From NCBI RefSeq assembly GCF_024204685.1, contig NZ_CP100350.1, positions 3,808,501 through 3,872,500 on the forward strand: a stretch of DNA of 64,000 nt, given 5' to 3'. Position numbers and translations under genes: made by a program. The notes below the pieces were generated by a model. It searched no databases. It had not been told where the DNA came from and saw nothing but the letters and a program-made list of their open reading frames with translations. Source of the DNA: Gilvimarinus sp. DA14 (GTDB lineage Bacteria; Pseudomonadota; Gammaproteobacteria; Pseudomonadales; Cellvibrionaceae). Position 1 is the stretch's first letter. Each line of letters opens with the position of its first letter. This document shows positions 1 to 64,000 of this stretch, piece by piece.

Positions 1-208
1 CGCGGATTTGCATGTCGAATAATAATTGCACGCCACCAATAAAATAGAGCGAGGCGGTAACCAGACTAAAAATAATGCCGCCGGTTACGGAAGGTGGGAT
101 ATTGCTGCGCTCCAGCCAGGCAAAGCGGCGGTTGAGGTAAAGGCCTAAAAATAGCACCAGAATGCTTAGCGTAAGCGTGGGTAAGGGCGGTAGGGTTAGG
201 CTTTGCAT
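1..208 (-). CDS. gltS: Sodium/glutamate symporter, N-terminal part (partial)
   Basis: The gene runs off the left edge of the window; only the first 69 codons, read leftwards from an ATG at 206-208, are present. They encode a hydrophobic first helix, then a segment with NIPPSVTGG and later FDMQIR. These match the start of GltS, where a similar P-x-x-x-x-GG turn and an FDM motif follow the first helix. GltS imports glutamate across the inner membrane with sodium. The call rests on this short conserved start, so a related ESS-family carrier cannot be excluded. The gene is divergent from nothing nearby; the adjacent receptor gene is on the same strand, upstream of it. Confidence 0.7.
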   Translation of the reverse strand, partial: MQSLTLPPLPTLTLSILVLFLGLYLNRRFAWLERSNIPPSVTGGIIFSLVTASLYFIGGVQLLFDMQIR

Positions 209-428
209 GCGGTTCCTTGCGCGGCATAGAGTGTAAAGCGTATGCCTTTGATTATAGCGGCGCCATCGCAGGTTATAAAAGTGCTGCCAGTATTTATTGT
301 CTTGTCTATTGCACGGTAGAAGTAACGCGCAAGTGGGGAGTTGCCGGGCTTATCAGAACATAACCTGGTCAGTTGAATGCCCTGTAAATACCACGTTAGC
401 CTTGTAAGTTATCTGCCCATTCAGAGGC

Positions 429-463
429 AAAGCGGCGTCACTAGTGCAATGACGCCGCTTTTT
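429..463. terminator. Bidirectional-looking intrinsic terminator
   Basis: A 12-bp perfect stem (AAAGCGGCGTCA at 429-440 and TGACGCCGCTTT at 450-461) with a 9-nt loop, flanked by a short T run on the plus side and an A run on the other. It lies 40 nt beyond the stop of the TonB receptor gene and most likely ends that transcript. The rest of 209-502 shows no gene; it should hold the gltS promoter. Confidence 0.65.
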
Positions 464-502
464 ATCATGCTATTAAGCGCGCTATATCAGCGCTTCACCG
501 AG

Positions 503-2569
503 TTAAAACTGATACGCGACAGTGGCTTTCAAGTTGCGTCCAGGTTCGTAGTCGGTGAGGAACAGCTGACCAAAGCGCGGGTGAAAGCTGGTGCCGGTAC
601 GGGAGGACTGCGAGGCATAAAACTCATCAAACAGATTGTCTACCCCGGCGGTTAGTAACAGCCCTTGGGTCGGTTCCCAGCTCATGGAAACATTATGGAC
701 CGTATAGCCATCTTTAGAGTTTTCCAAAGTGGCACCGTCCAAATCCAGCGCCGCCGGCACATCACCCACTAACAGAACATCGTAGTGGAAGTTCATGTTT
801 AGCGAGCCGAGGTCGTAGTCGAGGTTCAGGCTCCAGGTGTCCCCTTGCTGGCGGTCAAGTCGCGCGCCTTCGTACTCTTCGTAACCCTGGTAGGCCGAGA
901 GATCGCTTTCGGCATCCGAGTAAGTCAGCAGGGTGCGCAAGCCACCAATGTCGTAGCCGATGTAGGCTTCGCCACCGGTAATTTCCATATCGCCGATATT
1001 GTCCATAACCGGGCTGGCGTATTGGTAGATATAACCTTCGATTTCGGTGCGGAACAAAGTGGCGCCCAGCGAAAAGTGACTGGCACCCAACACCGAGTCG
1101 CCGTAGGCGAATGAGATTTCATCGTTGCGTCCGGTTTCGGCTTCAAGCTCGGGGTTTGGATCTTCGAACAGGCCAGCGCCTGTGAATACTTCAGACAACT
1201 CCGGGCCTTTGAACAGCTCGGTTGACGATACTTTAAAAATCAACGCATCGGTGGGCTGAAATTCACCGGCCAGCGAGAAGGTGACATCGTCGTAGGTATT
1301 ATCAACAACCGCTGAGTCGATGTCGTAATCGTTGTAGCGCGCCCCTGGAATGATCGCGAAAGCGCCAATTTCAATTCGGTCTTGAATAAACAGCGCCGCA
1401 TCGGTCGCCTCTTCACCGGCCTCATCAACGCCGCCTTCTACGTAGGTGGCCTGGTAATCGGTTTCGTAGTTAATGACATCCAAACCATAGGTCAGGGTTT
1501 GCTGCACAGAACTGCCAAATACGGTTTCGGCTAACACATTAAAGCCGGTATTTTTCGCATCGCCATCGACAATGGCCGCCCAGGCGGCAAACCCCGGGTT
1601 TTGCGCGTAGCCCGATTCGTCCCGCCACAGATTACTCTCATTCATAAACGCGGCAGCTTTTACGGTGGTGCCGCCAAGCTGAAGGTCATAATTGGCGGTG
1701 TAGGTATCCCGTGAAAACTCGGTAGGCCACAGCAGGGGTACTTGCAGTGATTCGGTAATGGCAAGATCGGTCGCCAGTCCCATATCCGGGCGGTAACTGT
1801 AGTCGCCCTCATCGATGTAACGCTCGTAGCCAAACTCCAGACGTTGGTCGGGGGTCAGGTCAAAGCCGACCTTGATCAGTGCATCGTCCAGCTCGCCCGC
1901 CAGCCCTCGGACCATGCCGTCGGTGCCAGGCAGAACATTGCCATCGGCGCCCTTGATTTCGCCGCCGCCGACTTCGTAGTCGTCGCGATCCACATGGTTG
2001 TAGTAAGCCAGTAAATCGACGCTATCGCTCAACTGGGCAAAGGCGGCGATGGAGTAGTTGTAGCCGGAGTTGTCGCCATAGGTGGCAGAAACCCGGCCGC
2101 CAAAGCGCTCGCCATCGCTCAGCATGTCTTTCGCTTCTTTGGTTTCGAAACGTACGGCGCCGCCCAGACCGCCGTTAATGACCGAATTGGTACCCACGTC
2201 GATATCGACGGACTTGAGGATATCCGCGTGAATCTGCAGATTGCCCATATGGTGGTACATATAAGTGTTTTGGTTGGCGCCATCAATGCTGATACGCAGG
2301 TCTTTGTCGTCCATGCTGCGGATGGTGATGCGCTGGTTCATCGAATGCGCGCCGCCTACATCCACGCCGGGAATGGTACGCAACAGGTCACTGATGTGGT
2401 CTGCCTGACGCATTTCAATATCGGCAGTGCTCATATGAACTGATGAGGCACGAACTTCAGTGCCCCAAACGACCAGTTCTTCGATTTTCGGCTGTTCGGT
2501 GCTGTTTTGTGCCCAGCTGTTTGATGCCGCCGCCAGCAGTGCTGTTGCGGCGCAGAATGTCTTTTTCAT
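503..2569 (-). CDS. TonB-dependent outer-membrane receptor (iron/heme type)
   Basis: This is a 688-residue outer-membrane receptor that should import an iron-containing ligand with TonB energy. The start is set at the ATG at 2569, because it gives a clean signal peptide (MKKTFCAATALLAAASNSWA) and follows a GGGAAAGG ribosome site; a longer frame upstream has no such signal. A TonB-box-like stretch (EELVVWGTE) follows the signal peptide. Then comes the plug domain with the IRSMDDKDLRISIDG and GGLGGAVRF segments, and a beta-barrel ending in an aromatic residue (VAYQF). The FKGPELSEVF...NPELEAE region resembles the FRAP/NPNL region of heme receptors, so heme or hemoprotein is my preferred ligand, but a siderophore is possible. 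It is divergent from an AraC-type regulator with a Fur-like site between them. Confidence 0.85.
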   Translation of the reverse strand: MKKTFCAATALLAAASNSWAQNSTEQPKIEELVVWGTEVRASSVHMSTADIEMRQADHISDLLRTIPGVDVGGAHSMNQRITIRSMDDKDLRISIDGANQNTYMYHHMGNLQIHADILKSVDIDVGTNSVINGGLGGAVRFETKEAKDMLSDGERFGGRVSATYGDNSGYNYSIAAFAQLSDSVDLLAYYNHVDRDDYEVGGGEIKGADGNVLPGTDGMVRGLAGELDDALIKVGFDLTPDQRLEFGYERYIDEGDYSYRPDMGLATDLAITESLQVPLLWPTEFSRDTYTANYDLQLGGTTVKAAAFMNESNLWRDESGYAQNPGFAAWAAIVDGDAKNTGFNVLAETVFGSSVQQTLTYGLDVINYETDYQATYVEGGVDEAGEEATDAALFIQDRIEIGAFAIIPGARYNDYDIDSAVVDNTYDDVTFSLAGEFQPTDALIFKVSSTELFKGPELSEVFTGAGLFEDPNPELEAETGRNDEISFAYGDSVLGASHFSLGATLFRTEIEGYIYQYASPVMDNIGDMEITGGEAYIGYDIGGLRTLLTYSDAESDLSAYQGYEEYEGARLDRQQGDTWSLNLDYDLGSLNMNFHYDVLLVGDVPAALDLDGATLENSKDGYTVHNVSMSWEPTQGLLLTAGVDNLFDEFYASQSSRTGTSFHPRFGQLFLTDYEPGRNLKATVAYQF

Positions 2570-2645
2570 GCCTTTCCCGTATCCGTTTGTTGTGAATATA
2601 AAAAAACCTCGGTTGCGAATGAATTTCGCCATCGAAGGTTTATCT

Positions 2646-2666
2646 TTATTAGAATCATTCTTATTT
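2646..2666. promoter_or_regulatory. Candidate Fur box
   Basis: The AT-rich stretch between the divergent receptor and regulator genes contains AGAATCATTCT at 2651-2661, a palindrome around one base, inside TTATTAGAATCATTCTTATT. This resembles Fur boxes (GATAATGATAATCATTATC type). Its location fits iron control of both genes. No binding matrix was scored. Confidence 0.45.
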
Positions 2667-2717
2667 ATGATACAGTGGACGACCGACCAAAACAGCCTGC
2701 AAAATCGTCAAGCTATT

Positions 2718-3683
2718 ATGAGAAATAGTCACCATGGGTCTGCGGCCGCCCCACGGCTGAGCGCTAGCGAACTGCACCGGAGGGTCCGCCCCTGCAGCCC
2801 CGACCATAGTATCGACAGTGCGCCGGATGAGCCGCTTCTGGAGGGCCACCTGCGTTTCTATCGCATCGGTAACGACGTGTCCGTGCACTGCGTGGATGCC
2901 ACCGAATTAAGCGACAGCCGCAGCAGTGGAGAATGCCCGGCAGGCCTCAGCGTTAATATTTTGCTAAAGGGGCAGGTGAGCTTTGCTCTGGGCACTAAGC
3001 ACTACCGTTGCAGTGCTGCGCCCGGGCCGATGGGCGTGGTGCTTGCGTTGCCCAAGGCGGAACCCTTCACCCGCTTTCTAACGGCCGGAGCTCAGGTATG
3101 CAAAGTCAATGTCAGTGTGTCGCGGCAGTGGTTAAAAGAGCGCCTGGGGGCTGCGCAAACCGATCGTGTACTGCAAGGGGCCGTCCGGCTTTGGTCTGCG
3201 GATGCTGAACAGACTCGCCTTGCCCGAAAGCTGCGCGCTTTGAGTGAGACCCAAGAGAGCTCGACCATTGCGATTGAAGCTCTTGCACTGCAGTTAATCG
3301 GCCGGGTGTTGCGCGCTAGCGAGGATACCGTTCAGACGCTATCGCCCGAGTTGTCGGCGCATTCAGATGTGCAAATGCGTCAACTGGTGGCACCTTATTT
3401 GGAGGGGCAGTGCGATCTGGCTGGCATAGCCTGTAGCCTCGGTATGAGCGTTAGTACCCTGCAACGGCGCTTTAAGCAGCTGTGCGGTGTCACGGTTATG
3501 GAGTATGTGCGAAGTCAGCGTCTAGAACGGGCGCGCCGCGCTCTGTTATTAAAGGGAATGAGTTTACAGCAGGCGGCTTATCTTGCCGGGTACGATCATC
3601 CTTCAAACTTTGTCAGCGCTTTTAAGCGAGCCTACGGAACCACTCCCGCCGCTCTGGTGCGGGCACATCGCGAGCCGAGCTGA
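2718..3683 (+). CDS. AraC-family transcriptional regulator (PchR-like)
   Basis: A 321-residue regulator. The C-terminal about 100 residues carry the two helix-turn-helix motifs of the AraC family: CDLAGIACSLGMSVSTLQRR, followed by FKQLCGVTVMEYVRSQRL and MSLQQAAYLAGYDHPSNF. The N-terminal part (GLSVNILLKGQVSFALG and following) resembles the ligand-binding half of PchR-type regulators, which sense ferri-siderophores and activate their receptor genes. The ATG at 2718 is preferred. An in-frame ATG at 2667 is possible, but it overlaps the Fur-like site. The divergent receptor is the obvious target. The effector is unknown. Confidence 0.8.
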   Translation: MRNSHHGSAAAPRLSASELHRRVRPCSPDHSIDSAPDEPLLEGHLRFYRIGNDVSVHCVDATELSDSRSSGECPAGLSVNILLKGQVSFALGTKHYRCSAAPGPMGVVLALPKAEPFTRFLTAGAQVCKVNVSVSRQWLKERLGAAQTDRVLQGAVRLWSADAEQTRLARKLRALSETQESSTIAIEALALQLIGRVLRASEDTVQTLSPELSAHSDVQMRQLVAPYLEGQCDLAGIACSLGMSVSTLQRRFKQLCGVTVMEYVRSQRLERARRALLLKGMSLQQAAYLAGYDHPSNFVSAFKRAYGTTPAALVRAHREPS

Positions 3684-3738
3684 GGGCGCAAGCAGACTGT
3701 GGAGTTATTGCGTGCTAAGGGATAATAAAAGGCTGGCT

Positions 3739-3807
3739 ATGAATAAAACCTGCGATTGCGCCATAGATATCGATGGAGTCGGAGCAGGGCAAGCTGCGAC
3801 AAACTGA
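3739..3807 (+). CDS. Possible 22-residue peptide
   Basis: A short frame, ATG at 3739, preceded at suitable distance by AAAAGG. It would encode a peptide with a Cys-x-Cys pair (MNKTCDC) and a Gly/Ala-rich tail. It sits between the AraC gene and the phosphoesterase. I do not recognise it and there is no second line of support beyond the ribosome-site-like sequence. Confidence 0.15.
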   Translation: MNKTCDCAIDIDGVGAGQAATN

Positions 3808-3827
3808 TTTATTTCGCTGGATAGACA

Positions 3828-3845
3828 CTGTCACATTCCCGTGAT
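3828..3845 (+). promoter_or_regulatory. Candidate Pho box
   Basis: CTGTCAC, a 4-nt spacer, then CCGTGAT: two 7-mers at 11-nt periodicity that match the PhoB half-site CTGTCAT at 6/7 and 5/7 positions. It lies 36 nt before the start codon of a secreted phosphoesterase, where phosphate-starvation control would make sense. This is inference from a hand match. Confidence 0.3.
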
Positions 3846-3881
3846 TAAACTGCGGCCAAAGCAACCGGCAAGGGAAAGACT

Positions 3882-5750
3882 ATGCGTTTGGTGTTAGTGC
3901 GTTTTGTGGTCGCCGCTGTGGCGGCAATTGGTTCGCTGCCTACTTGGGCTCACTCGGATCATCAACATTCTCACGAGCAATCCCAGGGGATTATTATCGA
4001 CGGCGCCGCTGCGGCGACCCCCTGGACGCATCTTAAATTTAACAATGATCCGCAGGCTTTTCAGTTTGCCATTGTCACTGACCGCACCGGTGGTTTGCGC
4101 CCCGGGGTCTTTTCTCAAGCCGTAGATAAGTTGAACTTATTACAGCCCGAGTTTGTGGTGAGCGTTGGCGATTTGATTGAAGGCTACACCGAAGAACGTG
4201 CCCAGCTTGAGTCCGAGTGGAACGAGTTTGATGCGATGGTAAAAAGGCTGGACATGCCGTTCTTTTACCTCGCCGGTAATCACGACTACACCAATAGTGT
4301 GATGGCAGAAGTATGGCAAGAGCGTTACGGTGACAGCTACTACCATTTTGTTTACCGCGATGTGCTGTTTGTTATGCTCAACTCTAACGATGGAGGCAAA
4401 ACCCATACTTTTTCGCAGCAGCAAATCGACTGGCTGAGTAAAACGCTAAAGGATAATCCCGAGCCCAAGTGGACACTGATTTTTACCCACTCACCTCTGT
4501 GGGATCGGGATGATAAAGATCGGTGGGGCGACATAGAAGCATTGCTTAGCGATCGTAAGTACACGGTGTTTGCCGGCCATCATCATCGTTATGTCAAAGA
4601 TAAACGCCACGGGCAAAAATATTTCACTCTCGCGACCACCGGCGGCATTACCAGTGGCCGCGGCACCCGTTTTGGCGAATTTGATCATGTAGTGTGGGTC
4701 ACCATGGCCAACGACGGACCGATCATCGCCAATATGATGCTGGACGGAATCTGGGGTGAAGATGTGCGCACCGCCGAAATGCGAGACCTGCAAACGGATA
4801 TGATCGACAAGGGGCGTTTGTCGCTGCCGGCCATATTGTATCGTGACAAATTTAAACAAGGCGAAGCCAGGCTGCGCCTTAAAAACGATTCCGACCTGCC
4901 TTACCAGTTTAGCGCTCGCTACCGCTCTTTGGGGGATGTGGCATTGACCGGTGAGAAAACGCTGAACATACAGGTGCCGCCCAATGAAATTGTCACCCCG
5001 GCTATCGCCATCGCGTCGCCGCGCACGCTTAGCGATGATCGCAATGTCGTGGTCGTTGATTGGACCCTGAGTTATCAGCTTGACGGGGAAGCCATTGAAT
5101 ATACAGGCGCAGAGCAGCTGGCAATCGCCCGTGAACGGCCATTGAAAAAGCTGCGCAAGCTTACTCTGGATGGCGATCTGAAAGAGTGGTCAAGCCGCAG
5201 TTTTCACGTTAATGCCGAGGGCGCCTTTTTTAATACCCAGGGGTTCAGTGGCGATGCCGACGCCAGCTTTCGCTGGGCAGCTGCTCGGTTTGATAACGGC
5301 CTGGCACTGGCGCTGGAGGTAACTGATGATCATCTGCAGCGCAGCGACGATGGCGTGATCCCTAAGCAGGACTTTGCCTTTTTTACCATTGATGCTCGCA
5401 CCAAGGCGCGCCGCAGCATCAAACAAACCTATGATAACCGCGTGCCCGGTGAGCTGACCCTGGCGCTGTTGGCACCGTCAGACGCCATAGCGGCCGAGCT
5501 GCGCGGTGATCCTGAACTGCCGGCTGGGGTTGACTATGCCTCGAGCATTACGGCAAAGGGGTACAGCGCCGAAATATTTATTCCGCAGCAGGTGCTGGAT
5601 GGCATTCACGGCGGCAGTTGGGATGGCGTACGGTTAAATGCTCAGCTACGCGACGCTGACCCGGGCGAACCTGGCCCCACTGGCCGCGAGTGGTTGCCCT
5701 CGTGGGGTACTGAATGGGCTATAGGCGGCGCAGGTAATTTTTACCGCTGA
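3882..5750 (+). CDS. Secreted calcineurin-like metallophosphoesterase with C-terminal CBM9-like domain
   Basis: A 622-residue exported protein. The signal peptide ends about WAHS (residue 25) and is followed by a His-rich mature start (HSDHQHSHEQ), which could bind metal. The catalytic domain (about 45-290) has the ordered metallophosphoesterase motifs VSVGDLIEG, YLAGNHDY, FTHSPLW and VFAGHHHRY. The first motif, normally D-x-H, reads VTDRTGG here, so the usual His is an Arg; this DRTGG form is one I associate with a subgroup of secreted phosphoesterases. From about residue 425 a second domain (LTLDGDLKEW... then WAAARFDNGLALALEVTDD) resembles family 9 carbohydrate-binding or DOMON-like sandwiches. 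Substrate unknown. The ATG at 3882 follows AAGGGAAAG. A Pho-box-like site lies upstream. Confidence 0.8.
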   Translation: MRLVLVRFVVAAVAAIGSLPTWAHSDHQHSHEQSQGIIIDGAAAATPWTHLKFNNDPQAFQFAIVTDRTGGLRPGVFSQAVDKLNLLQPEFVVSVGDLIEGYTEERAQLESEWNEFDAMVKRLDMPFFYLAGNHDYTNSVMAEVWQERYGDSYYHFVYRDVLFVMLNSNDGGKTHTFSQQQIDWLSKTLKDNPEPKWTLIFTHSPLWDRDDKDRWGDIEALLSDRKYTVFAGHHHRYVKDKRHGQKYFTLATTGGITSGRGTRFGEFDHVVWVTMANDGPIIANMMLDGIWGEDVRTAEMRDLQTDMIDKGRLSLPAILYRDKFKQGEARLRLKNDSDLPYQFSARYRSLGDVALTGEKTLNIQVPPNEIVTPAIAIASPRTLSDDRNVVVVDWTLSYQLDGEAIEYTGAEQLAIARERPLKKLRKLTLDGDLKEWSSRSFHVNAEGAFFNTQGFSGDADASFRWAAARFDNGLALALEVTDDHLQRSDDGVIPKQDFAFFTIDARTKARRSIKQTYDNRVPGELTLALLAPSDAIAAELRGDPELPAGVDYASSITAKGYSAEIFIPQQVLDGIHGGSWDGVRLNAQLRDADPGEPGPTGREWLPSWGTEWAIGGAGNFYR

Positions 5751-5780
5751 CTGTTGTGGTAAGCCTTTCTACTAGCTACC

Positions 5781-5811
5781 CCGATACAGCGCCCGCTTTG
5801 CGCTGTATCGG
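5781..5811 (+). terminator. Hairpin after phosphoesterase gene
   Basis: A perfect 12-bp stem (CCGATACAGCGC / GCGCTGTATCGG) with a 7-nt loop, extendable by three more CCC/GGG pairs, 30 nt after the stop. No strong T run follows, so termination may be weak or factor-assisted. The rest of 5751-6080 holds no gene I can support; the chemoreceptor promoter should be there. Confidence 0.5.
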
Positions 5812-6080
5812 CGGGGCTCTGCATCCGTAAACCCAACGTTTAATCCCGTCTCTTTAAACCGTAAAGTCTGGTAGTTATTGGCCGATAGGTTAGCAAGTAG
5901 CTGCAGATACGTTGTGCCGGTATCGTCGAGTTATTGGCAAAAAAAGTTCTCGGCCAGATCAGCGACTAATGGGTTTTGCTGTCTATACTGGATGAGCAGC
6001 TTATTCCAATGGAGCAGGAAGGGGCGCCTTTTGTTGGTGTGGGTGACCCAGCCCTAATAATTAGATCGAGAGTGGACCTT

Positions 6081-7397
6081 ATGTTTTTCAAGAACAAAGA
6101 GCTTAGTGCCCGTATTGCGCAGCTAGAGCAAGAGCTACAGATATTCTCGGATATTCAAAACGACCTACAGCAAGAGATGATCAGCTTTTGGCTGGATGCC
6201 AGAGGAGTCATTGCCGGAGTGAATGAAAACTTTTGCGACTGCACGGGCTATGGCAAAAACGAACTGGTGGGCAGACAGTTTCAAGATTTGTTGGTGCCTT
6301 CATCTGTGGATAAAGAGCACTGCCGCCGCATGCTTGATTCCATTGCCCAGGGGCGGCACTGGCATGGCGCCGTCCAGCTGGTAAAGAAAAACGGCGCCGA
6401 GGCGTGGCTGCGCAGTATTTTCCAGCCTAGGGTGAAAACATCGGGTGAACCCACTGAACTTGTGACTTACTCCACCGAGTTGACTCGCACTATTTCTGAA
6501 TCCCGAGAAACGCAGGACATGATGCAGGCGTTAACTCGTTCCTCAGCGGTGATCGAATTTACCCTGGACGGCATTATTCTTAATGCCAATGACAACTTTC
6601 TGCGCTGCGTTGGCTATAGCAAGGGCGATATTGTCGGTAAACACCATAGATTGTTTTGTACCCGAGAAACGGCTGAATCCCAAGAGTACAGAGATTTTTG
6701 GCAGCGACTGGGCCGTGGTGAATTCGTTTCGGATCGGTTTCAGCGGGTCGGGCGTGACGGCAATATTATCTGGTTGGAAGCAAGCTATAACCCCATTCGC
6801 GACGAGACCGGTAAATACTACAAGGTGGTCAAGTTTGCCACGGATATTACCGAGCAAATGAAGCGCGAAGCGGCCATTTCCGAAACCTCCAACATTGCCT
6901 ATGAAATATCGCAGAAAACCGATGCTGATAGCACAGAGGGCCTCAAGGTTATCAACTCGACCGTCGAAACCATGAAGGGATTGTCTGCGCTGATGCAAGA
7001 CGCCAGTCAAGGCATTAACGAGCTGGACACCCAATCGGAAAGGGTGTCGGCGCTGGTCGATAGCATCAAGGGCATTGCTGATCAAACCAACCTTCTGGCC
7101 CTGAACGCCGCCATTGAGGCGGCGCGCGCGGGCGAACAGGGGCGTGGGTTTTCGGTGGTGGCCGATGAAGTAAGGCAGCTGGCCTCAAGAACCAGTGCCG
7201 CCACCGAGCAGATTATTGAAGTGGTTTCAGAGAACAAGCAGCTCACCAAAAAATCAGTATCGTTAATCGAATCCAGTCTCGCCGATGCTGAGCGGGCTCT
7301 ACAGCTTTCTAGTGAATCCGGCAGCATGATGAATGAAATTCAGTCCAGTGCGCGCCAGGTAGTAGATGCTGTAAGCGAGTTCAAACGGACGCTGTAA
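6081..7397 (+). CDS. Cytoplasmic methyl-accepting chemotaxis protein with two PAS domains
   Basis: A 438-residue soluble chemoreceptor of the BdlA/Aer-like type. The start is placed at the ATG at 6081 ([19 protein letters not shown]), which begins a short coiled coil typical of this family. The longer upstream frame is unlike relatives. Two PAS domains follow (roughly residues 45-155 and 165-280), the second ending in a PAC-like segment, [14 protein letters not shown]. The C-terminal half is the signalling coiled coil with the conserved hairpin tip [20 protein letters not shown]. There are no membrane segments, so it should sense an intracellular cue such as redox state or a bound cofactor and signal to CheA. 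No other chemotaxis gene is nearby. Confidence 0.88.
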
Positions 7398-7405
7398 TAC
7401 TCTCA

Positions 7406-7428
7406 AAGGCCCGCTCGGGCCTTGTTTC
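7406..7428 (+). terminator. Intrinsic terminator of the chemoreceptor gene
   Basis: AAGGCCC, a 4-nt loop GCTC, then GGGCCTT followed by GTTT, starting 9 nt after the stop codon. Confidence 0.7.
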
Positions 7429-7590
7429 TCTCACCGCCCTCGGTTAACGTTTAGCCCCACTATAATTCGATAATCACTGTAAAGCTGTTTCCTCTGTGGC
7501 GAGCCATTGGCTGTCGACCACGGGGGCTAGAGCCATCTGCAGCGCAGAGCCACTTAATTGATATTTACCCTATGTGGAACAGGAATACTC

Positions 7591-8511
7591 ATGAGCACTA
7601 ACTCGACTCAGTTAATTAAAGACGAAGCCAATGGCAATAGCTGGTTATCGCTGCCCGGCGAGACAGAGGTGACGATACACGACTGTGGTATTAAACCCAC
7701 TGTGCTGGAAACGGAGGCCGACGTTGGCAAGGCAATGCTGAACGAACTGCTTGACACCGCCGCCAGCAAAGAAGGGGATATCAATATCGCCCTGTTGGGC
7801 GGGCGCGGCGCCCAGCAATTGCACCGGCTTTTGGGTAAGCTGGCGCGCTCGGGCGAGCGCGATGAGCTTTTGGCACGTCTCAATGTGTTTACCCAGGATG
7901 CACTGGCCCCCATGAGTATGGGCAACTGTTTTAGCTTTGTGCGAGATTTTGAGCGTATTCTGGGCGACGAATTTTTCCATAAAATTAAAAGTTTTACCCC
8001 TATGCGCACCGATGCCGCTGACCTTGAAGCCGGTTTGGTTGAGTACCTGCAAAAACTGGAATCTCTGGGTGGCCTGGATATTTTCTTTATTGGTCACGGG
8101 CCGGAAGAAAATCAAGCGTCGCATCTGGCTTATATTAAGCCTTACTCCGGCGCCCAGCAGCATCATGTAGCGGGAATAATTCCTATCTCCAGCAGTATTC
8201 TGGAGCATCACATCAGTAAATTTAAGGCCGGCGGAAGTGAAGTGAATGCCGCTGACGAGGCCGAGTGTCGCGCTGCTCAATATATTCTCACCCTGGGTCC
8301 CGCCGCCATTTTGCAGGCCAAAAAGGTGGTACAGTCGGTGGTCGATGCCGACTCGGCGCCGGCGAAAGTCAAAACCTACGCAAAGGTGCTCAACACACGC
8401 TTAAGCGATAACAAAAGTGAAGCCCTGCAGCAGCTAAACGAGAACCCTGGTTTGTGGATTCGCTTGCACCCCAATAGCAAATCGTTTGTTCTGCCAAACC
8501 TTGGCGTGTAA
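7591..8511 (+). CDS. NagB/6-phosphogluconolactonase-fold protein with altered active site
   Basis: A 306-residue cytoplasmic protein. The ATG at 7591 has AGGA ten bases upstream and is preferred over an in-frame start at 7558. The fold is suggested by segments that line up with glucosamine-6-phosphate deaminase: IALLGGRGAQQLHRLL (sugar-phosphate loop), a QDALAP segment at the position of the catalytic MDEY loop, GPEENQASHLAYIKP at the GNDGHIAFNEP loop, and ILTLGPAAILQAKK at the late T-x-G loop. In that alignment the histidine is kept, but the aspartate two residues before it and the glutamate five after it are Ala and Lys. The protein may therefore be a diverged sugar-phosphate isomerase or a non-catalytic binder. 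It is not in an operon with sugar genes. Confidence 0.6.
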   Translation: MSTNSTQLIKDEANGNSWLSLPGETEVTIHDCGIKPTVLETEADVGKAMLNELLDTAASKEGDINIALLGGRGAQQLHRLLGKLARSGERDELLARLNVFTQDALAPMSMGNCFSFVRDFERILGDEFFHKIKSFTPMRTDAADLEAGLVEYLQKLESLGGLDIFFIGHGPEENQASHLAYIKPYSGAQQHHVAGIIPISSSILEHHISKFKAGGSEVNAADEAECRAAQYILTLGPAAILQAKKVVQSVVDADSAPAKVKTYAKVLNTRLSDNKSEALQQLNENPGLWIRLHPNSKSFVLPNLGV

Positions 8512-8519
8512 CAACTATC

Positions 8520-8560
8520 TGCCGCTCTCGCGAGCTGCTTAAAGGCTCGCGAGAGCGGCA
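8520..8560. terminator. 16-bp perfect hairpin between genes
   Basis: TGCCGCTCTCGCGAGC at 8520-8535 is perfectly complementary to 8545-8560 across a 9-nt loop. It starts nine bases after the stop of the NagB-fold gene and ends 13 bases before the next start. No T run follows, so it could be a factor-assisted terminator or an mRNA-stabilising structure. Confidence 0.5.
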
Positions 8561-8573
8561 AAGGAACAAAATA

Positions 8574-8990
8574 GTGTCGCCAAGTTTACCTGCACAAATT
8601 GCGGCTGTTTTTAATGCTTACCCCCAAGCGGCCCGAACTCAGTTACTGGCTATTCGCTCACTTATATTTTCTCTGGCTGTTGAACATAAGCTTGCGGCGG
8701 TGGACGAATCGCTAAAATGGGGCGAAGCGAGTTATCTGGTAAAAGGCGGTACGGCCATTCGTATTGATTGGAAAGAACAAACGCCGCAGCAGGTCAAAGT
8801 GTTGTTCCATTGCCAAACAAAGTTGATAGAAACCTTCCGCGAAGTTTATCCCGGCGAATTTATTTATGAGGGTAACCGTGCAATGGGTATTGCCTTGAGT
8901 GCGGATATTCAAAAGTTGCCTCTAGCTCATTGCTTGCAGCTGGCAATGCACTACCAACGAGTAAAACACTTGCCGCTTTTGGGGCTTTAG
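8574..8990 (+). CDS. DUF1801 (YdhG-like) domain protein
   Basis: A 138-residue soluble protein that starts with GTG at 8574, preceded by AAAGGAAC. The pattern DESLKWGEASYLVKGGTAIRIDWK, followed by a long beta segment and a FREVYPGEFIYEGNRAMG stretch, matches the DUF1801 family (about 110-140 residues). No biochemical role is settled for that family to my knowledge. It sits upstream of two small membrane-protein genes and may be co-transcribed with them, with a 27-base gap. Confidence 0.65.
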   Translation: MSPSLPAQIAAVFNAYPQAARTQLLAIRSLIFSLAVEHKLAAVDESLKWGEASYLVKGGTAIRIDWKEQTPQQVKVLFHCQTKLIETFREVYPGEFIYEGNRAMGIALSADIQKLPLAHCLQLAMHYQRVKHLPLLGL

Positions 8991-9017
8991 CCGCTCTTAT
9001 TAATCAGGAGTTATCTT

Positions 9018-9350
9018 TTGCCGGAGTTTAAAACTGTCGCTTTATTTGTGCTAACGGCCCTGGCCGAAATTCTTGGCTGCTATCTTCCCTACCTATGGCT
9101 ACGGGAGGGAAAAACGATTTGGCTACTGTTGCCAGCGGCGCTTAGTTTGTCCCTGTTCGCCTGGCTGTTAACCTTACATCCAACGGCCTCTGGCCGCGTG
9201 TACGCAGCTTATGGCGGCGTCTATATCGTAATGGCTATTTTCTGGCTGTGGACAGTAGACGGCATTAAGCCTACCAGCTGGGACTTGCTCGGTTCTGCTG
9301 TAGCCCTGAGCGGTATGGCAATTATTATGTTCGCGCCGCGTGGTGCTTAA
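9018..9350 (+). CDS. ynfA: YnfA/UPF0060-family small membrane protein
   Basis: A 110-residue inner-membrane protein with four predicted helices. It begins with TTG at 9018, chosen because an AGGAG lies 7 bases before it. The sequence [20 protein letters not shown], then [20 protein letters not shown] with a final [16 protein letters not shown], is characteristic of YnfA. YnfA is a four-helix family related in size and fold to small multidrug resistance exporters. It is immediately followed by a true SMR gene, so the pair could function together in export of small cationic compounds; that is inference. Confidence 0.85.
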
Positions 9351-9370
9351 TCAAATCTAGAGGGAAACAT

Positions 9371-9700
9371 ATGGCCTGGCTTTATTTAGCAGTGGCGATT
9401 ATCTCCGAAGTAATAGGTACCTTAGCGTTAAAAGCCTCCGACGGCTTCAGCGAGTCCGGCCCCAGTACCATTTGTATAGTGGGCTACGCAATAGCTTTCT
9501 ATGCACTGTCGCTGGTGGTCAAAACCATACCCTTGGGGATTGCCTATGCCATTTGGGCCGGAGCTGGAATTGTGTTAATTACCGCTGCAGGAGCGCTCTG
9601 GTACAAGCAGTTGCCCGACGCGCCAGCGCTGATTGGCATGGCATTAATTGTTGCCGGGGTGGTAATTATTAATGTCTTTTCAAGCAGTGTAAGTCATTGA
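9371..9700 (+). CDS. Small multidrug resistance (EmrE/QacE-type) transporter
   Basis: A 109-residue inner-membrane protein of four helices, the standard SMR length. Helix 1 reads AWLYLAVAIISEVIGTLALK and contains the essential membrane glutamate (Glu13, equivalent to Glu14 of EmrE). The KTIPLGIAYAIWAGAGIV segment is the conserved helix 3 signature. Such proteins act as dual-topology dimers that exchange protons for cationic drugs, or guanidinium in the Gdx subgroup. An AGAGGG ribosome site precedes the ATG. It follows ynfA by 20 bases and the two are probably one transcript. Confidence 0.88.
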   Translation: MAWLYLAVAIISEVIGTLALKASDGFSESGPSTICIVGYAIAFYALSLVVKTIPLGIAYAIWAGAGIVLITAAGALWYKQLPDAPALIGMALIVAGVVIINVFSSSVSH

Positions 9701-9883
9701 TTTGTAAAATCTGGAGGGCTGCATAGCATTCTCATCAGTACTGTTTGTAGCCGCGGTGTGCTCTTGTGTGTTGCTACCCAAATATAGGTATGACTTTGCA
9801 CAGGCAGGTTTATACTTTTTAAGGTCAGCGTTGAAAATACCCGATATAATTCAAAGCTAAGCATTTTGATTGAGGGTTTTGGT

Positions 9884-12754
9884 ATGGCGGGTGTAGCAAC
9901 TGTGTGGATGAGGTGCGGTATGTTTGCCGCAGCGCTGTTAGTAGCCGGGTGTTTTGATGATGACGATTCAGATAATGGATTTTCGTCGTCGAACTCATCG
10001 CAAAGCAGCTCCAGCTCAGTTGTTTCTAGCTCATCCGAGTCCAGCTCTTCCCTCTCTAGCAGTGTAAGCTCCTCCTCCGACAGTAGCTCATCACAATCAA
10101 GCAGTGCCAGCTCACTCGCGACTGTTTATGTATCCGATACCGAGCGTTCAGTCACCGCCGGGCAGAAGGTGTCCGTACATTCCTACATTGAGGGGCTTGA
10201 TACCGATGCAGCCACCTACACCTGGGAGCAAATCGCCGGGCCTAAATTAACCTGGTTGGTAAACGATGCCGCCGATGCCACCTTTATTGCCCCTCAGGTA
10301 GAAGGTTCGGAGTTGATCGCCGTTAAGGTATTGGCAGAGTTGGACGGTGCTTCAGTAGAGTCCACCAAGGTGAATTTTACTGTAGAGCCCGAGCAACACT
10401 TGATTGTTAAAAGCCTGACGCCCACGCAGCGTGTGAATGTTGGCGATACCGTGCGTTTGCACGCCCAAGGGTTCGGCGCGAGCAACCCCGAGTGGCTGTG
10501 GACTCAGGTGTCACCCAGCTATCCCCAAGTGTCGATTGTTGATGCCGATACGGCCTCGCCCCATTTTGTCGCACCCAATGTAAGTGGCCAGACTTTTCGC
10601 TTTGAATTGTTTTACCGCGATGGCGACAGCGGTGCCTCCGCCGTCGCGTTTACCGATGTGACCGTGCACAGGCCGCCAACGCACAGTTACACTACCGCCC
10701 TTAATTTAGTGCCAAGCCAAGCTATACCGGTCGCCATCCCAGTGCCCCCGGTCGTGCCCGCCAACGAAATCCCTCCCCAGGCCTTGGCGTTGTATCCGGC
10801 CCCCGACAGAACCATTATTGAAGGGACAAGCGGCAATATTGCGATGACAGTGACCGGCGGCACGCCGCCATATACTTATTTATGGGAGCAGGTCTCTGGC
10901 CCCGCGGCGAGTATTGCAGGCGAGCAGACTCAGCTTTTATCGGTAACCGCGCCCGATGTTGCTGCCGTAGAAACCTTAACTTTTAAACTGACAGTAACAG
11001 ACGACAACGGGGCCGGCAGTAGTCTTACCGCCAGTGCACGGGTACAGGCCGTGCCTGCGCCGGATACCAGTGTTCCCCCGACGCCGGTGGCCGATATCGT
11101 GACTCCCATGCCGGTTCTCAGTGCCAACGTGGGTGTGCCATTAACCATCAGTACCGAATTGCAAACGCCTGTGTTTACCCAAACCGGCGGCAGCCTGGGC
11201 AGTTTATCTACCCCGGAGGTCCAAGGCGGGCGTACGCATGTAAATTTCACTCCAGCGGCGATAACCACCAACAGTGAGAGTGCGAAAATTACGATAACGG
11301 GTACCGATTCAAACGGCAACAGTGTGCATCAGATTATCCCGGTGACCGTTTTTCAGGCTCCCGGCACCGAAGTGGTGGTGGCGCCGCCTGTTGCTACCAT
11401 GCCCGTGCCGGGTAAAAACCCGCCCTTGGCGGCTCAATCGTGCGGTGCGACTATCGCCGACGAAGGTCAGCAAGCGGTTGTGTTAGGAGTGTGCGCCAGT
11501 GGTGGTACTGGCACGTATCAGTATCAGTGGCAGCAGGAGGCACCTGTAAGCCCGGTGTTGGCCTTGAGTGACAGCAATGTGAGCCACCCGACGGTGGACG
11601 CTCCTATTCTGGAGGCGGGTAAAGGGCTTTATGTGTTCCAGGTGGCGGTAACCAGCGGCGCCGAGACGGTTCATGTACGAACGCATTTGGCGGTAGAGAA
11701 TATTGCCTCTCAACTTTATGTGGGGGCTCAGTCCGATCTCACGGTAACGGGTGGCACTGGTGTCAGCTTGCACTTGCCAACGGTGACGGGGGGCGTGCCG
11801 CCTTATAGCTGGCAGGTAACCCAAAGCGCCGGGCCCAGCGTTATGCTAATTAATACAGCTGTTGCTACCAATAAAGCCTTCGCCGCGCCAGTGTTGCATG
11901 CCGGTGCTGCCGATGAAGTGTTGCAGTTTGATATCACCGTTAGCGATAGCTTTTTAAACAAAGTAGAGACAAGCCAGCGCGTTATCGTCAAAGCGCCGGT
12001 GGCTTTGGCCGCAAGCATTAGCGGCCCGGCATCGGCTAATCAAGGCGAGGCAATCCACTTAAACAGCAAAGTGAGCGGTGGCGTTGCGCCTTACACCTAT
12101 GCTTACACCGTGGTTGGCGCATCGCTGACGGTACCGGCAACCGCTAACCCCGAGGTGACATTACCCAGCTTGAGCGCGGGTGACAGCGAGTTGCCACTGG
12201 ATATCAGCCTGGAAGTTACGGATGCCCACGGCGATACCGTGGATGCCGGCACGGTGCATATTACGGTAACGCCACCGGCAGTCGCCGCTTCATCCGCCGT
12301 GGCTGATCACGCTCTGGCACAAGCGACGCAAACCCTTAGCCAAACTTTGGCCGCGCCGGGCGGGTCGGCAGACGATATGGCCGATGATTTGTTTCAGGCG
12401 ATGGCCGATGCCGCCAAAGATATTCCCGAGAGCGAGTTGACCGCGACTATTGTTCCTCCGGAAAAAACTCAACTGTTGGCAGGTTGTGGTATGAGCACCG
12501 ATGCTGTGGCGGCTGATGCTTGTAGGGATAGCTATGTGGGCGGTGCTGCGGGTGCGTGCGATGCCAGCTTTGGGGGTATGTACGAAGATCCTTCCATCGC
12601 GTGCTGGGTCTTGCCGTTATGCACTAAGTCCGCCGGTGCCTGCCAGGGCGTGACCCCGGAAATGAAAGCAAAAATGGATGACGCAATCAACCAAATGACG
12701 CAATGGTTTCAGGATCATCCCGGGTGCGGCACTTACTTAGATCCAAATTGCTAA
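9884..12754 (+). CDS. Large poly-Ser lipoprotein with repeated Ig/PKD-like domains and Cys-rich C-terminus
   Basis: A 956-residue lipoprotein. The ATG at 9884 follows GAGGG and gives a signal peptide ending in the lipobox LVAGC (Cys23). Next come an acidic patch (FDDDDSD) and a serine-rich linker (about residues 32-83) like those in Cellvibrionaceae secreted enzymes. The body is a chain of all-beta repeats marked by recurring phrases such as GGTPPYTYLWEQVSGPAAS, GGVPPYSWQVTQSAGPS and GGVAPYTYAY, at least six units resembling PKD or SprB-type repeats. The last about 90 residues are different: eight cysteines, short helices and TPEMKAKMDDAINQMTQWF. I find no catalytic domain. The Asp residues after the Cys suggest inner-membrane retention is possible, but surface display is equally plausible. 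Function unknown; adhesion or substrate binding is a guess. Confidence 0.75.
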   Translation: MAGVATVWMRCGMFAAALLVAGCFDDDDSDNGFSSSNSSQSSSSSVVSSSSESSSSLSSSVSSSSDSSSSQSSSASSLATVYVSDTERSVTAGQKVSVHSYIEGLDTDAATYTWEQIAGPKLTWLVNDAADATFIAPQVEGSELIAVKVLAELDGASVESTKVNFTVEPEQHLIVKSLTPTQRVNVGDTVRLHAQGFGASNPEWLWTQVSPSYPQVSIVDADTASPHFVAPNVSGQTFRFELFYRDGDSGASAVAFTDVTVHRPPTHSYTTALNLVPSQAIPVAIPVPPVVPANEIPPQALALYPAPDRTIIEGTSGNIAMTVTGGTPPYTYLWEQVSGPAASIAGEQTQLLSVTAPDVAAVETLTFKLTVTDDNGAGSSLTASARVQAVPAPDTSVPPTPVADIVTPMPVLSANVGVPLTISTELQTPVFTQTGGSLGSLSTPEVQGGRTHVNFTPAAITTNSESAKITITGTDSNGNSVHQIIPVTVFQAPGTEVVVAPPVATMPVPGKNPPLAAQSCGATIADEGQQAVVLGVCASGGTGTYQYQWQQEAPVSPVLALSDSNVSHPTVDAPILEAGKGLYVFQVAVTSGAETVHVRTHLAVENIASQLYVGAQSDLTVTGGTGVSLHLPTVTGGVPPYSWQVTQSAGPSVMLINTAVATNKAFAAPVLHAGAADEVLQFDITVSDSFLNKVETSQRVIVKAPVALAASISGPASANQGEAIHLNSKVSGGVAPYTYAYTVVGASLTVPATANPEVTLPSLSAGDSELPLDISLEVTDAHGDTVDAGTVHITVTPPAVAASSAVADHALAQATQTLSQTLAAPGGSADDMADDLFQAMADAAKDIPESELTATIVPPEKTQLLAGCGMSTDAVAADACRDSYVGGAAGACDASFGGMYEDPSIACWVLPLCTKSAGACQGVTPEMKAKMDDAINQMTQWFQDHPGCGTYLDPNC

Positions 12755-12851
12755 ATTTTTAAGCCTCCCGCTGAGTTGTCGTCTTGGCAACCCAGTGGGA
12801 AAGCTTCGTTTGTTTCAGTGGATATTTTGGTTGTTCAGTCTGGTACGGTTA

Positions 12852-13241
12852 ATGGATTACGATCAGTTCAATGAGTATTGCCGTTCACTGCCCGCGACCA
12901 CTCACGTAGTGCAGTGGGGCGGGGCGCAGGTGTGGAAAGTGGGTGGTAAAGTCTTCGCCATTGGCGGCTGGGCAAAAGCCAATAACGGAACGGGTAACCC
13001 GGCCTTTACCTTTAAAACATCCGAGCTGCACTATGAACTGTTAAAAGATGAGTCCGGCTATCGCCCGGCTCCTTATTTGGCATCGCGGGGCATGAAGTGG
13101 ATACAGCAGGTGAGCACTGATAAATCTTTGGATGAGCCGTTAACTTATTATTTACGCGAGTCTCATCGATTAGTCTCGCTAAAACTAACCAAAAAATTGC
13201 AACGCGAGCTGGGTTTAAACCAGCCCGCCTGTGATGAATAA
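12852..13241 (+). CDS. MmcQ/YjbR (DUF419) family protein
   Basis: A 129-residue soluble protein starting MDYDQFNEYCRSLPATTHVVQWGG. That opening, the KVGGKVFAIGGW strand and the later RPAPYLASRGMKWIQ segment are typical of the MmcQ/YjbR family, which has a CyaY-like fold and is thought to bind DNA. I place the start at the ATG at 12852. An upstream in-frame start would add a hydrophobic stretch absent from relatives. It is convergent with the oxidoreductase gene, with a single base between the two stop codons. Confidence 0.75.
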   Translation: MDYDQFNEYCRSLPATTHVVQWGGAQVWKVGGKVFAIGGWAKANNGTGNPAFTFKTSELHYELLKDESGYRPAPYLASRGMKWIQQVSTDKSLDEPLTYYLRESHRLVSLKLTKKLQRELGLNQPACDE

Positions 13242-13242
13242 A

Positions 13243-14340
13243 TTACAACCCAATCCGCTTTTTCTTATCTGACGACTCAATCGCCGCGCGCACAATGGCG
13301 ATGTCTTTTAACCCCTCTTCACCTGGCACTTTTACAGGCGTGTTATTGATAATGGCCAGGGCGTCGTTATCCATCTGCGCCGCCTGCTGGTTGGCGATAA
13401 ATTTATCCAGCTTTTTGCCGTCGCTGGTGACGCCTTGCACACCGTTATAGGACTGCATGGGGGCCAGCTCGTACCAGCCTTCGGCGCAATCAACACGCAG
13501 TTTGTTGCCGGGTTCAACCACCGACGTACGACACTTGGCAATAATCCCTTTTGGAAATTCCAGGGTCAGGCTGGTGGTGTTGTCCACCTCCTCGAATTTG
13601 GGGTGGCTAAAATCACGGGTGGCTGTGACGGCAACAGGCTCCAGGCCCGCCGCGTAGCGGGCGCCGTTAATAGCGTACACGCCCATATCGTAGAGTGCGC
13701 CGCCGCCTATATCCGCTTGCATACGCCAGTTGTCCGCCGGTAAACCGTTACCCGCGTAGGCGGCAGTGGCATTAATGGTTTGCAAGGCACCGTAGGGGCG
13801 GCTGTGGGCGTACTGCATAACGGTCTGGGTGTTGGGCTCGTGCTGCATGCGGTAGCCCACCGACAATTTCACCTTGTTTTTACGGCAGGCATCGATAATG
13901 GTTTGGCACTCTTGCACGCTCATGGCCATGGGTTTTTCGCACCACACATGCTTGCCAGCATTGGCGGCGATAATCGAGTACTTCATGTGCAGCCCGGTGG
14001 GCACCACAATATAAATAACATCAATATCAGGGTTATTGGCCAAGCGGTGCATATTGCCGTAGTTGTACACATTGGCGTCTTTAATGCCGTATTTCTGCTG
14101 CCATACCGGAATTTTCTCGGGGCTACCGGTCACAATACCGCGCAACTCGCAGTGTTCGGTTAACTGTAGCGCCGGTGCCAATAAGTCGCGGCTGTAGTAA
14201 CCCAGCCCCACCAGGGCCACACCCAGTTTGCGTTTGGGTGTGGCAGCCCAAACCTGCCTGCCGGCCCCCGTGCTTAAAAGCGCGGCGCCGATACCGGCGC
14301 GTTTGATTAGCTGGCGGCGAGAAGTGTTTAACTTGTCCAT
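13243..14340 (-). CDS. Exported Gfo/Idh/MocA-family oxidoreductase
   Basis: A 365-residue NAD(P)-dependent sugar oxidoreductase. The N-terminus carries a twin-arginine-type signal (SRRQLIKRAGIGAALL), so it is probably exported folded with its cofactor by Tat. The Rossmann domain starts VALVGLGYYSRDLL, and the family catalytic motif appears as CEKPMAMS with its lysine. The overall form resembles periplasmic glucose-fructose oxidoreductase. An AAGAGGG ribosome site precedes the ATG. Its neighbours give no pathway; oxidation or interconversion of a free sugar in the periplasm is likely, but the substrate is unknown. Confidence 0.82.
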   Translation of the reverse strand: MDKLNTSRRQLIKRAGIGAALLSTGAGRQVWAATPKRKLGVALVGLGYYSRDLLAPALQLTEHCELRGIVTGSPEKIPVWQQKYGIKDANVYNYGNMHRLANNPDIDVIYIVVPTGLHMKYSIIAANAGKHVWCEKPMAMSVQECQTIIDACRKNKVKLSVGYRMQHEPNTQTVMQYAHSRPYGALQTINATAAYAGNGLPADNWRMQADIGGGALYDMGVYAINGARYAAGLEPVAVTATRDFSHPKFEEVDNTTSLTLEFPKGIIAKCRTSVVEPGNKLRVDCAEGWYELAPMQSYNGVQGVTSDGKKLDKFIANQQAAQMDNDALAIINNTPVKVPGEEGLKDIAIVRAAIESSDKKKRIGL

Positions 14341-14420
14341 GGCAAATCCCTCTTGGTGATCACAATTTGTTCATTGCAGCAAGGCGCAGAGGTGAGCGCA
14401 ACGGGATTTACACTTTCTTG

Positions 14421-14455
14421 CTGAACGCTGAACGCTGAACGCTGAACGCTGAACG
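14421..14455 (+). repeat. Five tandem copies of CTGAACG
   Basis: Five exact head-to-tail copies of a 7-bp unit lie between the oxidoreductase start and the B12 riboswitch. They are non-coding. A 16-nt perfect palindrome (CGGAGCCTAGGCTCCG, 14482-14497) follows 26 bases later, just upstream of the -35 element of the btuB promoter. Confidence 0.85.
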
Positions 14456-14501
14456 TACCGCGTCTTGCGTGCGGCGTTCCGCGGAGCCTAGGCTCCGTAA
14501 A

Positions 14502-14530
14502 TTGACAAAACCCCCGCCACGCCTTACATT
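14502..14530 (+). promoter_or_regulatory. Sigma-70-type promoter of the cobalamin operon
   Basis: TTGACA at 14502-14507, a 17-nt spacer, then TACATT at 14525-14530. The -35 is a consensus match and the -10 matches 4/6. It sits directly before the riboswitch, as expected for its transcript start near 14537. Confidence 0.6.
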
Positions 14531-14540
14531 GCGCGCCACG

Positions 14541-14700
14541 ATAGCAGGTGCCTGCTGCGTTTAGGGTCACTGACTCTAGGCGCTGAGTAGGTTAAACGGG
14601 AAGTCCGGTCAATCCGGCGCTGCCCCCGCAACGGTGATCAAGCTCCAGGCTTGTCAGCCCGATACCGGCCTGTATCGCAACGCGATGGAGCGGAGGGCTA
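14541..14700 (+). ncRNA. Cobalamin (B12) riboswitch
   Basis: The aptamer shows the expected order of conserved elements: GGTGCC, then AAACGGGAA, then AATCCGGCGCTGCCCCCGCA and ACGGTGA, and finally AGCCCGATACCGGCCTG in the B12-box position. It lies between a promoter and the btuB start. A GGAGGG at about 14692-14697 and a CCTCCCC stretch at about 14748-14754 could pair with each other, or with the AGGGA ribosome site of btuB, giving translational or antitermination control. Binding of adenosylcobalamin is expected to repress the operon. Confidence 0.92.
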
Positions 14701-14789
14701 CCATCAGCAAGTATCACGCGCCTTAGCTGGCGGGTGCCGCATGCTATTCCTCCCCTCGATCCCACTTTACGTTTGTTAGGGATTGAACT

Positions 14790-16610
14790 GTGAAAAAGAC
14801 TATTCTTGCTGCAGCGATAGTCGCTGCCGCGCCCGCTGTGGCGCAAACCGAAAACACGCAAAAAGACCTGTTACCCAACCTGGAAACCATTGTGGTGGTT
14901 AGCTCGCGCCAGCCCGAAGCTATGCGCCAAGTAGCCACCTCGGTATCGGTGCTTGATGAAACTCAAATCAAGGCGCGCGGTTTTACCGCCTTGCAGGACG
15001 TACTTCGCGCTATGCCTTCGGTCTCGGTGACCAACTCGGGTGGCATGGGTAAAGCCAGCTCCATTCGCGTGCGCGGCGAGTCCGGCTACCGCACCATGGT
15101 GCGAGTGGATGGGGTTGATGTCACCGACCCCACAGGCACCCAGGCCAGCGCTCAAATTCAGCATATTATGAGCGCCGATGTTGGCAAGGTAGAGCTGCTG
15201 CGCGGCCCCCAGGGTTTGATGTACGGCGCTGATGCCGGCGGTGTGTTGAATATCGATACCGTAACACCAACGGGCGAGACCCAGATTAAGTTGTCCGCCG
15301 AGGGCGGCAGCTTCGACAGCCAGCGCTATAACGCCAGTGTCGGTGGTGGTAGCGATGTGGTGGATTATTTTGTCGGTGCTTCATACGCCGACACCGAAGG
15401 TTTTAACACTAGCCTGAACGATACCGAGCTGCAGGATGATGATGGCTACGAAAATACCACCTTGCATGGCCGTGTCGGCTGGAACCTGACCGAAGCGCTG
15501 CGCTTGGAAGCGGTTGCGCGCGATACTGAGGCGACCAATGAGTTCGATCAATGCGGTTGGCCTTATGTTGACGCCTGCGTGGGTGACTTTGAACAAACCA
15601 ATGCCCGCGTAAGTGCAGCCTATAATACCGGCGACTTCAATAACGAATTGGCGTATTCAACCACTGATGTTACCCGCAAAAATTACGCTGAGGGCGCCGT
15701 CTCTTACGACACTGAAGGCGAAATCCAAAAGCTGGAGTGGTTGGGCAGCGCTAAACTGAACGATATTCACACCATTGCTTACGGATTAGAGCAGCGCGAA
15801 GACACCGTTAAGGAAATGAGTCGCGATCAGTGGGGCGCCTACGCCGAGTATCAGGGTCATTATGGTGAAGGCCTGTACGTTACCGCCGGTATGCGCCACG
15901 ACGACAGCGACGACTTTGGCGATTACGATACCTACCGGGTAAGCGGCGCCTATGTATTCGATCTGGCGGCCGGTTCGCTCAAGTTTAAATCCAGCTATGG
16001 CACCGGGTTTCGCGCCCCCAGCCTGTTTGAAATTGACTACAATCGCCAGCAAAACAATCCTGATTTGGCGCCGCTCACGCCCGAAGAAAGCGAAGGTTGG
16101 GACGCCGGGGTAGAGTATTACGCAAACTCCGGCCTGCACTTGGAACTGGTGTATTTTGATCAGAGCGTTGAGCGTGAAATTGACTGGGATGGCGGCTATG
16201 TACAAAGCGCGGGCGAGAGCACATCCGAAGGTGTTGAGGTGATTGCCGATTTCCCCGTCGCCGACTGGCTGGTGGTAAACGCCAACTACACCTACACCGA
16301 TGCCAAAACCGCCGAGGATGCCGTGCGCGCCCGCCAACCCGAAAATATGGCAAACCTGGGTTTCACCTTTATACCGGTCAGCGCTCTGCAGGCATCGGTT
16401 AACCTACGCACTGCCGAGGGTACTTATGACCGCGTCGGTGATCCGATCGGCAGCTATCAGGTACTCGATGCCAGCATCCGCTATGCATTGAGTCCGGCGC
16501 TGACTTTTTATGTGCGCGGCGAAAACTTAACCGATGAAGATTATGTTGAGGTGCCTGATTATCGCACCGCAGGCGCCTCGGGTTATGCGGGCGTGGAAGT
16601 CACGTTTTAA
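14790..16610 (+). CDS. btuB: TonB-dependent vitamin B12 receptor BtuB
   Basis: A 606-residue outer-membrane receptor that brings cobalamin or cobinamide into the periplasm using TonB. The GTG at 14790 follows TTAGGGA and starts a signal peptide (MKKTILAAAIVAAAPAVAQ). The TonB box is ETIVVVSSR, close to that of E. coli BtuB. The plug contains SIRVRGESGYRTMVRVDG and VELLRGPQGLMYGADAGG. The barrel ends in VEVTF with a terminal Phe. Length compares with 614 in E. coli. The riboswitch directly upstream and the cob genes downstream make the ligand assignment secure. Confidence 0.93.
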   Translation: MKKTILAAAIVAAAPAVAQTENTQKDLLPNLETIVVVSSRQPEAMRQVATSVSVLDETQIKARGFTALQDVLRAMPSVSVTNSGGMGKASSIRVRGESGYRTMVRVDGVDVTDPTGTQASAQIQHIMSADVGKVELLRGPQGLMYGADAGGVLNIDTVTPTGETQIKLSAEGGSFDSQRYNASVGGGSDVVDYFVGASYADTEGFNTSLNDTELQDDDGYENTTLHGRVGWNLTEALRLEAVARDTEATNEFDQCGWPYVDACVGDFEQTNARVSAAYNTGDFNNELAYSTTDVTRKNYAEGAVSYDTEGEIQKLEWLGSAKLNDIHTIAYGLEQREDTVKEMSRDQWGAYAEYQGHYGEGLYVTAGMRHDDSDDFGDYDTYRVSGAYVFDLAAGSLKFKSSYGTGFRAPSLFEIDYNRQQNNPDLAPLTPEESEGWDAGVEYYANSGLHLELVYFDQSVEREIDWDGGYVQSAGESTSEGVEVIADFPVADWLVVNANYTYTDAKTAEDAVRARQPENMANLGFTFIPVSALQASVNLRTAEGTYDRVGDPIGSYQVLDASIRYALSPALTFYVRGENLTDEDYVEVPDYRTAGASGYAGVEVTF

Positions 16611-16628
16611 CCCGGTGCCGATCTGAGA

Positions 16629-16731
16629 GGGCTCGGGGTGGCCGCGCTTGAAACGCGCTGTAAACCCATCCCTGGGAGCTCGGCGCCCGAATCCCTCGGG
16701 CGACGGTTTTAAGCACGACCACCCCAAGCCC
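16629..16731. repeat. Multi-branched inverted-repeat element
   Basis: Outer arms at 16629-16649 and 16711-16731 are complementary over 21 positions. The only three differences are C/T changes that still allow G-U pairing. Inside are two smaller hairpins: CCCATCCCTGGG, and CGCCCGA-ATCCC-TCGGGCG. The whole could fold as a branched structure between btuB and cobO. It resembles the small mobile-like intergenic repeats of marine gammaproteobacteria. No second copy lies in this window. Confidence 0.6.
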
Positions 16732-16765
16732 TTTGTGCCATTTACAACCTAAAAGGTTAGACACC

Positions 16766-17377
16766 ATGAGCGACGAGCAGAGCAAAAACGAACGCCATAA
16801 AAAGGCGATGGAAAAACAAAAAGCCAAAGTGGATGCACGCATAGAAGCGGCGGATACCGAACGCGGTGTGGCGATACTGCTCACCGGTAACGGCAAAGGA
16901 AAGTCCAGCTCGGCCTTTGGTATGGTGATGCGCGCCCTGGGTTACGACCATAAAGTGGGAGTGGTCCAGTTTATTAAGGGTGAGCAGTTATCCGGCGAAG
17001 AGCTGTACGTAAAAAACCACTGCCCGCAAGTTGAACTTTACCAAATGGGTACCGGCTTTACCTGGAACACCCAGGATCGTACGGGCGATATTCGCGAGGC
17101 GGAAAACACCTGGGCGGTCGCCGAAAAAATGTTAGCCGATAGTAGTCTGGATTTAGTAATACTGGACGAGCTGACCTATATGATTGCCTATAAATATTTA
17201 GATGAAGAAAAAGTCTTGCAGGCTATTGCCGATCGCCCCCGCGAGCAAAGCGTGGTGGTTACCGGTCGCGGTGGCGGCAGTGCTTTGCAAGAGCTGGTGG
17301 ATACCGTCTCCGAAGTGAAAGATATCAAACACGCGTTTAAGTCGGGCATTAAAGCGCGCAAAGGTGTGGATTACTAA
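16766..17377 (+). CDS. cobO: Cob(I)yrinic acid a,c-diamide adenosyltransferase
   Basis: A 203-residue cytoplasmic enzyme that transfers the adenosyl group of ATP to the cobalt of corrinoids (CobA/BtuR/CobO family). The P-loop GNGKGKSSSAFGMVMRALGY is the family hallmark. VVQFIKGEQ and LDLVILDELTYMIAY follow in the usual order. The start is the ATG at 16766, after AAAAGG; an earlier in-frame ATG lies inside the upstream inverted repeat. An N-terminal basic helix precedes the P-loop, as in other members. The stop is adjacent to the cobQ start. Confidence 0.93.
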   Translation: MSDEQSKNERHKKAMEKQKAKVDARIEAADTERGVAILLTGNGKGKSSSAFGMVMRALGYDHKVGVVQFIKGEQLSGEELYVKNHCPQVELYQMGTGFTWNTQDRTGDIREAENTWAVAEKMLADSSLDLVILDELTYMIAYKYLDEEKVLQAIADRPREQSVVVTGRGGGSALQELVDTVSEVKDIKHAFKSGIKARKGVDY

Positions 17378-18844
17378 GTGACCTGTTTAATGGTGCAGGG
17401 GACCACCTCCGATGCCGGTAAAAGCACACTGGTAGCGGGCCTGGCACGCCTATTAAAGCGCCGGGGCGTTAAGGTCGCACCATTTAAACCGCAAAACATG
17501 GCACTAAACAGCGCCGTCACCGCCAACGGCGGTGAGATAGGCCGCGCCCAGGCACTGCAGGCTCAGGCGGCTGGGTTACAGCCACACTCGGATATGAACC
17601 CGGTTTTGCTAAAGCCCTCATCCGATACCGGCGCCCAAGTGATTATTCACGGCAAAGCCATAGGCAATATGCAGGCGCTGGATTATCACGCCTACAAAGC
17701 CACCGCCAAGCAGGCAGTAATGGATTCTTTTAACCGGCTGAAAGAACAATACGACTGTGTATTGGTGGAGGGCGCCGGAAGCCCCGCCGAGATTAACCTG
17801 CGCGAAAACGATATTGCCAATATGGGTTTTGCCCAGGCGGCGGACTGCCCGGTCATTCTGATTGCCGATATCGACAGGGGCGGGGTGTTCGCTCATTTGG
17901 TGGGAACTCTCGCGTTGTTATCGCCTGAAGAGCAGGCGCGGGTTAAAGGCTTTGTCATAAACCGTTTTCGCGGCGATATTGCTCTGTTGCAATCCGGACT
18001 CGACTGGTTAGAAGATTACACCGGCAAACCCGTGCTGGGAGTGTTGCCTTACTTACACGACTTTTACCTGGATGCGGAAGACGCGATTAGCACCGCGCAA
18101 GCGTTAACGAATAAAAAGTTTACGGTGGTAGTGCCGGTGCTGCCGCGCATCAGTAACCACACAGACTTTGATGCTCTGCGACTGCACCCGCAGGTAGATT
18201 TGCGCTATGTGTCGGTCGCGGATGAATTGCCTCCCTGCGATTTGGTTATTCTGCCCGGCAGCAAAAATGTGCGCGCCGATTGCGCGTCGCTTAAAAACAA
18301 TCAATGGCAGAAAAAACTCAACCGCCACCTGCGTTACGGCGGCAAACTCGTGGGTATTTGTGGCGGCCTGCAAATGTTGGGGAACAGTATTGGCGACCCC
18401 GACGGCATTGAAGACATTCCGGGCGAGATTTCCGGCTTCGGTTTTTTGCAATTAACCACCCGCTTAACGGATTCTAAAACGCTCACCAATGTTAGCGGAC
18501 AGCTAGTTTTAAACGATGAACAGGCTGACTTTAATGGCTACGAAATCCACTGCGGTATCAGCGAGGGGCCAGCGCTCGAATTGGCGCCAGTTGTGTTTAG
18601 AAAAGGCAGTCGCAATTGCACCGACGGCGCCCTTAGCGCAGACAACCAAATACTCGCCACATATTGTCATGGCATTTTTGATACCCCCAGTGCCTTGCAA
18701 TTAATCCTGCAGTGGGCGGGACTTAGTGACGCGCCTAGCTTTGATTTACAAAGCTATCGTGAAACACAGCTCAACAGGTTGGCCGATACTTTAGAGACGC
18801 ACTTAAATGCCCGGTGGCTGACCGAGTTGGAGTCCTGCCAGTGA
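17378..18844 (+). CDS. cobQ: Cobyric acid synthase
   Basis: A 488-residue glutamine-dependent amidase that amidates four carboxyls of adenosylcobyrinic a,c-diamide to give adenosylcobyric acid. The N-terminal dethiobiotin-synthetase-like ATP domain begins [20 protein letters not shown] and includes [11 protein letters not shown]. The C-terminal glutamine amidotransferase domain contains the nucleophile loop [10 protein letters not shown] and a late TYCHGIFD histidine. The GTG start at 17378 directly abuts the cobO stop, and the 3' end overlaps btuC by four bases (GTGA), so translation is probably coupled. Confidence 0.94.
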
Positions 18845-19878
18845 CGCCCGCCTCCAATCGCAAGCGCCGCATAAAAGTGGCGGCCGTCATTTTGGCGGCT
18901 TTGTTGCTCGTCAGTTTTTTACTGGCGCTGGGCCTGGGCGCTGTGGCCATTGCACCGGTGGATGTGTTGCGCGCACTGCTGGGCAGCGATTTTAGTGATT
19001 ACAGCGGAGAGATTATTACCAGTATTCGTTTGCCGCGCGCGCTTTTGGCTGCGGGCGTCGGCGCCTTGCTTGCCGTATGCGGCGCTTACCTACAGGGATT
19101 GTTTCGCAACCCCCTGGCAGATCCGTCGCTGATTGGCGTAACGGCCGGTGCCTCGGTGGGCGCCAGCCTGGCTATTGTGCTGGGCGGGGGGGCTATGCTG
19201 GGCAGCGCCTGGGGCGGTTTGTCACTGGTTTCTATGGGCGCTTTTGTCGGCGGGCTTTTATGCGTTTGGCTGGTGTACCGGGTGGCAACGGGCATTAACG
19301 GCACCTCGGTGGCTACCATGTTGTTAATGGGTATAGCCGTTACGGCTTTGGCCGCCAGTTTAACCGGGCTTATGGATTACTTTGCCGATAACGAACAGTT
19401 AAGACGCATGAGTCTGTGGCGCATGGGCGGCTTGGATGGTGCCAGCGGTGCCCGCGCGACGATTATGCTGTTAGTGCTTGGTGTGTTGTTACTTAGCATG
19501 GGCCAGTGCGCACGTCAGCTAAATACTCTGTTGCTGGGCGAGTCTCAGGCGCGGCATTTGGGAGTCGATGTTGAAGCGTTAAAAACCCGTTTGATTGTTC
19601 TGGTGGCTTTGGGCGTGGGGGTGTCTGTGGCCATGGCGGGCAGCATCGCGTTTGTCGGTTTGGTGGTGCCACATATGGTGCGTTTGTGGGTTGGGCCGGA
19701 TCATCGCGCGCTGGTGCCTTTATGCGCTTTGGGCGGCGCCAGCTTATTACTGCTGGCCGATACCCTGGCTCGCACCGCGCTTGCGCCCACCGAATTACCT
19801 GTTGGCCTTGTGACCGCCCTGGTGGGGGCACCTTTTTTTATTGTTCTGCTCAGACGTCAGCGAGGCTGGGTGCAATGA
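18841..19878 (+). CDS. btuC: Cobalamin ABC transporter permease BtuC
   Basis: A 345-residue inner-membrane permease of the FecCD family with about ten helices. Family signatures are [22 protein letters not shown] near the N-terminus, [16 protein letters not shown], and [20 protein letters not shown] near the C-terminus. It begins at the GTG overlapping the cobQ stop. An in-frame ATG 27 bases earlier would lie within cobQ and is less likely. It pairs with BtuD (next gene) and the binding protein BtuF at the end of the operon. Sequence alone would also allow heme or siderophore transport; the cob context decides. Confidence 0.9.
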
Positions 19879-20651
19879 GTTTGCTTGAAGTGCAACAACT
19901 GCGTGTCAGTGCAGACGATAAACTCTTACTGCGCGATGTTGATGTAAGTTTGAGCGCTGGCCAGGTAGCCGCCGTTATTGGGCCCAATGGTGCGGGTAAA
20001 ACCACCTTGCTCAAAGGTATTTGTAACGACATTCCCGCCAGTGGCCAAGTGGTGTTTGCGGGCCAGCCATTATTGCAGTGGGCCGCAGCTGAACGCGCGC
20101 GCAAAATGGCGGTGCTCAGTCAACAGAACTCGCTCGCCTTTGCTTTTACTGGCGCCGAGGTAGTATCGCTGGCACGTGGGCCTCACAGCACCGGGGCGAG
20201 TATTGATTCGCAAATTTGCATTGAAGCCATGGCCGCCATGGACGTGTTGCATTTATCTGCCCGCCTATACCCAACGCTGTCCGGTGGTGAGCAGCAGCGC
20301 TTGCAGCTGGCGCGGGTGCTGGCGCAAATTTGGCGCGCCGAGGATGCCGGCGAACGCTTGCTCTTGCTGGATGAGCCGGTAACCAGTTTGGATATTGGGC
20401 ATCAGCATCAACTGATGCGCGCGGTGCGTGAGTTTGCCGCGAGCGGTGTGGCGGTGTTAATGACCGTGCACGACATCACCCTGGCTGCGGCACACTGCGA
20501 CCATATGCTGGTACTGCACGAAGGAAAGTGCGTTGCCAGTGGCACGCCTGAACAGGTGGTTACCGAAGCGCTTCTGGCTGAGGTGTTTGCCACCGACGTG
20601 CGCGTTATCGCGCATCCGGATACGGGCAAGCCTATAGTGGTTGCGCAATAA
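19875..20651 (+). CDS. btuD: Cobalamin ABC transporter ATP-binding protein BtuD
   Basis: A 258-residue ATPase that drives the BtuC permease. Walker A is GPNGAGKTTLLKG, the signature is LSGGEQQRLQLARVLAQ, and Walker B is LLLLDEPVTSLD, with the switch histidine in VHDITLA. The start is the ATG of an ATGA overlap with the btuC stop. A longer in-frame extension into btuC is rejected. The sequence is close in style to HmuV-type ATPases, so the B12 assignment comes from the operon. Confidence 0.9.
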   Translation: MSLLEVQQLRVSADDKLLLRDVDVSLSAGQVAAVIGPNGAGKTTLLKGICNDIPASGQVVFAGQPLLQWAAAERARKMAVLSQQNSLAFAFTGAEVVSLARGPHSTGASIDSQICIEAMAAMDVLHLSARLYPTLSGGEQQRLQLARVLAQIWRAEDAGERLLLLDEPVTSLDIGHQHQLMRAVREFAASGVAVLMTVHDITLAAAHCDHMLVLHEGKCVASGTPEQVVTEALLAEVFATDVRVIAHPDTGKPIVVAQ

Positions 20652-20681
20652 ATAAAAAGAATACGGAGCAAACACAAAATT

Positions 20682-21224
20682 ATGCAGCTTATTTTAGGTG
20701 GTGCACGCAGCGGTAAAAGCCGCTTTGCACAACAACAGGCCGAGGCTTGGCAAGATCAAACCGGCGGCCAACTGCTTTATTTGGCCACCGCCGAGCCCGG
20801 CGATGACGAAATGCAAGCTCGCATTCAAATGCATCAGGGCGACCGGGGCGAGCGCTGGCAAAGTTTGGAAGAGCCACTGCAGTTGGCCAATGCATTGCGA
20901 CAAAACAGTGGTTCTGATACTTGTGTGGTGATTGACTGCTTAACCCTGTGGGTAAACAACTGCCTGCATCACGCACAATGGGAGGCGCAAAAAAATCAGC
21001 TCCTGCGCACTATTGATGACGTATGTCGCGATGGCCCCGCGCCGCACTGGATATTTGTCAGTAACGAAGTGGGCTCGGGCATTGTGCCTCTGGGGCAGTT
21101 ATCTCGCGAGTTTGTCGACGCCAGCGGCTGGTTGCACCAGGCGCTGGCCGCTCGGGCCGAGTCGGTTACCCTGGTGGTGGCGGGCCTGCCACTTGCCCTC
21201 AAGACTGCAGCGCAACAATTGTAG
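20682..21224 (+). CDS. cobU: Adenosylcobinamide kinase/guanylyltransferase
   Basis: A 180-residue bifunctional enzyme that phosphorylates adenosylcobinamide and transfers GMP to it, producing adenosylcobinamide-GDP. The P-loop is LILGGARSGKSRFAQQQA, the family's typical start. LYLATAEPGDDEMQARIQMH carries the conserved segment with the guanylylated histidine region. VIDCLTLWVNN and FVSNEVGSGIVPLGQLSREF complete the signature. It lies 30 bases after btuD and 18 before cobT. Confidence 0.94.
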   Translation: MQLILGGARSGKSRFAQQQAEAWQDQTGGQLLYLATAEPGDDEMQARIQMHQGDRGERWQSLEEPLQLANALRQNSGSDTCVVIDCLTLWVNNCLHHAQWEAQKNQLLRTIDDVCRDGPAPHWIFVSNEVGSGIVPLGQLSREFVDASGWLHQALAARAESVTLVVAGLPLALKTAAQQL

Positions 21225-21242
21225 ACACGTTAAGCAAAAAAT

Positions 21243-22286
21243 ATGAATAAATATCCTCAGTGGCTAAACGACGCCATTTCACCGCCCGACAGTCAGGCCA
21301 TGAGTGCCGCACGCGCAAGACAAAACCAGCTGACTAAACCGCCTGGTTCCCTGGGCCAGCTGGAGTCGATCGCCGTGCGCTTTGCCGGGTTTCAAGGGCG
21401 TGAAAAGCCCTCTTTAAATAAAGTGTTAGTGCGGGTGTTTGCCGCCGATCACGGTATTGCGGCAAAAGGTGTATCGGCATTTCCGCAGGCGGTAACCGCG
21501 CAAATGCTGCAAAACTTTGCCCGCGGGGGCGCCGCTGTGTGTGTGCTGGCGCAGAGTCTCAACGCCGATTTTCGCGCGGTCAATGTCGGTTGTATTCATG
21601 AAATAGACCCGCAAATATCCGTGGTACACAACCCCATTGCCTCAGGCACTGCCGATTTTTCTCGCCAGTGCGCTATGAGTCAGGCGCAGCTCATCCAGGC
21701 GCTTGAGGTCGGTGCCCAGCAAACAAGCAGCGCTGATTTATTTATTGGCGGTGAAATGGGCATAGGCAATACCACTTCTGCCGCGGCGATTTTTGCCGCT
21801 GTGTATCAACTTGCCCCCGAGGCAATCACCGGGCGCGGCACGGGGGTGGATGATCAAACACTGGCTCGTAAAACTGCGCTGATTGCGCAGGCCCTAGAGT
21901 TACACGCGGCGCAATTACATCAGCCGCTATCAATACTGCAGTGCCTGGGTGGTTTTGAAATTGCGGCTTTGGTGGGGGCGTTTATTGCCAGCGCCCAGGC
22001 GCAAACCCCTGTGCTGGTGGATGGTTTTATTGCTACCTCGGCCGCAGCGCTGGCGCTGGCTATTAATCCGAGCATTGAGCCCTGGTTGCTATACGCCCAC
22101 CGCTCGGATGAACAGGGCCATGCCCTGGCGTTGCAGCAGGTACAGGCCGAGCCATTACTGCAGCTGAACATGCGGTTGGGGGAGGGCAGTGGCGCGGTGT
22201 TGGCTAGCAATATCATTCGCCAGGCTCTGTTGCTGCATTCTCATATGGCCACGTTTGCCGAGGCTGGAGTGTCCGATGCAGATTGA
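21243..22286 (+). CDS. cobT: Nicotinate-nucleotide--dimethylbenzimidazole phosphoribosyltransferase
   Basis: A 347-residue enzyme that makes alpha-ribazole phosphate, the activated lower ligand of cobalamin. Recognisable parts are QNQLTKPPGSLGQLESIAVR, VFAADHGIAAKGVSAFPQAV, GGEMGIGNTTSAAAI with the GRGTGVDD loop, and the C-terminal LNMRLGEGSGAVLA, where the catalytic glutamate is expected. The 3' end overlaps the start of cobC by 11 bases. No dimethylbenzimidazole synthase (bluB) is in the window, so the base must come from elsewhere. Confidence 0.95.
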   Translation: MNKYPQWLNDAISPPDSQAMSAARARQNQLTKPPGSLGQLESIAVRFAGFQGREKPSLNKVLVRVFAADHGIAAKGVSAFPQAVTAQMLQNFARGGAAVCVLAQSLNADFRAVNVGCIHEIDPQISVVHNPIASGTADFSRQCAMSQAQLIQALEVGAQQTSSADLFIGGEMGIGNTTSAAAIFAAVYQLAPEAITGRGTGVDDQTLARKTALIAQALELHAAQLHQPLSILQCLGGFEIAALVGAFIASAQAQTPVLVDGFIATSAAALALAINPSIEPWLLYAHRSDEQGHALALQQVQAEPLLQLNMRLGEGSGAVLASNIIRQALLLHSHMATFAEAGVSDAD

Positions 22287-22872
22287 TCTTCTGCGCCATG
22301 GCGAATGTGAGGGCGGCCGTATTTTTCGCGGCCATACCGATGTCGCACTCACTGACACTGGCTGGCAGCAGATGTTGGCGGGCTTGCAATCGCTAGAAGA
22401 TAATTGGCAGGCAATAGTCAGTTCGCCTCTTCAGCGCTGCCGCCGTTTTGCGCAAGTGTTGAGCGAGAATAGACAGCTTCCCTTAACCGTTATGCCGGGT
22501 ATTAAAGAAATAAATTACGGCATATGGGAAGGCCAACAAGTGGCGGATGTTTGGCGCGAGCAAGAACAGCAAGTGCTGGCCTGGAGTCGCGACCCTGAGC
22601 AATATGGCCCGCCAGAAGGTGAAGCGTTTAGCCAATTTCGTGAGCGTGTTTTGCAAACGGTGCTGAGTTTGGCTGAGACGGGTGATAACAAATTGTTGCT
22701 GATTACCCACGGCGGAGTCATTAAACTTCTGCTTAGTATTGCCAACAATAAACCCCCGCCATGGATGATGCAGCTTAATATTGGTTATGGTTTTACCGCT
22801 TCGCTGCAGCTACAGGCGGGGCAATTATCAGTGTTATATCCGGAAGCTAGCCATTATGTTTACCCAAGCTAA
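22276..22872 (+). CDS. cobC: Alpha-ribazole phosphatase (histidine phosphatase family)
   Basis: A 198-residue phosphatase that removes the phosphate from alpha-ribazole-5'-phosphate or from adenosylcobalamin phosphate. The phosphoglycerate-mutase-like RHGE motif is at IDLLRHGECEGGRIFRGHTD. The second histidine lies in LLLITHGGVIKLLL. The start is the ATG at 22276, overlapping the cobT end, and the stop overlaps cobS by 17 bases. Residues SSPLQRCRRFAQVL supply the phosphate-binding arginine. Confidence 0.9.
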   Translation: MQIDLLRHGECEGGRIFRGHTDVALTDTGWQQMLAGLQSLEDNWQAIVSSPLQRCRRFAQVLSENRQLPLTVMPGIKEINYGIWEGQQVADVWREQEQQVLAWSRDPEQYGPPEGEAFSQFRERVLQTVLSLAETGDNKLLLITHGGVIKLLLSIANNKPPPWMMQLNIGYGFTASLQLQAGQLSVLYPEASHYVYPS

Positions 22873-23629
22873 ACAGGCATTTTTATTTGCCTTGGTGTTT
22901 TTAACCCGCCTACCGGTGGCCCGCTGGATGCAAAAGCCAGAAGCCAATACTTCTACCAATGCGGTCTACTGTTACCCGCTGGTGGGGCTAGTGATTGGTG
23001 TGATCTTAGCGGCAGTGGCCATTGCCTTATCTGGCTTGGGTGATTTGCTTGGCGCAGCCTTGGTGCTGGCGCTATGGGTCGCTGTTACCGGCGCTTTACA
23101 TCTGGACGGCTTGGCCGATTGCATGGATGCCTACTACGCCGGCCATAAATGCACGGATGCCGAGCAAAGGCGCGAGCGTATCTTAAAGGTGATGCACGAT
23201 CCGGCCTGCGGTGCGGTAGCGCTGGTGTCACTGGTGCTACTGTTGCTGGTTAAATTCTCCGCTCTGGCGAGCCTGACGTCCGCCTGGCAGATGGTGGCGG
23301 GATTGATATTGGCCCCGGTGTTGGCCAGAACAGCCATTCTGCCGTTTGTTGCACTGTCGGAATACGCCCGTTACCAAGGCAAGGTGCCGGATAATTTAGT
23401 CACCAACAGCCAACGCCTGTGGTTGATTACCCTGTTGGTGGCGGCGTTGTGCGTGGCAACGGTGGGGCTGGTGACCAGCGCGATTTTAGTGGCTGCTGTG
23501 GCAGCTCTGCTGGTGTATTGGCGCTCGCTGTGGCAACAGCAAATAGGCGGCTACACCGGCGATTGCCTGGGCGCCTTGGTGGAACTCACTGAGACACTGG
23601 TGCTGATAATTCTGGTAGCGGTGTGGTAG
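22856..23629 (+). CDS. cobS: Adenosylcobinamide-GDP ribazoletransferase (cobalamin synthase)
   Basis: A 257-residue inner-membrane enzyme that joins adenosylcobinamide-GDP and alpha-ribazole in the last assembly step. The start MFTQAKQAFLFALVFLTRLPV is characteristic. The acidic metal-binding motifs appear as GALHLDGLADCMDAYYAG and later GYTGDCLGALVELTE. About six hydrophobic segments are present. It overlaps cobC upstream and cbiB downstream, consistent with coupled translation. Confidence 0.93.
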   Translation: MFTQAKQAFLFALVFLTRLPVARWMQKPEANTSTNAVYCYPLVGLVIGVILAAVAIALSGLGDLLGAALVLALWVAVTGALHLDGLADCMDAYYAGHKCTDAEQRRERILKVMHDPACGAVALVSLVLLLLVKFSALASLTSAWQMVAGLILAPVLARTAILPFVALSEYARYQGKVPDNLVTNSQRLWLITLLVAALCVATVGLVTSAILVAAVAALLVYWRSLWQQQIGGYTGDCLGALVELTETLVLIILVAVW

Positions 23630-24543
23630 TTGCCCTGGCGCTATTGCTGGGGTTTGCACTGGACGCCAGCTTTGCCGAACCGCGCCGCTGGCATCCACTG
23701 GTGGGTTTTGGTTATCTGGCGGGGCGGTTGGATTTGGCATTCAATAGGGGTCGGTTTTTACGCTTGCGAGGTGCTCTGGCTGTGGTTGTTTTACTTCTGC
23801 CTCTCACTTCGCTGGCGGCATTGCTGTGGTCGTGGTTAATCGCGCAATCTGCCTTTGCCGCTGTTATCACGGGCGCGCTGGGGCTGTACTTGGCGTTGGG
23901 CGGTAAAAGCCTGATTCTACATATTCAGCCAATTATTAACGCGTTAAGTGCCGCTGATACGGCGGCGGCCAGAGCGGCTGTACAAAAAATTGTCAGCCGC
24001 GATTGCGCCGAGCTTGAGTCAACCCAAGTGGCACGCGCGGCGACGGAATCTTTACTGGAGAACACCTCTGATGCGGTGGTAGCGCCGCTTTTTTGGTTTG
24101 CCCTTGCGGGTTTACCGGGCGTAATCGTGTATCGCCTTGCCAATACGTTGGATGCCATGTGGGGCTATCGCTCAGAAAAATATTATTACTTTGGCTGGGC
24201 GGCGGCGCGCCTGGACGATCTGTTGAACTTTATTCCCGCGCGCTTATGCGCCCTGGCTTTTGTCGCCTGCGGTGATGCCTCAGGTGCTATCAAAACCTGG
24301 CGGCTGTGCGCCAAAGCCTGGGCTAGCCCCAACGCGGGGCCGGTTATTGCCAGTGGCGCTGGTGCTCTGGGCATCAGTGTGGGAGGCGGCGCATCTTATC
24401 ATGGTAAATGGTGCGATAAGCCGATAACACCCGGCCGCGCGGCGAGCGCAGAAGGTTTGCAGCAGGGGCTGAGTTTGGTGCGCCGCGCGAGTACATGTGT
24501 GCTGATAGTGTTCGCGCTTTTTTGTTGGGGTGTTTATTTGTGA
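23623..24543 (+). CDS. cbiB: Adenosylcobinamide-phosphate synthase CbiB/CobD
   Basis: A 306-residue inner-membrane protein that attaches the aminopropanol-phosphate side arm to cobyric acid. The GTG start overlaps the cobS stop by seven bases. Signatures are FAEPRRWHPLVGFGYLAG near the N-terminus, LIAQS followed by long helices, ATESLLENTSDAVVAPLFWF and YRLANTLDAMWGYRSEKYYY. This order is specific to the CbiB/CobD family. The stop forms a GTGA overlap with the PLP enzyme gene, which supplies the side-arm precursor. Confidence 0.93.
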   Translation: MVVALALLLGFALDASFAEPRRWHPLVGFGYLAGRLDLAFNRGRFLRLRGALAVVVLLLPLTSLAALLWSWLIAQSAFAAVITGALGLYLALGGKSLILHIQPIINALSAADTAAARAAVQKIVSRDCAELESTQVARAATESLLENTSDAVVAPLFWFALAGLPGVIVYRLANTLDAMWGYRSEKYYYFGWAAARLDDLLNFIPARLCALAFVACGDASGAIKTWRLCAKAWASPNAGPVIASGAGALGISVGGGASYHGKWCDKPITPGRAASAEGLQQGLSLVRRASTCVLIVFALFCWGVYL

Positions 24544-25589
24544 GCGATGCCAGTGAGCACGGCGGAAACCTGCAAGCCGCGACAAAGTGCTTTGGGTTGC
24601 CGCACAACGGCTGGCAGGATTTATCCACGGGAATCAGTCCGTGGGGTTATCCGGTTAACAATGTCCCTGACGATGTGTGGCAGAACTTGCCCGTTAATTC
24701 TGAACCCTTACTTCATGCGGCACAAAAATTTTACGGGGTAGACAAGAATTATATTCTTCCCTTACCCGGTAGCCAGGCTGCAATTTCCTCTTTGCCGCGC
24801 TTATTGCCAGCGGCGCGCGTGGCGCTGCCAAGCTGCGGTTATCACGAGCACGAATACCATTGGACAAACGCTGGCCATATCCCGGTTTTTTATACAACCA
24901 TGGATGAGCTACTGCGGTTAACCGAAAATGGCGCGGTTGAACATGCGGTGGTTATCAACCCCAATAATCCGACCGGTCAGATCTTTGGCTGTGACATACT
25001 GCAAAAGGTTTATCACAAAATTGCCGGTGTGCTATTGGTAGACGAAGCTTTTATGGATTGGCAGCCAGAGAACACTATGGCCGCGTTTGTGGCGACGCTC
25101 CCACGTTTGATTGTGTTGCGCTCGGTAGGAAAGTTTTTCGGTCTTGCCGGCATTCGCTTGGGTTTTGTTTTAAGTGCTAATGGGAAAGTTGAGCAAATAA
25201 AAGCAGCGTTTGAGCCCTGGGCCGTTAATGGCCCAGCGATGTGGGTGGCTGAGCGAGCCTTAACAGATTTCGCCTGGCAGAAAATGCAAAGGCGACGAAT
25301 CGACAAGGTATATCAGACCCTTAAACATATTTTGCAAAATTTCATTCGACCTTTAGAACGCTCGGTGACGCTAGTGGGTACCGGGCTATTTGTGTCTTTG
25401 GCCGGCGATTCGAACCTCTTGGGTGCATTACATAAAGCCCTGGCCCTGCGGGGAATTTACACCCGCTGGGGTTATCAATGCGCCCCTTCCGCTACTGCCT
25501 ATTTACGTATCGGCTTGCCCCCTGACGATGGTGTACGCTTGCAAGCTGCCCTGCACGGGATACGAGAGCAGTGGGAGCAACAGTATTGA
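24540..25589 (+). CDS. Threonine-phosphate decarboxylase-type PLP enzyme (CobD of Salmonella, CobC of Pseudomonas)
   Basis: A 349-residue fold-type I PLP enzyme, aminotransferase-like, which should decarboxylate threonine-phosphate to (R)-1-amino-2-propanol phosphate. Motifs are LSTGISPWGYPV near the start, VVINPNNPTGQIF, LLVDEAFMDW, and the PLP lysine in VLRSVGKFFGLAGIRLGF. The GTG at 24540 overlaps the cbiB stop; an earlier in-frame ATG lies inside cbiB. Naming differs between species (cobD versus cobC), so no symbol is given. Confidence 0.9.
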   Translation: MSDASEHGGNLQAATKCFGLPHNGWQDLSTGISPWGYPVNNVPDDVWQNLPVNSEPLLHAAQKFYGVDKNYILPLPGSQAAISSLPRLLPAARVALPSCGYHEHEYHWTNAGHIPVFYTTMDELLRLTENGAVEHAVVINPNNPTGQIFGCDILQKVYHKIAGVLLVDEAFMDWQPENTMAAFVATLPRLIVLRSVGKFFGLAGIRLGFVLSANGKVEQIKAAFEPWAVNGPAMWVAERALTDFAWQKMQRRRIDKVYQTLKHILQNFIRPLERSVTLVGTGLFVSLAGDSNLLGALHKALALRGIYTRWGYQCAPSATAYLRIGLPPDDGVRLQAALHGIREQWEQQY

Positions 25590-25608
25590 AAAAACAGGAG
25601 TGGAAACA

Positions 25609-26487
25609 ATGAGATTTGCCTTGCTTATAACCGCGATGTTTGCAGTGTTTTCCGTGCATGCAAAGGTTATTGAAGTTGTGGACGCGCGCGGTAAAACGCT
25701 TCGCTTGCAGCAACCGGCCGAGCGTATTGTGGCTTTAGCTCCACACATTGTGGAAAACGTATACAGCGCCGGAGCGGGGCCTAAGCTGGTGGCGGCAGTG
25801 AGCTATAGTGATTACCCGGCCGAGGCCCAGGCGTTGCCGCAAGTAGGCAGTTATAAAGCCGTCAATTACGAAGCGATACTTGCGCTCAAGCCCGATCTAG
25901 TGCTGGGCTGGGCCTCGGGTAATGGCCCCGAGGTTGCGCGCCAGCTGGAGCGTTTGGGGTTGACGGTTTATGTAGATGAGCTGCGCACCATGGATGATAT
26001 TGCCGCCGAGGTGCGCACCATTGGTCAATTGGCCGGAACTTCATCGGTGGCTGAACCAAAGGTCTCGCAATGGCAGCAGAGACTGGAGCAATTAAAACAA
26101 GCGTACCACGGCGCCGAAGCTGTCACAGTGTTTTATCAGGTGTGGAATGATCCGCTGCAAACTCTAAACGGCGAGCACTTGGTCAGCGATGTGATTCGCC
26201 TGTGTGGTGGCGAAAACATTTTTGCTGATGCTATCTCGCTGGCGCCAAAAATTAATATTGAATCAGTATTGGCCCGCGACCCCGATACCATTATTGCCAG
26301 TGGTATGGGGGAGCAGCGCCCCGAATGGCTGGAAGAATGGAAGCAGTACACGGCGCTTTCAGCGGTAAAAAACCAGCACTTGTATTTTGTTCCGCCGGAT
26401 ATAATTCAGCGCCATACCCTGCGTATTCTCGATGGCGCCGATACCATGTGCCGTCAGCTGGACAAAGTGCGCGCCAAGAGCAAATAA
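25609..26487 (+). CDS. btuF: Periplasmic cobalamin-binding protein BtuF
   Basis: A 292-residue binding protein, last in the operon. The ATG at 25609 follows AGGAG and gives a short signal peptide (MRFALLITAMFAVFSVHA). The mature protein has the class III helical-backbone fold: RIVALAPHIVENVYSAGAG, YEAILALKPDLVLGW, a long central helix with LAGTSS, and NIESVLARDPDTIIASG. It should deliver cobalamin to BtuCD. It is unusual that it is separated from btuCD by seven biosynthetic genes. Confidence 0.9.
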   Translation: MRFALLITAMFAVFSVHAKVIEVVDARGKTLRLQQPAERIVALAPHIVENVYSAGAGPKLVAAVSYSDYPAEAQALPQVGSYKAVNYEAILALKPDLVLGWASGNGPEVARQLERLGLTVYVDELRTMDDIAAEVRTIGQLAGTSSVAEPKVSQWQQRLEQLKQAYHGAEAVTVFYQVWNDPLQTLNGEHLVSDVIRLCGGENIFADAISLAPKINIESVLARDPDTIIASGMGEQRPEWLEEWKQYTALSAVKNQHLYFVPPDIIQRHTLRILDGADTMCRQLDKVRAKSK

Positions 26488-26533
26488 TAGTGCCGCACAA
26501 ACAAATAAAAGTGACCGAATAACCTGATATAGG

Positions 26534-27403
26534 TTAATGGGTTTTGCGGCATACCCACACAGATAGCGCGATAACAGCGCCGCCTATTAACAGTCGCCCC
26601 CACTCGGCGTCGCGGCTCCAGAACATCACATTGACGAGAATGCCCGCCGGTATTAACAAATTGTTCATGGTTGCGAGCTGGCCGGTATTGACGCGCTTAC
26701 TGGCCATGGCCCAGGCCAAGTAACCAAAACCCGAGGCCCCCAGCCCCAGCCAAATCAGCACCGACCATTGAATGGCGGTAGTGGGCACCAGACTCCAATC
26801 GGTAAACAGCAGCGTGCCCAGCCCCGATACCAAAGTCGCGCCCAGGAAAAAGCAGGCAAAGGTTTGTACCTGAGCCCTGCTACTGCCAAGCTCTAAGCGC
26901 TTATAGCCAACCTGACCTGCGGCAAAGCACAGGTTGGCGGCCTGAATCAGTAAAAAGCCTGTGATAGCATCGGCGCTGATATCTTCGTAGCGAATAATAG
27001 CGGCACCGGCAACCGCCAGCGCCGAGCCCACCCACCAGCGAAAAGGTAGATGCTGCCGACGCAAAATCAGCTCATCGATTAAGGTAATCCACAGCGGTGT
27101 AAAAATTGTGAACAGCAATACCTCGGCGACGCTGATATAGCTAAAGGCATGGTAGAGAAACTGATAGGTAACCCCCACTTGCAAAGCGCCGATAGCGGTT
27201 AAGGCCAACAGGGTTTTAGGGGGCACTTGTGCCGGGCGAAAAAAGGGCAGAAAAATTGCCAGAGCCAGCGAGACACGAATCAGCACGGCCAAATAACTGT
27301 CAACATGGCCGCTCAGGTAAACGCCTATAAGGGAAAAGCTAAACGCCCAAATTACAGTGACCAGGCACAATACGACAATAGCGGGAAATTGTTTAAACAG
27401 CAT
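26534..27403 (-). CDS. EamA/DMT-superfamily inner-membrane transporter
   Basis: A 289-residue protein with about ten hydrophobic helices arranged as two EamA repeats. The first repeat begins VTVIWAFSFSLIGVYLSG. FTIFTPLWITLIDELILRRQ closes it, and GLGASGFGYLAWAMASKRVNTGQL marks the second. Members export or import metabolites such as amino acids. No substrate can be inferred. The ribosome site before the ATG is weak. It is convergent with btuF and divergent from the DUF3565 gene. Confidence 0.82.
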   Translation of the reverse strand: MLFKQFPAIVVLCLVTVIWAFSFSLIGVYLSGHVDSYLAVLIRVSLALAIFLPFFRPAQVPPKTLLALTAIGALQVGVTYQFLYHAFSYISVAEVLLFTIFTPLWITLIDELILRRQHLPFRWWVGSALAVAGAAIIRYEDISADAITGFLLIQAANLCFAAGQVGYKRLELGSSRAQVQTFACFFLGATLVSGLGTLLFTDWSLVPTTAIQWSVLIWLGLGASGFGYLAWAMASKRVNTGQLATMNNLLIPAGILVNVMFWSRDAEWGRLLIGGAVIALSVWVCRKTH

Positions 27404-27459
27404 TTAAGGTATTCAGGCTATAGTGGGGCGCGCAGTTTAACACAGCGGGGATTTGGAGC

Positions 27460-27699
27460 ATGCAACAGCCTATTGTCGGATATCACAAAGACGATGAAGA
27501 CCACTGGGTGGCCGAGCTGGCCTGTGGCCACAATCAACATGTACGCCACAATCCGCCTTGGGTGGTGAGGGACTGGGTAACCACGCCGATGGGGCGCGCC
27601 GCGATGTTAGGGCATAAGCTTGAATGCAAACTGTGTGACGATACGCGGCGGGGGCAAAATCGGCCGCCCGCCGCTGAAGGCTTAGACTCTCTGCAGTGA
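27460..27699 (+). CDS. DUF3565 small Cys/His protein
   Basis: A 79-residue soluble protein. The pattern YHKDDEDHWVAELACGHNQH, then RHNPPW and later LECKLCDD, is that of the DUF3565 family. Its one CGH and one CxxC element probably bind zinc. Function is unknown. Its last 18 bases overlap the 3' end of the convergent Roadblock gene. Confidence 0.75.
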   Translation: MQQPIVGYHKDDEDHWVAELACGHNQHVRHNPPWVVRDWVTTPMGRAAMLGHKLECKLCDDTRRGQNRPPAAEGLDSLQ

Positions 27700-28044
27700 T
27701 TTTTCCAGGTCGGCGGTTTTGCGCCGTGCCAGTGCCAAGTTGGAGGTTTTTCGATCTAACACCAGATAAATAAACAGCCCCTCGTTGGATGTGCTGGGGC
27801 GAATAATATGCAGCTGGTTTTCGAGAGTAATCAAAATATCCTCAATGCCGCCTTCAATGCCGAGGCTTTTCATGGTTTTCATTTTTGCTTTAACCACCTC
27901 ACTGTTGCCCGCCGCTGCGAGTTCGAGATCAACCCCGGAGCCTTCGGACGCTAATAGCATACCGGTAGTGAAATCGACAATGGCACAACCCAGTGCGCCA
28001 TCAATTTCCATCAAACCCTGGGTGGTTTCTTTTAAGTTGCTCAT
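27682..28044 (-). CDS. Roadblock/LC7-domain protein (second of the operon)
   Basis: A 120-residue single-domain protein with the Roadblock/LC7 fold: an N-terminal helix (LKETTQGLMEIDGALGCAIVD), a beta hairpin, a long helix (AAAGNSEVVKAKMKTMKSL) and a final strand pair (DILITLENQLHIIRP, LFIYLVLDRKTSNLALARRK). Bacterial members such as MglB regulate or scaffold Ras-like GTPases. It follows another Roadblock gene by 29 bases, and the two could form a heterodimer acting on the GTPase upstream. Confidence 0.75.
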   Translation of the reverse strand: MSNLKETTQGLMEIDGALGCAIVDFTTGMLLASEGSGVDLELAAAGNSEVVKAKMKTMKSLGIEGGIEDILITLENQLHIIRPSTSNEGLFIYLVLDRKTSNLALARRKTADLEKSLQRV

Positions 28045-28073
28045 CGTTATCTCCTGTGTATGAACAATACTGC

Positions 28074-28487
28074 CTATACCGAGGCAATCGCGGGTGAAGT
28101 TGAATGTTCGTGAAGCTCTTTGGCTAGGCGAGTAATCAGAAGCCGCAGACTGGCGATATTCAGTGTTTGCGCGGCGGACATGACCAGTACAAAGTTTTTG
28201 CCGCTCAGCTCAAGGTCGACAAACGCCACATTGCCTTGCTGCGCTTCGATAAAAGTAACCTTAAAGTTTTTACCCAAAATCTGGCGGGTGACGGCGTTGC
28301 TAACCGAGTGTAAGGTGCTGGCGGCAGCGGCGAGGTTATCCTGCTCTATTGGTACGGCCGCACAATTGTTCGTATAGACGGGAAATCCGTCTGTAGTGGC
28401 CAAAGAAATGACTTCTATAGCCTCGTTATCCGCGTAACGATTTATCAGTTGGATGGCTCGCTCTTTTAACGCGTCGTCAAATGGCAT
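28074..28487 (-). CDS. Roadblock/LC7-domain protein (first of the operon)
   Basis: A 137-residue protein of Roadblock/LC7 type, clearly diverged from its neighbour. It begins with an amphipathic helix ([17 protein letters not shown]), then [17 protein letters not shown] (the usual first hairpin), a central helix ([20 protein letters not shown]) and strands ending [18 protein letters not shown]. The start overlaps the end of the GTPase gene by 11 bases, so the two are translationally coupled, as expected for a GTPase and its partner. Confidence 0.75.
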
Positions 28488-29055
28488 CTTGTTGCTCCTC
28501 TGGGTAGAGGTTATTGTTCGCTTGGTTTATCGAATCAAACAGCTGCAGTAAGCTCAGCGATGATTCGACGTCGCGTGCGTCCAAACACACGACGGGCGCG
28601 GTCAGGTTAAATTCGTTTAGCGCAAATTGGAGAATGTCGAGAAACAGGTCCAGCTGCTCGTCGTCTTCGGCCTGGTCGCCGTGCGTTAAGCCGACCACCA
28701 AGGGCACCTCCGATTGCGCCGGCTGAAAATGATCGAGAATATCGGCGATGGAGTTGACGTTCAGTTCGTCGTTGTATTTGACCAGTAACAGCAGGCCCCA
28801 TAGCTCTTTGTTTACCATGTCCCACAGCATGCTAAAGCGCTTTTGTCCGGGCAAACCGTAAAGGCCCAGCGCAATGTCTTCGCCGAGCGAGAGGCGTCCA
28901 TAATCTATGCCCACGGTGGTGAACTCCTTGCCTATGTCCACAGTGGATTTGGCCTCGGTCATAAAAGGTGATATTTCGCTGATGGTATGAATCAGCTGTG
29001 TTTTACCCGCGCCAACTTCGCCCACGATAGCCAGCTTTTTATAGATTTTAGTCAT
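28477..29055 (-). CDS. Ras-like small GTPase (MglA-type superfamily)
   Basis: A 192-residue cytoplasmic GTPase. The P-loop is [15 protein letters not shown] with Lys18. A switch I Thr may be in [14 protein letters not shown]. The switch II region reads [17 protein letters not shown], which has LPGQ where eukaryotic Ras has DxxGQ. This PGQ form is usual among prokaryotic Ras-like proteins. The guanine-specificity position reads LTHGDQ rather than NKxD. The gene overlaps the BLUF-fold gene upstream (4 bases) and a Roadblock gene downstream (11 bases). It is probably a molecular switch; its output is unknown. Confidence 0.8.
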
Positions 29056-29852
29056 TGGTGGCTTCCCCCTTTGGCGCGATGTTGCGAGATAAACTGGCGC
29101 AACGCCTGGCTGAAGGAGTGACTGCTTTTGGGAGCCTCAGGCTTGCTGGCGGTTTTCAGTCGGTGTGGTTCACCCGGGGACTTTTGCTGGGTCACTTGTA
29201 GCGCATTGATTTTGTGCAGTTGCAATAAGCGCCTGTCTAGCTCATCGTTCTGCGCGAATATCTGTAGCTCTTTGAGGCGGTCGTAGGCCACCGTTTTATG
29301 AATCAGTAGAGGGCATATTTTCATCAGTCCAGCATCCATTCTCAGGGCCGTGGGGCGCGGCCAGGACTTCATCGACAGTAAGGTATTGCTAAAGCTGGGC
29401 GGGGTGTCAGAGAACTTTTCGTTTTGCTCTGTGTTATCCCGGGCAATGAGTTTTTCGTAGCGAATTTTGTCTAGGGTGGAGGAGAGCCGGAGGTTTGGTT
29501 GTAACAGCCGATTAATTTTGTCCAAATACTCACTGTGGGCGGCGCTGGTGTCGTGAATGAGTTTTAGATTCCAGCGCGTAAACTTTAAGGTGGTAATTTC
29601 CTGGTTGGCAATGACACTGATTTGGGTCAGGCGCGGATCGCGATTGGTGCGGTAGATTACCTGGGCTAACTCATTGCCATCACCTTCAAAAATTTGCAGC
29701 AGGGTATCCTGGTACACCAGAAAAATACCCACAATCGCATGCTCTTTGTTATAGCGCCGAGCACTGTCGAATATCTGGTACACCTGTTCGGAATAACTGA
29801 TGACCTTCTCGGGCGATAAGATACTGCTTAAACAAGCAATGCGTTTTGCCAA
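29052..29852 (-). CDS. BLUF-fold protein with degenerate photosite and long C-terminal region
   Basis: A 266-residue protein. Residues 3-100 match the BLUF flavin domain: [52 protein letters not shown] and [10 protein letters not shown]. Against AppA the conserved Asn (Asn35), Gln (Gln53) and Trp (Trp94) are present with exact spacing from Gln onward. The essential Tyr is Leu8 and the Met is Leu96. It is therefore unlikely to have the normal blue-light photocycle. Residues 100-266 are unrecognised, ending in a Lys/Ser-rich tail. The start is TTG at 29852, supported by AAGGA eight bases upstream. It is the first gene of the operon with the GTPase and Roadblock genes. Confidence 0.72.
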
Positions 29853-29855
29853 AAC

Positions 29856-29909
29856 AAGATTCCTTCTAATGGATATCCGTCTAATAATTTATGCGGCAGT
29901 AGGAATCTT
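29856..29909 (-). promoter_or_regulatory. Inverted repeat covering the ribosome site of the BLUF operon
   Basis: In transcript direction AAGATTCCT (29909-29901) is perfectly complementary to AGGAATCTT (29864-29856), 36 bases apart. The second arm contains most of the AAGGA ribosome site used by the TTG start at 29852. Pairing could hide the site and control translation of the operon. Confidence 0.4.
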
Positions 29910-30021
29910 AGTAGAGTTATAACAGCTAACAACAAGGAATTTATTCTAATTTTAAATAAAAAGAGAGAGGTTGTTAAAAAAGACTTTTATCGAAGGCGGG
30001 AATGTGGTTATAGGCGTCAGG

Positions 30022-30050
30022 TTGCCGCCCGTAAAATGTACGGGCGGCAA
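30022..30050. terminator. Terminator hairpin after glk
   Basis: A perfect 12-bp stem (TTGCCGCCCGTA / TACGGGCGGCAA) with a 5-nt loop, just beyond the glk stop codon. On the plus strand it is followed by TTTT; on the glk strand the tail is weak. It separates glk from the BLUF operon promoter. Confidence 0.65.
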
Positions 30051-30056
30051 TTTTGC

Positions 30057-31037
30057 TTAAGATTGCAGCGCTTGGGTGGTATCCACCAACCAGGCGGCGG
30101 CGCCAATTAGAGCCGCTTTATCATTGGTAACCATACGCACGGGAATATCTTCAACGTAGCCGCGCATAACGCCTTTGTTTAAATAGCGTTTAATAAAATC
30201 CGTTTGCGGCAGATAGTGAGCAATTTTAGGAACAATACCACCGCCTAAGTAAATGCCACCCATGGCGCCCCAGCTTAAGGCTTTATCGCCGGCCACCGAG
30301 CCTAAGATAGCGCAGAAGGTTTGTACCGCTTCTTCGCACAGTGCTTCTTTATGTTTGATGCCGCGCTCGCTGACATCGGCAGGGGACAAGTCTTCCGCGT
30401 CTACCCCTTTAAGGGCGGCCAAGGATTTATAAATAGAAACCAAACCCTGACCTGACAGCATATGCTCAATGGAAACATGCGGATGATGTTTGCGCATTTG
30501 CTGCAAAATACCTATTTCGGTATCGGTGGTGGGTGCAAAGCTGCAGTGGCCGCCCTCGGTGGGAATGATTTTCCAGCCGGTGGAGATCGGGGCCAAGAGC
30601 GCTGCGCCAAAACCGGTGCCGGGGCCCATAACGCCGATGGGGGCGTAGGGGTTGGCATCGGTGCAATACAGGCTAGCCGTATCGCCTTTTTGTAAATGCG
30701 GCACGGCGTAGGCGAGGGCAGAGAAGTCGTTGATTACATCCAGCGCCTGCATGTTCAGCTCATCGCGCAGACGCGAAATAGAAAACTCCCAGTTCAGGTT
30801 GGTGACTTTTACATGGCCGTCTTGAATCGGCCCCGCGATGGCCAGGCAGGCAAACTTGGGCATGGCTACGCCAGCTTGCTTAACGTAATCGCGAATCATG
30901 TCGGCGAGAGTTTCGTAGTTGGCGCTCGGCAGGCTGATTTGCTGCTCGGCGTTGTAGCCTTTGTTATGACTACAGGCATTAACCAGACCGAAGCGGCCAT
31001 TGGTGCCGCCGATATCGGCAACCAGAATAATACTCAT
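30057..31037 (-). CDS. glk: Glucokinase
   Basis: A 326-residue bacterial glucokinase (Glk family, not ROK) that phosphorylates glucose with ATP. It begins IILVADIGGTNGRFGLV, the phosphate-binding loop. Other signatures are FACLAIAGPIQDGHVKVTNLNW, DVINDFSALAYAVP with the catalytic Asp, and VMGPGTGFGAALL followed by IPTEGGHCSFAP. A GAGGAGA ribosome site precedes the ATG. It is divergent from the GH3 beta-glucosidase. The two share a regulatory region and together turn cello-oligosaccharides into glucose-6-phosphate. Confidence 0.95.
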   Translation of the reverse strand: MSIILVADIGGTNGRFGLVNACSHNKGYNAEQQISLPSANYETLADMIRDYVKQAGVAMPKFACLAIAGPIQDGHVKVTNLNWEFSISRLRDELNMQALDVINDFSALAYAVPHLQKGDTASLYCTDANPYAPIGVMGPGTGFGAALLAPISTGWKIIPTEGGHCSFAPTTDTEIGILQQMRKHHPHVSIEHMLSGQGLVSIYKSLAALKGVDAEDLSPADVSERGIKHKEALCEEAVQTFCAILGSVAGDKALSWGAMGGIYLGGGIVPKIAHYLPQTDFIKRYLNKGVMRGYVEDIPVRMVTNDKAALIGAAAWLVDTTQALQS

Positions 31038-31111
31038 GGGGTGATTCTCCTCGCGCAGACGTGATTGTTTTATCTTACTTATCAGACGGACAAATGCCCA
31101 GAGGGGGCCAT

Positions 31112-31121
31112 GTTATCGATA
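31112..31121 (-). promoter_or_regulatory. TATCGATAAC motif between glk and GH3
   Basis: The minus strand reads TATCGATAAC. The identical 10-mer occurs twice upstream of the LPMO gene (53482 and 53556). It may be a shared binding site for a carbohydrate regulator. Confidence 0.35.
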
Positions 31122-31134
31122 TAAATTTGTGCGC

Positions 31135-31163
31135 AGTCTAGTTTGAATTGACAGCGCTGTCAA
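31135..31163 (-). promoter_or_regulatory. Candidate glk promoter
   Basis: On the minus strand TTGACA (31163-31158), a 17-nt spacer and TAGACT (31140-31135). The -35 lies inside the palindromic operator, so a bound repressor would block polymerase. Confidence 0.45.
31148..31163. promoter_or_regulatory. LacI-family-type operator
   Basis: TTGACAGCGCTGTCAA is a perfect 16-nt palindrome with the central CG of LacI-family operators (pattern TGNNANCGNTNNCA). It lies between the divergent glk and GH3 genes and overlaps the likely glk -35 element. No lacI-family gene is in the window. Confidence 0.7.
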
Positions 31164-31288
31164 TAATGGTGTAGTTTGCGCCGCAATTCGCTATGCTAGT
31201 GCGCCTAATATAAGGCGTCTGCCCATAAAAATGCCCAACATAAAAATAGCGACGACAAAACCCTGACAGATACCTTCGGAGGTAAATT

Positions 31289-33751
31289 GTGCCTTGGCCC
31301 AAAGTCACCAGTGTGGTTGCGCCCGACCCCGCTATAGAAGAAAAAGTTGAAGCAATACTCGCGCAAATGAGCGTAGAGGAAAAAGTTGGGCAAATGATTC
31401 AGCCCGAAATCAAGCAGGTAACCCCGCAAGATATTAAAGACTTTCACATCGGCTCGGTACTGAACGGTGGTGGCTCTGTGCCCAACAACGACCGTTACGC
31501 CAAAGCCTCGGACTGGGTTGCCCTGGCCGACAGCTTTTTTGATGCCGCCGCCGATTGCTCTGACGGCAAGGTGTACGTTCCTATGATGTGGGGCACAGAT
31601 GCGGTACACGGCGTGGGCAATGTAGTCGGTGCGACCTTGTTTCCCCACAATATCGCTCTGGGGGCGACGGGTAATCCAGAATTAATTCGCCAAATTGGTG
31701 AAGTAACCGCGCGCGAAATTGCCGCTATTGGTATCGACTGGGATTTCTCGCCCACCGTTGCCGTGGTGCGCGACGACCGCTGGGGGCGCACTTACGAATC
31801 CTACTCGGAAGATCCGAAAATCGTTTACGACTATGCCGCCAAAATGGTTGAGGGCTTGCAGGGGGCGGGCGATGGCGATGAGTTTTTAAACACCGAGCAT
31901 GTGATTGCCACGGCCAAGCACTTTATCGGCGACGGCGGCACCATCAACGGCATTGACCGCGGCGACTGTGTGGATGATGAGCAAGTGCTGTGCGACATTC
32001 ACGGCGCCGGTTACATCAGCGCTATTGAGGCGGGCGTGCAAAGTGTAATGGCCTCATTCAACAGCTGGCACGGTGAAAAGCTGCACGGTCACAAGCATCT
32101 GTTAACCACTGTACTCAAAGACACCATGGGCTTTGATGGTCTGGTGGTGGGCGACTGGAACGGCCACGGCTTTATTGAGGGCGCCAGCGTGCTGGATTGC
32201 CCCCAGGCCATTAATGCCGGGCTGGACATTTTTATGGTGCCGGACCCGGACTGGAAAACGTTGTTCAATAACACGGTGGAGCAAATTAACAGCGGTGTGA
32301 TTCCTATGGAGCGCGCCGACGATGCAGTGCGTCGTATTTTACGCGTGAAACTGCGGGCCGGTTTGTTCGAGCGTGAAAAGCCTTCCAAACGCCCATTGGC
32401 CGGTCGCGATGAGATTATTGGCTCTCCCGAGCACCGCGCCGTGGCCCGTCAGGCGGTGCGTGAATCTTTGGTGATGCTAAAAAACAAAAATCAGTTGTTA
32501 CCGCTTAACCCCAAACAAAAAATACTGGTGGCCGGCGACGGCGCCGACAATTTATCCAAACAGGCCGGTGGCTGGTCGGTTACCTGGCAGGGTACAGGCA
32601 CCACCCGTAAAGACTTTCCCGGCGCCAGCAGCGTGCTGGACGGCATTCGCGATGCCGTAACCAGCGCTGGCGGCAATGTGGAATTTAATCAAGACGGCGC
32701 TTACAGCGAAAAGCCCGACGTCGCCATTGTGGTATGGGGCGAGTCGCCCTATGCCGAAATGCAGGGCGATGTACAGAACTTGTTGTACAAAGAATCAGCC
32801 GGCCGCGATTGGGCGCTGTTGCAAAAGCTAAAAGCCGAGGGTATTCCGGTAGTCTCATTGTTTATCACCGGGCGGCCTTTATGGATAAACCGCGAGCTGA
32901 ATGCCTCCGATGCCTTTGTGGTGATTTGGCAGCCGGGCACCGAAGGCGCCGGTGTTGGCGATGTGCTTTTTACCACGGCAAGTGGCGACATCGCGCACCC
33001 GATAAAAGGCAAGCTGACTTTCTCCTGGCCGCGCACGCCAGATCAGGGCCCGCTAAATGTGGGCGATGCCGACTATGACCCGCTGTTCCCCTACGGTTTT
33101 GGTCTGACTTACGGTGAGGCAGACACCCTTGGCGACGATTTGCCCGAGGAATATGACGCGAGCTTTGAAGCCAGCGATGAAATGCCCGTATTTAATCGGC
33201 GCCCCATGGAGCCCTTTGGCATCATCCTGGAAGGCTGCAAAAACGACCGAGTAGCTTTAACGGGCAACGCCGCGGAAACCACCAGCGTTAGTGTGAGTTG
33301 CGTAGACCGCGAGGTGCAGGAAGACGCCCGCCGTGTGCTCTGGAATGGCGCGGGCGAGGGGTTTGTCGCCCTGTCGACCCGCGACCGCCAGGTAATGGTG
33401 GATTACCTCGAAAACGACGGCGCGCTGGTGTTCGAGGTAAAAGTCGATAGCGCCCCCACCGCACCGGTTACATTGCGCTTAGGCTGTGGCCCCAATAGCA
33501 ACTCAGACCTGGATATCACCGAAACGGTTAAAAACCTTGTGGACCAAGGCTGGGCAAGGGTGACGGTACCCCTGCACCTGTTCCCCGATGTAGGCTCGGA
33601 CTTTGGCTTGGTGCTGCCGCCGGAAGAGTTTTTCTACCGTGTTCTGGAGCCTTTTACTCTGGTTACCAGCGGCGAGTTGGATTTGCGCTTTTCCTTTGTC
33701 GAGGTGCAAAAACATAAGGCCGGTAAAGCGATACAGGTAAGCGCTTGTTAA
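31289..33751 (+). CDS. GH3 family beta-glucosidase, apparently cytoplasmic
   Basis: An 820-residue glycoside hydrolase that removes glucose from the non-reducing end of beta-gluco-oligosaccharides. The GTG start is fixed by GGAGG seven bases upstream and an in-frame stop just before it, so there is no signal peptide. The GH3 N-terminal barrel has IGTDAVHG-like MMWGTDAVHGVGN, GIDWDFSPTVAV, ATAKHFIGDGGT and the nucleophile loop LVVGDWNGHGF with Asp289. The C-terminal sandwich starts VRESLVMLKNKNQLLPL and includes VVWGESPYAEMQGD. A further C-terminal domain after about residue 630 resembles the ExoP-type extension. It is divergent from glk. Confidence 0.9.
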   Translation: MPWPKVTSVVAPDPAIEEKVEAILAQMSVEEKVGQMIQPEIKQVTPQDIKDFHIGSVLNGGGSVPNNDRYAKASDWVALADSFFDAAADCSDGKVYVPMMWGTDAVHGVGNVVGATLFPHNIALGATGNPELIRQIGEVTAREIAAIGIDWDFSPTVAVVRDDRWGRTYESYSEDPKIVYDYAAKMVEGLQGAGDGDEFLNTEHVIATAKHFIGDGGTINGIDRGDCVDDEQVLCDIHGAGYISAIEAGVQSVMASFNSWHGEKLHGHKHLLTTVLKDTMGFDGLVVGDWNGHGFIEGASVLDCPQAINAGLDIFMVPDPDWKTLFNNTVEQINSGVIPMERADDAVRRILRVKLRAGLFEREKPSKRPLAGRDEIIGSPEHRAVARQAVRESLVMLKNKNQLLPLNPKQKILVAGDGADNLSKQAGGWSVTWQGTGTTRKDFPGASSVLDGIRDAVTSAGGNVEFNQDGAYSEKPDVAIVVWGESPYAEMQGDVQNLLYKESAGRDWALLQKLKAEGIPVVSLFITGRPLWINRELNASDAFVVIWQPGTEGAGVGDVLFTTASGDIAHPIKGKLTFSWPRTPDQGPLNVGDADYDPLFPYGFGLTYGEADTLGDDLPEEYDASFEASDEMPVFNRRPMEPFGIILEGCKNDRVALTGNAAETTSVSVSCVDREVQEDARRVLWNGAGEGFVALSTRDRQVMVDYLENDGALVFEVKVDSAPTAPVTLRLGCGPNSNSDLDITETVKNLVDQGWARVTVPLHLFPDVGSDFGLVLPPEEFFYRVLEPFTLVTSGELDLRFSFVEVQKHKAGKAIQVSAC

Positions 33752-33776
33752 CCTTCTGCCATTAACTTGGCTCGAG

Positions 33777-33804
33777 AAGCCCGCTCTTGCGAAAGAGCGG
33801 GCTT
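33777..33804 (+). terminator. Hairpin after GH3 gene
   Basis: A perfect 12-bp stem (AAGCCCGCTCTT / AAGAGCGGGCTT) with a GCGA tetraloop, 26 bases after the stop. The stable tetraloop and location suggest a terminator, although the T run is poor. Confidence 0.65.
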
Positions 33805-33968
33805 GATTAACCCCCACAAATGACTACCATAGCGGCCTTACGGAAGTAGGCGCCCAGAGAATCTCTGCGAACTTTTGTCGTCCACGCGTGTCATACGCGC
33901 GTTACGGATCTCCCTGTGCACGGGAGGACAAAAAATAAGCGCCAGACGCAGCGCAAGCGAAAAATACT

Positions 33969-36215
33969 ATGGTTAAAGTCCGCCAAGACCACCCCATTGC
34001 CGCAGACGGCAGTGTCGATATCGATGCCTGGCTGCAGCGCCTGGAAGGCATCGAGCAGCAAAGCTCACCTACGTTGGCCGAAATTAAGCGCGCCTGCGAA
34101 CTCTGCCAAAGTGTCGATATTCTACCCAGTACCGACCCCCACAGCTGGGGCGAGGGCACCAGTTGCTTTCGTATCGGTCTGGAAATGGCCGAAATTCTCG
34201 CCGACTTACAGCTGGACCAAGACACCCTGGTCGCCGCCGTGCTCTACCGCGCGGTACGAGAGGGCAAGCTCGCACTCACCGGGGTAGAGGCGCAGTTCGG
34301 TGAAACCGTCGCCAAGCTGATTAAGGGCGTACTGCGTATGGCGGCCATTAGCTACCAGCGCAATGAGTCCGATGAAAAAGTATTCGGTAAACAGTCCGAA
34401 GAGCAGGCCGACAACATTCGCAAAATGCTGGTGGCCATGGTGGATGATGTACGTGTCGCACTGATCAAACTGGCCGAGCGCACCTGCGCCATTCGGGCGG
34501 TAAAAACCGCAAGCCCCGCGCGCCGTCGCCAGGTGTCGCGCGAGGTGTCCGATGTGTACGCACCCCTGGCGCACCGCTTGGGTATCGGCCACATTAAGTG
34601 GGAGTTGGAAGACCTTTCTTTTCGCTACCTGGAGCCCGCCGATTACAAACGCATTGCCTCGCTGTTGGACGAGCGTCGTATCGCCCGACAAGAATACATC
34701 GACAATGTGCTGGAGCTTTTGCGTGGCGAACTGAAAACCGCCAATATCGACGGCGAAGTGAACGGTCGTGCCAAGCATATCTACAGCATCTGGCGCAAAA
34801 TGCGCCGCAAGGGCATCGGCTTTTCTCAGGTGTACGACATTCGCGCCGTGCGTATTCTGGTACCCTCGGTGCGCGACTGTTATACCGTGCTGGGTATTGT
34901 GCACAGCCTGTGGCGCAACATCCCCCACGAGTTTGACGACTACATCGCCTCGCCCAAAGAAAACGGCTACCGCTCGCTGCACACCGCGGTAATCGGCCCG
35001 GAAAACAAAGTGTTGGAAATTCAGGTGCGCACCTACGCCATGCACGATGAAGCTGAGCTGGGTGTGTGCGCCCACTGGCGTTACAAAGGCACAGATACCG
35101 ATGCCGCGCAGGACGGTTACGAACAAAAAATCTCCTGGCTACGCCAAGTGCTTGAATGGCACGACGAGCTGGGCGGCAGCAGCGAGCAGCAGCTGCAGGA
35201 TGATCTGAAAGCTTTCGATCAAGACCGCATTTATGTGTTTACCCCCGAAGGCCATGTGGTGGATTTACCGAAAACCGCCACGCCTTTGGATTTTGCCTAC
35301 CGCATTCATACCGATGTTGGCCACCGCTGTCGCGGCGCCAAGGTGAACGGGCGCATTGTGCCGCTTAACTACCACCTGAATACCGCCGATCAGGTAGAAA
35401 TTCTAACCGGCAAGCGCGAAGCGCCCAGCCGCGACTGGTTATCGCCGGCGCTCGGCTACGTCAACACCGCCCGCGCCCGCGCCAAAGTGCAACACTGGTT
35501 TAAAGTGCAGGCCCGCGATGACAATATCGCCGAAGGGCAGGCGCTGCTGGATCGCGAATTTAAACGCCTGGCGCTGCTGGATTTAGATTTTGAAGCGCTG
35601 GCGAAAAAGCTCAATATGCAGACTCTGGACGATCTGTACGCTGCGGTAGGGGCCAGCGATATCGGCGTGGGCCAGGTGCTTAATGCCGCCCAGCGTTTGA
35701 TTGATAAAGAGCATCCCAAAGAGCCGGTTATTCCGTTTAAAGCCCGCTCACCGAAAACGAAAAAAGATTCGGATGTGTACATCGAGGGTGTGGGTAACCT
35801 GCTGACGCAAATCGCCAGCTGCTGTAACCCGGTACCGGGCGATGCCATTACCGGCTACATAACCCTGGGCCGGGGTGTCTCCATTCACCGCGCCGATTGC
35901 AGTAATATTTTGCAACTGCAGGCGGATGAACCCGAGCGCATTATCAAAGTGGACTGGGGTCGCAAGCCCCAGAGCAGTTACTCGGTGGATATTATGGTCG
36001 AGGCCTACGACCGCTCGGGCCTGCTGCGCGATATTACCTCACTGCTGGATCACGAGCGCATCAACATCAGCGCCATGCAAACCCTGTCCGACAAACAGAA
36101 AAACTCGGTGGATATGCTGATTACCGTAGAAATTCGCGGCTTTGATGAACTCAGTCGCGTGCTAACGCGGTTAAATCAATTGCCGAATATTGCGTCGGCG
36201 AGAAGGAAGTTGTGA
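33969..36215 (+). CDS. relA: (p)ppGpp synthetase RelA
   Basis: A 748-residue ribosome-associated alarmone synthetase that makes (p)ppGpp during amino-acid starvation. It is RelA rather than SpoT because the hydrolase HD motif is lost: the position reads VLYRAVREG instead of LLHDVVED. The synthetase domain (about 240-380) includes GRAKHIYSIWRKMRRK, YDIRAVRILV and ENGYRSLHTAVIG. A TGS domain (VFTPEGHVVDLPKTATPLDF), a zinc-finger-like Cys-Cys segment (SCCNPVPGDAI) and a C-terminal ACT domain follow. Length matches E. coli RelA (744). The GH3 gene upstream is unrelated, and the usual rlmD neighbour is absent. Confidence 0.95.
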   Translation: MVKVRQDHPIAADGSVDIDAWLQRLEGIEQQSSPTLAEIKRACELCQSVDILPSTDPHSWGEGTSCFRIGLEMAEILADLQLDQDTLVAAVLYRAVREGKLALTGVEAQFGETVAKLIKGVLRMAAISYQRNESDEKVFGKQSEEQADNIRKMLVAMVDDVRVALIKLAERTCAIRAVKTASPARRRQVSREVSDVYAPLAHRLGIGHIKWELEDLSFRYLEPADYKRIASLLDERRIARQEYIDNVLELLRGELKTANIDGEVNGRAKHIYSIWRKMRRKGIGFSQVYDIRAVRILVPSVRDCYTVLGIVHSLWRNIPHEFDDYIASPKENGYRSLHTAVIGPENKVLEIQVRTYAMHDEAELGVCAHWRYKGTDTDAAQDGYEQKISWLRQVLEWHDELGGSSEQQLQDDLKAFDQDRIYVFTPEGHVVDLPKTATPLDFAYRIHTDVGHRCRGAKVNGRIVPLNYHLNTADQVEILTGKREAPSRDWLSPALGYVNTARARAKVQHWFKVQARDDNIAEGQALLDREFKRLALLDLDFEALAKKLNMQTLDDLYAAVGASDIGVGQVLNAAQRLIDKEHPKEPVIPFKARSPKTKKDSDVYIEGVGNLLTQIASCCNPVPGDAITGYITLGRGVSIHRADCSNILQLQADEPERIIKVDWGRKPQSSYSVDIMVEAYDRSGLLRDITSLLDHERINISAMQTLSDKQKNSVDMLITVEIRGFDELSRVLTRLNQLPNIASARRKL

Positions 36216-36218
36216 TTA

Positions 36219-36318
36219 ATGTCAGACGTCTGATGCCGGACGTCTGACGTTTCAGTCTTGCCAACTTCCAAGCTTTTGCGTCTGACCTCAGACGTCCGAC
36301 ATCCGACGTTTCAAGACA
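36219..36318. repeat. Cluster of GACGTC-centred repeats
   Basis: The relA-mazG gap holds two related units, each with CAGACGTC(T/C)GA followed by YGACGTTTCA (36224-36254 and 36289-36313), plus a reversed copy (GCGTCTGACC) between them. The units form an imperfect direct and inverted repeat. There is no coding sense. Confidence 0.65.
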
Positions 36319-36332
36319 TAGGATACAAATTC

Positions 36333-37139
36333 ATGCCCACTCCAACCTACACCCTCGACGATTTAATCTACTTAATGCAACGCCTGCGCGATCCGCGCGA
36401 TGGTTGCCCGTGGGATTTAAAACAAACCTACGAGACGATAGTGCCGTCGACGATTGAAGAAGCCTACGAAGTGGCGGATGCGATTGAGCGCGGTGATTTG
36501 GATCACTTAAAAGAAGAGTTGGGCGATTTACTGTTTCAAGTAATTTTTTACAGTCAATTCGGCACTGAAGAGAAACGATTTGATTTTTATCAGGTGGTGG
36601 ATACCTTAGTGGCCAAGCTGGTGCGGCGCCACCCGCATGTATTCCCCAACGAAAATTTGCGCGAGCGCTACGGCGATCAGCCCGCCGACGAAGCCGCTAT
36701 TAAGCAGCGTTGGGAAGACATCAAGCAGGAAGAGCGCGAGGCCAAAGGCGTGCGCGGTACGCTTGACGATATTCCGCTGAATCTAGCCGCACTCAGCCGC
36801 GCGGCTAAGCTGCAAAAACGTGCGGCGCGCACCGGGTTTGATTGGGACGACATCAAAGGCCCCATTGCCAAGGTACGCGAAGAGCTGGAAGAAGTAGAGC
36901 AGGCGCTGGCCTCGGGCGATATGGAGGCCGTAGAGGCCGAGATGGGCGACTTATATTTTGCCGCAGTGAATATCAGCCGTTATTTAAAGCAAGACCCCGA
37001 GGCATCGTTGCGCCGCGCGAACCGCAAATTTGAGTCGCGGTTTCGCTACATTGAAGCCAATGCGCCTAAACCACTGGAGCACATGAGCCTGGAGGAAATG
37101 GACGCCCTGTGGGACAAAGCAAAACAAGAGGGCTTGTGA
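36333..37139 (+). CDS. mazG: Nucleoside triphosphate pyrophosphohydrolase MazG
   Basis: A 268-residue tandem-domain MazG that hydrolyses NTPs, including dNTPs, to monophosphates. The N-terminal domain begins LIYLMQRLRDPRDGCPWDLKQT and has the metal motif EEAYEVADAIE with EELGDLLFQVIFY. The second domain carries KVREELEEVEQA and EAEMGDLYFAAVNISRY. The start is the ATG at 36333; an in-frame upstream start would translate the repeat cluster. It lies downstream of relA, a common gammaproteobacterial arrangement that links alarmone metabolism and nucleotide clean-up. Confidence 0.94.
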   Translation: MPTPTYTLDDLIYLMQRLRDPRDGCPWDLKQTYETIVPSTIEEAYEVADAIERGDLDHLKEELGDLLFQVIFYSQFGTEEKRFDFYQVVDTLVAKLVRRHPHVFPNENLRERYGDQPADEAAIKQRWEDIKQEEREAKGVRGTLDDIPLNLAALSRAAKLQKRAARTGFDWDDIKGPIAKVREELEEVEQALASGDMEAVEAEMGDLYFAAVNISRYLKQDPEASLRRANRKFESRFRYIEANAPKPLEHMSLEEMDALWDKAKQEGL

Positions 37140-37140
37140 C

Positions 37141-37380
37141 ATGAACAACGCCGCACAGCAAAAAGCCATCGCCGCTATTGAGCAAGGTGATTGGCATGGC
37201 GCACACGAGCTGGTGCAGGATGGCAACGACTCGCTGTCGTGCTTATTGCATGGTTACCTGCACAGAGAAGAGGGCGACCTGGCCAATGCCGCTTACTGGT
37301 ACCGCCGTGCGCGCCAATCTATGCCTGATAATTCTTTGGCTGATGAGCTAGAGCGTATTAAGACGTTGGCCGGTGAATAA
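37141..37380 (+). CDS. Small helical (TPR-like) protein downstream of mazG
   Basis: A 79-residue protein of alternating helices: AIAAIEQGDWHGAHELVQDG, then LHGYLHREEGDLANAAYWYR. The G-D-W and A-A-Y-W-Y-R-R positions look like one and a half tetratricopeptide units. It starts one base after the mazG stop and overlaps the methyltransferase start by eight bases. Similar small ORFs follow mazG in pseudomonads, as I recall. Function unknown. Confidence 0.6.
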   Translation: MNNAAQQKAIAAIEQGDWHGAHELVQDGNDSLSCLLHGYLHREEGDLANAAYWYRRARQSMPDNSLADELERIKTLAGE

Positions 37381-38128
37381 TAATAGCTTGAGTTTTGATA
37401 CGGTCGCATCTGCCTATGCGCGCTTTAGACCGGGGCCACCTCAAGGGTTATCGCCGTGGATTATTGATCACGCACAGTTACAGCCCGGGGCTAAAGTACT
37501 GGAAATCGGCTGTGGTACGGGCCAGGCGACGCTTCTGTTTAAGGCACTCAACCCCGATCAAACCAGTATTGATCCCGGTGAGCGTTTACTTGAAATTTGT
37601 CAGTCAGTTTGTCGTGCTCACGCGGGCTACCAGTTTGAGTGCGCCACCTTTGAAAACTATAACTCTTCGTTCGAAGCGTTTGATTTAATTTACGCTGCCA
37701 CCAGTTTCCATTGGGTAGAAGCCGCTGTCGGCTACCGGAAGGTCGCAAGCCTTCTAAAACCGGGTGCGCACTTTGCGGTAATAGTTGATCGTCCGGCAGC
37801 GCGGACGGGCTTTTTCACGGATGTTCAGAGCGTGTATCAGCGCCACGCTCCTGAACTTAAAAAGAGCAGTCTTGGCCCACAATTATCTGAGCCTGAAGCA
37901 GACGTTGGCTTAGAACTTGTCGCGCGGACAAGCTTTTCTCGTGTTATTCACTATACAGCCGATGAATATGTCGGGTTGCTGGGAACCTTCTCTGACCACA
38001 TTGCTCTGGGCGACAATCGACTCGCTGCTCTACAAAAAAGTGTGCGCAATTTGATCAATAAAAAATACAGTGGTCGAGTTGAAAAACCTCTATTAACAGA
38101 CGTTTCTCTGTATCGTCGTATAACCTGA
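37373..38128 (+). CDS. Class I SAM-dependent methyltransferase
   Basis: A 251-residue soluble protein with the Rossmann methyltransferase core. Motif I is VLEIGCGTGQATLLF, an acidic loop-like SIDPGERLLEIC follows, and FEAFDLIYAATSFHWV is the post-I/motif II area. The GTG start overlaps the preceding small gene. Its base composition is more AT-rich than mazG and relA, hinting at a separate origin. The methyl acceptor cannot be told. The 280-nt gap to cynS has no further gene; it includes TTTATCGATAATT at about 38224-38236. Confidence 0.75.
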   Translation: MNNNSLSFDTVASAYARFRPGPPQGLSPWIIDHAQLQPGAKVLEIGCGTGQATLLFKALNPDQTSIDPGERLLEICQSVCRAHAGYQFECATFENYNSSFEAFDLIYAATSFHWVEAAVGYRKVASLLKPGAHFAVIVDRPAARTGFFTDVQSVYQRHAPELKKSSLGPQLSEPEADVGLELVARTSFSRVIHYTADEYVGLLGTFSDHIALGDNRLAALQKSVRNLINKKYSGRVEKPLLTDVSLYRRIT

Positions 38129-38407
38129 TGTGAAAGTATTTTTTCAGGTTTGGCTAAGGCTGAATAAAGTGGGCGCCTTCCGTTGGTGCACTTTCTTTAT
38201 TTTTGCTCCAGAAAAGATCCCGGTTTATCGATAATTCCGCCAGTATCCGGTGCGCGCCCTAGTGTTTACTGGGCCATTTTAGTCCATAGGGCCTGAGTGC
38301 TTGCCCTGCTAATCACCGCATGATGGTCCGTACAATTGCTAGTGAAGAAGTTGGCCTGTGCCTTGCTCTAGCTAGCCTAACGCAAATTGAAACCGTTAGG
38401 AGTTTTT

Positions 38408-38848
38408 ATGGATAAGCAAGCAATGACCGATGCACTGGTAAGCGCTAAAGCCGCGAAAGGGTTAACCTGGGAAACTATGGCCGCTGATATTGGCGTCTCG
38501 CCGGTGTGGTTGACTTCGGCCTGCTTGGGTATGAACAGCTCGCCCGCCGATACCGCCAAAAAAATAGCCGACTATCTTGAGTTGGGCGACGATGTTGCCA
38601 AAGCCTTAGAAGCCTTCCCCACGAAAATATGGGATCAAGCCGTACCCACAGATCCGCTGATTTATCGCCTGTACGAAGTGGTTGGCGTTTACGGCGAAAC
38701 GCTGAAAGAAGTGATTCAGGAAAAGTTCGGCGACGGCATTATGAGTGCGATTGATTTTTCTATGGAAGTGGACAAAATTGAAGACCCGAAAGGCGACCGC
38801 GTACTGCTGACCTTAAACGGTAAATTCTTGCCTTACAAAACCTGGTAA
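38408..38848 (+). CDS. cynS: Cyanate hydratase (cyanase)
   Basis: A 146-residue enzyme that converts cyanate and bicarbonate to ammonia and CO2, acting as a decamer. The N-terminal helix-bundle has the GLTWETMAADIGVSPVWLTS segment. The C-terminal catalytic part, PLIYRLYEVVGVYGETLKEV...GIMSAIDFSM, keeps the Arg, Glu and Ser that form the active site of E. coli CynS (Arg96, Glu99, Ser122). TTAGGAG precedes the ATG at 38408. No cynT, cynX or cynR is next to it, so it is an orphan detoxification or nitrogen-scavenging gene. Confidence 0.95.
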   Translation: MDKQAMTDALVSAKAAKGLTWETMAADIGVSPVWLTSACLGMNSSPADTAKKIADYLELGDDVAKALEAFPTKIWDQAVPTDPLIYRLYEVVGVYGETLKEVIQEKFGDGIMSAIDFSMEVDKIEDPKGDRVLLTLNGKFLPYKTW

Positions 38849-38912
38849 GCGGGAGCAGCTTGCTGTTGTACTTACTGTTAGTAAGTCGCGCGAGCGCAAA
38901 CTGAGGTTCGCG

Positions 38913-39818
38913 CTAAGCCCATAGCTGGTGCGCTTGCTTTACCACCAAAGCGTGCCGCTTGGCCAAGGCTTTGCGGTCATCGTCATACCCACCGCCAATA
39001 ACCGTGGCGGTGGGTATGTTGCGGGCCTGACAAATACTCAGCACCAAGTGATCACGCTCGGCAATACCCGCTTCGCTGACTTTTAATAAACCGAGCGGAT
39101 CTTCACGGTAAATATCAACGCCGGCATCGTATAAAACCAGCTCGGGTTGCTCTTGGTTTATCACTTCTGCAAGGGTTTTCTCAACCGCCTCTAAATAGTC
39201 ATTATCCGTAGTGCCGGGGGGTAGGGCGACATCAATATCGCTGATCGCCTTGCGCGCGGGAAAGTTTTTTTCGCAATGAATCGAACAGGTAATCGCGCGG
39301 GGTTCGTCGGCTAAAATGGCGGCGGTGCCGTCCCCTTGGTGGACATCGCAATCGAAAATCAGCAGCTTTTTAACTTTTCCCTGAGCGAGCAGCGTACGTG
39401 CGGTAACCGCTAAGTCGTTAATAATGCAGAAGCCTGAAGCAAAATCGTAATGCGCGTGGTGGGTGCCACCGGCAAGGTGACAGGCAATGCCGTAACTTAG
39501 GGCAAGGTGGGCGGTAAGCAAGGTGCCGTTAGGAGAGATCAGTGTGCGTTTGCGCAGGCCTTCACTCCAGGGCAGGCCCATGCGCCTTACTTCGCTGGCA
39601 GACTGTTCGTTGCGACAAAAACGCTCTATGTATTCGGGGCAGTGGGCACCGTAAAGTACGGCTTTGCTCGCAGGGCCAGGGCGAAAGGTATTGTTAGGCG
39701 TCAGTATGCCTTGTTCGCTCAGGTAGTCGTTAAGCAGGCCAAACTTTTCCATGGGAAAGCGGTGGCGCCCGGGAAAGGCAAATGAATAGGCGGGGTGAGT
39801 GACCAGTGGAATTGTCAT
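38913..39818 (-). CDS. Histone-deacetylase-family hydrolase
   Basis: A 301-residue zinc-dependent amidohydrolase of the HDAC/acetylpolyamine superfamily. Active-site motifs are GGTHHAHYDFASGFCIIND (the paired histidines), LLIFDCDVHQGDGTA (metal Asp and His) and LVLYDAGVDIYREDPLG (second metal Asp). In bacteria such enzymes deacetylate polyamines or proteins; the exact substrate is unknown. It is convergent with cynS and is followed on the same strand by nothing further; greB lies upstream. Confidence 0.88.
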   Translation of the reverse strand: MTIPLVTHPAYSFAFPGRHRFPMEKFGLLNDYLSEQGILTPNNTFRPGPASKAVLYGAHCPEYIERFCRNEQSASEVRRMGLPWSEGLRKRTLISPNGTLLTAHLALSYGIACHLAGGTHHAHYDFASGFCIINDLAVTARTLLAQGKVKKLLIFDCDVHQGDGTAAILADEPRAITCSIHCEKNFPARKAISDIDVALPPGTTDNDYLEAVEKTLAEVINQEQPELVLYDAGVDIYREDPLGLLKVSEAGIAERDHLVLSICQARNIPTATVIGGGYDDDRKALAKRHALVVKQAHQLWA

Positions 39819-39865
39819 TCGGTTGGCTCAATAGCGAGAGGCGAGCTTAAACTCGAAAGGTGGGT

Positions 39866-40366
39866 TTAGGCTTCATAGTCAATCGCACTGATGTAATAAA
39901 CCTTTTCGCCTTCTTCGTTGCGCAGCACCACCTCGTCGTCCAGCTGCTTTTTTAACATGGCGCGGGCCAGCGGTGAATCCATACTAATCAGACCTTCGCG
40001 CACGTTAAACTCGTCCGGCCCCACAATGCGGTAGCGCGATTCTTTGCCATCGTCATCTTCCAGTGTTACCCAGGCGCCAAAAAATACCCGGTCGCGGTCA
40101 TCGGGCAAACGGTCAACAATGGTTAATGCTTCCAGTCGTTTGGTTAAAAAGCGCACGCGCGAGTCAATTTCGCGCAGGCGCTTTTTGCCGTAAATGTAAT
40201 CGCCGTTTTCCGAGCGGTCGCCGTTTTTGGCGGCCTCGTGCACTACGTCGGTTACCTTGGGGCGCTCTTCTTTCCATAGGTAGCGAAGTTCGGCGCGCAG
40301 TTTTTCCGCGCCTTCAGCGGTAATGTAAGCCGAGCCTTTGGGGCGCGGTGGTCGCCAGCGGCCCAT
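39866..40366 (-). CDS. greB: Transcription elongation factor GreB
   Basis: A 166-residue factor that enters the RNA polymerase secondary channel and stimulates cleavage of backtracked RNA. The N-terminal coiled coil includes YITAEGAEKLRAELRYLWKEERPKV and GDRSENGDYIYGKKRLREID, with the acidic tip residues DRSENGDY. The Gre C-terminal domain has VFFGAWVTLEDDDGKESRYRIVG and SPLARAMLKK. The KKRLREID form and length point to GreB rather than GreA. Its ATG overlaps the stop of the peptidase gene (TAATG). Confidence 0.93.
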   Translation of the reverse strand: MGRWRPPRPKGSAYITAEGAEKLRAELRYLWKEERPKVTDVVHEAAKNGDRSENGDYIYGKKRLREIDSRVRFLTKRLEALTIVDRLPDDRDRVFFGAWVTLEDDDGKESRYRIVGPDEFNVREGLISMDSPLARAMLKKQLDDEVVLRNEEGEKVYYISAIDYEA

Positions 40367-42312
40367 TAAGCGCTGCCTAAATTTAATTGCTGTTGGTAAA
40401 ACGCCAGCTCTTCGCGCGCGGCGGTTTGGATCGCCTCGGCGCTTCTAAAACCGTGGGCTTCATCGGCGAAGGTTACGTAACGGTTGGCTATGCCTTTTTG
40501 CTCCAGTGCGGCGACCATTGCTTCGGCCTGCTCGGGTGGCACGACTTTGTCTTTTAAGCCTTGCAAAAAAATCACCGGGCAGCTGAGCTGCTCAATGTGG
40601 TGAATAGGCGAGCGCTCGGTGTACACGGCTTTGGCCTCGGGGTAGGGGCCGACCAGTGTGTCTAAATAACGGGATTCAAACTTGTGGGTGTGCTCGGCCA
40701 GCGCCGATAAATCGCCAATGCCGTATAAGCTTGCGCCTACGCTGAAGGTATCAGTAAAAGTAAGGGCGGCCAGCACGGTGTAGCCACCGGCGCTTGAGCC
40801 GCGAATAATCAATTTGCGTGAATCCGCCAAACCTTGATCCGCCAAGTACTGGGCGCCAGCGGCGACATCGGCGACATCGGCGACACCCCAGTTACCTTTT
40901 AAGCTGTCGCGATAGTGACGGCCGTAGCCGGTGCTACCGCGATAATTAACATCTAAAACCGCAAACCCGCGGCTTGTCCAAAATTGCAGCTTTTCGTTTA
41001 GGGCGCTGCTGGTGGCGCCCGTCGGGCCGCCATGGCACATCACAATCAATGGCGGTTTGTCTCCTTCTGGCGCGGTAAATTTTGCGTTGGTTGGGGCGTA
41101 GTAAAAACCGTGGCAGCTTGCATTGCCTGAGGTTGCAAAACTAACCGCCTGGGGTTTGGCTAAATCTTCCGGCTCAAAGCTTGCGGGCTTTGAGCGGCGC
41201 AGCTGCTGCATGGGGGGCGCGGCTTTGTGGCCAATAGATTGGCTGAGAAAGTGAAATAATGTGCTGGAGCGCTCGGCGTTGCCGCCGGTAAATACAATGT
41301 GGTCCGCGTTTGCCTGAATATTGCTGATATCGGTGAGCGGGCTTGCCAAGGCGCTGAACTGATAACCGCGCGCGGTCTTTTTGCGGGTGATTAACCCCAG
41401 TGACCACAGGCCATGTTCGCTGTAACAGCAGATGATTTTATCGTCGCTTATAAAACCATAGGTAGACATGCCAAACACCCACTGGGGGGTGGCAAATTCG
41501 GCTTCGCGGGCCACCACGCACTGATGCTTGCCGCCATCGTAGCGATATAAGTTCCACCAGTTACTGCGGTCACTCACATAGTACAAGTCGCCTGCAGGAC
41601 TCCAGCTGGGCTGAAAAATGGATTCGGTGGCGCCACCGGCGATCACCTCGTGGTTCTCTATCTCGCCTTTTTCGCTCAGCTTGGCCAGGTTCAGCTCGGT
41701 GCCGTCCCAGGGCATATTGGGGTGCTGCCAGCTCAGCCATAGCAGCTCGCGGCCATCGGGTGACAGGCGCGGGTTGCTGTAAAAATCGGCGCCCTCGGCG
41801 AGCGTTGTCACCTTGTCGTTGGCGTTGATGTCTATGGCCACCAGTTGGGCAACTTCCTCGCCTTCACCGGTATGATCTTCACGCACCGCAATTAAGCGTT
41901 CGCGCTTGGCATCAAAACAAAAATCCGCGTAGCGATAGTCGCCTTCCGGCGTAATGGCAACGGGGGTAAGGGAGTGGCCCTGGCGCAGGGGGATTTTATA
42001 GATGCGCTGGTCGGCGTCGAACACGGCAAAAACGGCATTTTCTGTGGCCAGGTAGGCGCCGCCGCCATATTCGTTGGCGCGGGTGCGTACGCTCACGCTG
42101 GCGTCCAGCAGCTCGCGCGGGTCTTTGCCCAGCTCCTGGCGCATTAACACATTGCGTCCGCCCTCATCGGGGCGCGACTCTAGCCAATACACAATGTCGC
42201 CGCACAGTTGCGGGGCATCCAAACGCAGAGAGTTGGCGGTGAGTGCTTCCGGGGTAATGGGGGAGTCCCAAGTGCCGAAAGGGGCGATGTGTTTGGTGTT
42301 TTTTGCGCTCAT
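40366..42312 (-). CDS. S9-family prolyl oligopeptidase-like serine peptidase
   Basis: A 648-residue cytoplasmic peptidase. An N-terminal beta-propeller (WD40/TolB-like repeats such as NPRLSPDGRELLWLSW and QPSWSPAGDLYYVSDR) is followed by the alpha/beta hydrolase domain. The serine elbow is RGSSAGGYTVL, the acid lies in LQGLKDKVVPPEQAE, and the histidine is in DEAHGFR. The oxyanion region reads VMCHGGPTGATSS. The start is placed at the ATG at 42312 (MSAKNTKHIAPFG); in-frame starts further upstream are possible but overlap the tilS 5' region. It probably trims peptides after import. Confidence 0.88.
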   Translation of the reverse strand: MSAKNTKHIAPFGTWDSPITPEALTANSLRLDAPQLCGDIVYWLESRPDEGGRNVLMRQELGKDPRELLDASVSVRTRANEYGGGAYLATENAVFAVFDADQRIYKIPLRQGHSLTPVAITPEGDYRYADFCFDAKRERLIAVREDHTGEGEEVAQLVAIDINANDKVTTLAEGADFYSNPRLSPDGRELLWLSWQHPNMPWDGTELNLAKLSEKGEIENHEVIAGGATESIFQPSWSPAGDLYYVSDRSNWWNLYRYDGGKHQCVVAREAEFATPQWVFGMSTYGFISDDKIICCYSEHGLWSLGLITRKKTARGYQFSALASPLTDISNIQANADHIVFTGGNAERSSTLFHFLSQSIGHKAAPPMQQLRRSKPASFEPEDLAKPQAVSFATSGNASCHGFYYAPTNAKFTAPEGDKPPLIVMCHGGPTGATSSALNEKLQFWTSRGFAVLDVNYRGSTGYGRHYRDSLKGNWGVADVADVAAGAQYLADQGLADSRKLIIRGSSAGGYTVLAALTFTDTFSVGASLYGIGDLSALAEHTHKFESRYLDTLVGPYPEAKAVYTERSPIHHIEQLSCPVIFLQGLKDKVVPPEQAEAMVAALEQKGIANRYVTFADEAHGFRSAEAIQTAAREELAFYQQQLNLGSA

Positions 42313-42416
42313 AGGCTCGACAGGGTTGTGAATTTCAGGGCTCTGAACACTACCCATTGTGGCTTCTAATCGCAAGAGTTGTTGCCCGCTACCCGCGCCT
42401 GGGGTTAAATGCCGCC

Positions 42417-43772
42417 ATGACTCATCCCGTCGTTCGCACACTGCAAGATCTTGCCTTCCAGCACCACGCCAGCCGGTGGCTGGTGGGCTTTAGTGGTGGC
42501 TTGGATTCAACCGTACTCTTGCATAGTTTAAGTGCTGCCCAGCTGAGCACGCCGGTAGTTGCGGTGCACGTTCACCACGGTCTGTCGCCCAATGCCGATA
42601 GCTGGCAGCGCCATTGTAAGGCGGTGTGCGACAGCCTTGAGGTGCCGCTACTGACTCAGCGGCTAGGTTTGCATTCGCCTACAGGCAACCTTGAAGAGCG
42701 CGCCCGCCAGGCTCGTTATCAGGCGATCAAAGAGTTAACCCAGCCCGGCGATGTGGTGCTGTTGGGGCACCATCGCGACGATCAGGCCGAGACGTTACTG
42801 TACCGATTGATGCGCGGCGCCGGGGTCAAAGGCCTGGCGGCGATGGGTGAGCATCGCCGTCTGGGCAATGCCAACCTTTGGCGGCCGCTGCTCCATTACA
42901 GCCGGGCCGAGCTGCTCGCCTACGCTCGCGAGCACGGCTTGCAGTGGATAGAAGACGAGTCCAACCAGCAACTGCATTTTGATCGCAATTATTTGCGCCA
43001 GCAGGTGTTGCCCGCACTAACCGAGCGCTGGCCCGAGGCCAGCAAAGCCATGACGCAAAGTGCTGAGCACTGCCGTGAGGCGCAATCACTGCTTACCGAT
43101 TTAGCCATTCTGGATAGCCAACAACTGGCCGAGCGCCCCGAGCCCGGCGGTTGCAGTGTTGATCTTGCGCATCTGCGTGCATTACCCCCAAGGCGGCAGA
43201 AAAACTACCTGCGCTACTGGCTCGATGAACGTTTCGGGGTCAGCATCAGTCGTCAGGCGCAAGTGGATATCGAGCAGCAGCTGCTGGGAGAGGGCACCAG
43301 CGTGGCCGCCAGAATCTTTGTGGCACAGGTGCAACTGTGCTGCTTTGCCGACCGGCTTTACGCGCTCGATGCCCGCGCCCAGTGGGCGCCGGGCGCGGAT
43401 GAGCCGAGCTTGCCTTGGCAGACGGTTACCAAGCCACTGGCCCTACCGGGCGGCGATTGCCTCAGTCTTAAACCTGCCACCTGCAAGGGCATCCACCCCG
43501 ATTACTTAACGGGCAAGCTCGAGGTGCGCTGGCGCCAGGGCGGCGAGCGCTGCCAGCCTGCCGGGCGCGGGCATTCACAAACCCTTAAAAAACTGCTGCA
43601 AGAATACCAAGTGCCCACTTGGCTGCGCCCACGGGTGCCGCTGTTATTTATTGACGGCGAGCTGGCGGCCGTGGGCGATTACTGGGTTAACCAGGCTTTT
43701 ACTGGCGAGGGGGCTCGTGTAATGGCGTTGCAATGGAGTTTCGAACCCCGACAAAGCCCAACTTCTGATTGA
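42417..43772 (+). CDS. tilS: tRNA(Ile)-lysidine synthase
   Basis: A 451-residue ATP-dependent enzyme that converts cytidine-34 of tRNA-Ile(CAU) to lysidine, an essential step. The PP-loop is VGFSGGLDSTVLLHSL. AVHVHHGLSPNADSW and LLGHHRDDQAETLLYRLMRGAG are the specific family motifs. The C-terminal TilS domains end with VRWRQGGERCQPAGRGHSQT and LLFIDGELAAVGDYWV. The ATG at 42417 is preferred over an earlier in-frame start. It is divergent from the S9 peptidase. Confidence 0.95.
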   Translation: MTHPVVRTLQDLAFQHHASRWLVGFSGGLDSTVLLHSLSAAQLSTPVVAVHVHHGLSPNADSWQRHCKAVCDSLEVPLLTQRLGLHSPTGNLEERARQARYQAIKELTQPGDVVLLGHHRDDQAETLLYRLMRGAGVKGLAAMGEHRRLGNANLWRPLLHYSRAELLAYAREHGLQWIEDESNQQLHFDRNYLRQQVLPALTERWPEASKAMTQSAEHCREAQSLLTDLAILDSQQLAERPEPGGCSVDLAHLRALPPRRQKNYLRYWLDERFGVSISRQAQVDIEQQLLGEGTSVAARIFVAQVQLCCFADRLYALDARAQWAPGADEPSLPWQTVTKPLALPGGDCLSLKPATCKGIHPDYLTGKLEVRWRQGGERCQPAGRGHSQTLKKLLQEYQVPTWLRPRVPLLFIDGELAAVGDYWVNQAFTGEGARVMALQWSFEPRQSPTSD

Positions 43773-43879
43773 GCATCAGGGGGCTTTCTGGTATTCTGGC
43801 GCCCCATCTGAAAGCACTTCTTGAGCCATGGATGCGGTCCGCACTGATCGCTGCAAAGCCTTTGATGTGCACCGAATGA

Positions 43880-45556
<1,677 letters not shown>

Positions 45557-45562
45557 CCTTAC

Positions 45563-45586
45563 AATGCCCGGTACGCCGGGCATTTT
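45563..45586 (+). terminator. Hairpin between pyrG and kdsA
   Basis: ATGCCCGG, a TACG loop and CCGGGCAT followed by TTT, seven bases after the pyrG stop. It is short and close to the kdsA start, so it could be a partial terminator or attenuator. Confidence 0.6.
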
Positions 45587-45591
45587 CGTGA

Positions 45592-47795
<2,204 letters not shown>

Positions 47796-47859
47796 GTTTT
47801 TGACGCTAATATCGCTTTAAGTTTTGGTGGTGCGCCTTTGGGTGCACCGCCTTTAAGAA

Positions 47860-47892
47860 AGCCCCGCTTTGGTTGCAGAGTGGGGCTTTTTT
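47860..47892 (+). terminator. Strong intrinsic terminator of eno
   Basis: AGCCCCGCTTTG, a GTTG loop and CAGAGTGGGGCT form a 12-pair stem with two G-U pairs, followed by six T residues. It lies 65 bases after the stop. Confidence 0.85.
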
Positions 47893-47902
47893 GATTTTTG
47901 GG

Positions 47903-47923
47903 GCCGCTAAAGCGGGCTTTTTT
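47903..47923 (+). terminator. Second, back-up terminator
   Basis: A small GC stem (CCGCT / AGCGG) followed by GCTTTTTTAT, eleven bases after the first terminator. Confidence 0.55.
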
Positions 47924-48547
47924 ATATGCCCGGGTCGCCGGGCGTGCGAGTTACTTTTTTCGGCAAAAAGTAACCAAAAACCTCGCCCAACAACTGGCCC
48001 CTGCGGGGTTCCCTCGCTCCAGCCAATTTTAGCGGTCGATCTAAACCGCACATCCATGTGCGCTTAGACCTTTCGCGCTCGTCCAGAGCGCTCAACCCCT
48101 AAAATCGGCTTCCACTCGGCTCAGTCGTAAACGGGCGAAAACCCCACGCGAGCTCGTTGCTTTATAGCTCTGAAATTACTTTTCTGCATCAGGCGCAGAG
48201 TGGGTGGGCTACTTCTTTGTGGGGCAAATAAGTAGTCAAGAGGCTCAACCCGAAGATCTAAGCCTTCGGCGCGAAGCGTCCGGCCAGTAAGCGTAGCTGG
48301 CTGTAATTTTTAGCGCCGGTGTCGGATTATTAGCACTGCACCCCGTGCTCAAGGGAAACCTTTGAATACTGGGGGTGAAGGGGAGGTCGGAGAATAATAT
48401 TTTTCTCGATAATTCAATAAGTTGCTGGATCTTGCACGGTAGAATAAAAAAGATTAAATTAAACCCTCAATAAATACGAGTCGCACTTTCCCCAGACAAG
48501 GAGCTGTCAAAATATGTCTTTTCCCCTCTATTTTCAACGGCTTCCAT
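47924..48547. repeat. Repeat-rich non-coding stretch after eno
   Basis: No coding region is supported here. The segment includes GTTACTTTTT-TCGGC-AAAAAGTAAC (47950-47974, perfect 10-bp arms), enclosed by GGGCG...CGAG and CTCGCCC. It continues with several short self-complementary GC stretches to about 48400, then turns AT-rich. The GTTACTTTTT...AAAAAGTAACC block is of a kind I recall as scattered through gammaproteobacterial genomes, often mis-annotated as small ORFs. It separates the housekeeping block from the cassette array. Confidence 0.45.
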
Positions 48548-48626
48548 ACTTAACTTCATCCAGTCTCTATAGGGGATAGGGTGATAGGTGAAAGTACGAC
48601 TGAGTCGCATGAATTAGCTGTTATGG
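48548..48626 (+). other. Possible degenerate attC/attI site before the first cassette
   Basis: ACTTAAC at 48548-48554 fits the left attC core RYYYAAC. GTTATGG at 48620-48626 is close to the right core GTTRRRY, and resembles the GTTATGC that starts cassette 4. The interval between is only weakly self-complementary, so this is tentative. Confidence 0.25.
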
Positions 48627-48635
48627 CTTGAAGAG

Positions 48636-48983
48636 ATGAAGACACTTTCGATTGCAATCATTCTTTTCGTTGTCGGATGCAGTTCTACCAACGAACAGTG
48701 GGCAACCGTAGAGCGGGATTGTCAATTCACTTCAGCAGAGCGCGAAGCTGCTTGGGGCAACGTTGTATCCCATGTTCGCTCTGAACATGAAGATCATGCT
48801 AAGTTTTGCGAACTTGAAGAGTCCTCTGAACAGCAAAGTTTTTTGGTAGTGCAGGGCGAATGCCGTGTATACCTTGGTTGCTCAAAGACTGTTGATGGTG
48901 AATTTCTCACGCATGGGGACATGCTTGTGGTAGTTGATGAAAAGACCCAAGAAGTTGTAAGAGCATACGGTGTGAAATGGTAG
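48636..48983 (+). CDS. Cassette gene 1: small lipoprotein
   Basis: A 115-residue protein with a lipoprotein signal peptide (MKTLSIAIILFVVGCSSTNE), lipobox VVGC with Cys15. The mature part has four further cysteines and an even beta-like pattern ending TQEVVRAYGVKW. I do not recognise a family; it has no paralogue in the window. It is immediately followed by attC1. Confidence 0.7.
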   Translation: MKTLSIAIILFVVGCSSTNEQWATVERDCQFTSAEREAAWGNVVSHVRSEHEDHAKFCELEESSEQQSFLVVQGECRVYLGCSKTVDGEFLTHGDMLVVVDEKTQEVVRAYGVKW

Positions 48984-48991
48984 GCCGCAGC

Positions 48992-49050
48992 CATAACAAA
49001 CGCGTCAAACGCGACGCTCGTACCTCGCGCGCTTTACGCGGGCGTTAAGT
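48992..49050 (+). other. attC site 1
   Basis: The left end is CATAACAAACGCG and the right end GGCGTTAAGT (core GTTAAGT at 49044-49050). The 59 bases are imperfectly self-complementary (CGCGTC...GACGCTCG, CGCGCGCTTTACGCG). It is almost identical to attC3. Confidence 0.82.
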
Positions 49051-49056
49051 GTCTAC

Positions 49057-49311
49057 ATGAATAAAATGCAATCAACAAAAGAGTTTTGGGTTTCATTTTT
49101 GGCGGCATCCTTATTAATGTTTGGGCTTGGTATAGTTCTACACAATTGGCTGGCTGCTATCTTGGTAATATTTGTATGTATGGCTTTCTCAATTAGCGTA
49201 GCGTTTAATAAAAACAAGCCTCTTATTGCAGGCACTTATGGCGGGGTTGTTACTGGAATGGGCTTGTCACTTTTATTTCTGCTTTTCGGCCCTATTCAAT
49301 TTTATGGCTAA
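49057..49311 (+). CDS. Cassette gene 2: small membrane protein
   Basis: An 84-residue protein starting seven bases after the attC1 core. It has about three hydrophobic segments: FWVSFLAASLLMFGLGIVLH, LAAILVIFVCMAFSISVAF and GVVTGMGLSLLFLLFGPI. No family is recognised. attC2 begins three bases after the stop codon. Confidence 0.65.
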   Translation: MNKMQSTKEFWVSFLAASLLMFGLGIVLHNWLAAILVIFVCMAFSISVAFNKNKPLIAGTYGGVVTGMGLSLLFLLFGPIQFYG

Positions 49312-49313
49312 GA

Positions 49314-49411
49314 ACTTAACAAGTTTATTAAAAATCGTTACGGCCAAAAAAAGCGGCCTTCACTGGACAGCCTACGCTACGCTTCGGCTGCTGTTTATAA
49401 AGGCGTTAGGA
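49314..49411 (+). other. attC site 2
   Basis: The left core is ACTTAAC (49314-49320, perfect RYYYAAC) and the right core GTTAGGA (49405-49411). The 98-base interior has the paired CTGGACAGCC...GGCTGCTG type arms. It is longer and of a different sequence class from attC1 and attC3. Confidence 0.8.
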
Positions 49412-49418
49412 GCAATCG

Positions 49419-49817
49419 ATGCTGAGACCCTTGCTAATTTTGTGCACTCTGGCAGCAAACTTTGCTTATGCCGAAGATGTCTTCACGTACCGTATTGCGC
49501 CCGAGTGCATTGTTGACATCGAAATCGTTGAAAACGCCAACATCTATCCTCCCGAAAAGAGAAAGTACCAGATCAATATTCGCCTCGAAGACAGCGAAGG
49601 AGAAAAGTTCGAGAAATTCACGAGAGAAATAATCGGATCGAAACTAGAAATCACAAACGGCTTCGGTGAATCGTTGAACTTTCCATCCAGTAAGGTGGTT
49701 ACAGAAATCGGTAGCACATTTCGCCTCTCGCCATACGCAACGCTATTAAAATCGGAAGAAGCCGTTAAAATACTTAAAGTAAAGGGAGGGCGCTGTGGCA
49801 GAGACCGAAGCTCCTAA
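49419..49817 (+). CDS. Cassette gene 3: secreted small protein
   Basis: A 132-residue protein with a signal peptide (MLRPLLILCTLAANFAYA, cleavage near AYA-ED). The mature part looks like a single beta-rich domain with Lys/Glu-rich strands and two cysteines. It starts eight bases after the attC2 core. Function and family unknown. Confidence 0.65.
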   Translation: MLRPLLILCTLAANFAYAEDVFTYRIAPECIVDIEIVENANIYPPEKRKYQINIRLEDSEGEKFEKFTREIIGSKLEITNGFGESLNFPSSKVVTEIGSTFRLSPYATLLKSEEAVKILKVKGGRCGRDRSS

Positions 49818-49871
49818 CAAACGCGTCAAATGCGACGCTCGTACCTCGCGCGCTTTACACGGGCGTTATGC
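49812..49871 (+). other. attC site 3
   Basis: The left end is CCTAACAAACGCG and the right core GTTATGC (49865-49871). Between the cores it differs from attC1 by only two substitutions, so one was probably duplicated from the other or both came from the same source array. It overlaps the last codons of cassette gene 3. Confidence 0.82.
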
Positions 49872-49885
49872 GAAATGAGAGCGTC

Positions 49886-50233
49886 ATGAATCTAAGTCGC
49901 CTAGAGTATTTGGCAATGGCCCTTGGTGGGTTGGTAGCAATTATGGCTATCCTATAGGTGCTAAGCGGCCTCCAGCAGCCCGAAATAGTACTCGAAACAA
50001 GAAAGTTGATCTTTTGCTTTAGTGGGTATGTTAAATATGTGATGAGCATATCAGTTATAGTTTTCTTTCTGACATTGGCTTATACAGTTTACTCCGGGCG
50101 AAAATTGCTAGAATCTAGCAATAAAAAAATAGTCACGGTAGGGGGCAGGTCATCTTTCGCGGTCAGTATCTTTCTATTATCTATGGCTAGTATTGTTATT
50201 TGCCTCATCATGGCGAGCCGCAGTTGTGCTTAG
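49886..50233 (+). pseudogene. Cassette gene 4: membrane protein interrupted by an in-frame TAG
   Basis: An ATG at 49886, 14 bases after the attC3 core, opens a frame of 23 codons with a hydrophobic helix (MALGGLVAIMAIL). This meets TAG at 49955-49957 and continues in the same frame to 50233. The second part (91 codons from a GTG at 49958) has two more hydrophobic segments: YVMSISVIVFFLTLAYTVYS and FAVSIFLLSMASIVICLIM. The simplest reading is a cassette membrane protein with a recent nonsense mutation. The alternative is a real start at GTG 49958, but it has no ribosome site. Family unknown. Confidence 0.55.
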
Positions 50234-50236
50234 CTC

Positions 50237-50326
50237 ACATAACAAGTTTGTCAACGAACGCACTTCGTGCTGGACAGCTAAAAGCGTGGCTTCGCCACAA
50301 CGCTGCCCGCTACAAAGGCATTACGT
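50237..50326 (+). other. attC site 4 (right core altered)
   Basis: The left end is ACATAACAAG (50237-50246). The right end reads GGCATTACGT, i.e. ATTACGT where GTTRRRY is expected, so the invariant G at the crossover is lost. The interior has the usual paired arms (GCACTTCGTGC, GTGGCTTCGCCAC). Confidence 0.65.
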
Positions 50327-50330
50327 GTGA

Positions 50331-50621
50331 ATGGAAAGTATGAATTTAACTCAAGAAGAAAAAGCGGTTGTAGAACAATATCTACATGACGACCTAAGTT
50401 TCCGATACGCATTGATGGCGTATTGGCCTTATTTGATCCCATCTGTTTTTATGGCTGGCTACGGCCTTTTAAATAAAGAATATGTCGCTTTGTCTATTGC
50501 ATTTGCTCTGTTATTCTCAATGGCAATTTGGTTTTTGTATAACTCTGGCAAAGCTGGCAGAACGTTACAAAGCGCTCTAAAAAAATATCACCAAGCGTCC
50601 ACGATATCGAATGAAGAGTAA
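50331..50621 (+). CDS. Cassette gene 5: small membrane protein
   Basis: A 96-residue protein with an N-terminal acidic helix (LTQEEKAVVEQYLHDDLSF) and two membrane helices (YLIPSVFMAGYGLL and YVALSIAFALLFSMAIWFLY), then a basic tail. The ATG at 50331 lies 5 bases after the attC4 core; an ATG at 50340 is also possible. No family is recognised. Confidence 0.65.
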   Translation: MESMNLTQEEKAVVEQYLHDDLSFRYALMAYWPYLIPSVFMAGYGLLNKEYVALSIAFALLFSMAIWFLYNSGKAGRTLQSALKKYHQASTISNEE

Positions 50622-50623
50622 AC

Positions 50624-50689
50624 ACGTAACAAACGCGTGCAATTCGCCGCAAAAACGCGGCCCGACTCGCTACCGCTCAGAGGTTGAGG
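50624..50689 (+). other. attC site 5, truncated or degenerate
   Basis: ACGTAACAAACGCGTGC is a good left end, three bases after the cassette 5 stop codon. The only candidate right core is GTTGAGG (50683-50689), which misses the final pyrimidine, and the expected GGGCGTTA is absent. This marks the decayed end of the array. Confidence 0.5.
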
Positions 50690-50774
50690 GTCAAGTCTCT
50701 GAGTTTTGATCTTTACAGGCATCTGCCTGCCAAGGTAATCAAGATGAAAACCCTTTCTGATTACTATGAAAACG

Positions 50775-51386
50775 CTACAACCACCCCTTCTGCTGTGCTA
50801 TTCGTGCGGCGTCTATGCGGTTGGTGGCGTTGAGTTTGGCGATCGCTTCCGATAAATAATTGCGCACGGTGCCTTCCGATAAAAACAGTAATTTGGCTAT
50901 TTCTGCCGTGGATTTTCCTTCGCCCGCCAGGCGCAGGGCTTTTCTTTCTTTGTCGGATAGTGGGTCGGTGTCATCCAGTGCGGCTATGGCAAGCTCGGGG
51001 TCGATGACCTTTTTGCCGGACATGACTTTGCGTATGGCCTCGGCTAGCTGTTCTGAAGGGGCGTCTTTTAGTAGGAAGCCATCAACCCCAGCGCCAAGGG
51101 CTCTTTTGATGTAGCCCGCACGGCCGAAGGTGGTGACGATTACCGTTTTGAGTTGAGGAAAGTGCTGGTGTGCGTATTCGATCAGTTCAATGCCGCTGAT
51201 AAGCGGCATTTCTATATCGGTTAGGAGTAGGTCCGCTTCAGCCTCTTGTAGCAGCTCTTGAGCGCGCTTGCCGTTTTCGGCTTGGGCTACTACTTCTAAA
51301 TCGTTTTCCAGCTGTAGAAGTGCGCATAAGGCGCCCCTTACGAGGCTTTGGTCTTCTGCGAGTAAGATCTTTATATTATTCGGCAT
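50775..51386 (-). CDS. NarL/LuxR-family response regulator
   Basis: A 203-residue two-component regulator. The receiver domain has KILLAEDQSLVRGAL (acidic pair), the phospho-acceptor in DLLLTDIEMPLISGIELI, and the conserved Lys in GFLLKDAPSEQL. The C-terminal LuxR-type helix-turn-helix is LSDKERKALRLAGEGKSTAE, followed by LFLSEGTVRNYLSEAIAKL. It is of the DesR/LiaR kind. Its start overlaps the histidine kinase gene by 11 bases, so the pair is a cognate system. Confidence 0.93.
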   Translation of the reverse strand: MPNNIKILLAEDQSLVRGALCALLQLENDLEVVAQAENGKRAQELLQEAEADLLLTDIEMPLISGIELIEYAHQHFPQLKTVIVTTFGRAGYIKRALGAGVDGFLLKDAPSEQLAEAIRKVMSGKKVIDPELAIAALDDTDPLSDKERKALRLAGEGKSTAEIAKLLFLSEGTVRNYLSEAIAKLNATNRIDAARIAQQKGWL

Positions 51387-52464
51387 GGGGGATAATAACC
51401 CTGATCTGAAAACCGTTAGTGTTGCTTATTTCTGCGCCGCCTCCAAGTTCTTCGGCGCGCTCTTTTATACCGCGCAAACCATGGCCGTAGGCAAATTGAC
51501 CCGTGCTGCCATCATCGGAAACGATAAGCTGAATATCTTTGTCGGATTCAGATAAGTGAATGGACGCGGCGCTGCCCGAGCTGTGGCGAACAATATTGGT
51601 GACGGATTCGGTGATGATTAACATCAAGGTCGCTTCAATAACGGGGGCAGGTTTTGTTAGTTGTTGGCTAACCCTAGTGGTAAAGCCTGCGGCTTTGAGC
51701 TTTTCCTTTAGGTTGGCGAGTTGTTCGCCGAGGCCGGTTTTGCGATAGCCGCTGATGGCTTGGCGCACTTCGGATAATGATTCGCTGGCAAGTGTGGCAA
51801 CCTCGTTAATTTCGCGCAGCGCTTGCTGGGTGTCGCCCTTATCGCCCAGCTTTTTTGCCAGCTGTGCCTTTAGTGCAATGCTTGATAACGTGTGGCCCAG
51901 TGTGTCGTGAAGGTCGCGGGCGATGCGTTCGCGTTCGGCGACTTTAATTAACTGGCGTTTTTCTTCGGCGTTTTCTTCTTCGCGGATGGCAAAGCGAGTG
52001 GTTGTTTGTATATAAAGCCCCATAAACGCCATGCAGACCGTCGGAATGATTGATGGCAATATAAAGTAGCTGTGCCACAGGTTATGCACGTGTGCAGCAA
52101 AGAATATAGAACTACAGATAACGCCTAGGGCAACCAATGCTTGCCAGCGGTTGAGATAAAAGCCGGCGAAAAAGGCGGTGTAGCCAAATATTACCCCCGC
52201 CGAAGGGTTGTAGCGCGTGGAGATGATGGCCAGCGTGAGCATAACCAACAGCATAGGAAGTACCCAGGGCAGGGGGCAGTCGGTCAGGCGCGCGTAGCAC
52301 AGCGTAAAAAGCCCATAAAAGAACAGTGATGTCAGCACAAAGTGGCTGGTAAGCGGCATGGAAAAAAAGGAAAAAAAGTAAAACGCACTGAACATAAACG
52401 ATAGCCAGCTCCAGGGCCGACTGATTCTTAATCTGTCAGGTGCTGCATTGCTCTCGGCGTACAT
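51376..52464 (-). CDS. DesK-type sensor histidine kinase
   Basis: A 362-residue membrane kinase. The N-terminal about 150 residues contain several hydrophobic helices (for example FMFSAFYFFSFFSMPL and WVLPMLLVMLTLAIIS) and no large periplasmic domain, as in DesK sensors of membrane state. A linker coiled coil leads to the HisKA_3 box ERIARDLHDTLGHTLSSIAL with the phospho-His. The ATPase domain has ESVTNIVRHSSGSAASI and VSDDGSTGQFAYGHGLRGIKERA. The signal is unknown; membrane physical state or an envelope stress is plausible. Confidence 0.92.
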   Translation of the reverse strand: MYAESNAAPDRLRISRPWSWLSFMFSAFYFFSFFSMPLTSHFVLTSLFFYGLFTLCYARLTDCPLPWVLPMLLVMLTLAIISTRYNPSAGVIFGYTAFFAGFYLNRWQALVALGVICSSIFFAAHVHNLWHSYFILPSIIPTVCMAFMGLYIQTTTRFAIREEENAEEKRQLIKVAERERIARDLHDTLGHTLSSIALKAQLAKKLGDKGDTQQALREINEVATLASESLSEVRQAISGYRKTGLGEQLANLKEKLKAAGFTTRVSQQLTKPAPVIEATLMLIITESVTNIVRHSSGSAASIHLSESDKDIQLIVSDDGSTGQFAYGHGLRGIKERAEELGGGAEISNTNGFQIRVIIPHAE

Positions 52465-52518
52465 AGTCTCTCCGACTGGCTGGCACGTCCTTGTGCCGAA
52501 TCATAAGATGGGTGGGCT

Positions 52519-53214
52519 TTATTGAGAGTTGCTGCTTAGTAAATGTTGGGCCCAGCTGTTGTTGGGCTCCAGCTCAGTCGCCGTTTGAAAGTGCTCCAGC
52601 GCTTCGTTTTTGTCACCCTGTTCCATTAGCGTTAGGCCTAACCAAATATGCGCTTCAGCGTGGCCCCAATAGATTCCGGAGTTTACATCATCCTGGTAGT
52701 ATTTTACGGCTTTGGTCAGTGATTGACGGGCGTTTTCTTTGCTGCCGCCATAGGCCACCGGGGTATTAAATTCAATAATGCCTTTGATCATGTTGACTCT
52801 GGGGCTAGCAGGCGCCAGGGCTTGGGCTTTTGCCAGGGCGTCGTACGACTTTTGCCCGTAGCTTGCGGCTTTGCCCGGCTCTAAAGTGATGGTGTACCCA
52901 TGCACATTAGCCAGCAGGGCGAGTGCTTCGGCATCGTCGGGGTGCTCGGCAAGGTGTGACTCGAGCTTTTCGATCAGGTTATTAAAAGTGTGTTTAGCTC
53001 TTTCGGCCTGTTGTGAAAAGCTATAGAGCATACCCAGGCGGTATTCCGCCAAGAGCTGGTCATAGCCCCGCGTCTCATCGACTAGCGATGCCAGGGTATC
53101 TGTCTGAGCCTTTTGGTAGGCGTTTTCGATCGCATCAATGTCAGCTTGTCCGGCTAATGCCGATGTGGTTGTGGCGAGTAAAACGGTTGCGATAAATCTA
53201 CTGAATCTGTTCAT
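52519..53214 (-). CDS. Exported TPR-repeat protein
   Basis: A 231-residue protein with a signal peptide (MNRFSRFIATVLLATTTSALA) after a strong AAGGAGA. At least four helical repeats follow, the clearest being DAEALALLANVHGYTITLEP, PASPRVNMIKGIIEFNTP and AHIWLGLTLMEQGDKNEALE with HFQTATELEPNNSWAQH. It probably works as a periplasmic scaffold. It is upstream of the kinase-regulator pair on the same strand, so it may be part of that system or its target. Confidence 0.75.
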   Translation of the reverse strand: MNRFSRFIATVLLATTTSALAGQADIDAIENAYQKAQTDTLASLVDETRGYDQLLAEYRLGMLYSFSQQAERAKHTFNNLIEKLESHLAEHPDDAEALALLANVHGYTITLEPGKAASYGQKSYDALAKAQALAPASPRVNMIKGIIEFNTPVAYGGSKENARQSLTKAVKYYQDDVNSGIYWGHAEAHIWLGLTLMEQGDKNEALEHFQTATELEPNNSWAQHLLSSNSQ

Positions 53215-53310
53215 TGTGTTTCTCCTTGAGTAAACCGCTGTGTTGTGAGGTGTTTCCGTTGCTGCGGTGAAGCCAGTTTCTGCGATTTGTTAGTGCTGCG
53301 TAATAGAGGT

Positions 53311-53340
53311 TTGTCATCTCTTGGTATGACTTTTGTCATA
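53311..53340. promoter_or_regulatory. Candidate operator of the TPR/two-component operon
   Basis: TATGAC-TTTT-GTCATA (53325-53340) is a perfect inverted repeat, and a third half-site, TTGTCAT, lies at 53311-53317. It is about 100 bases upstream of the TPR gene. A NarL-type regulator such as the downstream one is a natural candidate to bind. Confidence 0.4.
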
Positions 53341-53481
53341 AATAGAACTCAAGGCGTTTAATGGCGTGGTTGGGTAAGGGTAGAGAACTGGGGAGTGCTG
53401 TATCTTTCTTATTCTGGCCTGCTTTAGAGGTGTCGCATTGCTAGGGTTATTGCAAGTAAAGCTAAATGGTTATGTTCATTT

Positions 53482-53565
53482 TATCGATAACATTAGGGCT
53501 GTCTTAAGCGTCAATTTTTTCCCTTAATTAAGAAAAGTTCTGTCAAAAAATTCGGTATCGATAAC
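53482..53565 (+). promoter_or_regulatory. Two TATCGATAAC motifs upstream of the LPMO gene
   Basis: Identical 10-mers at 53482-53491 and 53556-53565. The same sequence occurs between glk and the GH3 gene. They sit 272-355 bases before the LPMO start, in a gene-free AT-rich region (53215-53836) that should hold its promoter. Confidence 0.4.
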
Positions 53566-53836
53566 AATAAAATAAAGCTGATCTGGCGCTAAAAAAACAA
53601 AAATGATTCTTAAGCCAAAATCCGCTTTCACTGCGGCAAGGTTCTCAAAAATCCCAGTTAAAAATTGATTTTCACGCGGCAAAAGCTCTCAATAAACGGC
53701 GATTGATGCCGGGCTGCGAGTGTGTCGCAGTAATGGCAAAAATCCTTTAACGAGTCATTCATAAAGTTGGCGCGATTCTGTAGCCCATAAAAATCTGAAT
53801 CGCGTCGCTACACAATAATCGTTTTGGAGCCCATGT

Positions 53837-55675
53837 ATGCGTAAGTCATTAATGCTTTGCAGTTCTCTCGCCTTGTTGGCCTCGGCCAATGTTTATTCAC
53901 ACGGTTTGATGTCCGATCCCGCATCCCGTAACTGGACATGTGGGGCCGTGACTAAACCCGATCAGGCCCAGCCGGGTACGGCGTGCGCCGAAGCCTTTGC
54001 CGACGATTTTAACGGCGGTTATCAGTTTATGAGTGTACTGACCCACGACGTAGGTCGCGCCGGGGTCGAGCCCTTGCCGGATAACGTCTGTGGTTTTGAC
54101 AGTGAAACCTGGAGCGGTGGTGCCACCCCTTGGGATAAACCCATTGACTGGCCTACCAACCCCATGAGTGCCGGGGAGCAGACTATTACCTGGAACATCT
54201 CCTGGGGGCCACACTATGATGACACCGAAGAGTTCCGCTACTGGATTACCAAGCCCGGCTTTCAGTATACGGTGGGCGAGGCGTTAACCTGGGATGACTT
54301 CGAAAGTGAAGCCTTCTGTGTACTGGAGTACGACGATTCCAATCCCAACGCTAGTCCACTGGTGGTACCCGATAAAGGTAACTCACTGTTTCACACCACC
54401 TGTACGGTGCCCGAGCGCGATGGCCGCCATGTAATCTACGGCGAGTGGGGGCGCAATTATTTTACCTACGAGCGTTTCCACGGCTGTATTGATGTGGAGT
54501 TTAACGGCGGAGGCGGACCGGTTCCGGTGGTAGCGGATATTCAGATGTCCCCCGAGGTTTCCACCGTCACCGGCGCCGGCCAAGTGTCGCTGAGCGCGGC
54601 TAACTCGCAAGGCGATGATCTTAGCTATCAGTGGAGTGTGTCGCCCCAAAGCGCGGCCTATAGCCTGAGTGATAGCACAGGTGTAGACACCGTACTAACC
54701 CTGAGTGACACCGACAGCGAGCAAACCGTCACTGTGTCGCTAGAGGCTAGCAATGCCGACAGCAGCAGTATTACCTCGGTGACTATCGATCACCTGCCCG
54801 AAGCGGCCTCGAACTGGGATAGCTTGGGCGCATTAACCGATACCGCACAAACCTTAAATGCCGGTGATACCGTACAGCTTCGTCTGGTAACCGATGGCGG
54901 TACCGATGTGTACCTGCCCGACAACGCATTGGAGCTAAGTGAAGAAACCGCTGCAGCAAGCGCGTGGACATTGGCATTAGCCGAAGCGGTTAACGAGCTC
55001 AATACTGATGTTCGTATTGGCGTGGTGGACAGCGACGGTGATGTAGCGCCGGTAGCAAGTGCTACTGAAAACCGTGTCTATGCCCAGGCGCCAACGCAGT
55101 ATGTCAGTGCGTTTGTAGTGGTAGACGGTGGTTCGTCGTCATCCTCTTCTTCATCGTCTACCCCGACGGGCAGCTACTGTAATTGGTATGGGACCGCAAC
55201 GCCTTTGTGTGAAAACACGCAAAGCGGTTGGGGTTATGAGAATGGCGCCAGCTGTGTGTCGGTAACCACCTGTGAATCTCAGCCCGAGCCTTATGGTGTG
55301 GTTGAGGGCGGTGCTTCCAGCTCCAGCTCTTCTTCCAGTAGTTCTTCGGTTTCCAGCAGCTCCAGCTCTTCGGTTCCCGCCAGCGCTAACTGCGCTCATA
55401 CCGTTAGCAACTCGTGGGGTAACGGATTTATCGGTGAAGTGACAATTACCAACGACAGCGACACTGATATTAACGGTTGGAATGTGCAGTGGGAGTACGA
55501 CGAAAACGTTGCCATTACCAATAGCTGGTCGGCGGATATTACCGGTAATAACCCCTACCAGGCATCGGCCGCTGGGTATAACCAAACCATTGCCGCTGGG
55601 GAGTCGATTACCTTTGGCTTCCAGGCCAGCGGATCGCCCGGTGAGGTTCAGGTAACCGGCGATATCTGCGACTAA
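53837..55675 (+). CDS. AA10 lytic polysaccharide monooxygenase with CBM10 and CBM2
   Basis: A 612-residue secreted copper enzyme that oxidatively cleaves crystalline cellulose. The signal peptide ends at YS (residue 21), so the mature protein begins with His22 (HGLMSDPASRNW), the N-terminal ligand of the copper brace. The second ligand is His126 in WNISWGPHYDD. The axial region is NYFTYERFHGCIDVEF. WSGGATPWDKPIDWP is typical of cellulose-active AA10. After about residue 225 come PKD-like beta domains, a Ser linker, a CBM10 (CNWYGTATPLCENTQSGWGY...), a second poly-Ser linker and a C-terminal CBM2 (about 515-612). Its neighbour is a GH9 cellulase. Confidence 0.95.
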   Translation: MRKSLMLCSSLALLASANVYSHGLMSDPASRNWTCGAVTKPDQAQPGTACAEAFADDFNGGYQFMSVLTHDVGRAGVEPLPDNVCGFDSETWSGGATPWDKPIDWPTNPMSAGEQTITWNISWGPHYDDTEEFRYWITKPGFQYTVGEALTWDDFESEAFCVLEYDDSNPNASPLVVPDKGNSLFHTTCTVPERDGRHVIYGEWGRNYFTYERFHGCIDVEFNGGGGPVPVVADIQMSPEVSTVTGAGQVSLSAANSQGDDLSYQWSVSPQSAAYSLSDSTGVDTVLTLSDTDSEQTVTVSLEASNADSSSITSVTIDHLPEAASNWDSLGALTDTAQTLNAGDTVQLRLVTDGGTDVYLPDNALELSEETAAASAWTLALAEAVNELNTDVRIGVVDSDGDVAPVASATENRVYAQAPTQYVSAFVVVDGGSSSSSSSSSTPTGSYCNWYGTATPLCENTQSGWGYENGASCVSVTTCESQPEPYGVVEGGASSSSSSSSSSSVSSSSSSSVPASANCAHTVSNSWGNGFIGEVTITNDSDTDINGWNVQWEYDENVAITNSWSADITGNNPYQASAAGYNQTIAAGESITFGFQASGSPGEVQVTGDICD

Positions 55676-55686
55676 GTCAGTATTCC

Positions 55687-55710
55687 AACGGGCGCTTAAG
55701 GCGCCCGTTT
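55687..55710 (+). terminator. Terminator between LPMO and GH9 genes
   Basis: AACGGGCGC, a TTAAG loop and GCGCCCGTT followed by TT, eleven bases after the LPMO stop. The two cellulase genes may therefore be separate transcripts. Confidence 0.7.
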
Positions 55711-55801
55711 GGTTTGCCCGCTGTGTTCATGTGGTGGGACAGTGGCTGTAATCACAATAACTATGTTCGAGAGACCAAAATCCATAATGGAGGATTCCAC
55801 C

Positions 55802-58800
55802 TTGCAACGGATAAAACTTATAACCTTAGGTGCGTGCGCCGCCGGTGTGCTGATGTCGGCATCGGCCAATGCCCAACAACAAAATTACGGCGAAGCGCTG
55901 CAAAAATCTCTGTACTTTTACGAAGCCCAACAGGCGGGCCCGCTGCCCGAATGGAACCGCGTACCCTGGCGCGGTGATTCGACCCCCAATGACGGCGATG
56001 ATGTAGGCCTGGATTTGCGCGGTGGTTGGTTCGATGCGGGCGACCACGTTAAATTTGGTTTTCCTATGGCTGCCACTACCACATTACTGGCGTGGGGCGG
56101 GGTCGATTATCGCCAGGCCTATGAAGATTCTGGCCAGATGGAGCACCTGTTAAACAACCTGCGTTTTGTGAACGATTATTTTATTAACGCCCACCCCGAG
56201 CCCAATGTGCTTTATGGCCAGGTAGGTATAGGCGGGCAAGACCATACCTTCTGGGGCCCGGCGGAAGTCGTGCACCATAAAATTCCCGACTCCCGGGTAT
56301 CAATGAAAATTGATATGAACTGCCCCGGCCCGGATTTGGCGGCCGAGACGGCTGCCGCCATGGCGTCGTCTTCCATGGTATTTAGCCCCACCGATTCGGC
56401 TTACGCCAGCGAGCTGTTAACCCACGCCGAACAATTGTTTGCCTTTGCGGAAGCGACCACCGGGACCGACGGCGTGGACAACGCGTATTCCAACTGCATT
56501 ACCGATGCGCAGCAGTTTTATAACTCTACTTATGGTGTCTACTGGGACGAAATGGCTTGGGGTGCGGTCTGGCTGTGGCGCGCCACAGGCGATGACGCCT
56601 ACCTGGATAAAGCGCTGGCCTATTACGATCAAATGGGCACCGAGAATCAATCCACTACGCCGGTTTATACCTGGTCATTGGGTTGGAACGACAAAGCCTA
56701 TGGCGTTTACGTAATGCTGGCTTCCCTGCTGGATGAAGAGCGTTTTCACACTGATGCCCAGCGCTACTTAGACCACTGGAGTGTGGGCGATGGCAATCGC
56801 ACGCCGGGCGGAATTGTGGTGGTGGATAGCTCGGGTTGGGGCGTCAACCGCTACGCGGCCAATATCGCCTACCTGGCTTTGTACTATGCCGATTCGCTCG
56901 ATAGCAGCGACCCATTGAAGTCGCGTTACCAAGACTTTGGTGTGACGCAAATCGATTATATTTTGGGGGAAAACCCGGCTAACCGAAGCTTTTTAATCGG
57001 CTATGGCAACGACTACCCCACCAACGTTCACCACCGTGGCTCCCACGGCAGCTGGGCCGACAGTTTGCAAACGCCTGATCAGCAGCGTCATGTTTTATAC
57101 GGCGCTGTGGTGGCGGGCCCGGATGCGGACACCAACTATGTCGAAGATCGCGGCGACTACATCATGAACGAGGTGGCCGTGGATTATAACTCGGGCTTTA
57201 CCAGTGCGGCGGCGGCCATGTTTGCCGATTACGGCGGCAGCGCCTTGCCCGACTCGCAGTTCCCACCTAGCGAGGAGCGCGGCGACGATGAATTCATCAT
57301 TGGCGCTAAGGTGAACAGCTCGGGGCCACGTCATGTGGAAATTCGCGCGGTACTGCAAAACCGCAGCACCACGCCGGCCGAGGGGCGCGATGATTTCTCG
57401 TTCCGCTATTTCTACGATTTAAGTGAAGCCTACGCCGCCGGATATACCGTGGACGATATCACCATGACCTCGGGCTATTCTCAGGCGACCTCCATCAGCC
57501 CGCTGCAAAGCTGGGGTGATCCGGTCGATCATATTTACTACACCGAAGTCAGCTTTGCCGGTGATATGATTTTCCCCGGCGGCCAGTCGGCGCATCGCCG
57601 CGAGGTACAGTTCCGCGCGTCTCTGCCCACCAATACCAATGAAAACGTGTGGGACAGCAGCAACGACCCGTCCTTTGATCCGGCCTATCAAAATACTTCA
57701 GAGCAATACGGCCACCCCTCTACGGTGATTCCGATTTACACCTCGGAAGGATTGATCAGCGGTGAAGAGCCCGGTGGTGGCTGCGGTGGCGATACCGGTG
57801 TTAACTGCGTGCCCAGCGCCTCGGATGTGTCTGTTAGCACCGAGTTTGAAACGGCCGTAGACGTTACCCTGCAGGGCAGTGACGATGACGGCAGCGTGCA
57901 GAGCTATAACATTCTTGAAGCGCCACTTAATGGCAGCTTAAGCGGCTCGGGTGCGAATTTGGTCTACACCCCCGATGTGGGCTTTAGCGGCAGCGATTCG
58001 TTTACCTACAGTGTTACGGATAACGCCGGTGCCGAATCCGACCCGGCTACCGTGTCTATTGCGGTAGAGGCCGAAGCCGTGCCGTCAGTGGCAATCACTT
58101 CGCCGGCCAGCGGCGCCGAGGTAACACCCGGCAGCGATGTGCAGGTGCAGTTCGCTTTGGATAACGCCAGCGGGGTCAGGGTGCGCGTTAACGACCTGGT
58201 AGTGACCGACGTTACCGATGGCAATATGGTGACGGTGACTGCGCCATCCGCTGAGGGCAGCTTTACCATCAGCGTGACCGCCTTGGATGACGGCGGTGCG
58301 GAAACTCAGGCCAGCTCGTCTATCACCCTGAATGCGGTGAGCGAGCCGACCAATACCGCCCCTGTGGCTTGTCTGAGCCCGCTCAATGCCGAGGTAAATA
58401 CCGGAGAGGCGGTCAACTTTGACGCCAGCTGCTCTTCCGACCCCGACGGCGATGCGCTGAGCTTCAGCTGGGACTTTGGCAATGGCCAGAGTGCCCAGGG
58501 CAGCACCGCCTCGGTTAGCTACGCTCAGGCGGGTACTTACACCGTAAGCTTAACCGCTGACGATGGCACCGACAGCGACACCGCCTCAACCACAGTAACC
58601 GTGGGTGAAACCGGCGGTGGCGAAGGCGCTCTGTGTGAATTTGTGGTCAGCAACGAGTGGAACAGCGGTTACATCGGCCTGATTCGCATCACTAACCAGG
58701 GCGACAGCGTCATTAATGGTTGGAATGTGAACTGGCAGTTTACCGATGGGTCCACCATGACCAACAGCTGGAATGCGGTTATTTCTGGTAGCTCGCCCTA

Positions 58801-58927
58801 CAGCGCTAGCGATATGGGCTGGAACAGTCAGATTCAGCCGGGCCAGACCGTAGAGTTTGGTATGCAGGTACAAAAAGGCGGTAGCAATGCTGTAGTGCCA
58901 AATGTAACAGGTTCTATTTGCCAGTAA
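55802..58927 (+). CDS. GH9 endoglucanase with CBM3c, Ig/PKD-like domains and CBM2
   Basis: A secreted cellulase of about 1041 residues. I choose the TTG at 55802 because GGAGG lies 8 bases upstream and the result is a clean signal peptide (MQRIKLITLGACAAGVLMSA...). The in-frame ATG at 55787 would overlap that ribosome site and add acidic residues. The GH9 domain (about 24-480) has the catalytic Asp pair in GGWFDAGDHVKFGFP (Asp78, Asp81), HHRGSHG, and the acid Glu457 in DYIMNEVAVDYNSG. A CBM3c-like domain (about 495-650) follows, as in processive theme B GH9 enzymes. Next are a Cys-rich hinge (GGGCGGDTGVNC), a cadherin-like domain, an Ig-like domain, a PKD domain (WDFGNGQSA) and a C-terminal CBM2. 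Confidence 0.93.
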   Translation: MQRIKLITLGACAAGVLMSASANAQQQNYGEALQKSLYFYEAQQAGPLPEWNRVPWRGDSTPNDGDDVGLDLRGGWFDAGDHVKFGFPMAATTTLLAWGGVDYRQAYEDSGQMEHLLNNLRFVNDYFINAHPEPNVLYGQVGIGGQDHTFWGPAEVVHHKIPDSRVSMKIDMNCPGPDLAAETAAAMASSSMVFSPTDSAYASELLTHAEQLFAFAEATTGTDGVDNAYSNCITDAQQFYNSTYGVYWDEMAWGAVWLWRATGDDAYLDKALAYYDQMGTENQSTTPVYTWSLGWNDKAYGVYVMLASLLDEERFHTDAQRYLDHWSVGDGNRTPGGIVVVDSSGWGVNRYAANIAYLALYYADSLDSSDPLKSRYQDFGVTQIDYILGENPANRSFLIGYGNDYPTNVHHRGSHGSWADSLQTPDQQRHVLYGAVVAGPDADTNYVEDRGDYIMNEVAVDYNSGFTSAAAAMFADYGGSALPDSQFPPSEERGDDEFIIGAKVNSSGPRHVEIRAVLQNRSTTPAEGRDDFSFRYFYDLSEAYAAGYTVDDITMTSGYSQATSISPLQSWGDPVDHIYYTEVSFAGDMIFPGGQSAHRREVQFRASLPTNTNENVWDSSNDPSFDPAYQNTSEQYGHPSTVIPIYTSEGLISGEEPGGGCGGDTGVNCVPSASDVSVSTEFETAVDVTLQGSDDDGSVQSYNILEAPLNGSLSGSGANLVYTPDVGFSGSDSFTYSVTDNAGAESDPATVSIAVEAEAVPSVAITSPASGAEVTPGSDVQVQFALDNASGVRVRVNDLVVTDVTDGNMVTVTAPSAEGSFTISVTALDDGGAETQASSSITLNAVSEPTNTAPVACLSPLNAEVNTGEAVNFDASCSSDPDGDALSFSWDFGNGQSAQGSTASVSYAQAGTYTVSLTADDGTDSDTASTTVTVGETGGGEGALCEFVVSNEWNSGYIGLIRITNQGDSVINGWNVNWQFTDGSTMTNSWNAVISGSSPYSASDMGWNSQIQPGQTVEFGMQVQKGGSNAVVPNVTGSICQ

Positions 58928-58958
58928 TCTGAACCGGTACAGGGAGGTACCACCGAGT

Positions 58959-58986
58959 AAAGGGCCGCGTAAGCGGCCCTTTTTTA
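58959..58986. terminator. Bidirectional terminator between GH9 and DUF3859 genes
   Basis: AAAGGGCCGC, GTAA loop, GCGGCCCTTT followed by TTTATT. Convergent genes end on both sides, and A/T runs flank both arms. Confidence 0.85.
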
Positions 58987-59376
58987 TTCCGGGATAAACA
59001 TTTGAAAGGTCTTGTCGGCGATCAGCTCGCCGTCAATAGCGAGGGTAATACGCCAGGGGCCGGCTTTGTTTTCAATGGGCTCCCAAATGGTATCGCCAAT
59101 AAAAAAGTTCCAGTCGTTCTGGCGAATGTATTCCTCACCGGCAAAGGGCGCGAGCGGTTTGCCGTCGTCATCGGGAATATTGGGGTGGTAAATACAGTAC
59201 TGCAGCTTGCGGTTCTTGGCTTTTTTAATATTGACGATATAACCAAACTCAATCCCCACTTCACAGGGGATGTCGTGGGTCACTTTAATCAGTTCGGGCA
59301 GATGTTTGGATTGATGATCCCAGGGAGTGTAAATCCCCCAGTTGTTAATCCGCACTTCGGGTTTCTTTTTGGCCAT
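58984..59376 (-). CDS. DUF3859 family protein
   Basis: A 130-residue soluble protein. VRINNWGIYTPWDHQSKHLP, EVGIEFGYIVNIKKAK, then LQYCIYHPNIPDDDGKPLAP and a final GPWRITLAIDGELIADKTF match my recollection of the DUF3859 family. The pattern suggests a single beta-sandwich. Function is unknown. It is convergent with the GH9 gene and divergent from ftsB. Confidence 0.65.
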   Translation of the reverse strand: MAKKKPEVRINNWGIYTPWDHQSKHLPELIKVTHDIPCEVGIEFGYIVNIKKAKNRKLQYCIYHPNIPDDDGKPLAPFAGEEYIRQNDWNFFIGDTIWEPIENKAGPWRITLAIDGELIADKTFQMFIPE

Positions 59377-59465
59377 AAGGTAAGACGGGTAAAAAACGGC
59401 CTATTATACCAGTCGGCAGGGTTTGCTTATAGTCAGTGGTTGGGCTCTGCGCTAAACTGCCGCCT

Positions 59466-59741
59466 ATGAAATGGTTGCTGGCAGTTCTTATCGCGGTTTT
59501 TCTAACCCTACAGTATCGGCTGTGGGTAGGAGAGGGGAGCTACGCCCATCGTGCGCGTCTGGTTCAGGAAATTGAGCGCCAGCAAATAGAAAACGAACGC
59601 TTGCGTGATCGTAACAGGGTGTTGGCGGTTGAGGTGGAAAACCTTAAAAACGGCCTGGATGTTATTGAAGAGCGCGCCCGCAGCGATATGGGGATGATTA
59701 AAGAAGGCGAGACCTTTTTTATGACCCAGAAAGAACAGTGA
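59466..59741 (+). CDS. ftsB: Cell division protein FtsB
   Basis: A 91-residue bitopic membrane protein of the FtsQLB complex. A single N-terminal helix (MKWLLAVLIAVFLTLQYRLW) is followed by a periplasmic coiled coil rich in Glu, Arg and Asn (RLVQEIERQQIENERLRDRN) and the constriction-control region (ERARSDMGMIKEGETFF). The start is the ATG at 59466. It lies upstream of ispD, the standard gammaproteobacterial order (eno itself is 11.7 kb away here, with the cassette array and cellulases in between). Confidence 0.92.
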   Translation: MKWLLAVLIAVFLTLQYRLWVGEGSYAHRARLVQEIERQQIENERLRDRNRVLAVEVENLKNGLDVIEERARSDMGMIKEGETFFMTQKEQ

Positions 59742-59747
59742 GCCCCC

Positions 59748-60440
59748 ATGAGTTGTGATCTTTTTTACGCGGTTGTGCCAGCCGCAGGCATAGGTAGCCG
59801 CATGGCCGCCGACATGCCCAAGCAGTATCTGCCTCTTGCTGGCAGCACCGTCATTGAGCAGACCCTGAAAAAACTATTATCTATTCCTAATATTGCCACG
59901 ATTGTGGTGGCCATTTCGGCGCACGACACTTTCTGGCGCAACCTCAGTCTCTCCCAGCATCCGCGAATCCAAACGGTGACCGGCGGCGCCGAGCGGGCGC
60001 ACTCGGTGTTGGCAGCGCTGAGCCATTTACAGGGTCAAGGTCTGCGAGGCCGGGTACTGGTGCATGATGCGGCGCGCCCGTGTGTACGCGTGGCCGATAT
60101 TGAGCGTCTTATGGCTTGTGCCCAAGGTGGGATTTTGGCAGCGCCTGTGAGCGATACCCTAAAAAAATCTGGTGCTAACGGCGCAATAGAGAACACAGTG
60201 TCGCGCCAGGATTTATGGTCCGCTTTCACGCCGCAGATGTTTGAACTGGATGGCTTGCTACAGGCTTTGCAGGGGGCGCTTGATGCCGGTTTTGAGATTA
60301 CCGACGAAGCCAGTGCGATGGAATGGGCGGGTCAGCGGCCAGAGTTGGTGGAGGGACATCGCGACAATATTAAAATTACCCGGCCAGAGGATTTACTGCT
60401 GGCCAATCTTATTTTGAGTCAACAGCTAAACAAAGGGTGA
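59748..60440 (+). CDS. ispD: 2-C-methyl-D-erythritol 4-phosphate cytidylyltransferase
   Basis: A 230-residue enzyme of the MEP isoprenoid pathway that couples MEP to CTP. The nucleotide-binding start is [39 protein letters not shown] and [12 protein letters not shown] are conserved, and [11 protein letters not shown] lies near the end. It follows ftsB by six bases, and its TGA lies just upstream of the ispF ATG. Confidence 0.96.
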
Positions 60441-60442
60441 AT

Positions 60443-60916
60443 ATGCGCATAGGTCAGGGCTTTGATGTCCATAAGTTTGGCCCGGGTGAAAAAATAGTCA
60501 TTGGCGGGGTGGTTATTCCATACAGCCAAGGGCTGGTGGCTCATTCCGATGGCGATGTGCTTTTGCACGCGCTGTGCGATGCATTGTTAGGCGCCTGCGG
60601 TTTAGGCGATATCGGCCAACATTTTCCCGATACCGACCCGCAGTACAAAGGCGCCAACAGTCGCGAGCTGTTGCGTTTGGTGTATCAGAAAATTCGCGCC
60701 GCCGGCTGGCAGCTGGGTAATGCGGATATGACTGTTATCGCCCAGGCGCCAAAAATGGCGCCGCATATTCCCGCCATGCGCCAGGCGATTGCCGATGATC
60801 TAAACAGCGCGGTATCGCAGGTGAATGTTAAGGCCACCACCACCGAAAAACTCGGCTTTACCGGCCGCGGCGAGGGTATTGCCGCCGAGGCTGTTGTGTT
60901 GCTGAGTCCACTGTAA
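60443..60916 (+). CDS. ispF: 2-C-methyl-D-erythritol 2,4-cyclodiphosphate synthase
   Basis: A 157-residue zinc enzyme that cyclises CDP-ME-2-phosphate. It begins [20 protein letters not shown] with the metal-binding D-x-[20 protein letters not shown] supplies the other metal residues, and [20 protein letters not shown] is the C-terminal signature. I use the ATG at 60443, as E. coli IspF also starts MRIG. A GTG six bases earlier would overlap the ispD stop. The stop overlaps the truD start (TAATG). Confidence 0.95.
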
Positions 60917-61863
60917 TGCAAACTTATTCACTGGATTTTCCGCGTGCTCATGGTGACCCTTTGGGCGAGGCCGGGTTTCGCGAGCAGTTGGAAGATTTCT
61001 ACGTTAACGAAGACCTGGGCTTTACCTGCGATGGTAGCGGCGAGCATGTATACCTTCAGGTGGAAAAGCGCGGCGATAACACCGAGTGGCTGGCCCGAAC
61101 CATCGCCCGGTTGGCAGGGGTCGAACCACGCGATGTGGGTTATTGCGGGCTTAAAGACCGCCACGGCGTTACGCGGCAGTGGTTCAGCGTGTATTTTCCC
61201 AAAGGCGACGAACCGGATTGGCAGGCTCTCAATAGTGAGTCGGTCACGCTGTTGCAGGTGTGCAGACACAGGCAAAAACTCAGACGCGGCCAGCATCGCA
61301 GTAATTGTTTTGTGATTTTATTGCGCAATTTTACGGCCGATAAAGCGGCTGTCGAAGCTCGCTTACAGCGTATCGCTCGGCACGGGGTGCCCAACTATTT
61401 TGGTGTGCAGCGCTTTGGTATCGATGGCGGCAATTTGGAGGCGGCCAACCGTATGCTGGTGGATGGCATTAAGGTGAAAAATCGCCACAAGCGTTCTTTA
61501 TACCTCTCCGCTGCTCGCAGTTACCTGTTTAATCAGGTGCTGGCAAAGCGCATAGAAATGAATATTTGGCACAGCGAGATAGATGGCGACATCAAGCTCG
61601 ACAACATTATTACCGGCCCTCTGTGGGGTAGGGGCAGGCTGGCGACCACGGCCGAGGCCGGGGCATTGGAAGAGGCCGCGCTGCGGCCCTGGCAGCATTG
61701 GCTGGAGCCTTTGGAGTTTACAGGCCTAAAGCAGGAGAGGCGCCTATTGATAAGTCAGCCCCAGGCCCTGAACTGGGATTGGCAGGGGCAGCATTTGCAG
61801 CTGGCGTTCTCGCTGGGCGTTGGGGCCTATGCTACGTCGCTGCTGCGTGAATTAATCGTCTAG
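60916..61863 (+). CDS. truD: tRNA pseudouridine(13) synthase
   Basis: A 315-residue enzyme that makes pseudouridine-13 in tRNA-Glu. The catalytic aspartate is in [28 protein letters not shown] and [17 protein letters not shown] precede it, [20 protein letters not shown] follows, and [19 protein letters not shown] is the insertion-domain end. It is somewhat shorter than E. coli TruD (349). Normally surE follows; here it does not. Confidence 0.95.
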
Positions 61864-61902
61864 CCCTTGCTGGTCTCTGGCAGCTGAGCAGGGGCGGATT
61901 TA

Positions 61903-61911
61903 TGCTATAGT
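61903..61911 (+). promoter_or_regulatory. Extended -10 promoter for pcm
   Basis: TGCTATAGT fits an extended -10 (TGnTATAAT). It lies in the truD-pcm gap and would give pcm and the DUF368 gene their own promoter. No good -35 is seen. Confidence 0.4.
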
Positions 61912-62011
61912 GGCGCCAGAAAAAATCCGACCGGTTTTGGGTAAAAGCCCGCTAAGTCGGCACTACGGGGTGAATATAGGCGTGAGTAACTTAATTTTAG
62001 AAGGCGTGGGT

Positions 62012-62656
62012 ATGACCTCCCTGCGCACTCGCGAGCGGCTGGTGCAGCGCTTAATGGACCAGGGGGTCAGTGATTATAAAGTGCTGGATGTTATTCGCAG
62101 CACCCCCCGCCACTTGTTTCTCGACGAGGCTCTGTCCCACCGCGCTTACGAAGATTCCGCGCTACCGATCGGTTATGGGCAAACCCTGTCCCAGCCCTAC
62201 ATCGTTGCTCGCATGACAGAAATTTTGCTTGCCGCCAGTGGTACCAAGTTAAAACGAGTCTTGGAGGTTGGCACCGGCTCTGGCTATCAAACCGCTGTGT
62301 TGGCGCAGTTGGTCGAGCAGGTGTTCAGTGTCGAACGCATAAAACCCCTGCAGGATAGAGCGCGCCAAAGGCTTCGCGACTTGGGACTGCGTAACGTGCA
62401 ACTTAGTCATGCCGATGGCGGCTTCGGTTGGCCATCCATGGGGCCTTTCGATGGCATACTCAGCACCGCTGCGCCACAGTTTGTCCCTGAAGAACTAAAA
62501 CAGCAGTTGGCTCCCAATGGCGTGCTGGTGATTCCGGTAGGAGGGCAAGCGCAAAGCCTACATCTCGTTATTCGCGATGGCGACTCAGAAAAATTTATAA
62601 CCCAAGAGCTGGAACCGGTGAAGTTTGTTCCGCTGTTATCGGGGACTACGCGTTAA
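62012..62656 (+). CDS. pcm: Protein-L-isoaspartate O-methyltransferase
   Basis: A 214-residue repair methyltransferase acting on isoaspartyl residues. It starts [20 protein letters not shown], which matches pseudomonad Pcm. [20 protein letters not shown] and [20 protein letters not shown] form the substrate site, and [18 protein letters not shown] is the SAM loop. [15 protein letters not shown] follows. Longer in-frame starts (GTG at 61982) are possible but would extend beyond relatives. The stop overlaps the next start (TAATG). Confidence 0.93.
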
Positions 62657-63600
62657 TGCTGTTGGAGGTGCTTAAGCGTTACGCCCCCACCTTTTTAAAA
62701 GGCATGGCGATGGGGGCGGCCGATGTGGTACCCGGTGTCTCCGGCGGTACCATCGCTTTTATCACGGGTATTTACGAGCGCTTACTCAAGGCTCTCAAAT
62801 CTTTTACCCCGCAGGTGTTGCTGATATTAAAACGCGAAGGTCTGGCTGCCGCCTGGCGTCACGTGGATGGCAGCTTCTTAGTCGCCTTGTTTGGCGGGGT
62901 TTTGTTTAGCATTGCCACCTTATCTCACTTTATTGCTCAGGCGCTAAGTCATTATCCGTTGCAGGTGTGGGGCTTTTTCTGTGGGCTGATTGTCGCCTCT
63001 ACGGTGTATTTGGCCCGCAGCTTGGATTTACTTCACCCGAAAACTCTTATCGCAGTAGTCTTGGGGATACTCGCAGCAATGGCCGTTGCGGTATTAAAGC
63101 CTGTGGCGGTGCCGGTAAATTCACTGACCGTGCTGGGCGCCGGTGCCGTAGCCATCTGCGCGATGATTCTACCCGGTGTTTCGGGCAGTTTTTTGCTGCT
63201 GGTTATGGGCATGTATCCTGTGTTTGTACGCGCCGTGACCGAGTTGGATTTTAAAATTCTGGTGCTATTTGGCAGCGGCTGTGTGCTTGGTTTGCTGTTG
63301 TTCTCTCATGTTTTGTACTGGTTATTACAGCACTGGCGACGCGTCACACTCGGGGTGCTAACAGGTTTTCTCGCCGGCTCGCTGGTGATTGTCTGGCCCT
63401 GGAAGCAAGTGTTGGTTGAGCGGGTCAACCGTCACGGTGAGACCGTGCCGGTCGTGCAAGAAAATATTTCACCCTGGTTGTATGAAGCGGCTACCGGCGT
63501 TTCCCCAGATCTTGGGTCGGTATCTCTGTGCGCAGCGCTGGGGTTTGCTTTGGTGCTGGTATTAGAAGTGGTGGGACGTAAGCGCAAAGATAGTATTTAA
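62656..63600 (+). CDS. DUF368 membrane protein (PopT-type undecaprenyl-phosphate translocase)
   Basis: A 314-residue inner-membrane protein with about eight to nine helices and two related halves, marked by DVVPGVSGGTIAFITGIYE and MILPGVSGSFLLLVMGMY. These PGVSGG/S motifs define DUF368. Members have been reported as transporters that recycle the lipid carrier undecaprenyl phosphate, named PopT. The gene overlaps pcm and may be co-transcribed with it; nlpD follows after a 144-base gap. Confidence 0.88.
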   Translation: MLLEVLKRYAPTFLKGMAMGAADVVPGVSGGTIAFITGIYERLLKALKSFTPQVLLILKREGLAAAWRHVDGSFLVALFGGVLFSIATLSHFIAQALSHYPLQVWGFFCGLIVASTVYLARSLDLLHPKTLIAVVLGILAAMAVAVLKPVAVPVNSLTVLGAGAVAICAMILPGVSGSFLLLVMGMYPVFVRAVTELDFKILVLFGSGCVLGLLLFSHVLYWLLQHWRRVTLGVLTGFLAGSLVIVWPWKQVLVERVNRHGETVPVVQENISPWLYEAATGVSPDLGSVSLCAALGFALVLVLEVVGRKRKDSI

Positions 63601-63635
63601 CATATGGTTGTTGTGACTATCTGGCTTTGGCGCTT

Positions 63636-63664
63636 TTGCAAGATTTTTTTCTGAAATTTAAGAT
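63636..63664 (+). promoter_or_regulatory. Possible promoter before nlpD
   Basis: TTGCAA (63636-63641), a 17-nt spacer and TAAGAT (63659-63664), each 4/6 to the sigma-70 consensus, in an AT-rich gap. Confidence 0.3.
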
Positions 63665-63744
63665 AAATTTCTAATAACCCCATATTGCTAATCGCAATTG
63701 TAAATAAGGTGGGGTGTGATTGGAGCCAAGACCGGGAGCCCGGA

Positions 63745-64000
63745 ATGCTAACAGTGCGGTGGAGGACAAGGTGGCACCCAATTAGGCTGTTCATTATATT
63801 GAACATGCTGTTTTTGGCGGCTTGTTCCTCAGCGCCGCCTGCGCAAGTGGCAGACCGACAGCAGCCGCCCACGCGCAAGATTCTCGTGCATACAGTCGCC
63901 CCCAACGAAACCCTCTACAGCATTGCCTGGCGCTATGGCCTGGATTTTCGTCAGTTGGCCAGGCACAACGGCATAGGCCCACCTTATACCATTTACGCTT
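63745..64000 (+). CDS. nlpD: LysM lipoprotein NlpD, N-terminal part (partial)
   Basis: The gene runs off the right edge. The first 85 codons give a lipoprotein signal ending MLFLAACSS (lipobox LAAC), a Pro-rich spacer and the beginning of a LysM domain (HTVAPNETLYSIAWRYGLDF followed by RQLARHNGI). NlpD activates the AmiC amidase at division, and its gene normally precedes rpoS. Position after pcm supports the name. The ATG at 63745 follows GGGAG. Confidence 0.85.
   Translation, partial: MLTVRWRTRWHPIRLFIILNMLFLAACSSAPPAQVADRQQPPTRKILVHTVAPNETLYSIAWRYGLDFRQLARHNGIGPPYTIYA

Follow-up and report, generated by a model that had tools for sequence, protein, structure and literature searches.

The described systems closest to the operon analyzed here are the Group 3 MglA systems of Beta- and Gammaproteobacteria. 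In the parts of the survey consulted (Wuichet and Sogaard-Andersen 2014; PMC4316618), these systems comprise a GTPase, one or two MglB proteins, and a protein that begins with a receiver-like head and ends in a winged helix, and GTPases with a DxR motif in G5 and with neither an Arg finger in G2 nor a Lys in G4 are described for Groups 2 and 3. The MglA/MglB pair of Myxococcus (Group 1) also combines a GTPase with a roadblock protein. The actinobacterial conservons (CvnA to CvnD; Group 2) are operons of a sensor, a roadblock protein, a further protein, and an MglA-type GTPase. The BLUF photoreceptors (e.g., AppA, PixD, and BlsA) share the fold of the sensor head described below.

The four-gene operon and its GTPase

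The window (i.e., the whole stretch of 64,000 nucleotides that was analyzed) lies in the closed 3.96-Mb chromosome of Gilvimarinus sp. DA14. It contains a minus-strand operon in the order sensor, GTPase, RB1, and RB2, with the following features.

29052..29852, minus strand: sensor protein (BLUF plus winged-helix-like part), 266 aa, TTG start
28477..29055, minus strand: Ras-like GTPase of the MglA type, 192 aa (Pfam Ras, 1e-6; ATP_bind_1, 4e-9; alignment, motifs, and tree)
28074..28487, minus strand: RB1, a roadblock/LC7 protein (MglB-like), 137 aa (Pfam Robl_LC7, 3.6e-6)
27682..28044, minus strand: RB2, a second, very conserved roadblock protein, 120 aa (no Pfam match; AF2 pLDDT, 92.9; roadblock/MglB matches)
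27623..30056, no strand: module interval, 2,434 bp (102 bp instead in the close relative G007, with the same flanks)

An earlier note on this DNA had described four minus-strand genes encoding a degenerate BLUF protein, a Ras-like GTPase, and two different Roadblock proteins. Its spacing was confirmed (i.e., overlaps of 4 and 11 bases and then a 29-base gap), and the GTPase and roadblock assignments agree with the Pfam matches, the profile matches, and the RB2 model. All four reading frames are open, and chance open reading frames are ruled out by conservation and purifying selection. The upstream neighbor, glk, lies 204 bases away on the same strand. On the downstream side, a convergent DUF3565 gene (27460-27699, plus strand) runs tail to tail into RB2, sharing its last 18 bases, and is followed by an EamA transporter gene. 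Promoter-like sites (2 found, 3.0 expected) and terminator-like sites (7 found, 3.4 expected) were counted, and none were used. The BLUF protein matched one unnamed PHROG (E = 1.1e-9) and the GTPase matched one at E = 0.08; RB1 and RB2 matched no PHROG.

In the window GTPase, G2 reads TT at residues 46-47 (i.e., Thr where the Arg finger would be), G3 reads GLPGQ, G4 reads THGD, without Lys, and G5 is D159-A-R161. The DxR of G5 occurs in all 37 BLUF-type GTPases, mostly as DPR, and G3 reads G[LV]PGQ in 37 of 37. The GTPases encoded behind a winged-helix, non-BLUF sensor carry GTPGQ (31 of 32) or GIPGQ (one). Five more GTPases, to which no sensor was assigned at first, carry GTPGQ (two), GCPGQ (two), or GSPGQ (one), and a later profile search found the winged-helix part in three of these five loci. 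The 37 BLUF-type GTPases form one side of a branch (support, 100/100; length, 2.64) in a tree of 74 GTPases that holds no references of other MglA groups and has few close outgroups to this long branch. Given this single clade, the BLUF head need have been acquired only once.

The operon shares with Group 3, as characterized in the survey parts consulted (PMC4316618), a beta/gammaproteobacterial host and a small GTPase with no G2 Arg finger, no Lys in G4, and DxR in G5. It also has a winged-helix sensor end and one or two MglB-type neighbors (i.e., RB1 and, by its fold, RB2). It differs in having a BLUF head instead of a receiver-like one, GLPGQ or GVPGQ in G3 of the BLUF-type GTPases instead of GTPGQ, and a second roadblock protein whose type is missed by Pfam. 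Because the head is BLUF and not receiver-like, we file the operon as a Group 3 variant rather than a plain member. On the basis of these sequence features, it is very probably a variant of the Group 3 MglA-type GTPase systems in which the head is BLUF. The operon is conserved and well formed, and the BLUF head on a known Group 3 plan is what is new.

Two other assignments were rejected. The Myxococcus MglA/MglB system resembles the operon in pairing a GTPase with a roadblock protein and in the GxPGQ of G3, but the window operon has two unlike roadblock proteins and a sensor. Its G2 is TT, without an Arg beside the Thr, and its G3 is GLPGQ, not the TVPGQ given for Group 1 in the survey parts consulted. 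A conservon is excluded by the absence of a histidine kinase gene from the operon (neighbors: glk, DUF3565, and EamA), and the sensor and the winged-helix part are one protein here, unlike in conservons. DUF742, the family of the CvnC-type protein, is absent from the Pfam matches of the sensors scanned, an absence that proves little at this sensitivity.

No output gene for the module was found at the locus, where the neighbors are glk, DUF3565, and EamA. The glk gene is next to the unit in four other fetched Gilvimarinus loci, one of which (G003) also has EamA/DUF3565. EamA and DUF3565 were rejected as outputs by neighborhood, since both also occur in G007, which is without the unit. Other recurrent neighbors, named by eye (i.e., LysR-type regulators, dehydrogenases, and, in Comamonas, a response regulator with a sensor kinase), look like close-relative synteny or common families. 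Several related GTPase operons contain additional genes, also named by eye: a phosphoesterase-like gene (L036 and L040), a fused ABC-ATPase and phosphatase-like gene (L037, L038, and L041), or PAS-like and phosphonate-binding-like genes (L042 and L043).

Alternatively, the operon could be a polarity switch of the MglA/MglB kind that acts on type IV pili, its output then being surface motility or attachment. MglA and MglB act so in Myxococcus, and in Synechocystis the BLUF protein PixD acts via PixE and PilB1 to direct phototaxis by means of pili (PMC9090330), as far as the parts of these sources consulted go. PilT-family genes were detected in all 58 relatives (57 scoring above the cut-off), but they are equally present without the module and hence uninformative either way. 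With no pilus gene adjacent at the locus, and with G2 and G3 motifs that differ from those reported for Group 1 MglA in the survey parts consulted, we hold this explanation to be distinctly unlikely.

The BLUF head and its two residue classes

The sensor is composed of a BLUF domain (approximately residues 1 to 100), a linker, a winged-helix-like part (approximately residues 156 to 223), and a basic C-terminal tail; the BLUF fold of the head is borne out by sequence and structure matches. Residues were mapped with MAFFT and with an AppA alignment that ends short of the photochemical Tyr, and the AppA numbering of Tyr21, Gln63, and Trp104 follows PMC4630285. The window copy has Cys at the position of this Tyr, keeps Gln, Asn, Asp, Arg, and Trp, and has lost the His of DxRH. 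Among 38 distinct BLUF-type sensors, the position is occupied by Tyr (23) or Cys (15) and by no other residue; the alignment of one Cys row (L118), which stems from a divergent metagenome bin, may be wrong, and three new class-sample loci (L177 to L179), which also have Tyr, are left out of the counts.

In the Tyr class (n = 23), which includes Psychrobacter, Arenicella bins, and Agarilytica, Asn, Gln, Asp, and Arg are each present in 23 of 23 sequences and the His of DxRH in 22. Trp is present in 19, with Lys instead in the three Agarilytica copies and His in one. The Cys class (n = 15), with members in Gilvimarinus, Zhongshania, Oceanobacter, and Parathalassolituus, retains Asn in 14, Trp in 13, Asp in 11, Gln in 10, Arg in 8, and the His of DxRH in none. 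Its BLUF domain is nevertheless constrained (pN, 0.15 to 0.25, versus pS, 0.72 to 0.84). Three changes between Tyr and Cys are needed on the GTPase tree. Gene order tends to track the class: RB2 comes first in 20 of the 23 Tyr rows and last in 18 of the 20 Cys rows, counts that include duplicates.

The photochromic shift of BLUF domains requires Tyr21 and Gln63, and variants without the conserved Tyr or Gln may still show weak light signaling, according to the parts of the source consulted (PMC4630285). Like AppA, PixD, and BlsA, the Tyr-class heads keep Tyr, Asn, Gln, and DxR; their signal is probably blue light, and the Tyr-class relatives of the window operon are probably light-sensing. The window class differs from these photoreceptors in having Cys for Tyr; a head joined to a winged-helix part, in an operon with a GTPase, is a further difference. 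In the Cys class, the residue pattern and the constraint suggest that the BLUF fold has probably been kept by selection while normal BLUF photochemistry has probably been lost. If so, these heads should respond to another cue (i.e., a ligand, a redox state, or a partner protein), and the window copy probably does not sense light as BLUF proteins usually do. The intact BLUF head of other members had been overlooked in the earlier note.

The Cys-class head might instead still sense light or redox state through a flavin, with the Cys itself taking part, given that Tyr is always replaced by Cys (15 of 15 distinct sequences) and that Asn, Gln, Asp, and Arg are retained in the window copy. However, the losses across the class (His of DxRH, 15 of 15; Arg, 7 of 15; Gln, 5 of 15) look like a class-wide loss of flavin binding, which makes such a sensor very unlikely, and we keep to the reading of a lost photochemistry on a conserved fold.

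A 2013 paper, in the part consulted, set the Psychrobacter BLUF protein apart from those of Acinetobacter (PMC3554667), and the four-gene operon may be the reason why it stands apart. Agarilytica (G012) carries three near-identical Tyr-class modules (L031, L032, and L033), one of them on the 71.7-kb plasmid pSU2. On another contig (L089 and L092), an RB2 gene lies approximately 6 kb before a complete Cys-class module and may belong to the end of another module in tandem.

The winged-helix part and the two roadblock proteins

The C-terminal parts of the 37 BLUF-type sensors and of 32 non-BLUF sensors, which stand before related GTPases, matched each other over 64 columns (hhalign, 97.6%; E = 4.3e-12). 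In contrast, the BLUF heads had no profile match to the non-BLUF heads (0.1%), and three head-against-tail controls gave 0.1 to 0.6%. The AF2 model of the C-terminal part of the sensor has three helices and a strand (pLDDT, approximately 90); in a structure search with the sensor model, the BLUF part filled the match list. A C-terminal membrane-binding helix was considered and rejected on a hydrophobic-moment test (p of 0.05 reached by 11 of 37 BLUF-type and 4 of 32 non-BLUF tails; mid-head controls, 0 of 37 and 2 of 32). The last 25 residues of the sensors are basic (median charge, +4 in both sets).

A winged-helix part may also bind DNA, in which case the winged-helix protein would be the output, i.e., a transcription regulator controlled by the GTPase and the roadblock proteins and modulated by the BLUF or receiver-like head. 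Such a role was put forward for Group 3 from the predicted winged helix-turn-helix in the parts of the survey consulted (Wuichet and Sogaard-Andersen 2014; PMC4316618). One non-BLUF sensor (L157) almost reached the DprA winged-helix cut-off (22.8 versus 22.9 bits). The net charge of the winged-helix core is +4 in the window and has a median of +2 in the non-BLUF set, with which DNA binding stays compatible. The median for the BLUF-type set, however, is 0 (range, -8 to +5), and the approximate recognition-helix stretch has a median charge of -1 in BLUF-type and non-BLUF sets alike, which argues weakly against DNA binding; we consider this output unlikely. Because the recognition-helix stretch is not basic and the part travels with the GTPase whatever the head, we prefer, on what is a weak argument, to regard the winged-helix part as a putative protein-protein adaptor rather than a DNA binder.

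RB1 matched solved roadblock proteins in profile searches (best, 7f8m, E = 1.6e-7; MglB, E = 0.003 to 0.006). RB2, on the other hand, matched no Pfam family at E values up to 5, so that the Robl_LC7 model was not reached, and nothing better than E = 0.08 was found among PDB sequences. Its AF2 model (pLDDT, 92.9) is nevertheless a confident roadblock fold, and the structure matches are roadblock/MglB proteins. RB2 has 31 invariant columns in an alignment of 44 sequences and, among the four genes, is under the strongest constraint (pN, 0.05 to 0.10). A sequence kinship between RB1 and RB2 was rejected, as the two have no profile similarity (0.1%) and only the fold in common; because of this, an RB1/RB2 heterodimer would be only an analogy. 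In approximately 10 non-BLUF loci (L154, 6499-6909; L035, 7234-7602; and relatives), an additional small gene lies between RB1 and RB2. The one scanned had no significant Pfam match, and the gene perhaps encodes a third roadblock protein.

RB2 was found in 33 of 398 sampled Pseudomonadota genomes (E, 1e-15) and on 28 plasmid records, including those of Streptomyces, Hymenobacter, and Deinococcus (46 to 64% identity among the 20 matches listed). No annotated GTPase was found near the plasmid RB2 genes in the Streptomyces and Deinococcus stretches inspected, for which the gene tables are incomplete. Stand-alone RB2 genes with no GTPase seen nearby occur in Streptomyces, Deinococcus, and Comamonas (L162, 7983-8357; L165, 8001-8363; L117, L120, L146, and others), and those on the two plasmids are annotated as hypothetical proteins. 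RB2, which often stands alone, is thus not confined to the four-gene operon.

Distribution, proposed mechanism, and meaning

Among 58 relatives (the own genome included), matches to the GTPase were found in 16, to RB2 in 15, and to the BLUF protein in 22, many of the last being weak hits to other BLUF proteins. The relatives hold 12 GTPase loci above 160 bits, 3 of which are the near-identical Agarilytica copies. All 12 have a BLUF protein alongside and 11 also have RB1 and RB2; the exception (G018) has the BLUF and GTPase genes, with RB1 and RB2 absent nearby and no RB2 match genome-wide. In the class sample, 63 of 369 genomes had a GTPase match (E, 1e-15), and the 30 loci fetched split cleanly into 4 at 292 to 297 bits (the own genome included) and 26 at 136 bits or less. 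BLUF, RB1, and RB2 are present in 4 of the 4 high-scoring loci. None of the 26 lower-scoring loci has BLUF, and all 26 have a winged-helix sensor within a 1.5-kb flank. BLUF-type GTPases thus occur in 4 of 369 genomes on the basis of the fetched loci, aside from one further high-scoring copy (274 bits; G693) that was left out of them. The co-occurrence check proposed in the earlier note accordingly turned out in favor of a unit, with all four genes together in 14 of 15 GTPase-seeded BLUF-type loci (3 near-identical, from one genome).

An RB2-seeded scan of named genomes was evaluated for its best 79 of 461 loci, which are not all independent and come partly from genomes that overlap the GTPase-seeded set. 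BLUF is present in 31 of the 79 (29 with all four genes and 2 cut by contig ends). A GTPase without BLUF is present in 28, of which 26 have a winged-helix sensor by profile, and no GTPase is present in 20, including 15 loci flanked by 2.5 kb or more in each direction.

Within Gilvimarinus, five of eight genomes carry the unit. In G007, whose glk protein is 98% identical, the module is absent, and 102 bp with the same neighbors stand in place of window positions 27623-30056. The DNA identity to G007 is 91% on the glk side (30057-35052) and 75 to 79% in aligned blocks on the other side (22001-27622); this step (locus L169; window positions 22001-35052) falls at the module, a pattern that would fit an exchange of one side. 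The patchy presence in Gilvimarinus, the absence from the same site in G007, and the eroding flavin residues could be taken as signs of a decaying operon without function, but with all frames open and strong purifying selection we regard decay as most improbable.

We propose instead that the operon is a BLUF-headed Group 3 variant that works from sensor through winged-helix part to GTPase, with the roadblock proteins as regulators, and give this whole explanation a probability of about 0.55. The N-terminal head of the sensor would take up the signal, and the winged-helix part, which is common to Group 3-type systems, would alter the nucleotide state or the availability of the GTPase. RB1 and RB2, an unlike roadblock pair, would bind to the GTPase and control it in the way that the MglB dimer controls MglA, and the GTP-bound GTPase would then act on an effector encoded elsewhere. 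The gene content and order, the domains, the single clade, the residue loss, and the RB2 fold are supported; we infer every step of binding, regulation, and output. G018 without roadblock genes, the RB2 loci without a GTPase, the missing profile similarity between RB1 and RB2, the long BLUF branch (2.64), the window winged-helix core of +4, and the weak light signaling of BLUF variants that lack the conserved Tyr or Gln count against the mechanism. The signaling module suggested in the earlier note, with the BLUF-fold protein as input and the GTPase as switch, stands as a compact conserved unit in which these roles are probable, and the winged-helix part is what it had missed. It is possible, as a tentative extension, that the Tyr-class operons are natural light-gated Ras-like GTPase switches, in which blue light received by the BLUF head would alter the GTPase nucleotide state by way of a winged-helix adaptor and with a two-part roadblock regulator, and that the Cys class has swapped light for another cue.

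None of the titles listed in searches of the open-access literature, outside which most subscription papers fall, reports a coupling between BLUF and a GTPase. A link between a light receptor and a small GTPase is otherwise known to us only from engineered optogenetic tools. If the proposal is true, the two would be coupled in one natural bacterial operon, and four small genes would suffice to rebuild the coupling. That heads are swapped while the winged-helix part and the GTPase stay constant speaks for the winged-helix part being what faces the GTPase in all Group 3 systems, a kind of system to which the survey sections consulted (PMC4316618) assign no function. RB2 represents a widespread, very conserved roadblock family that escapes Pfam, and the Tyr and Cys classes would offer a natural comparison of the states before and after photosensing was lost.
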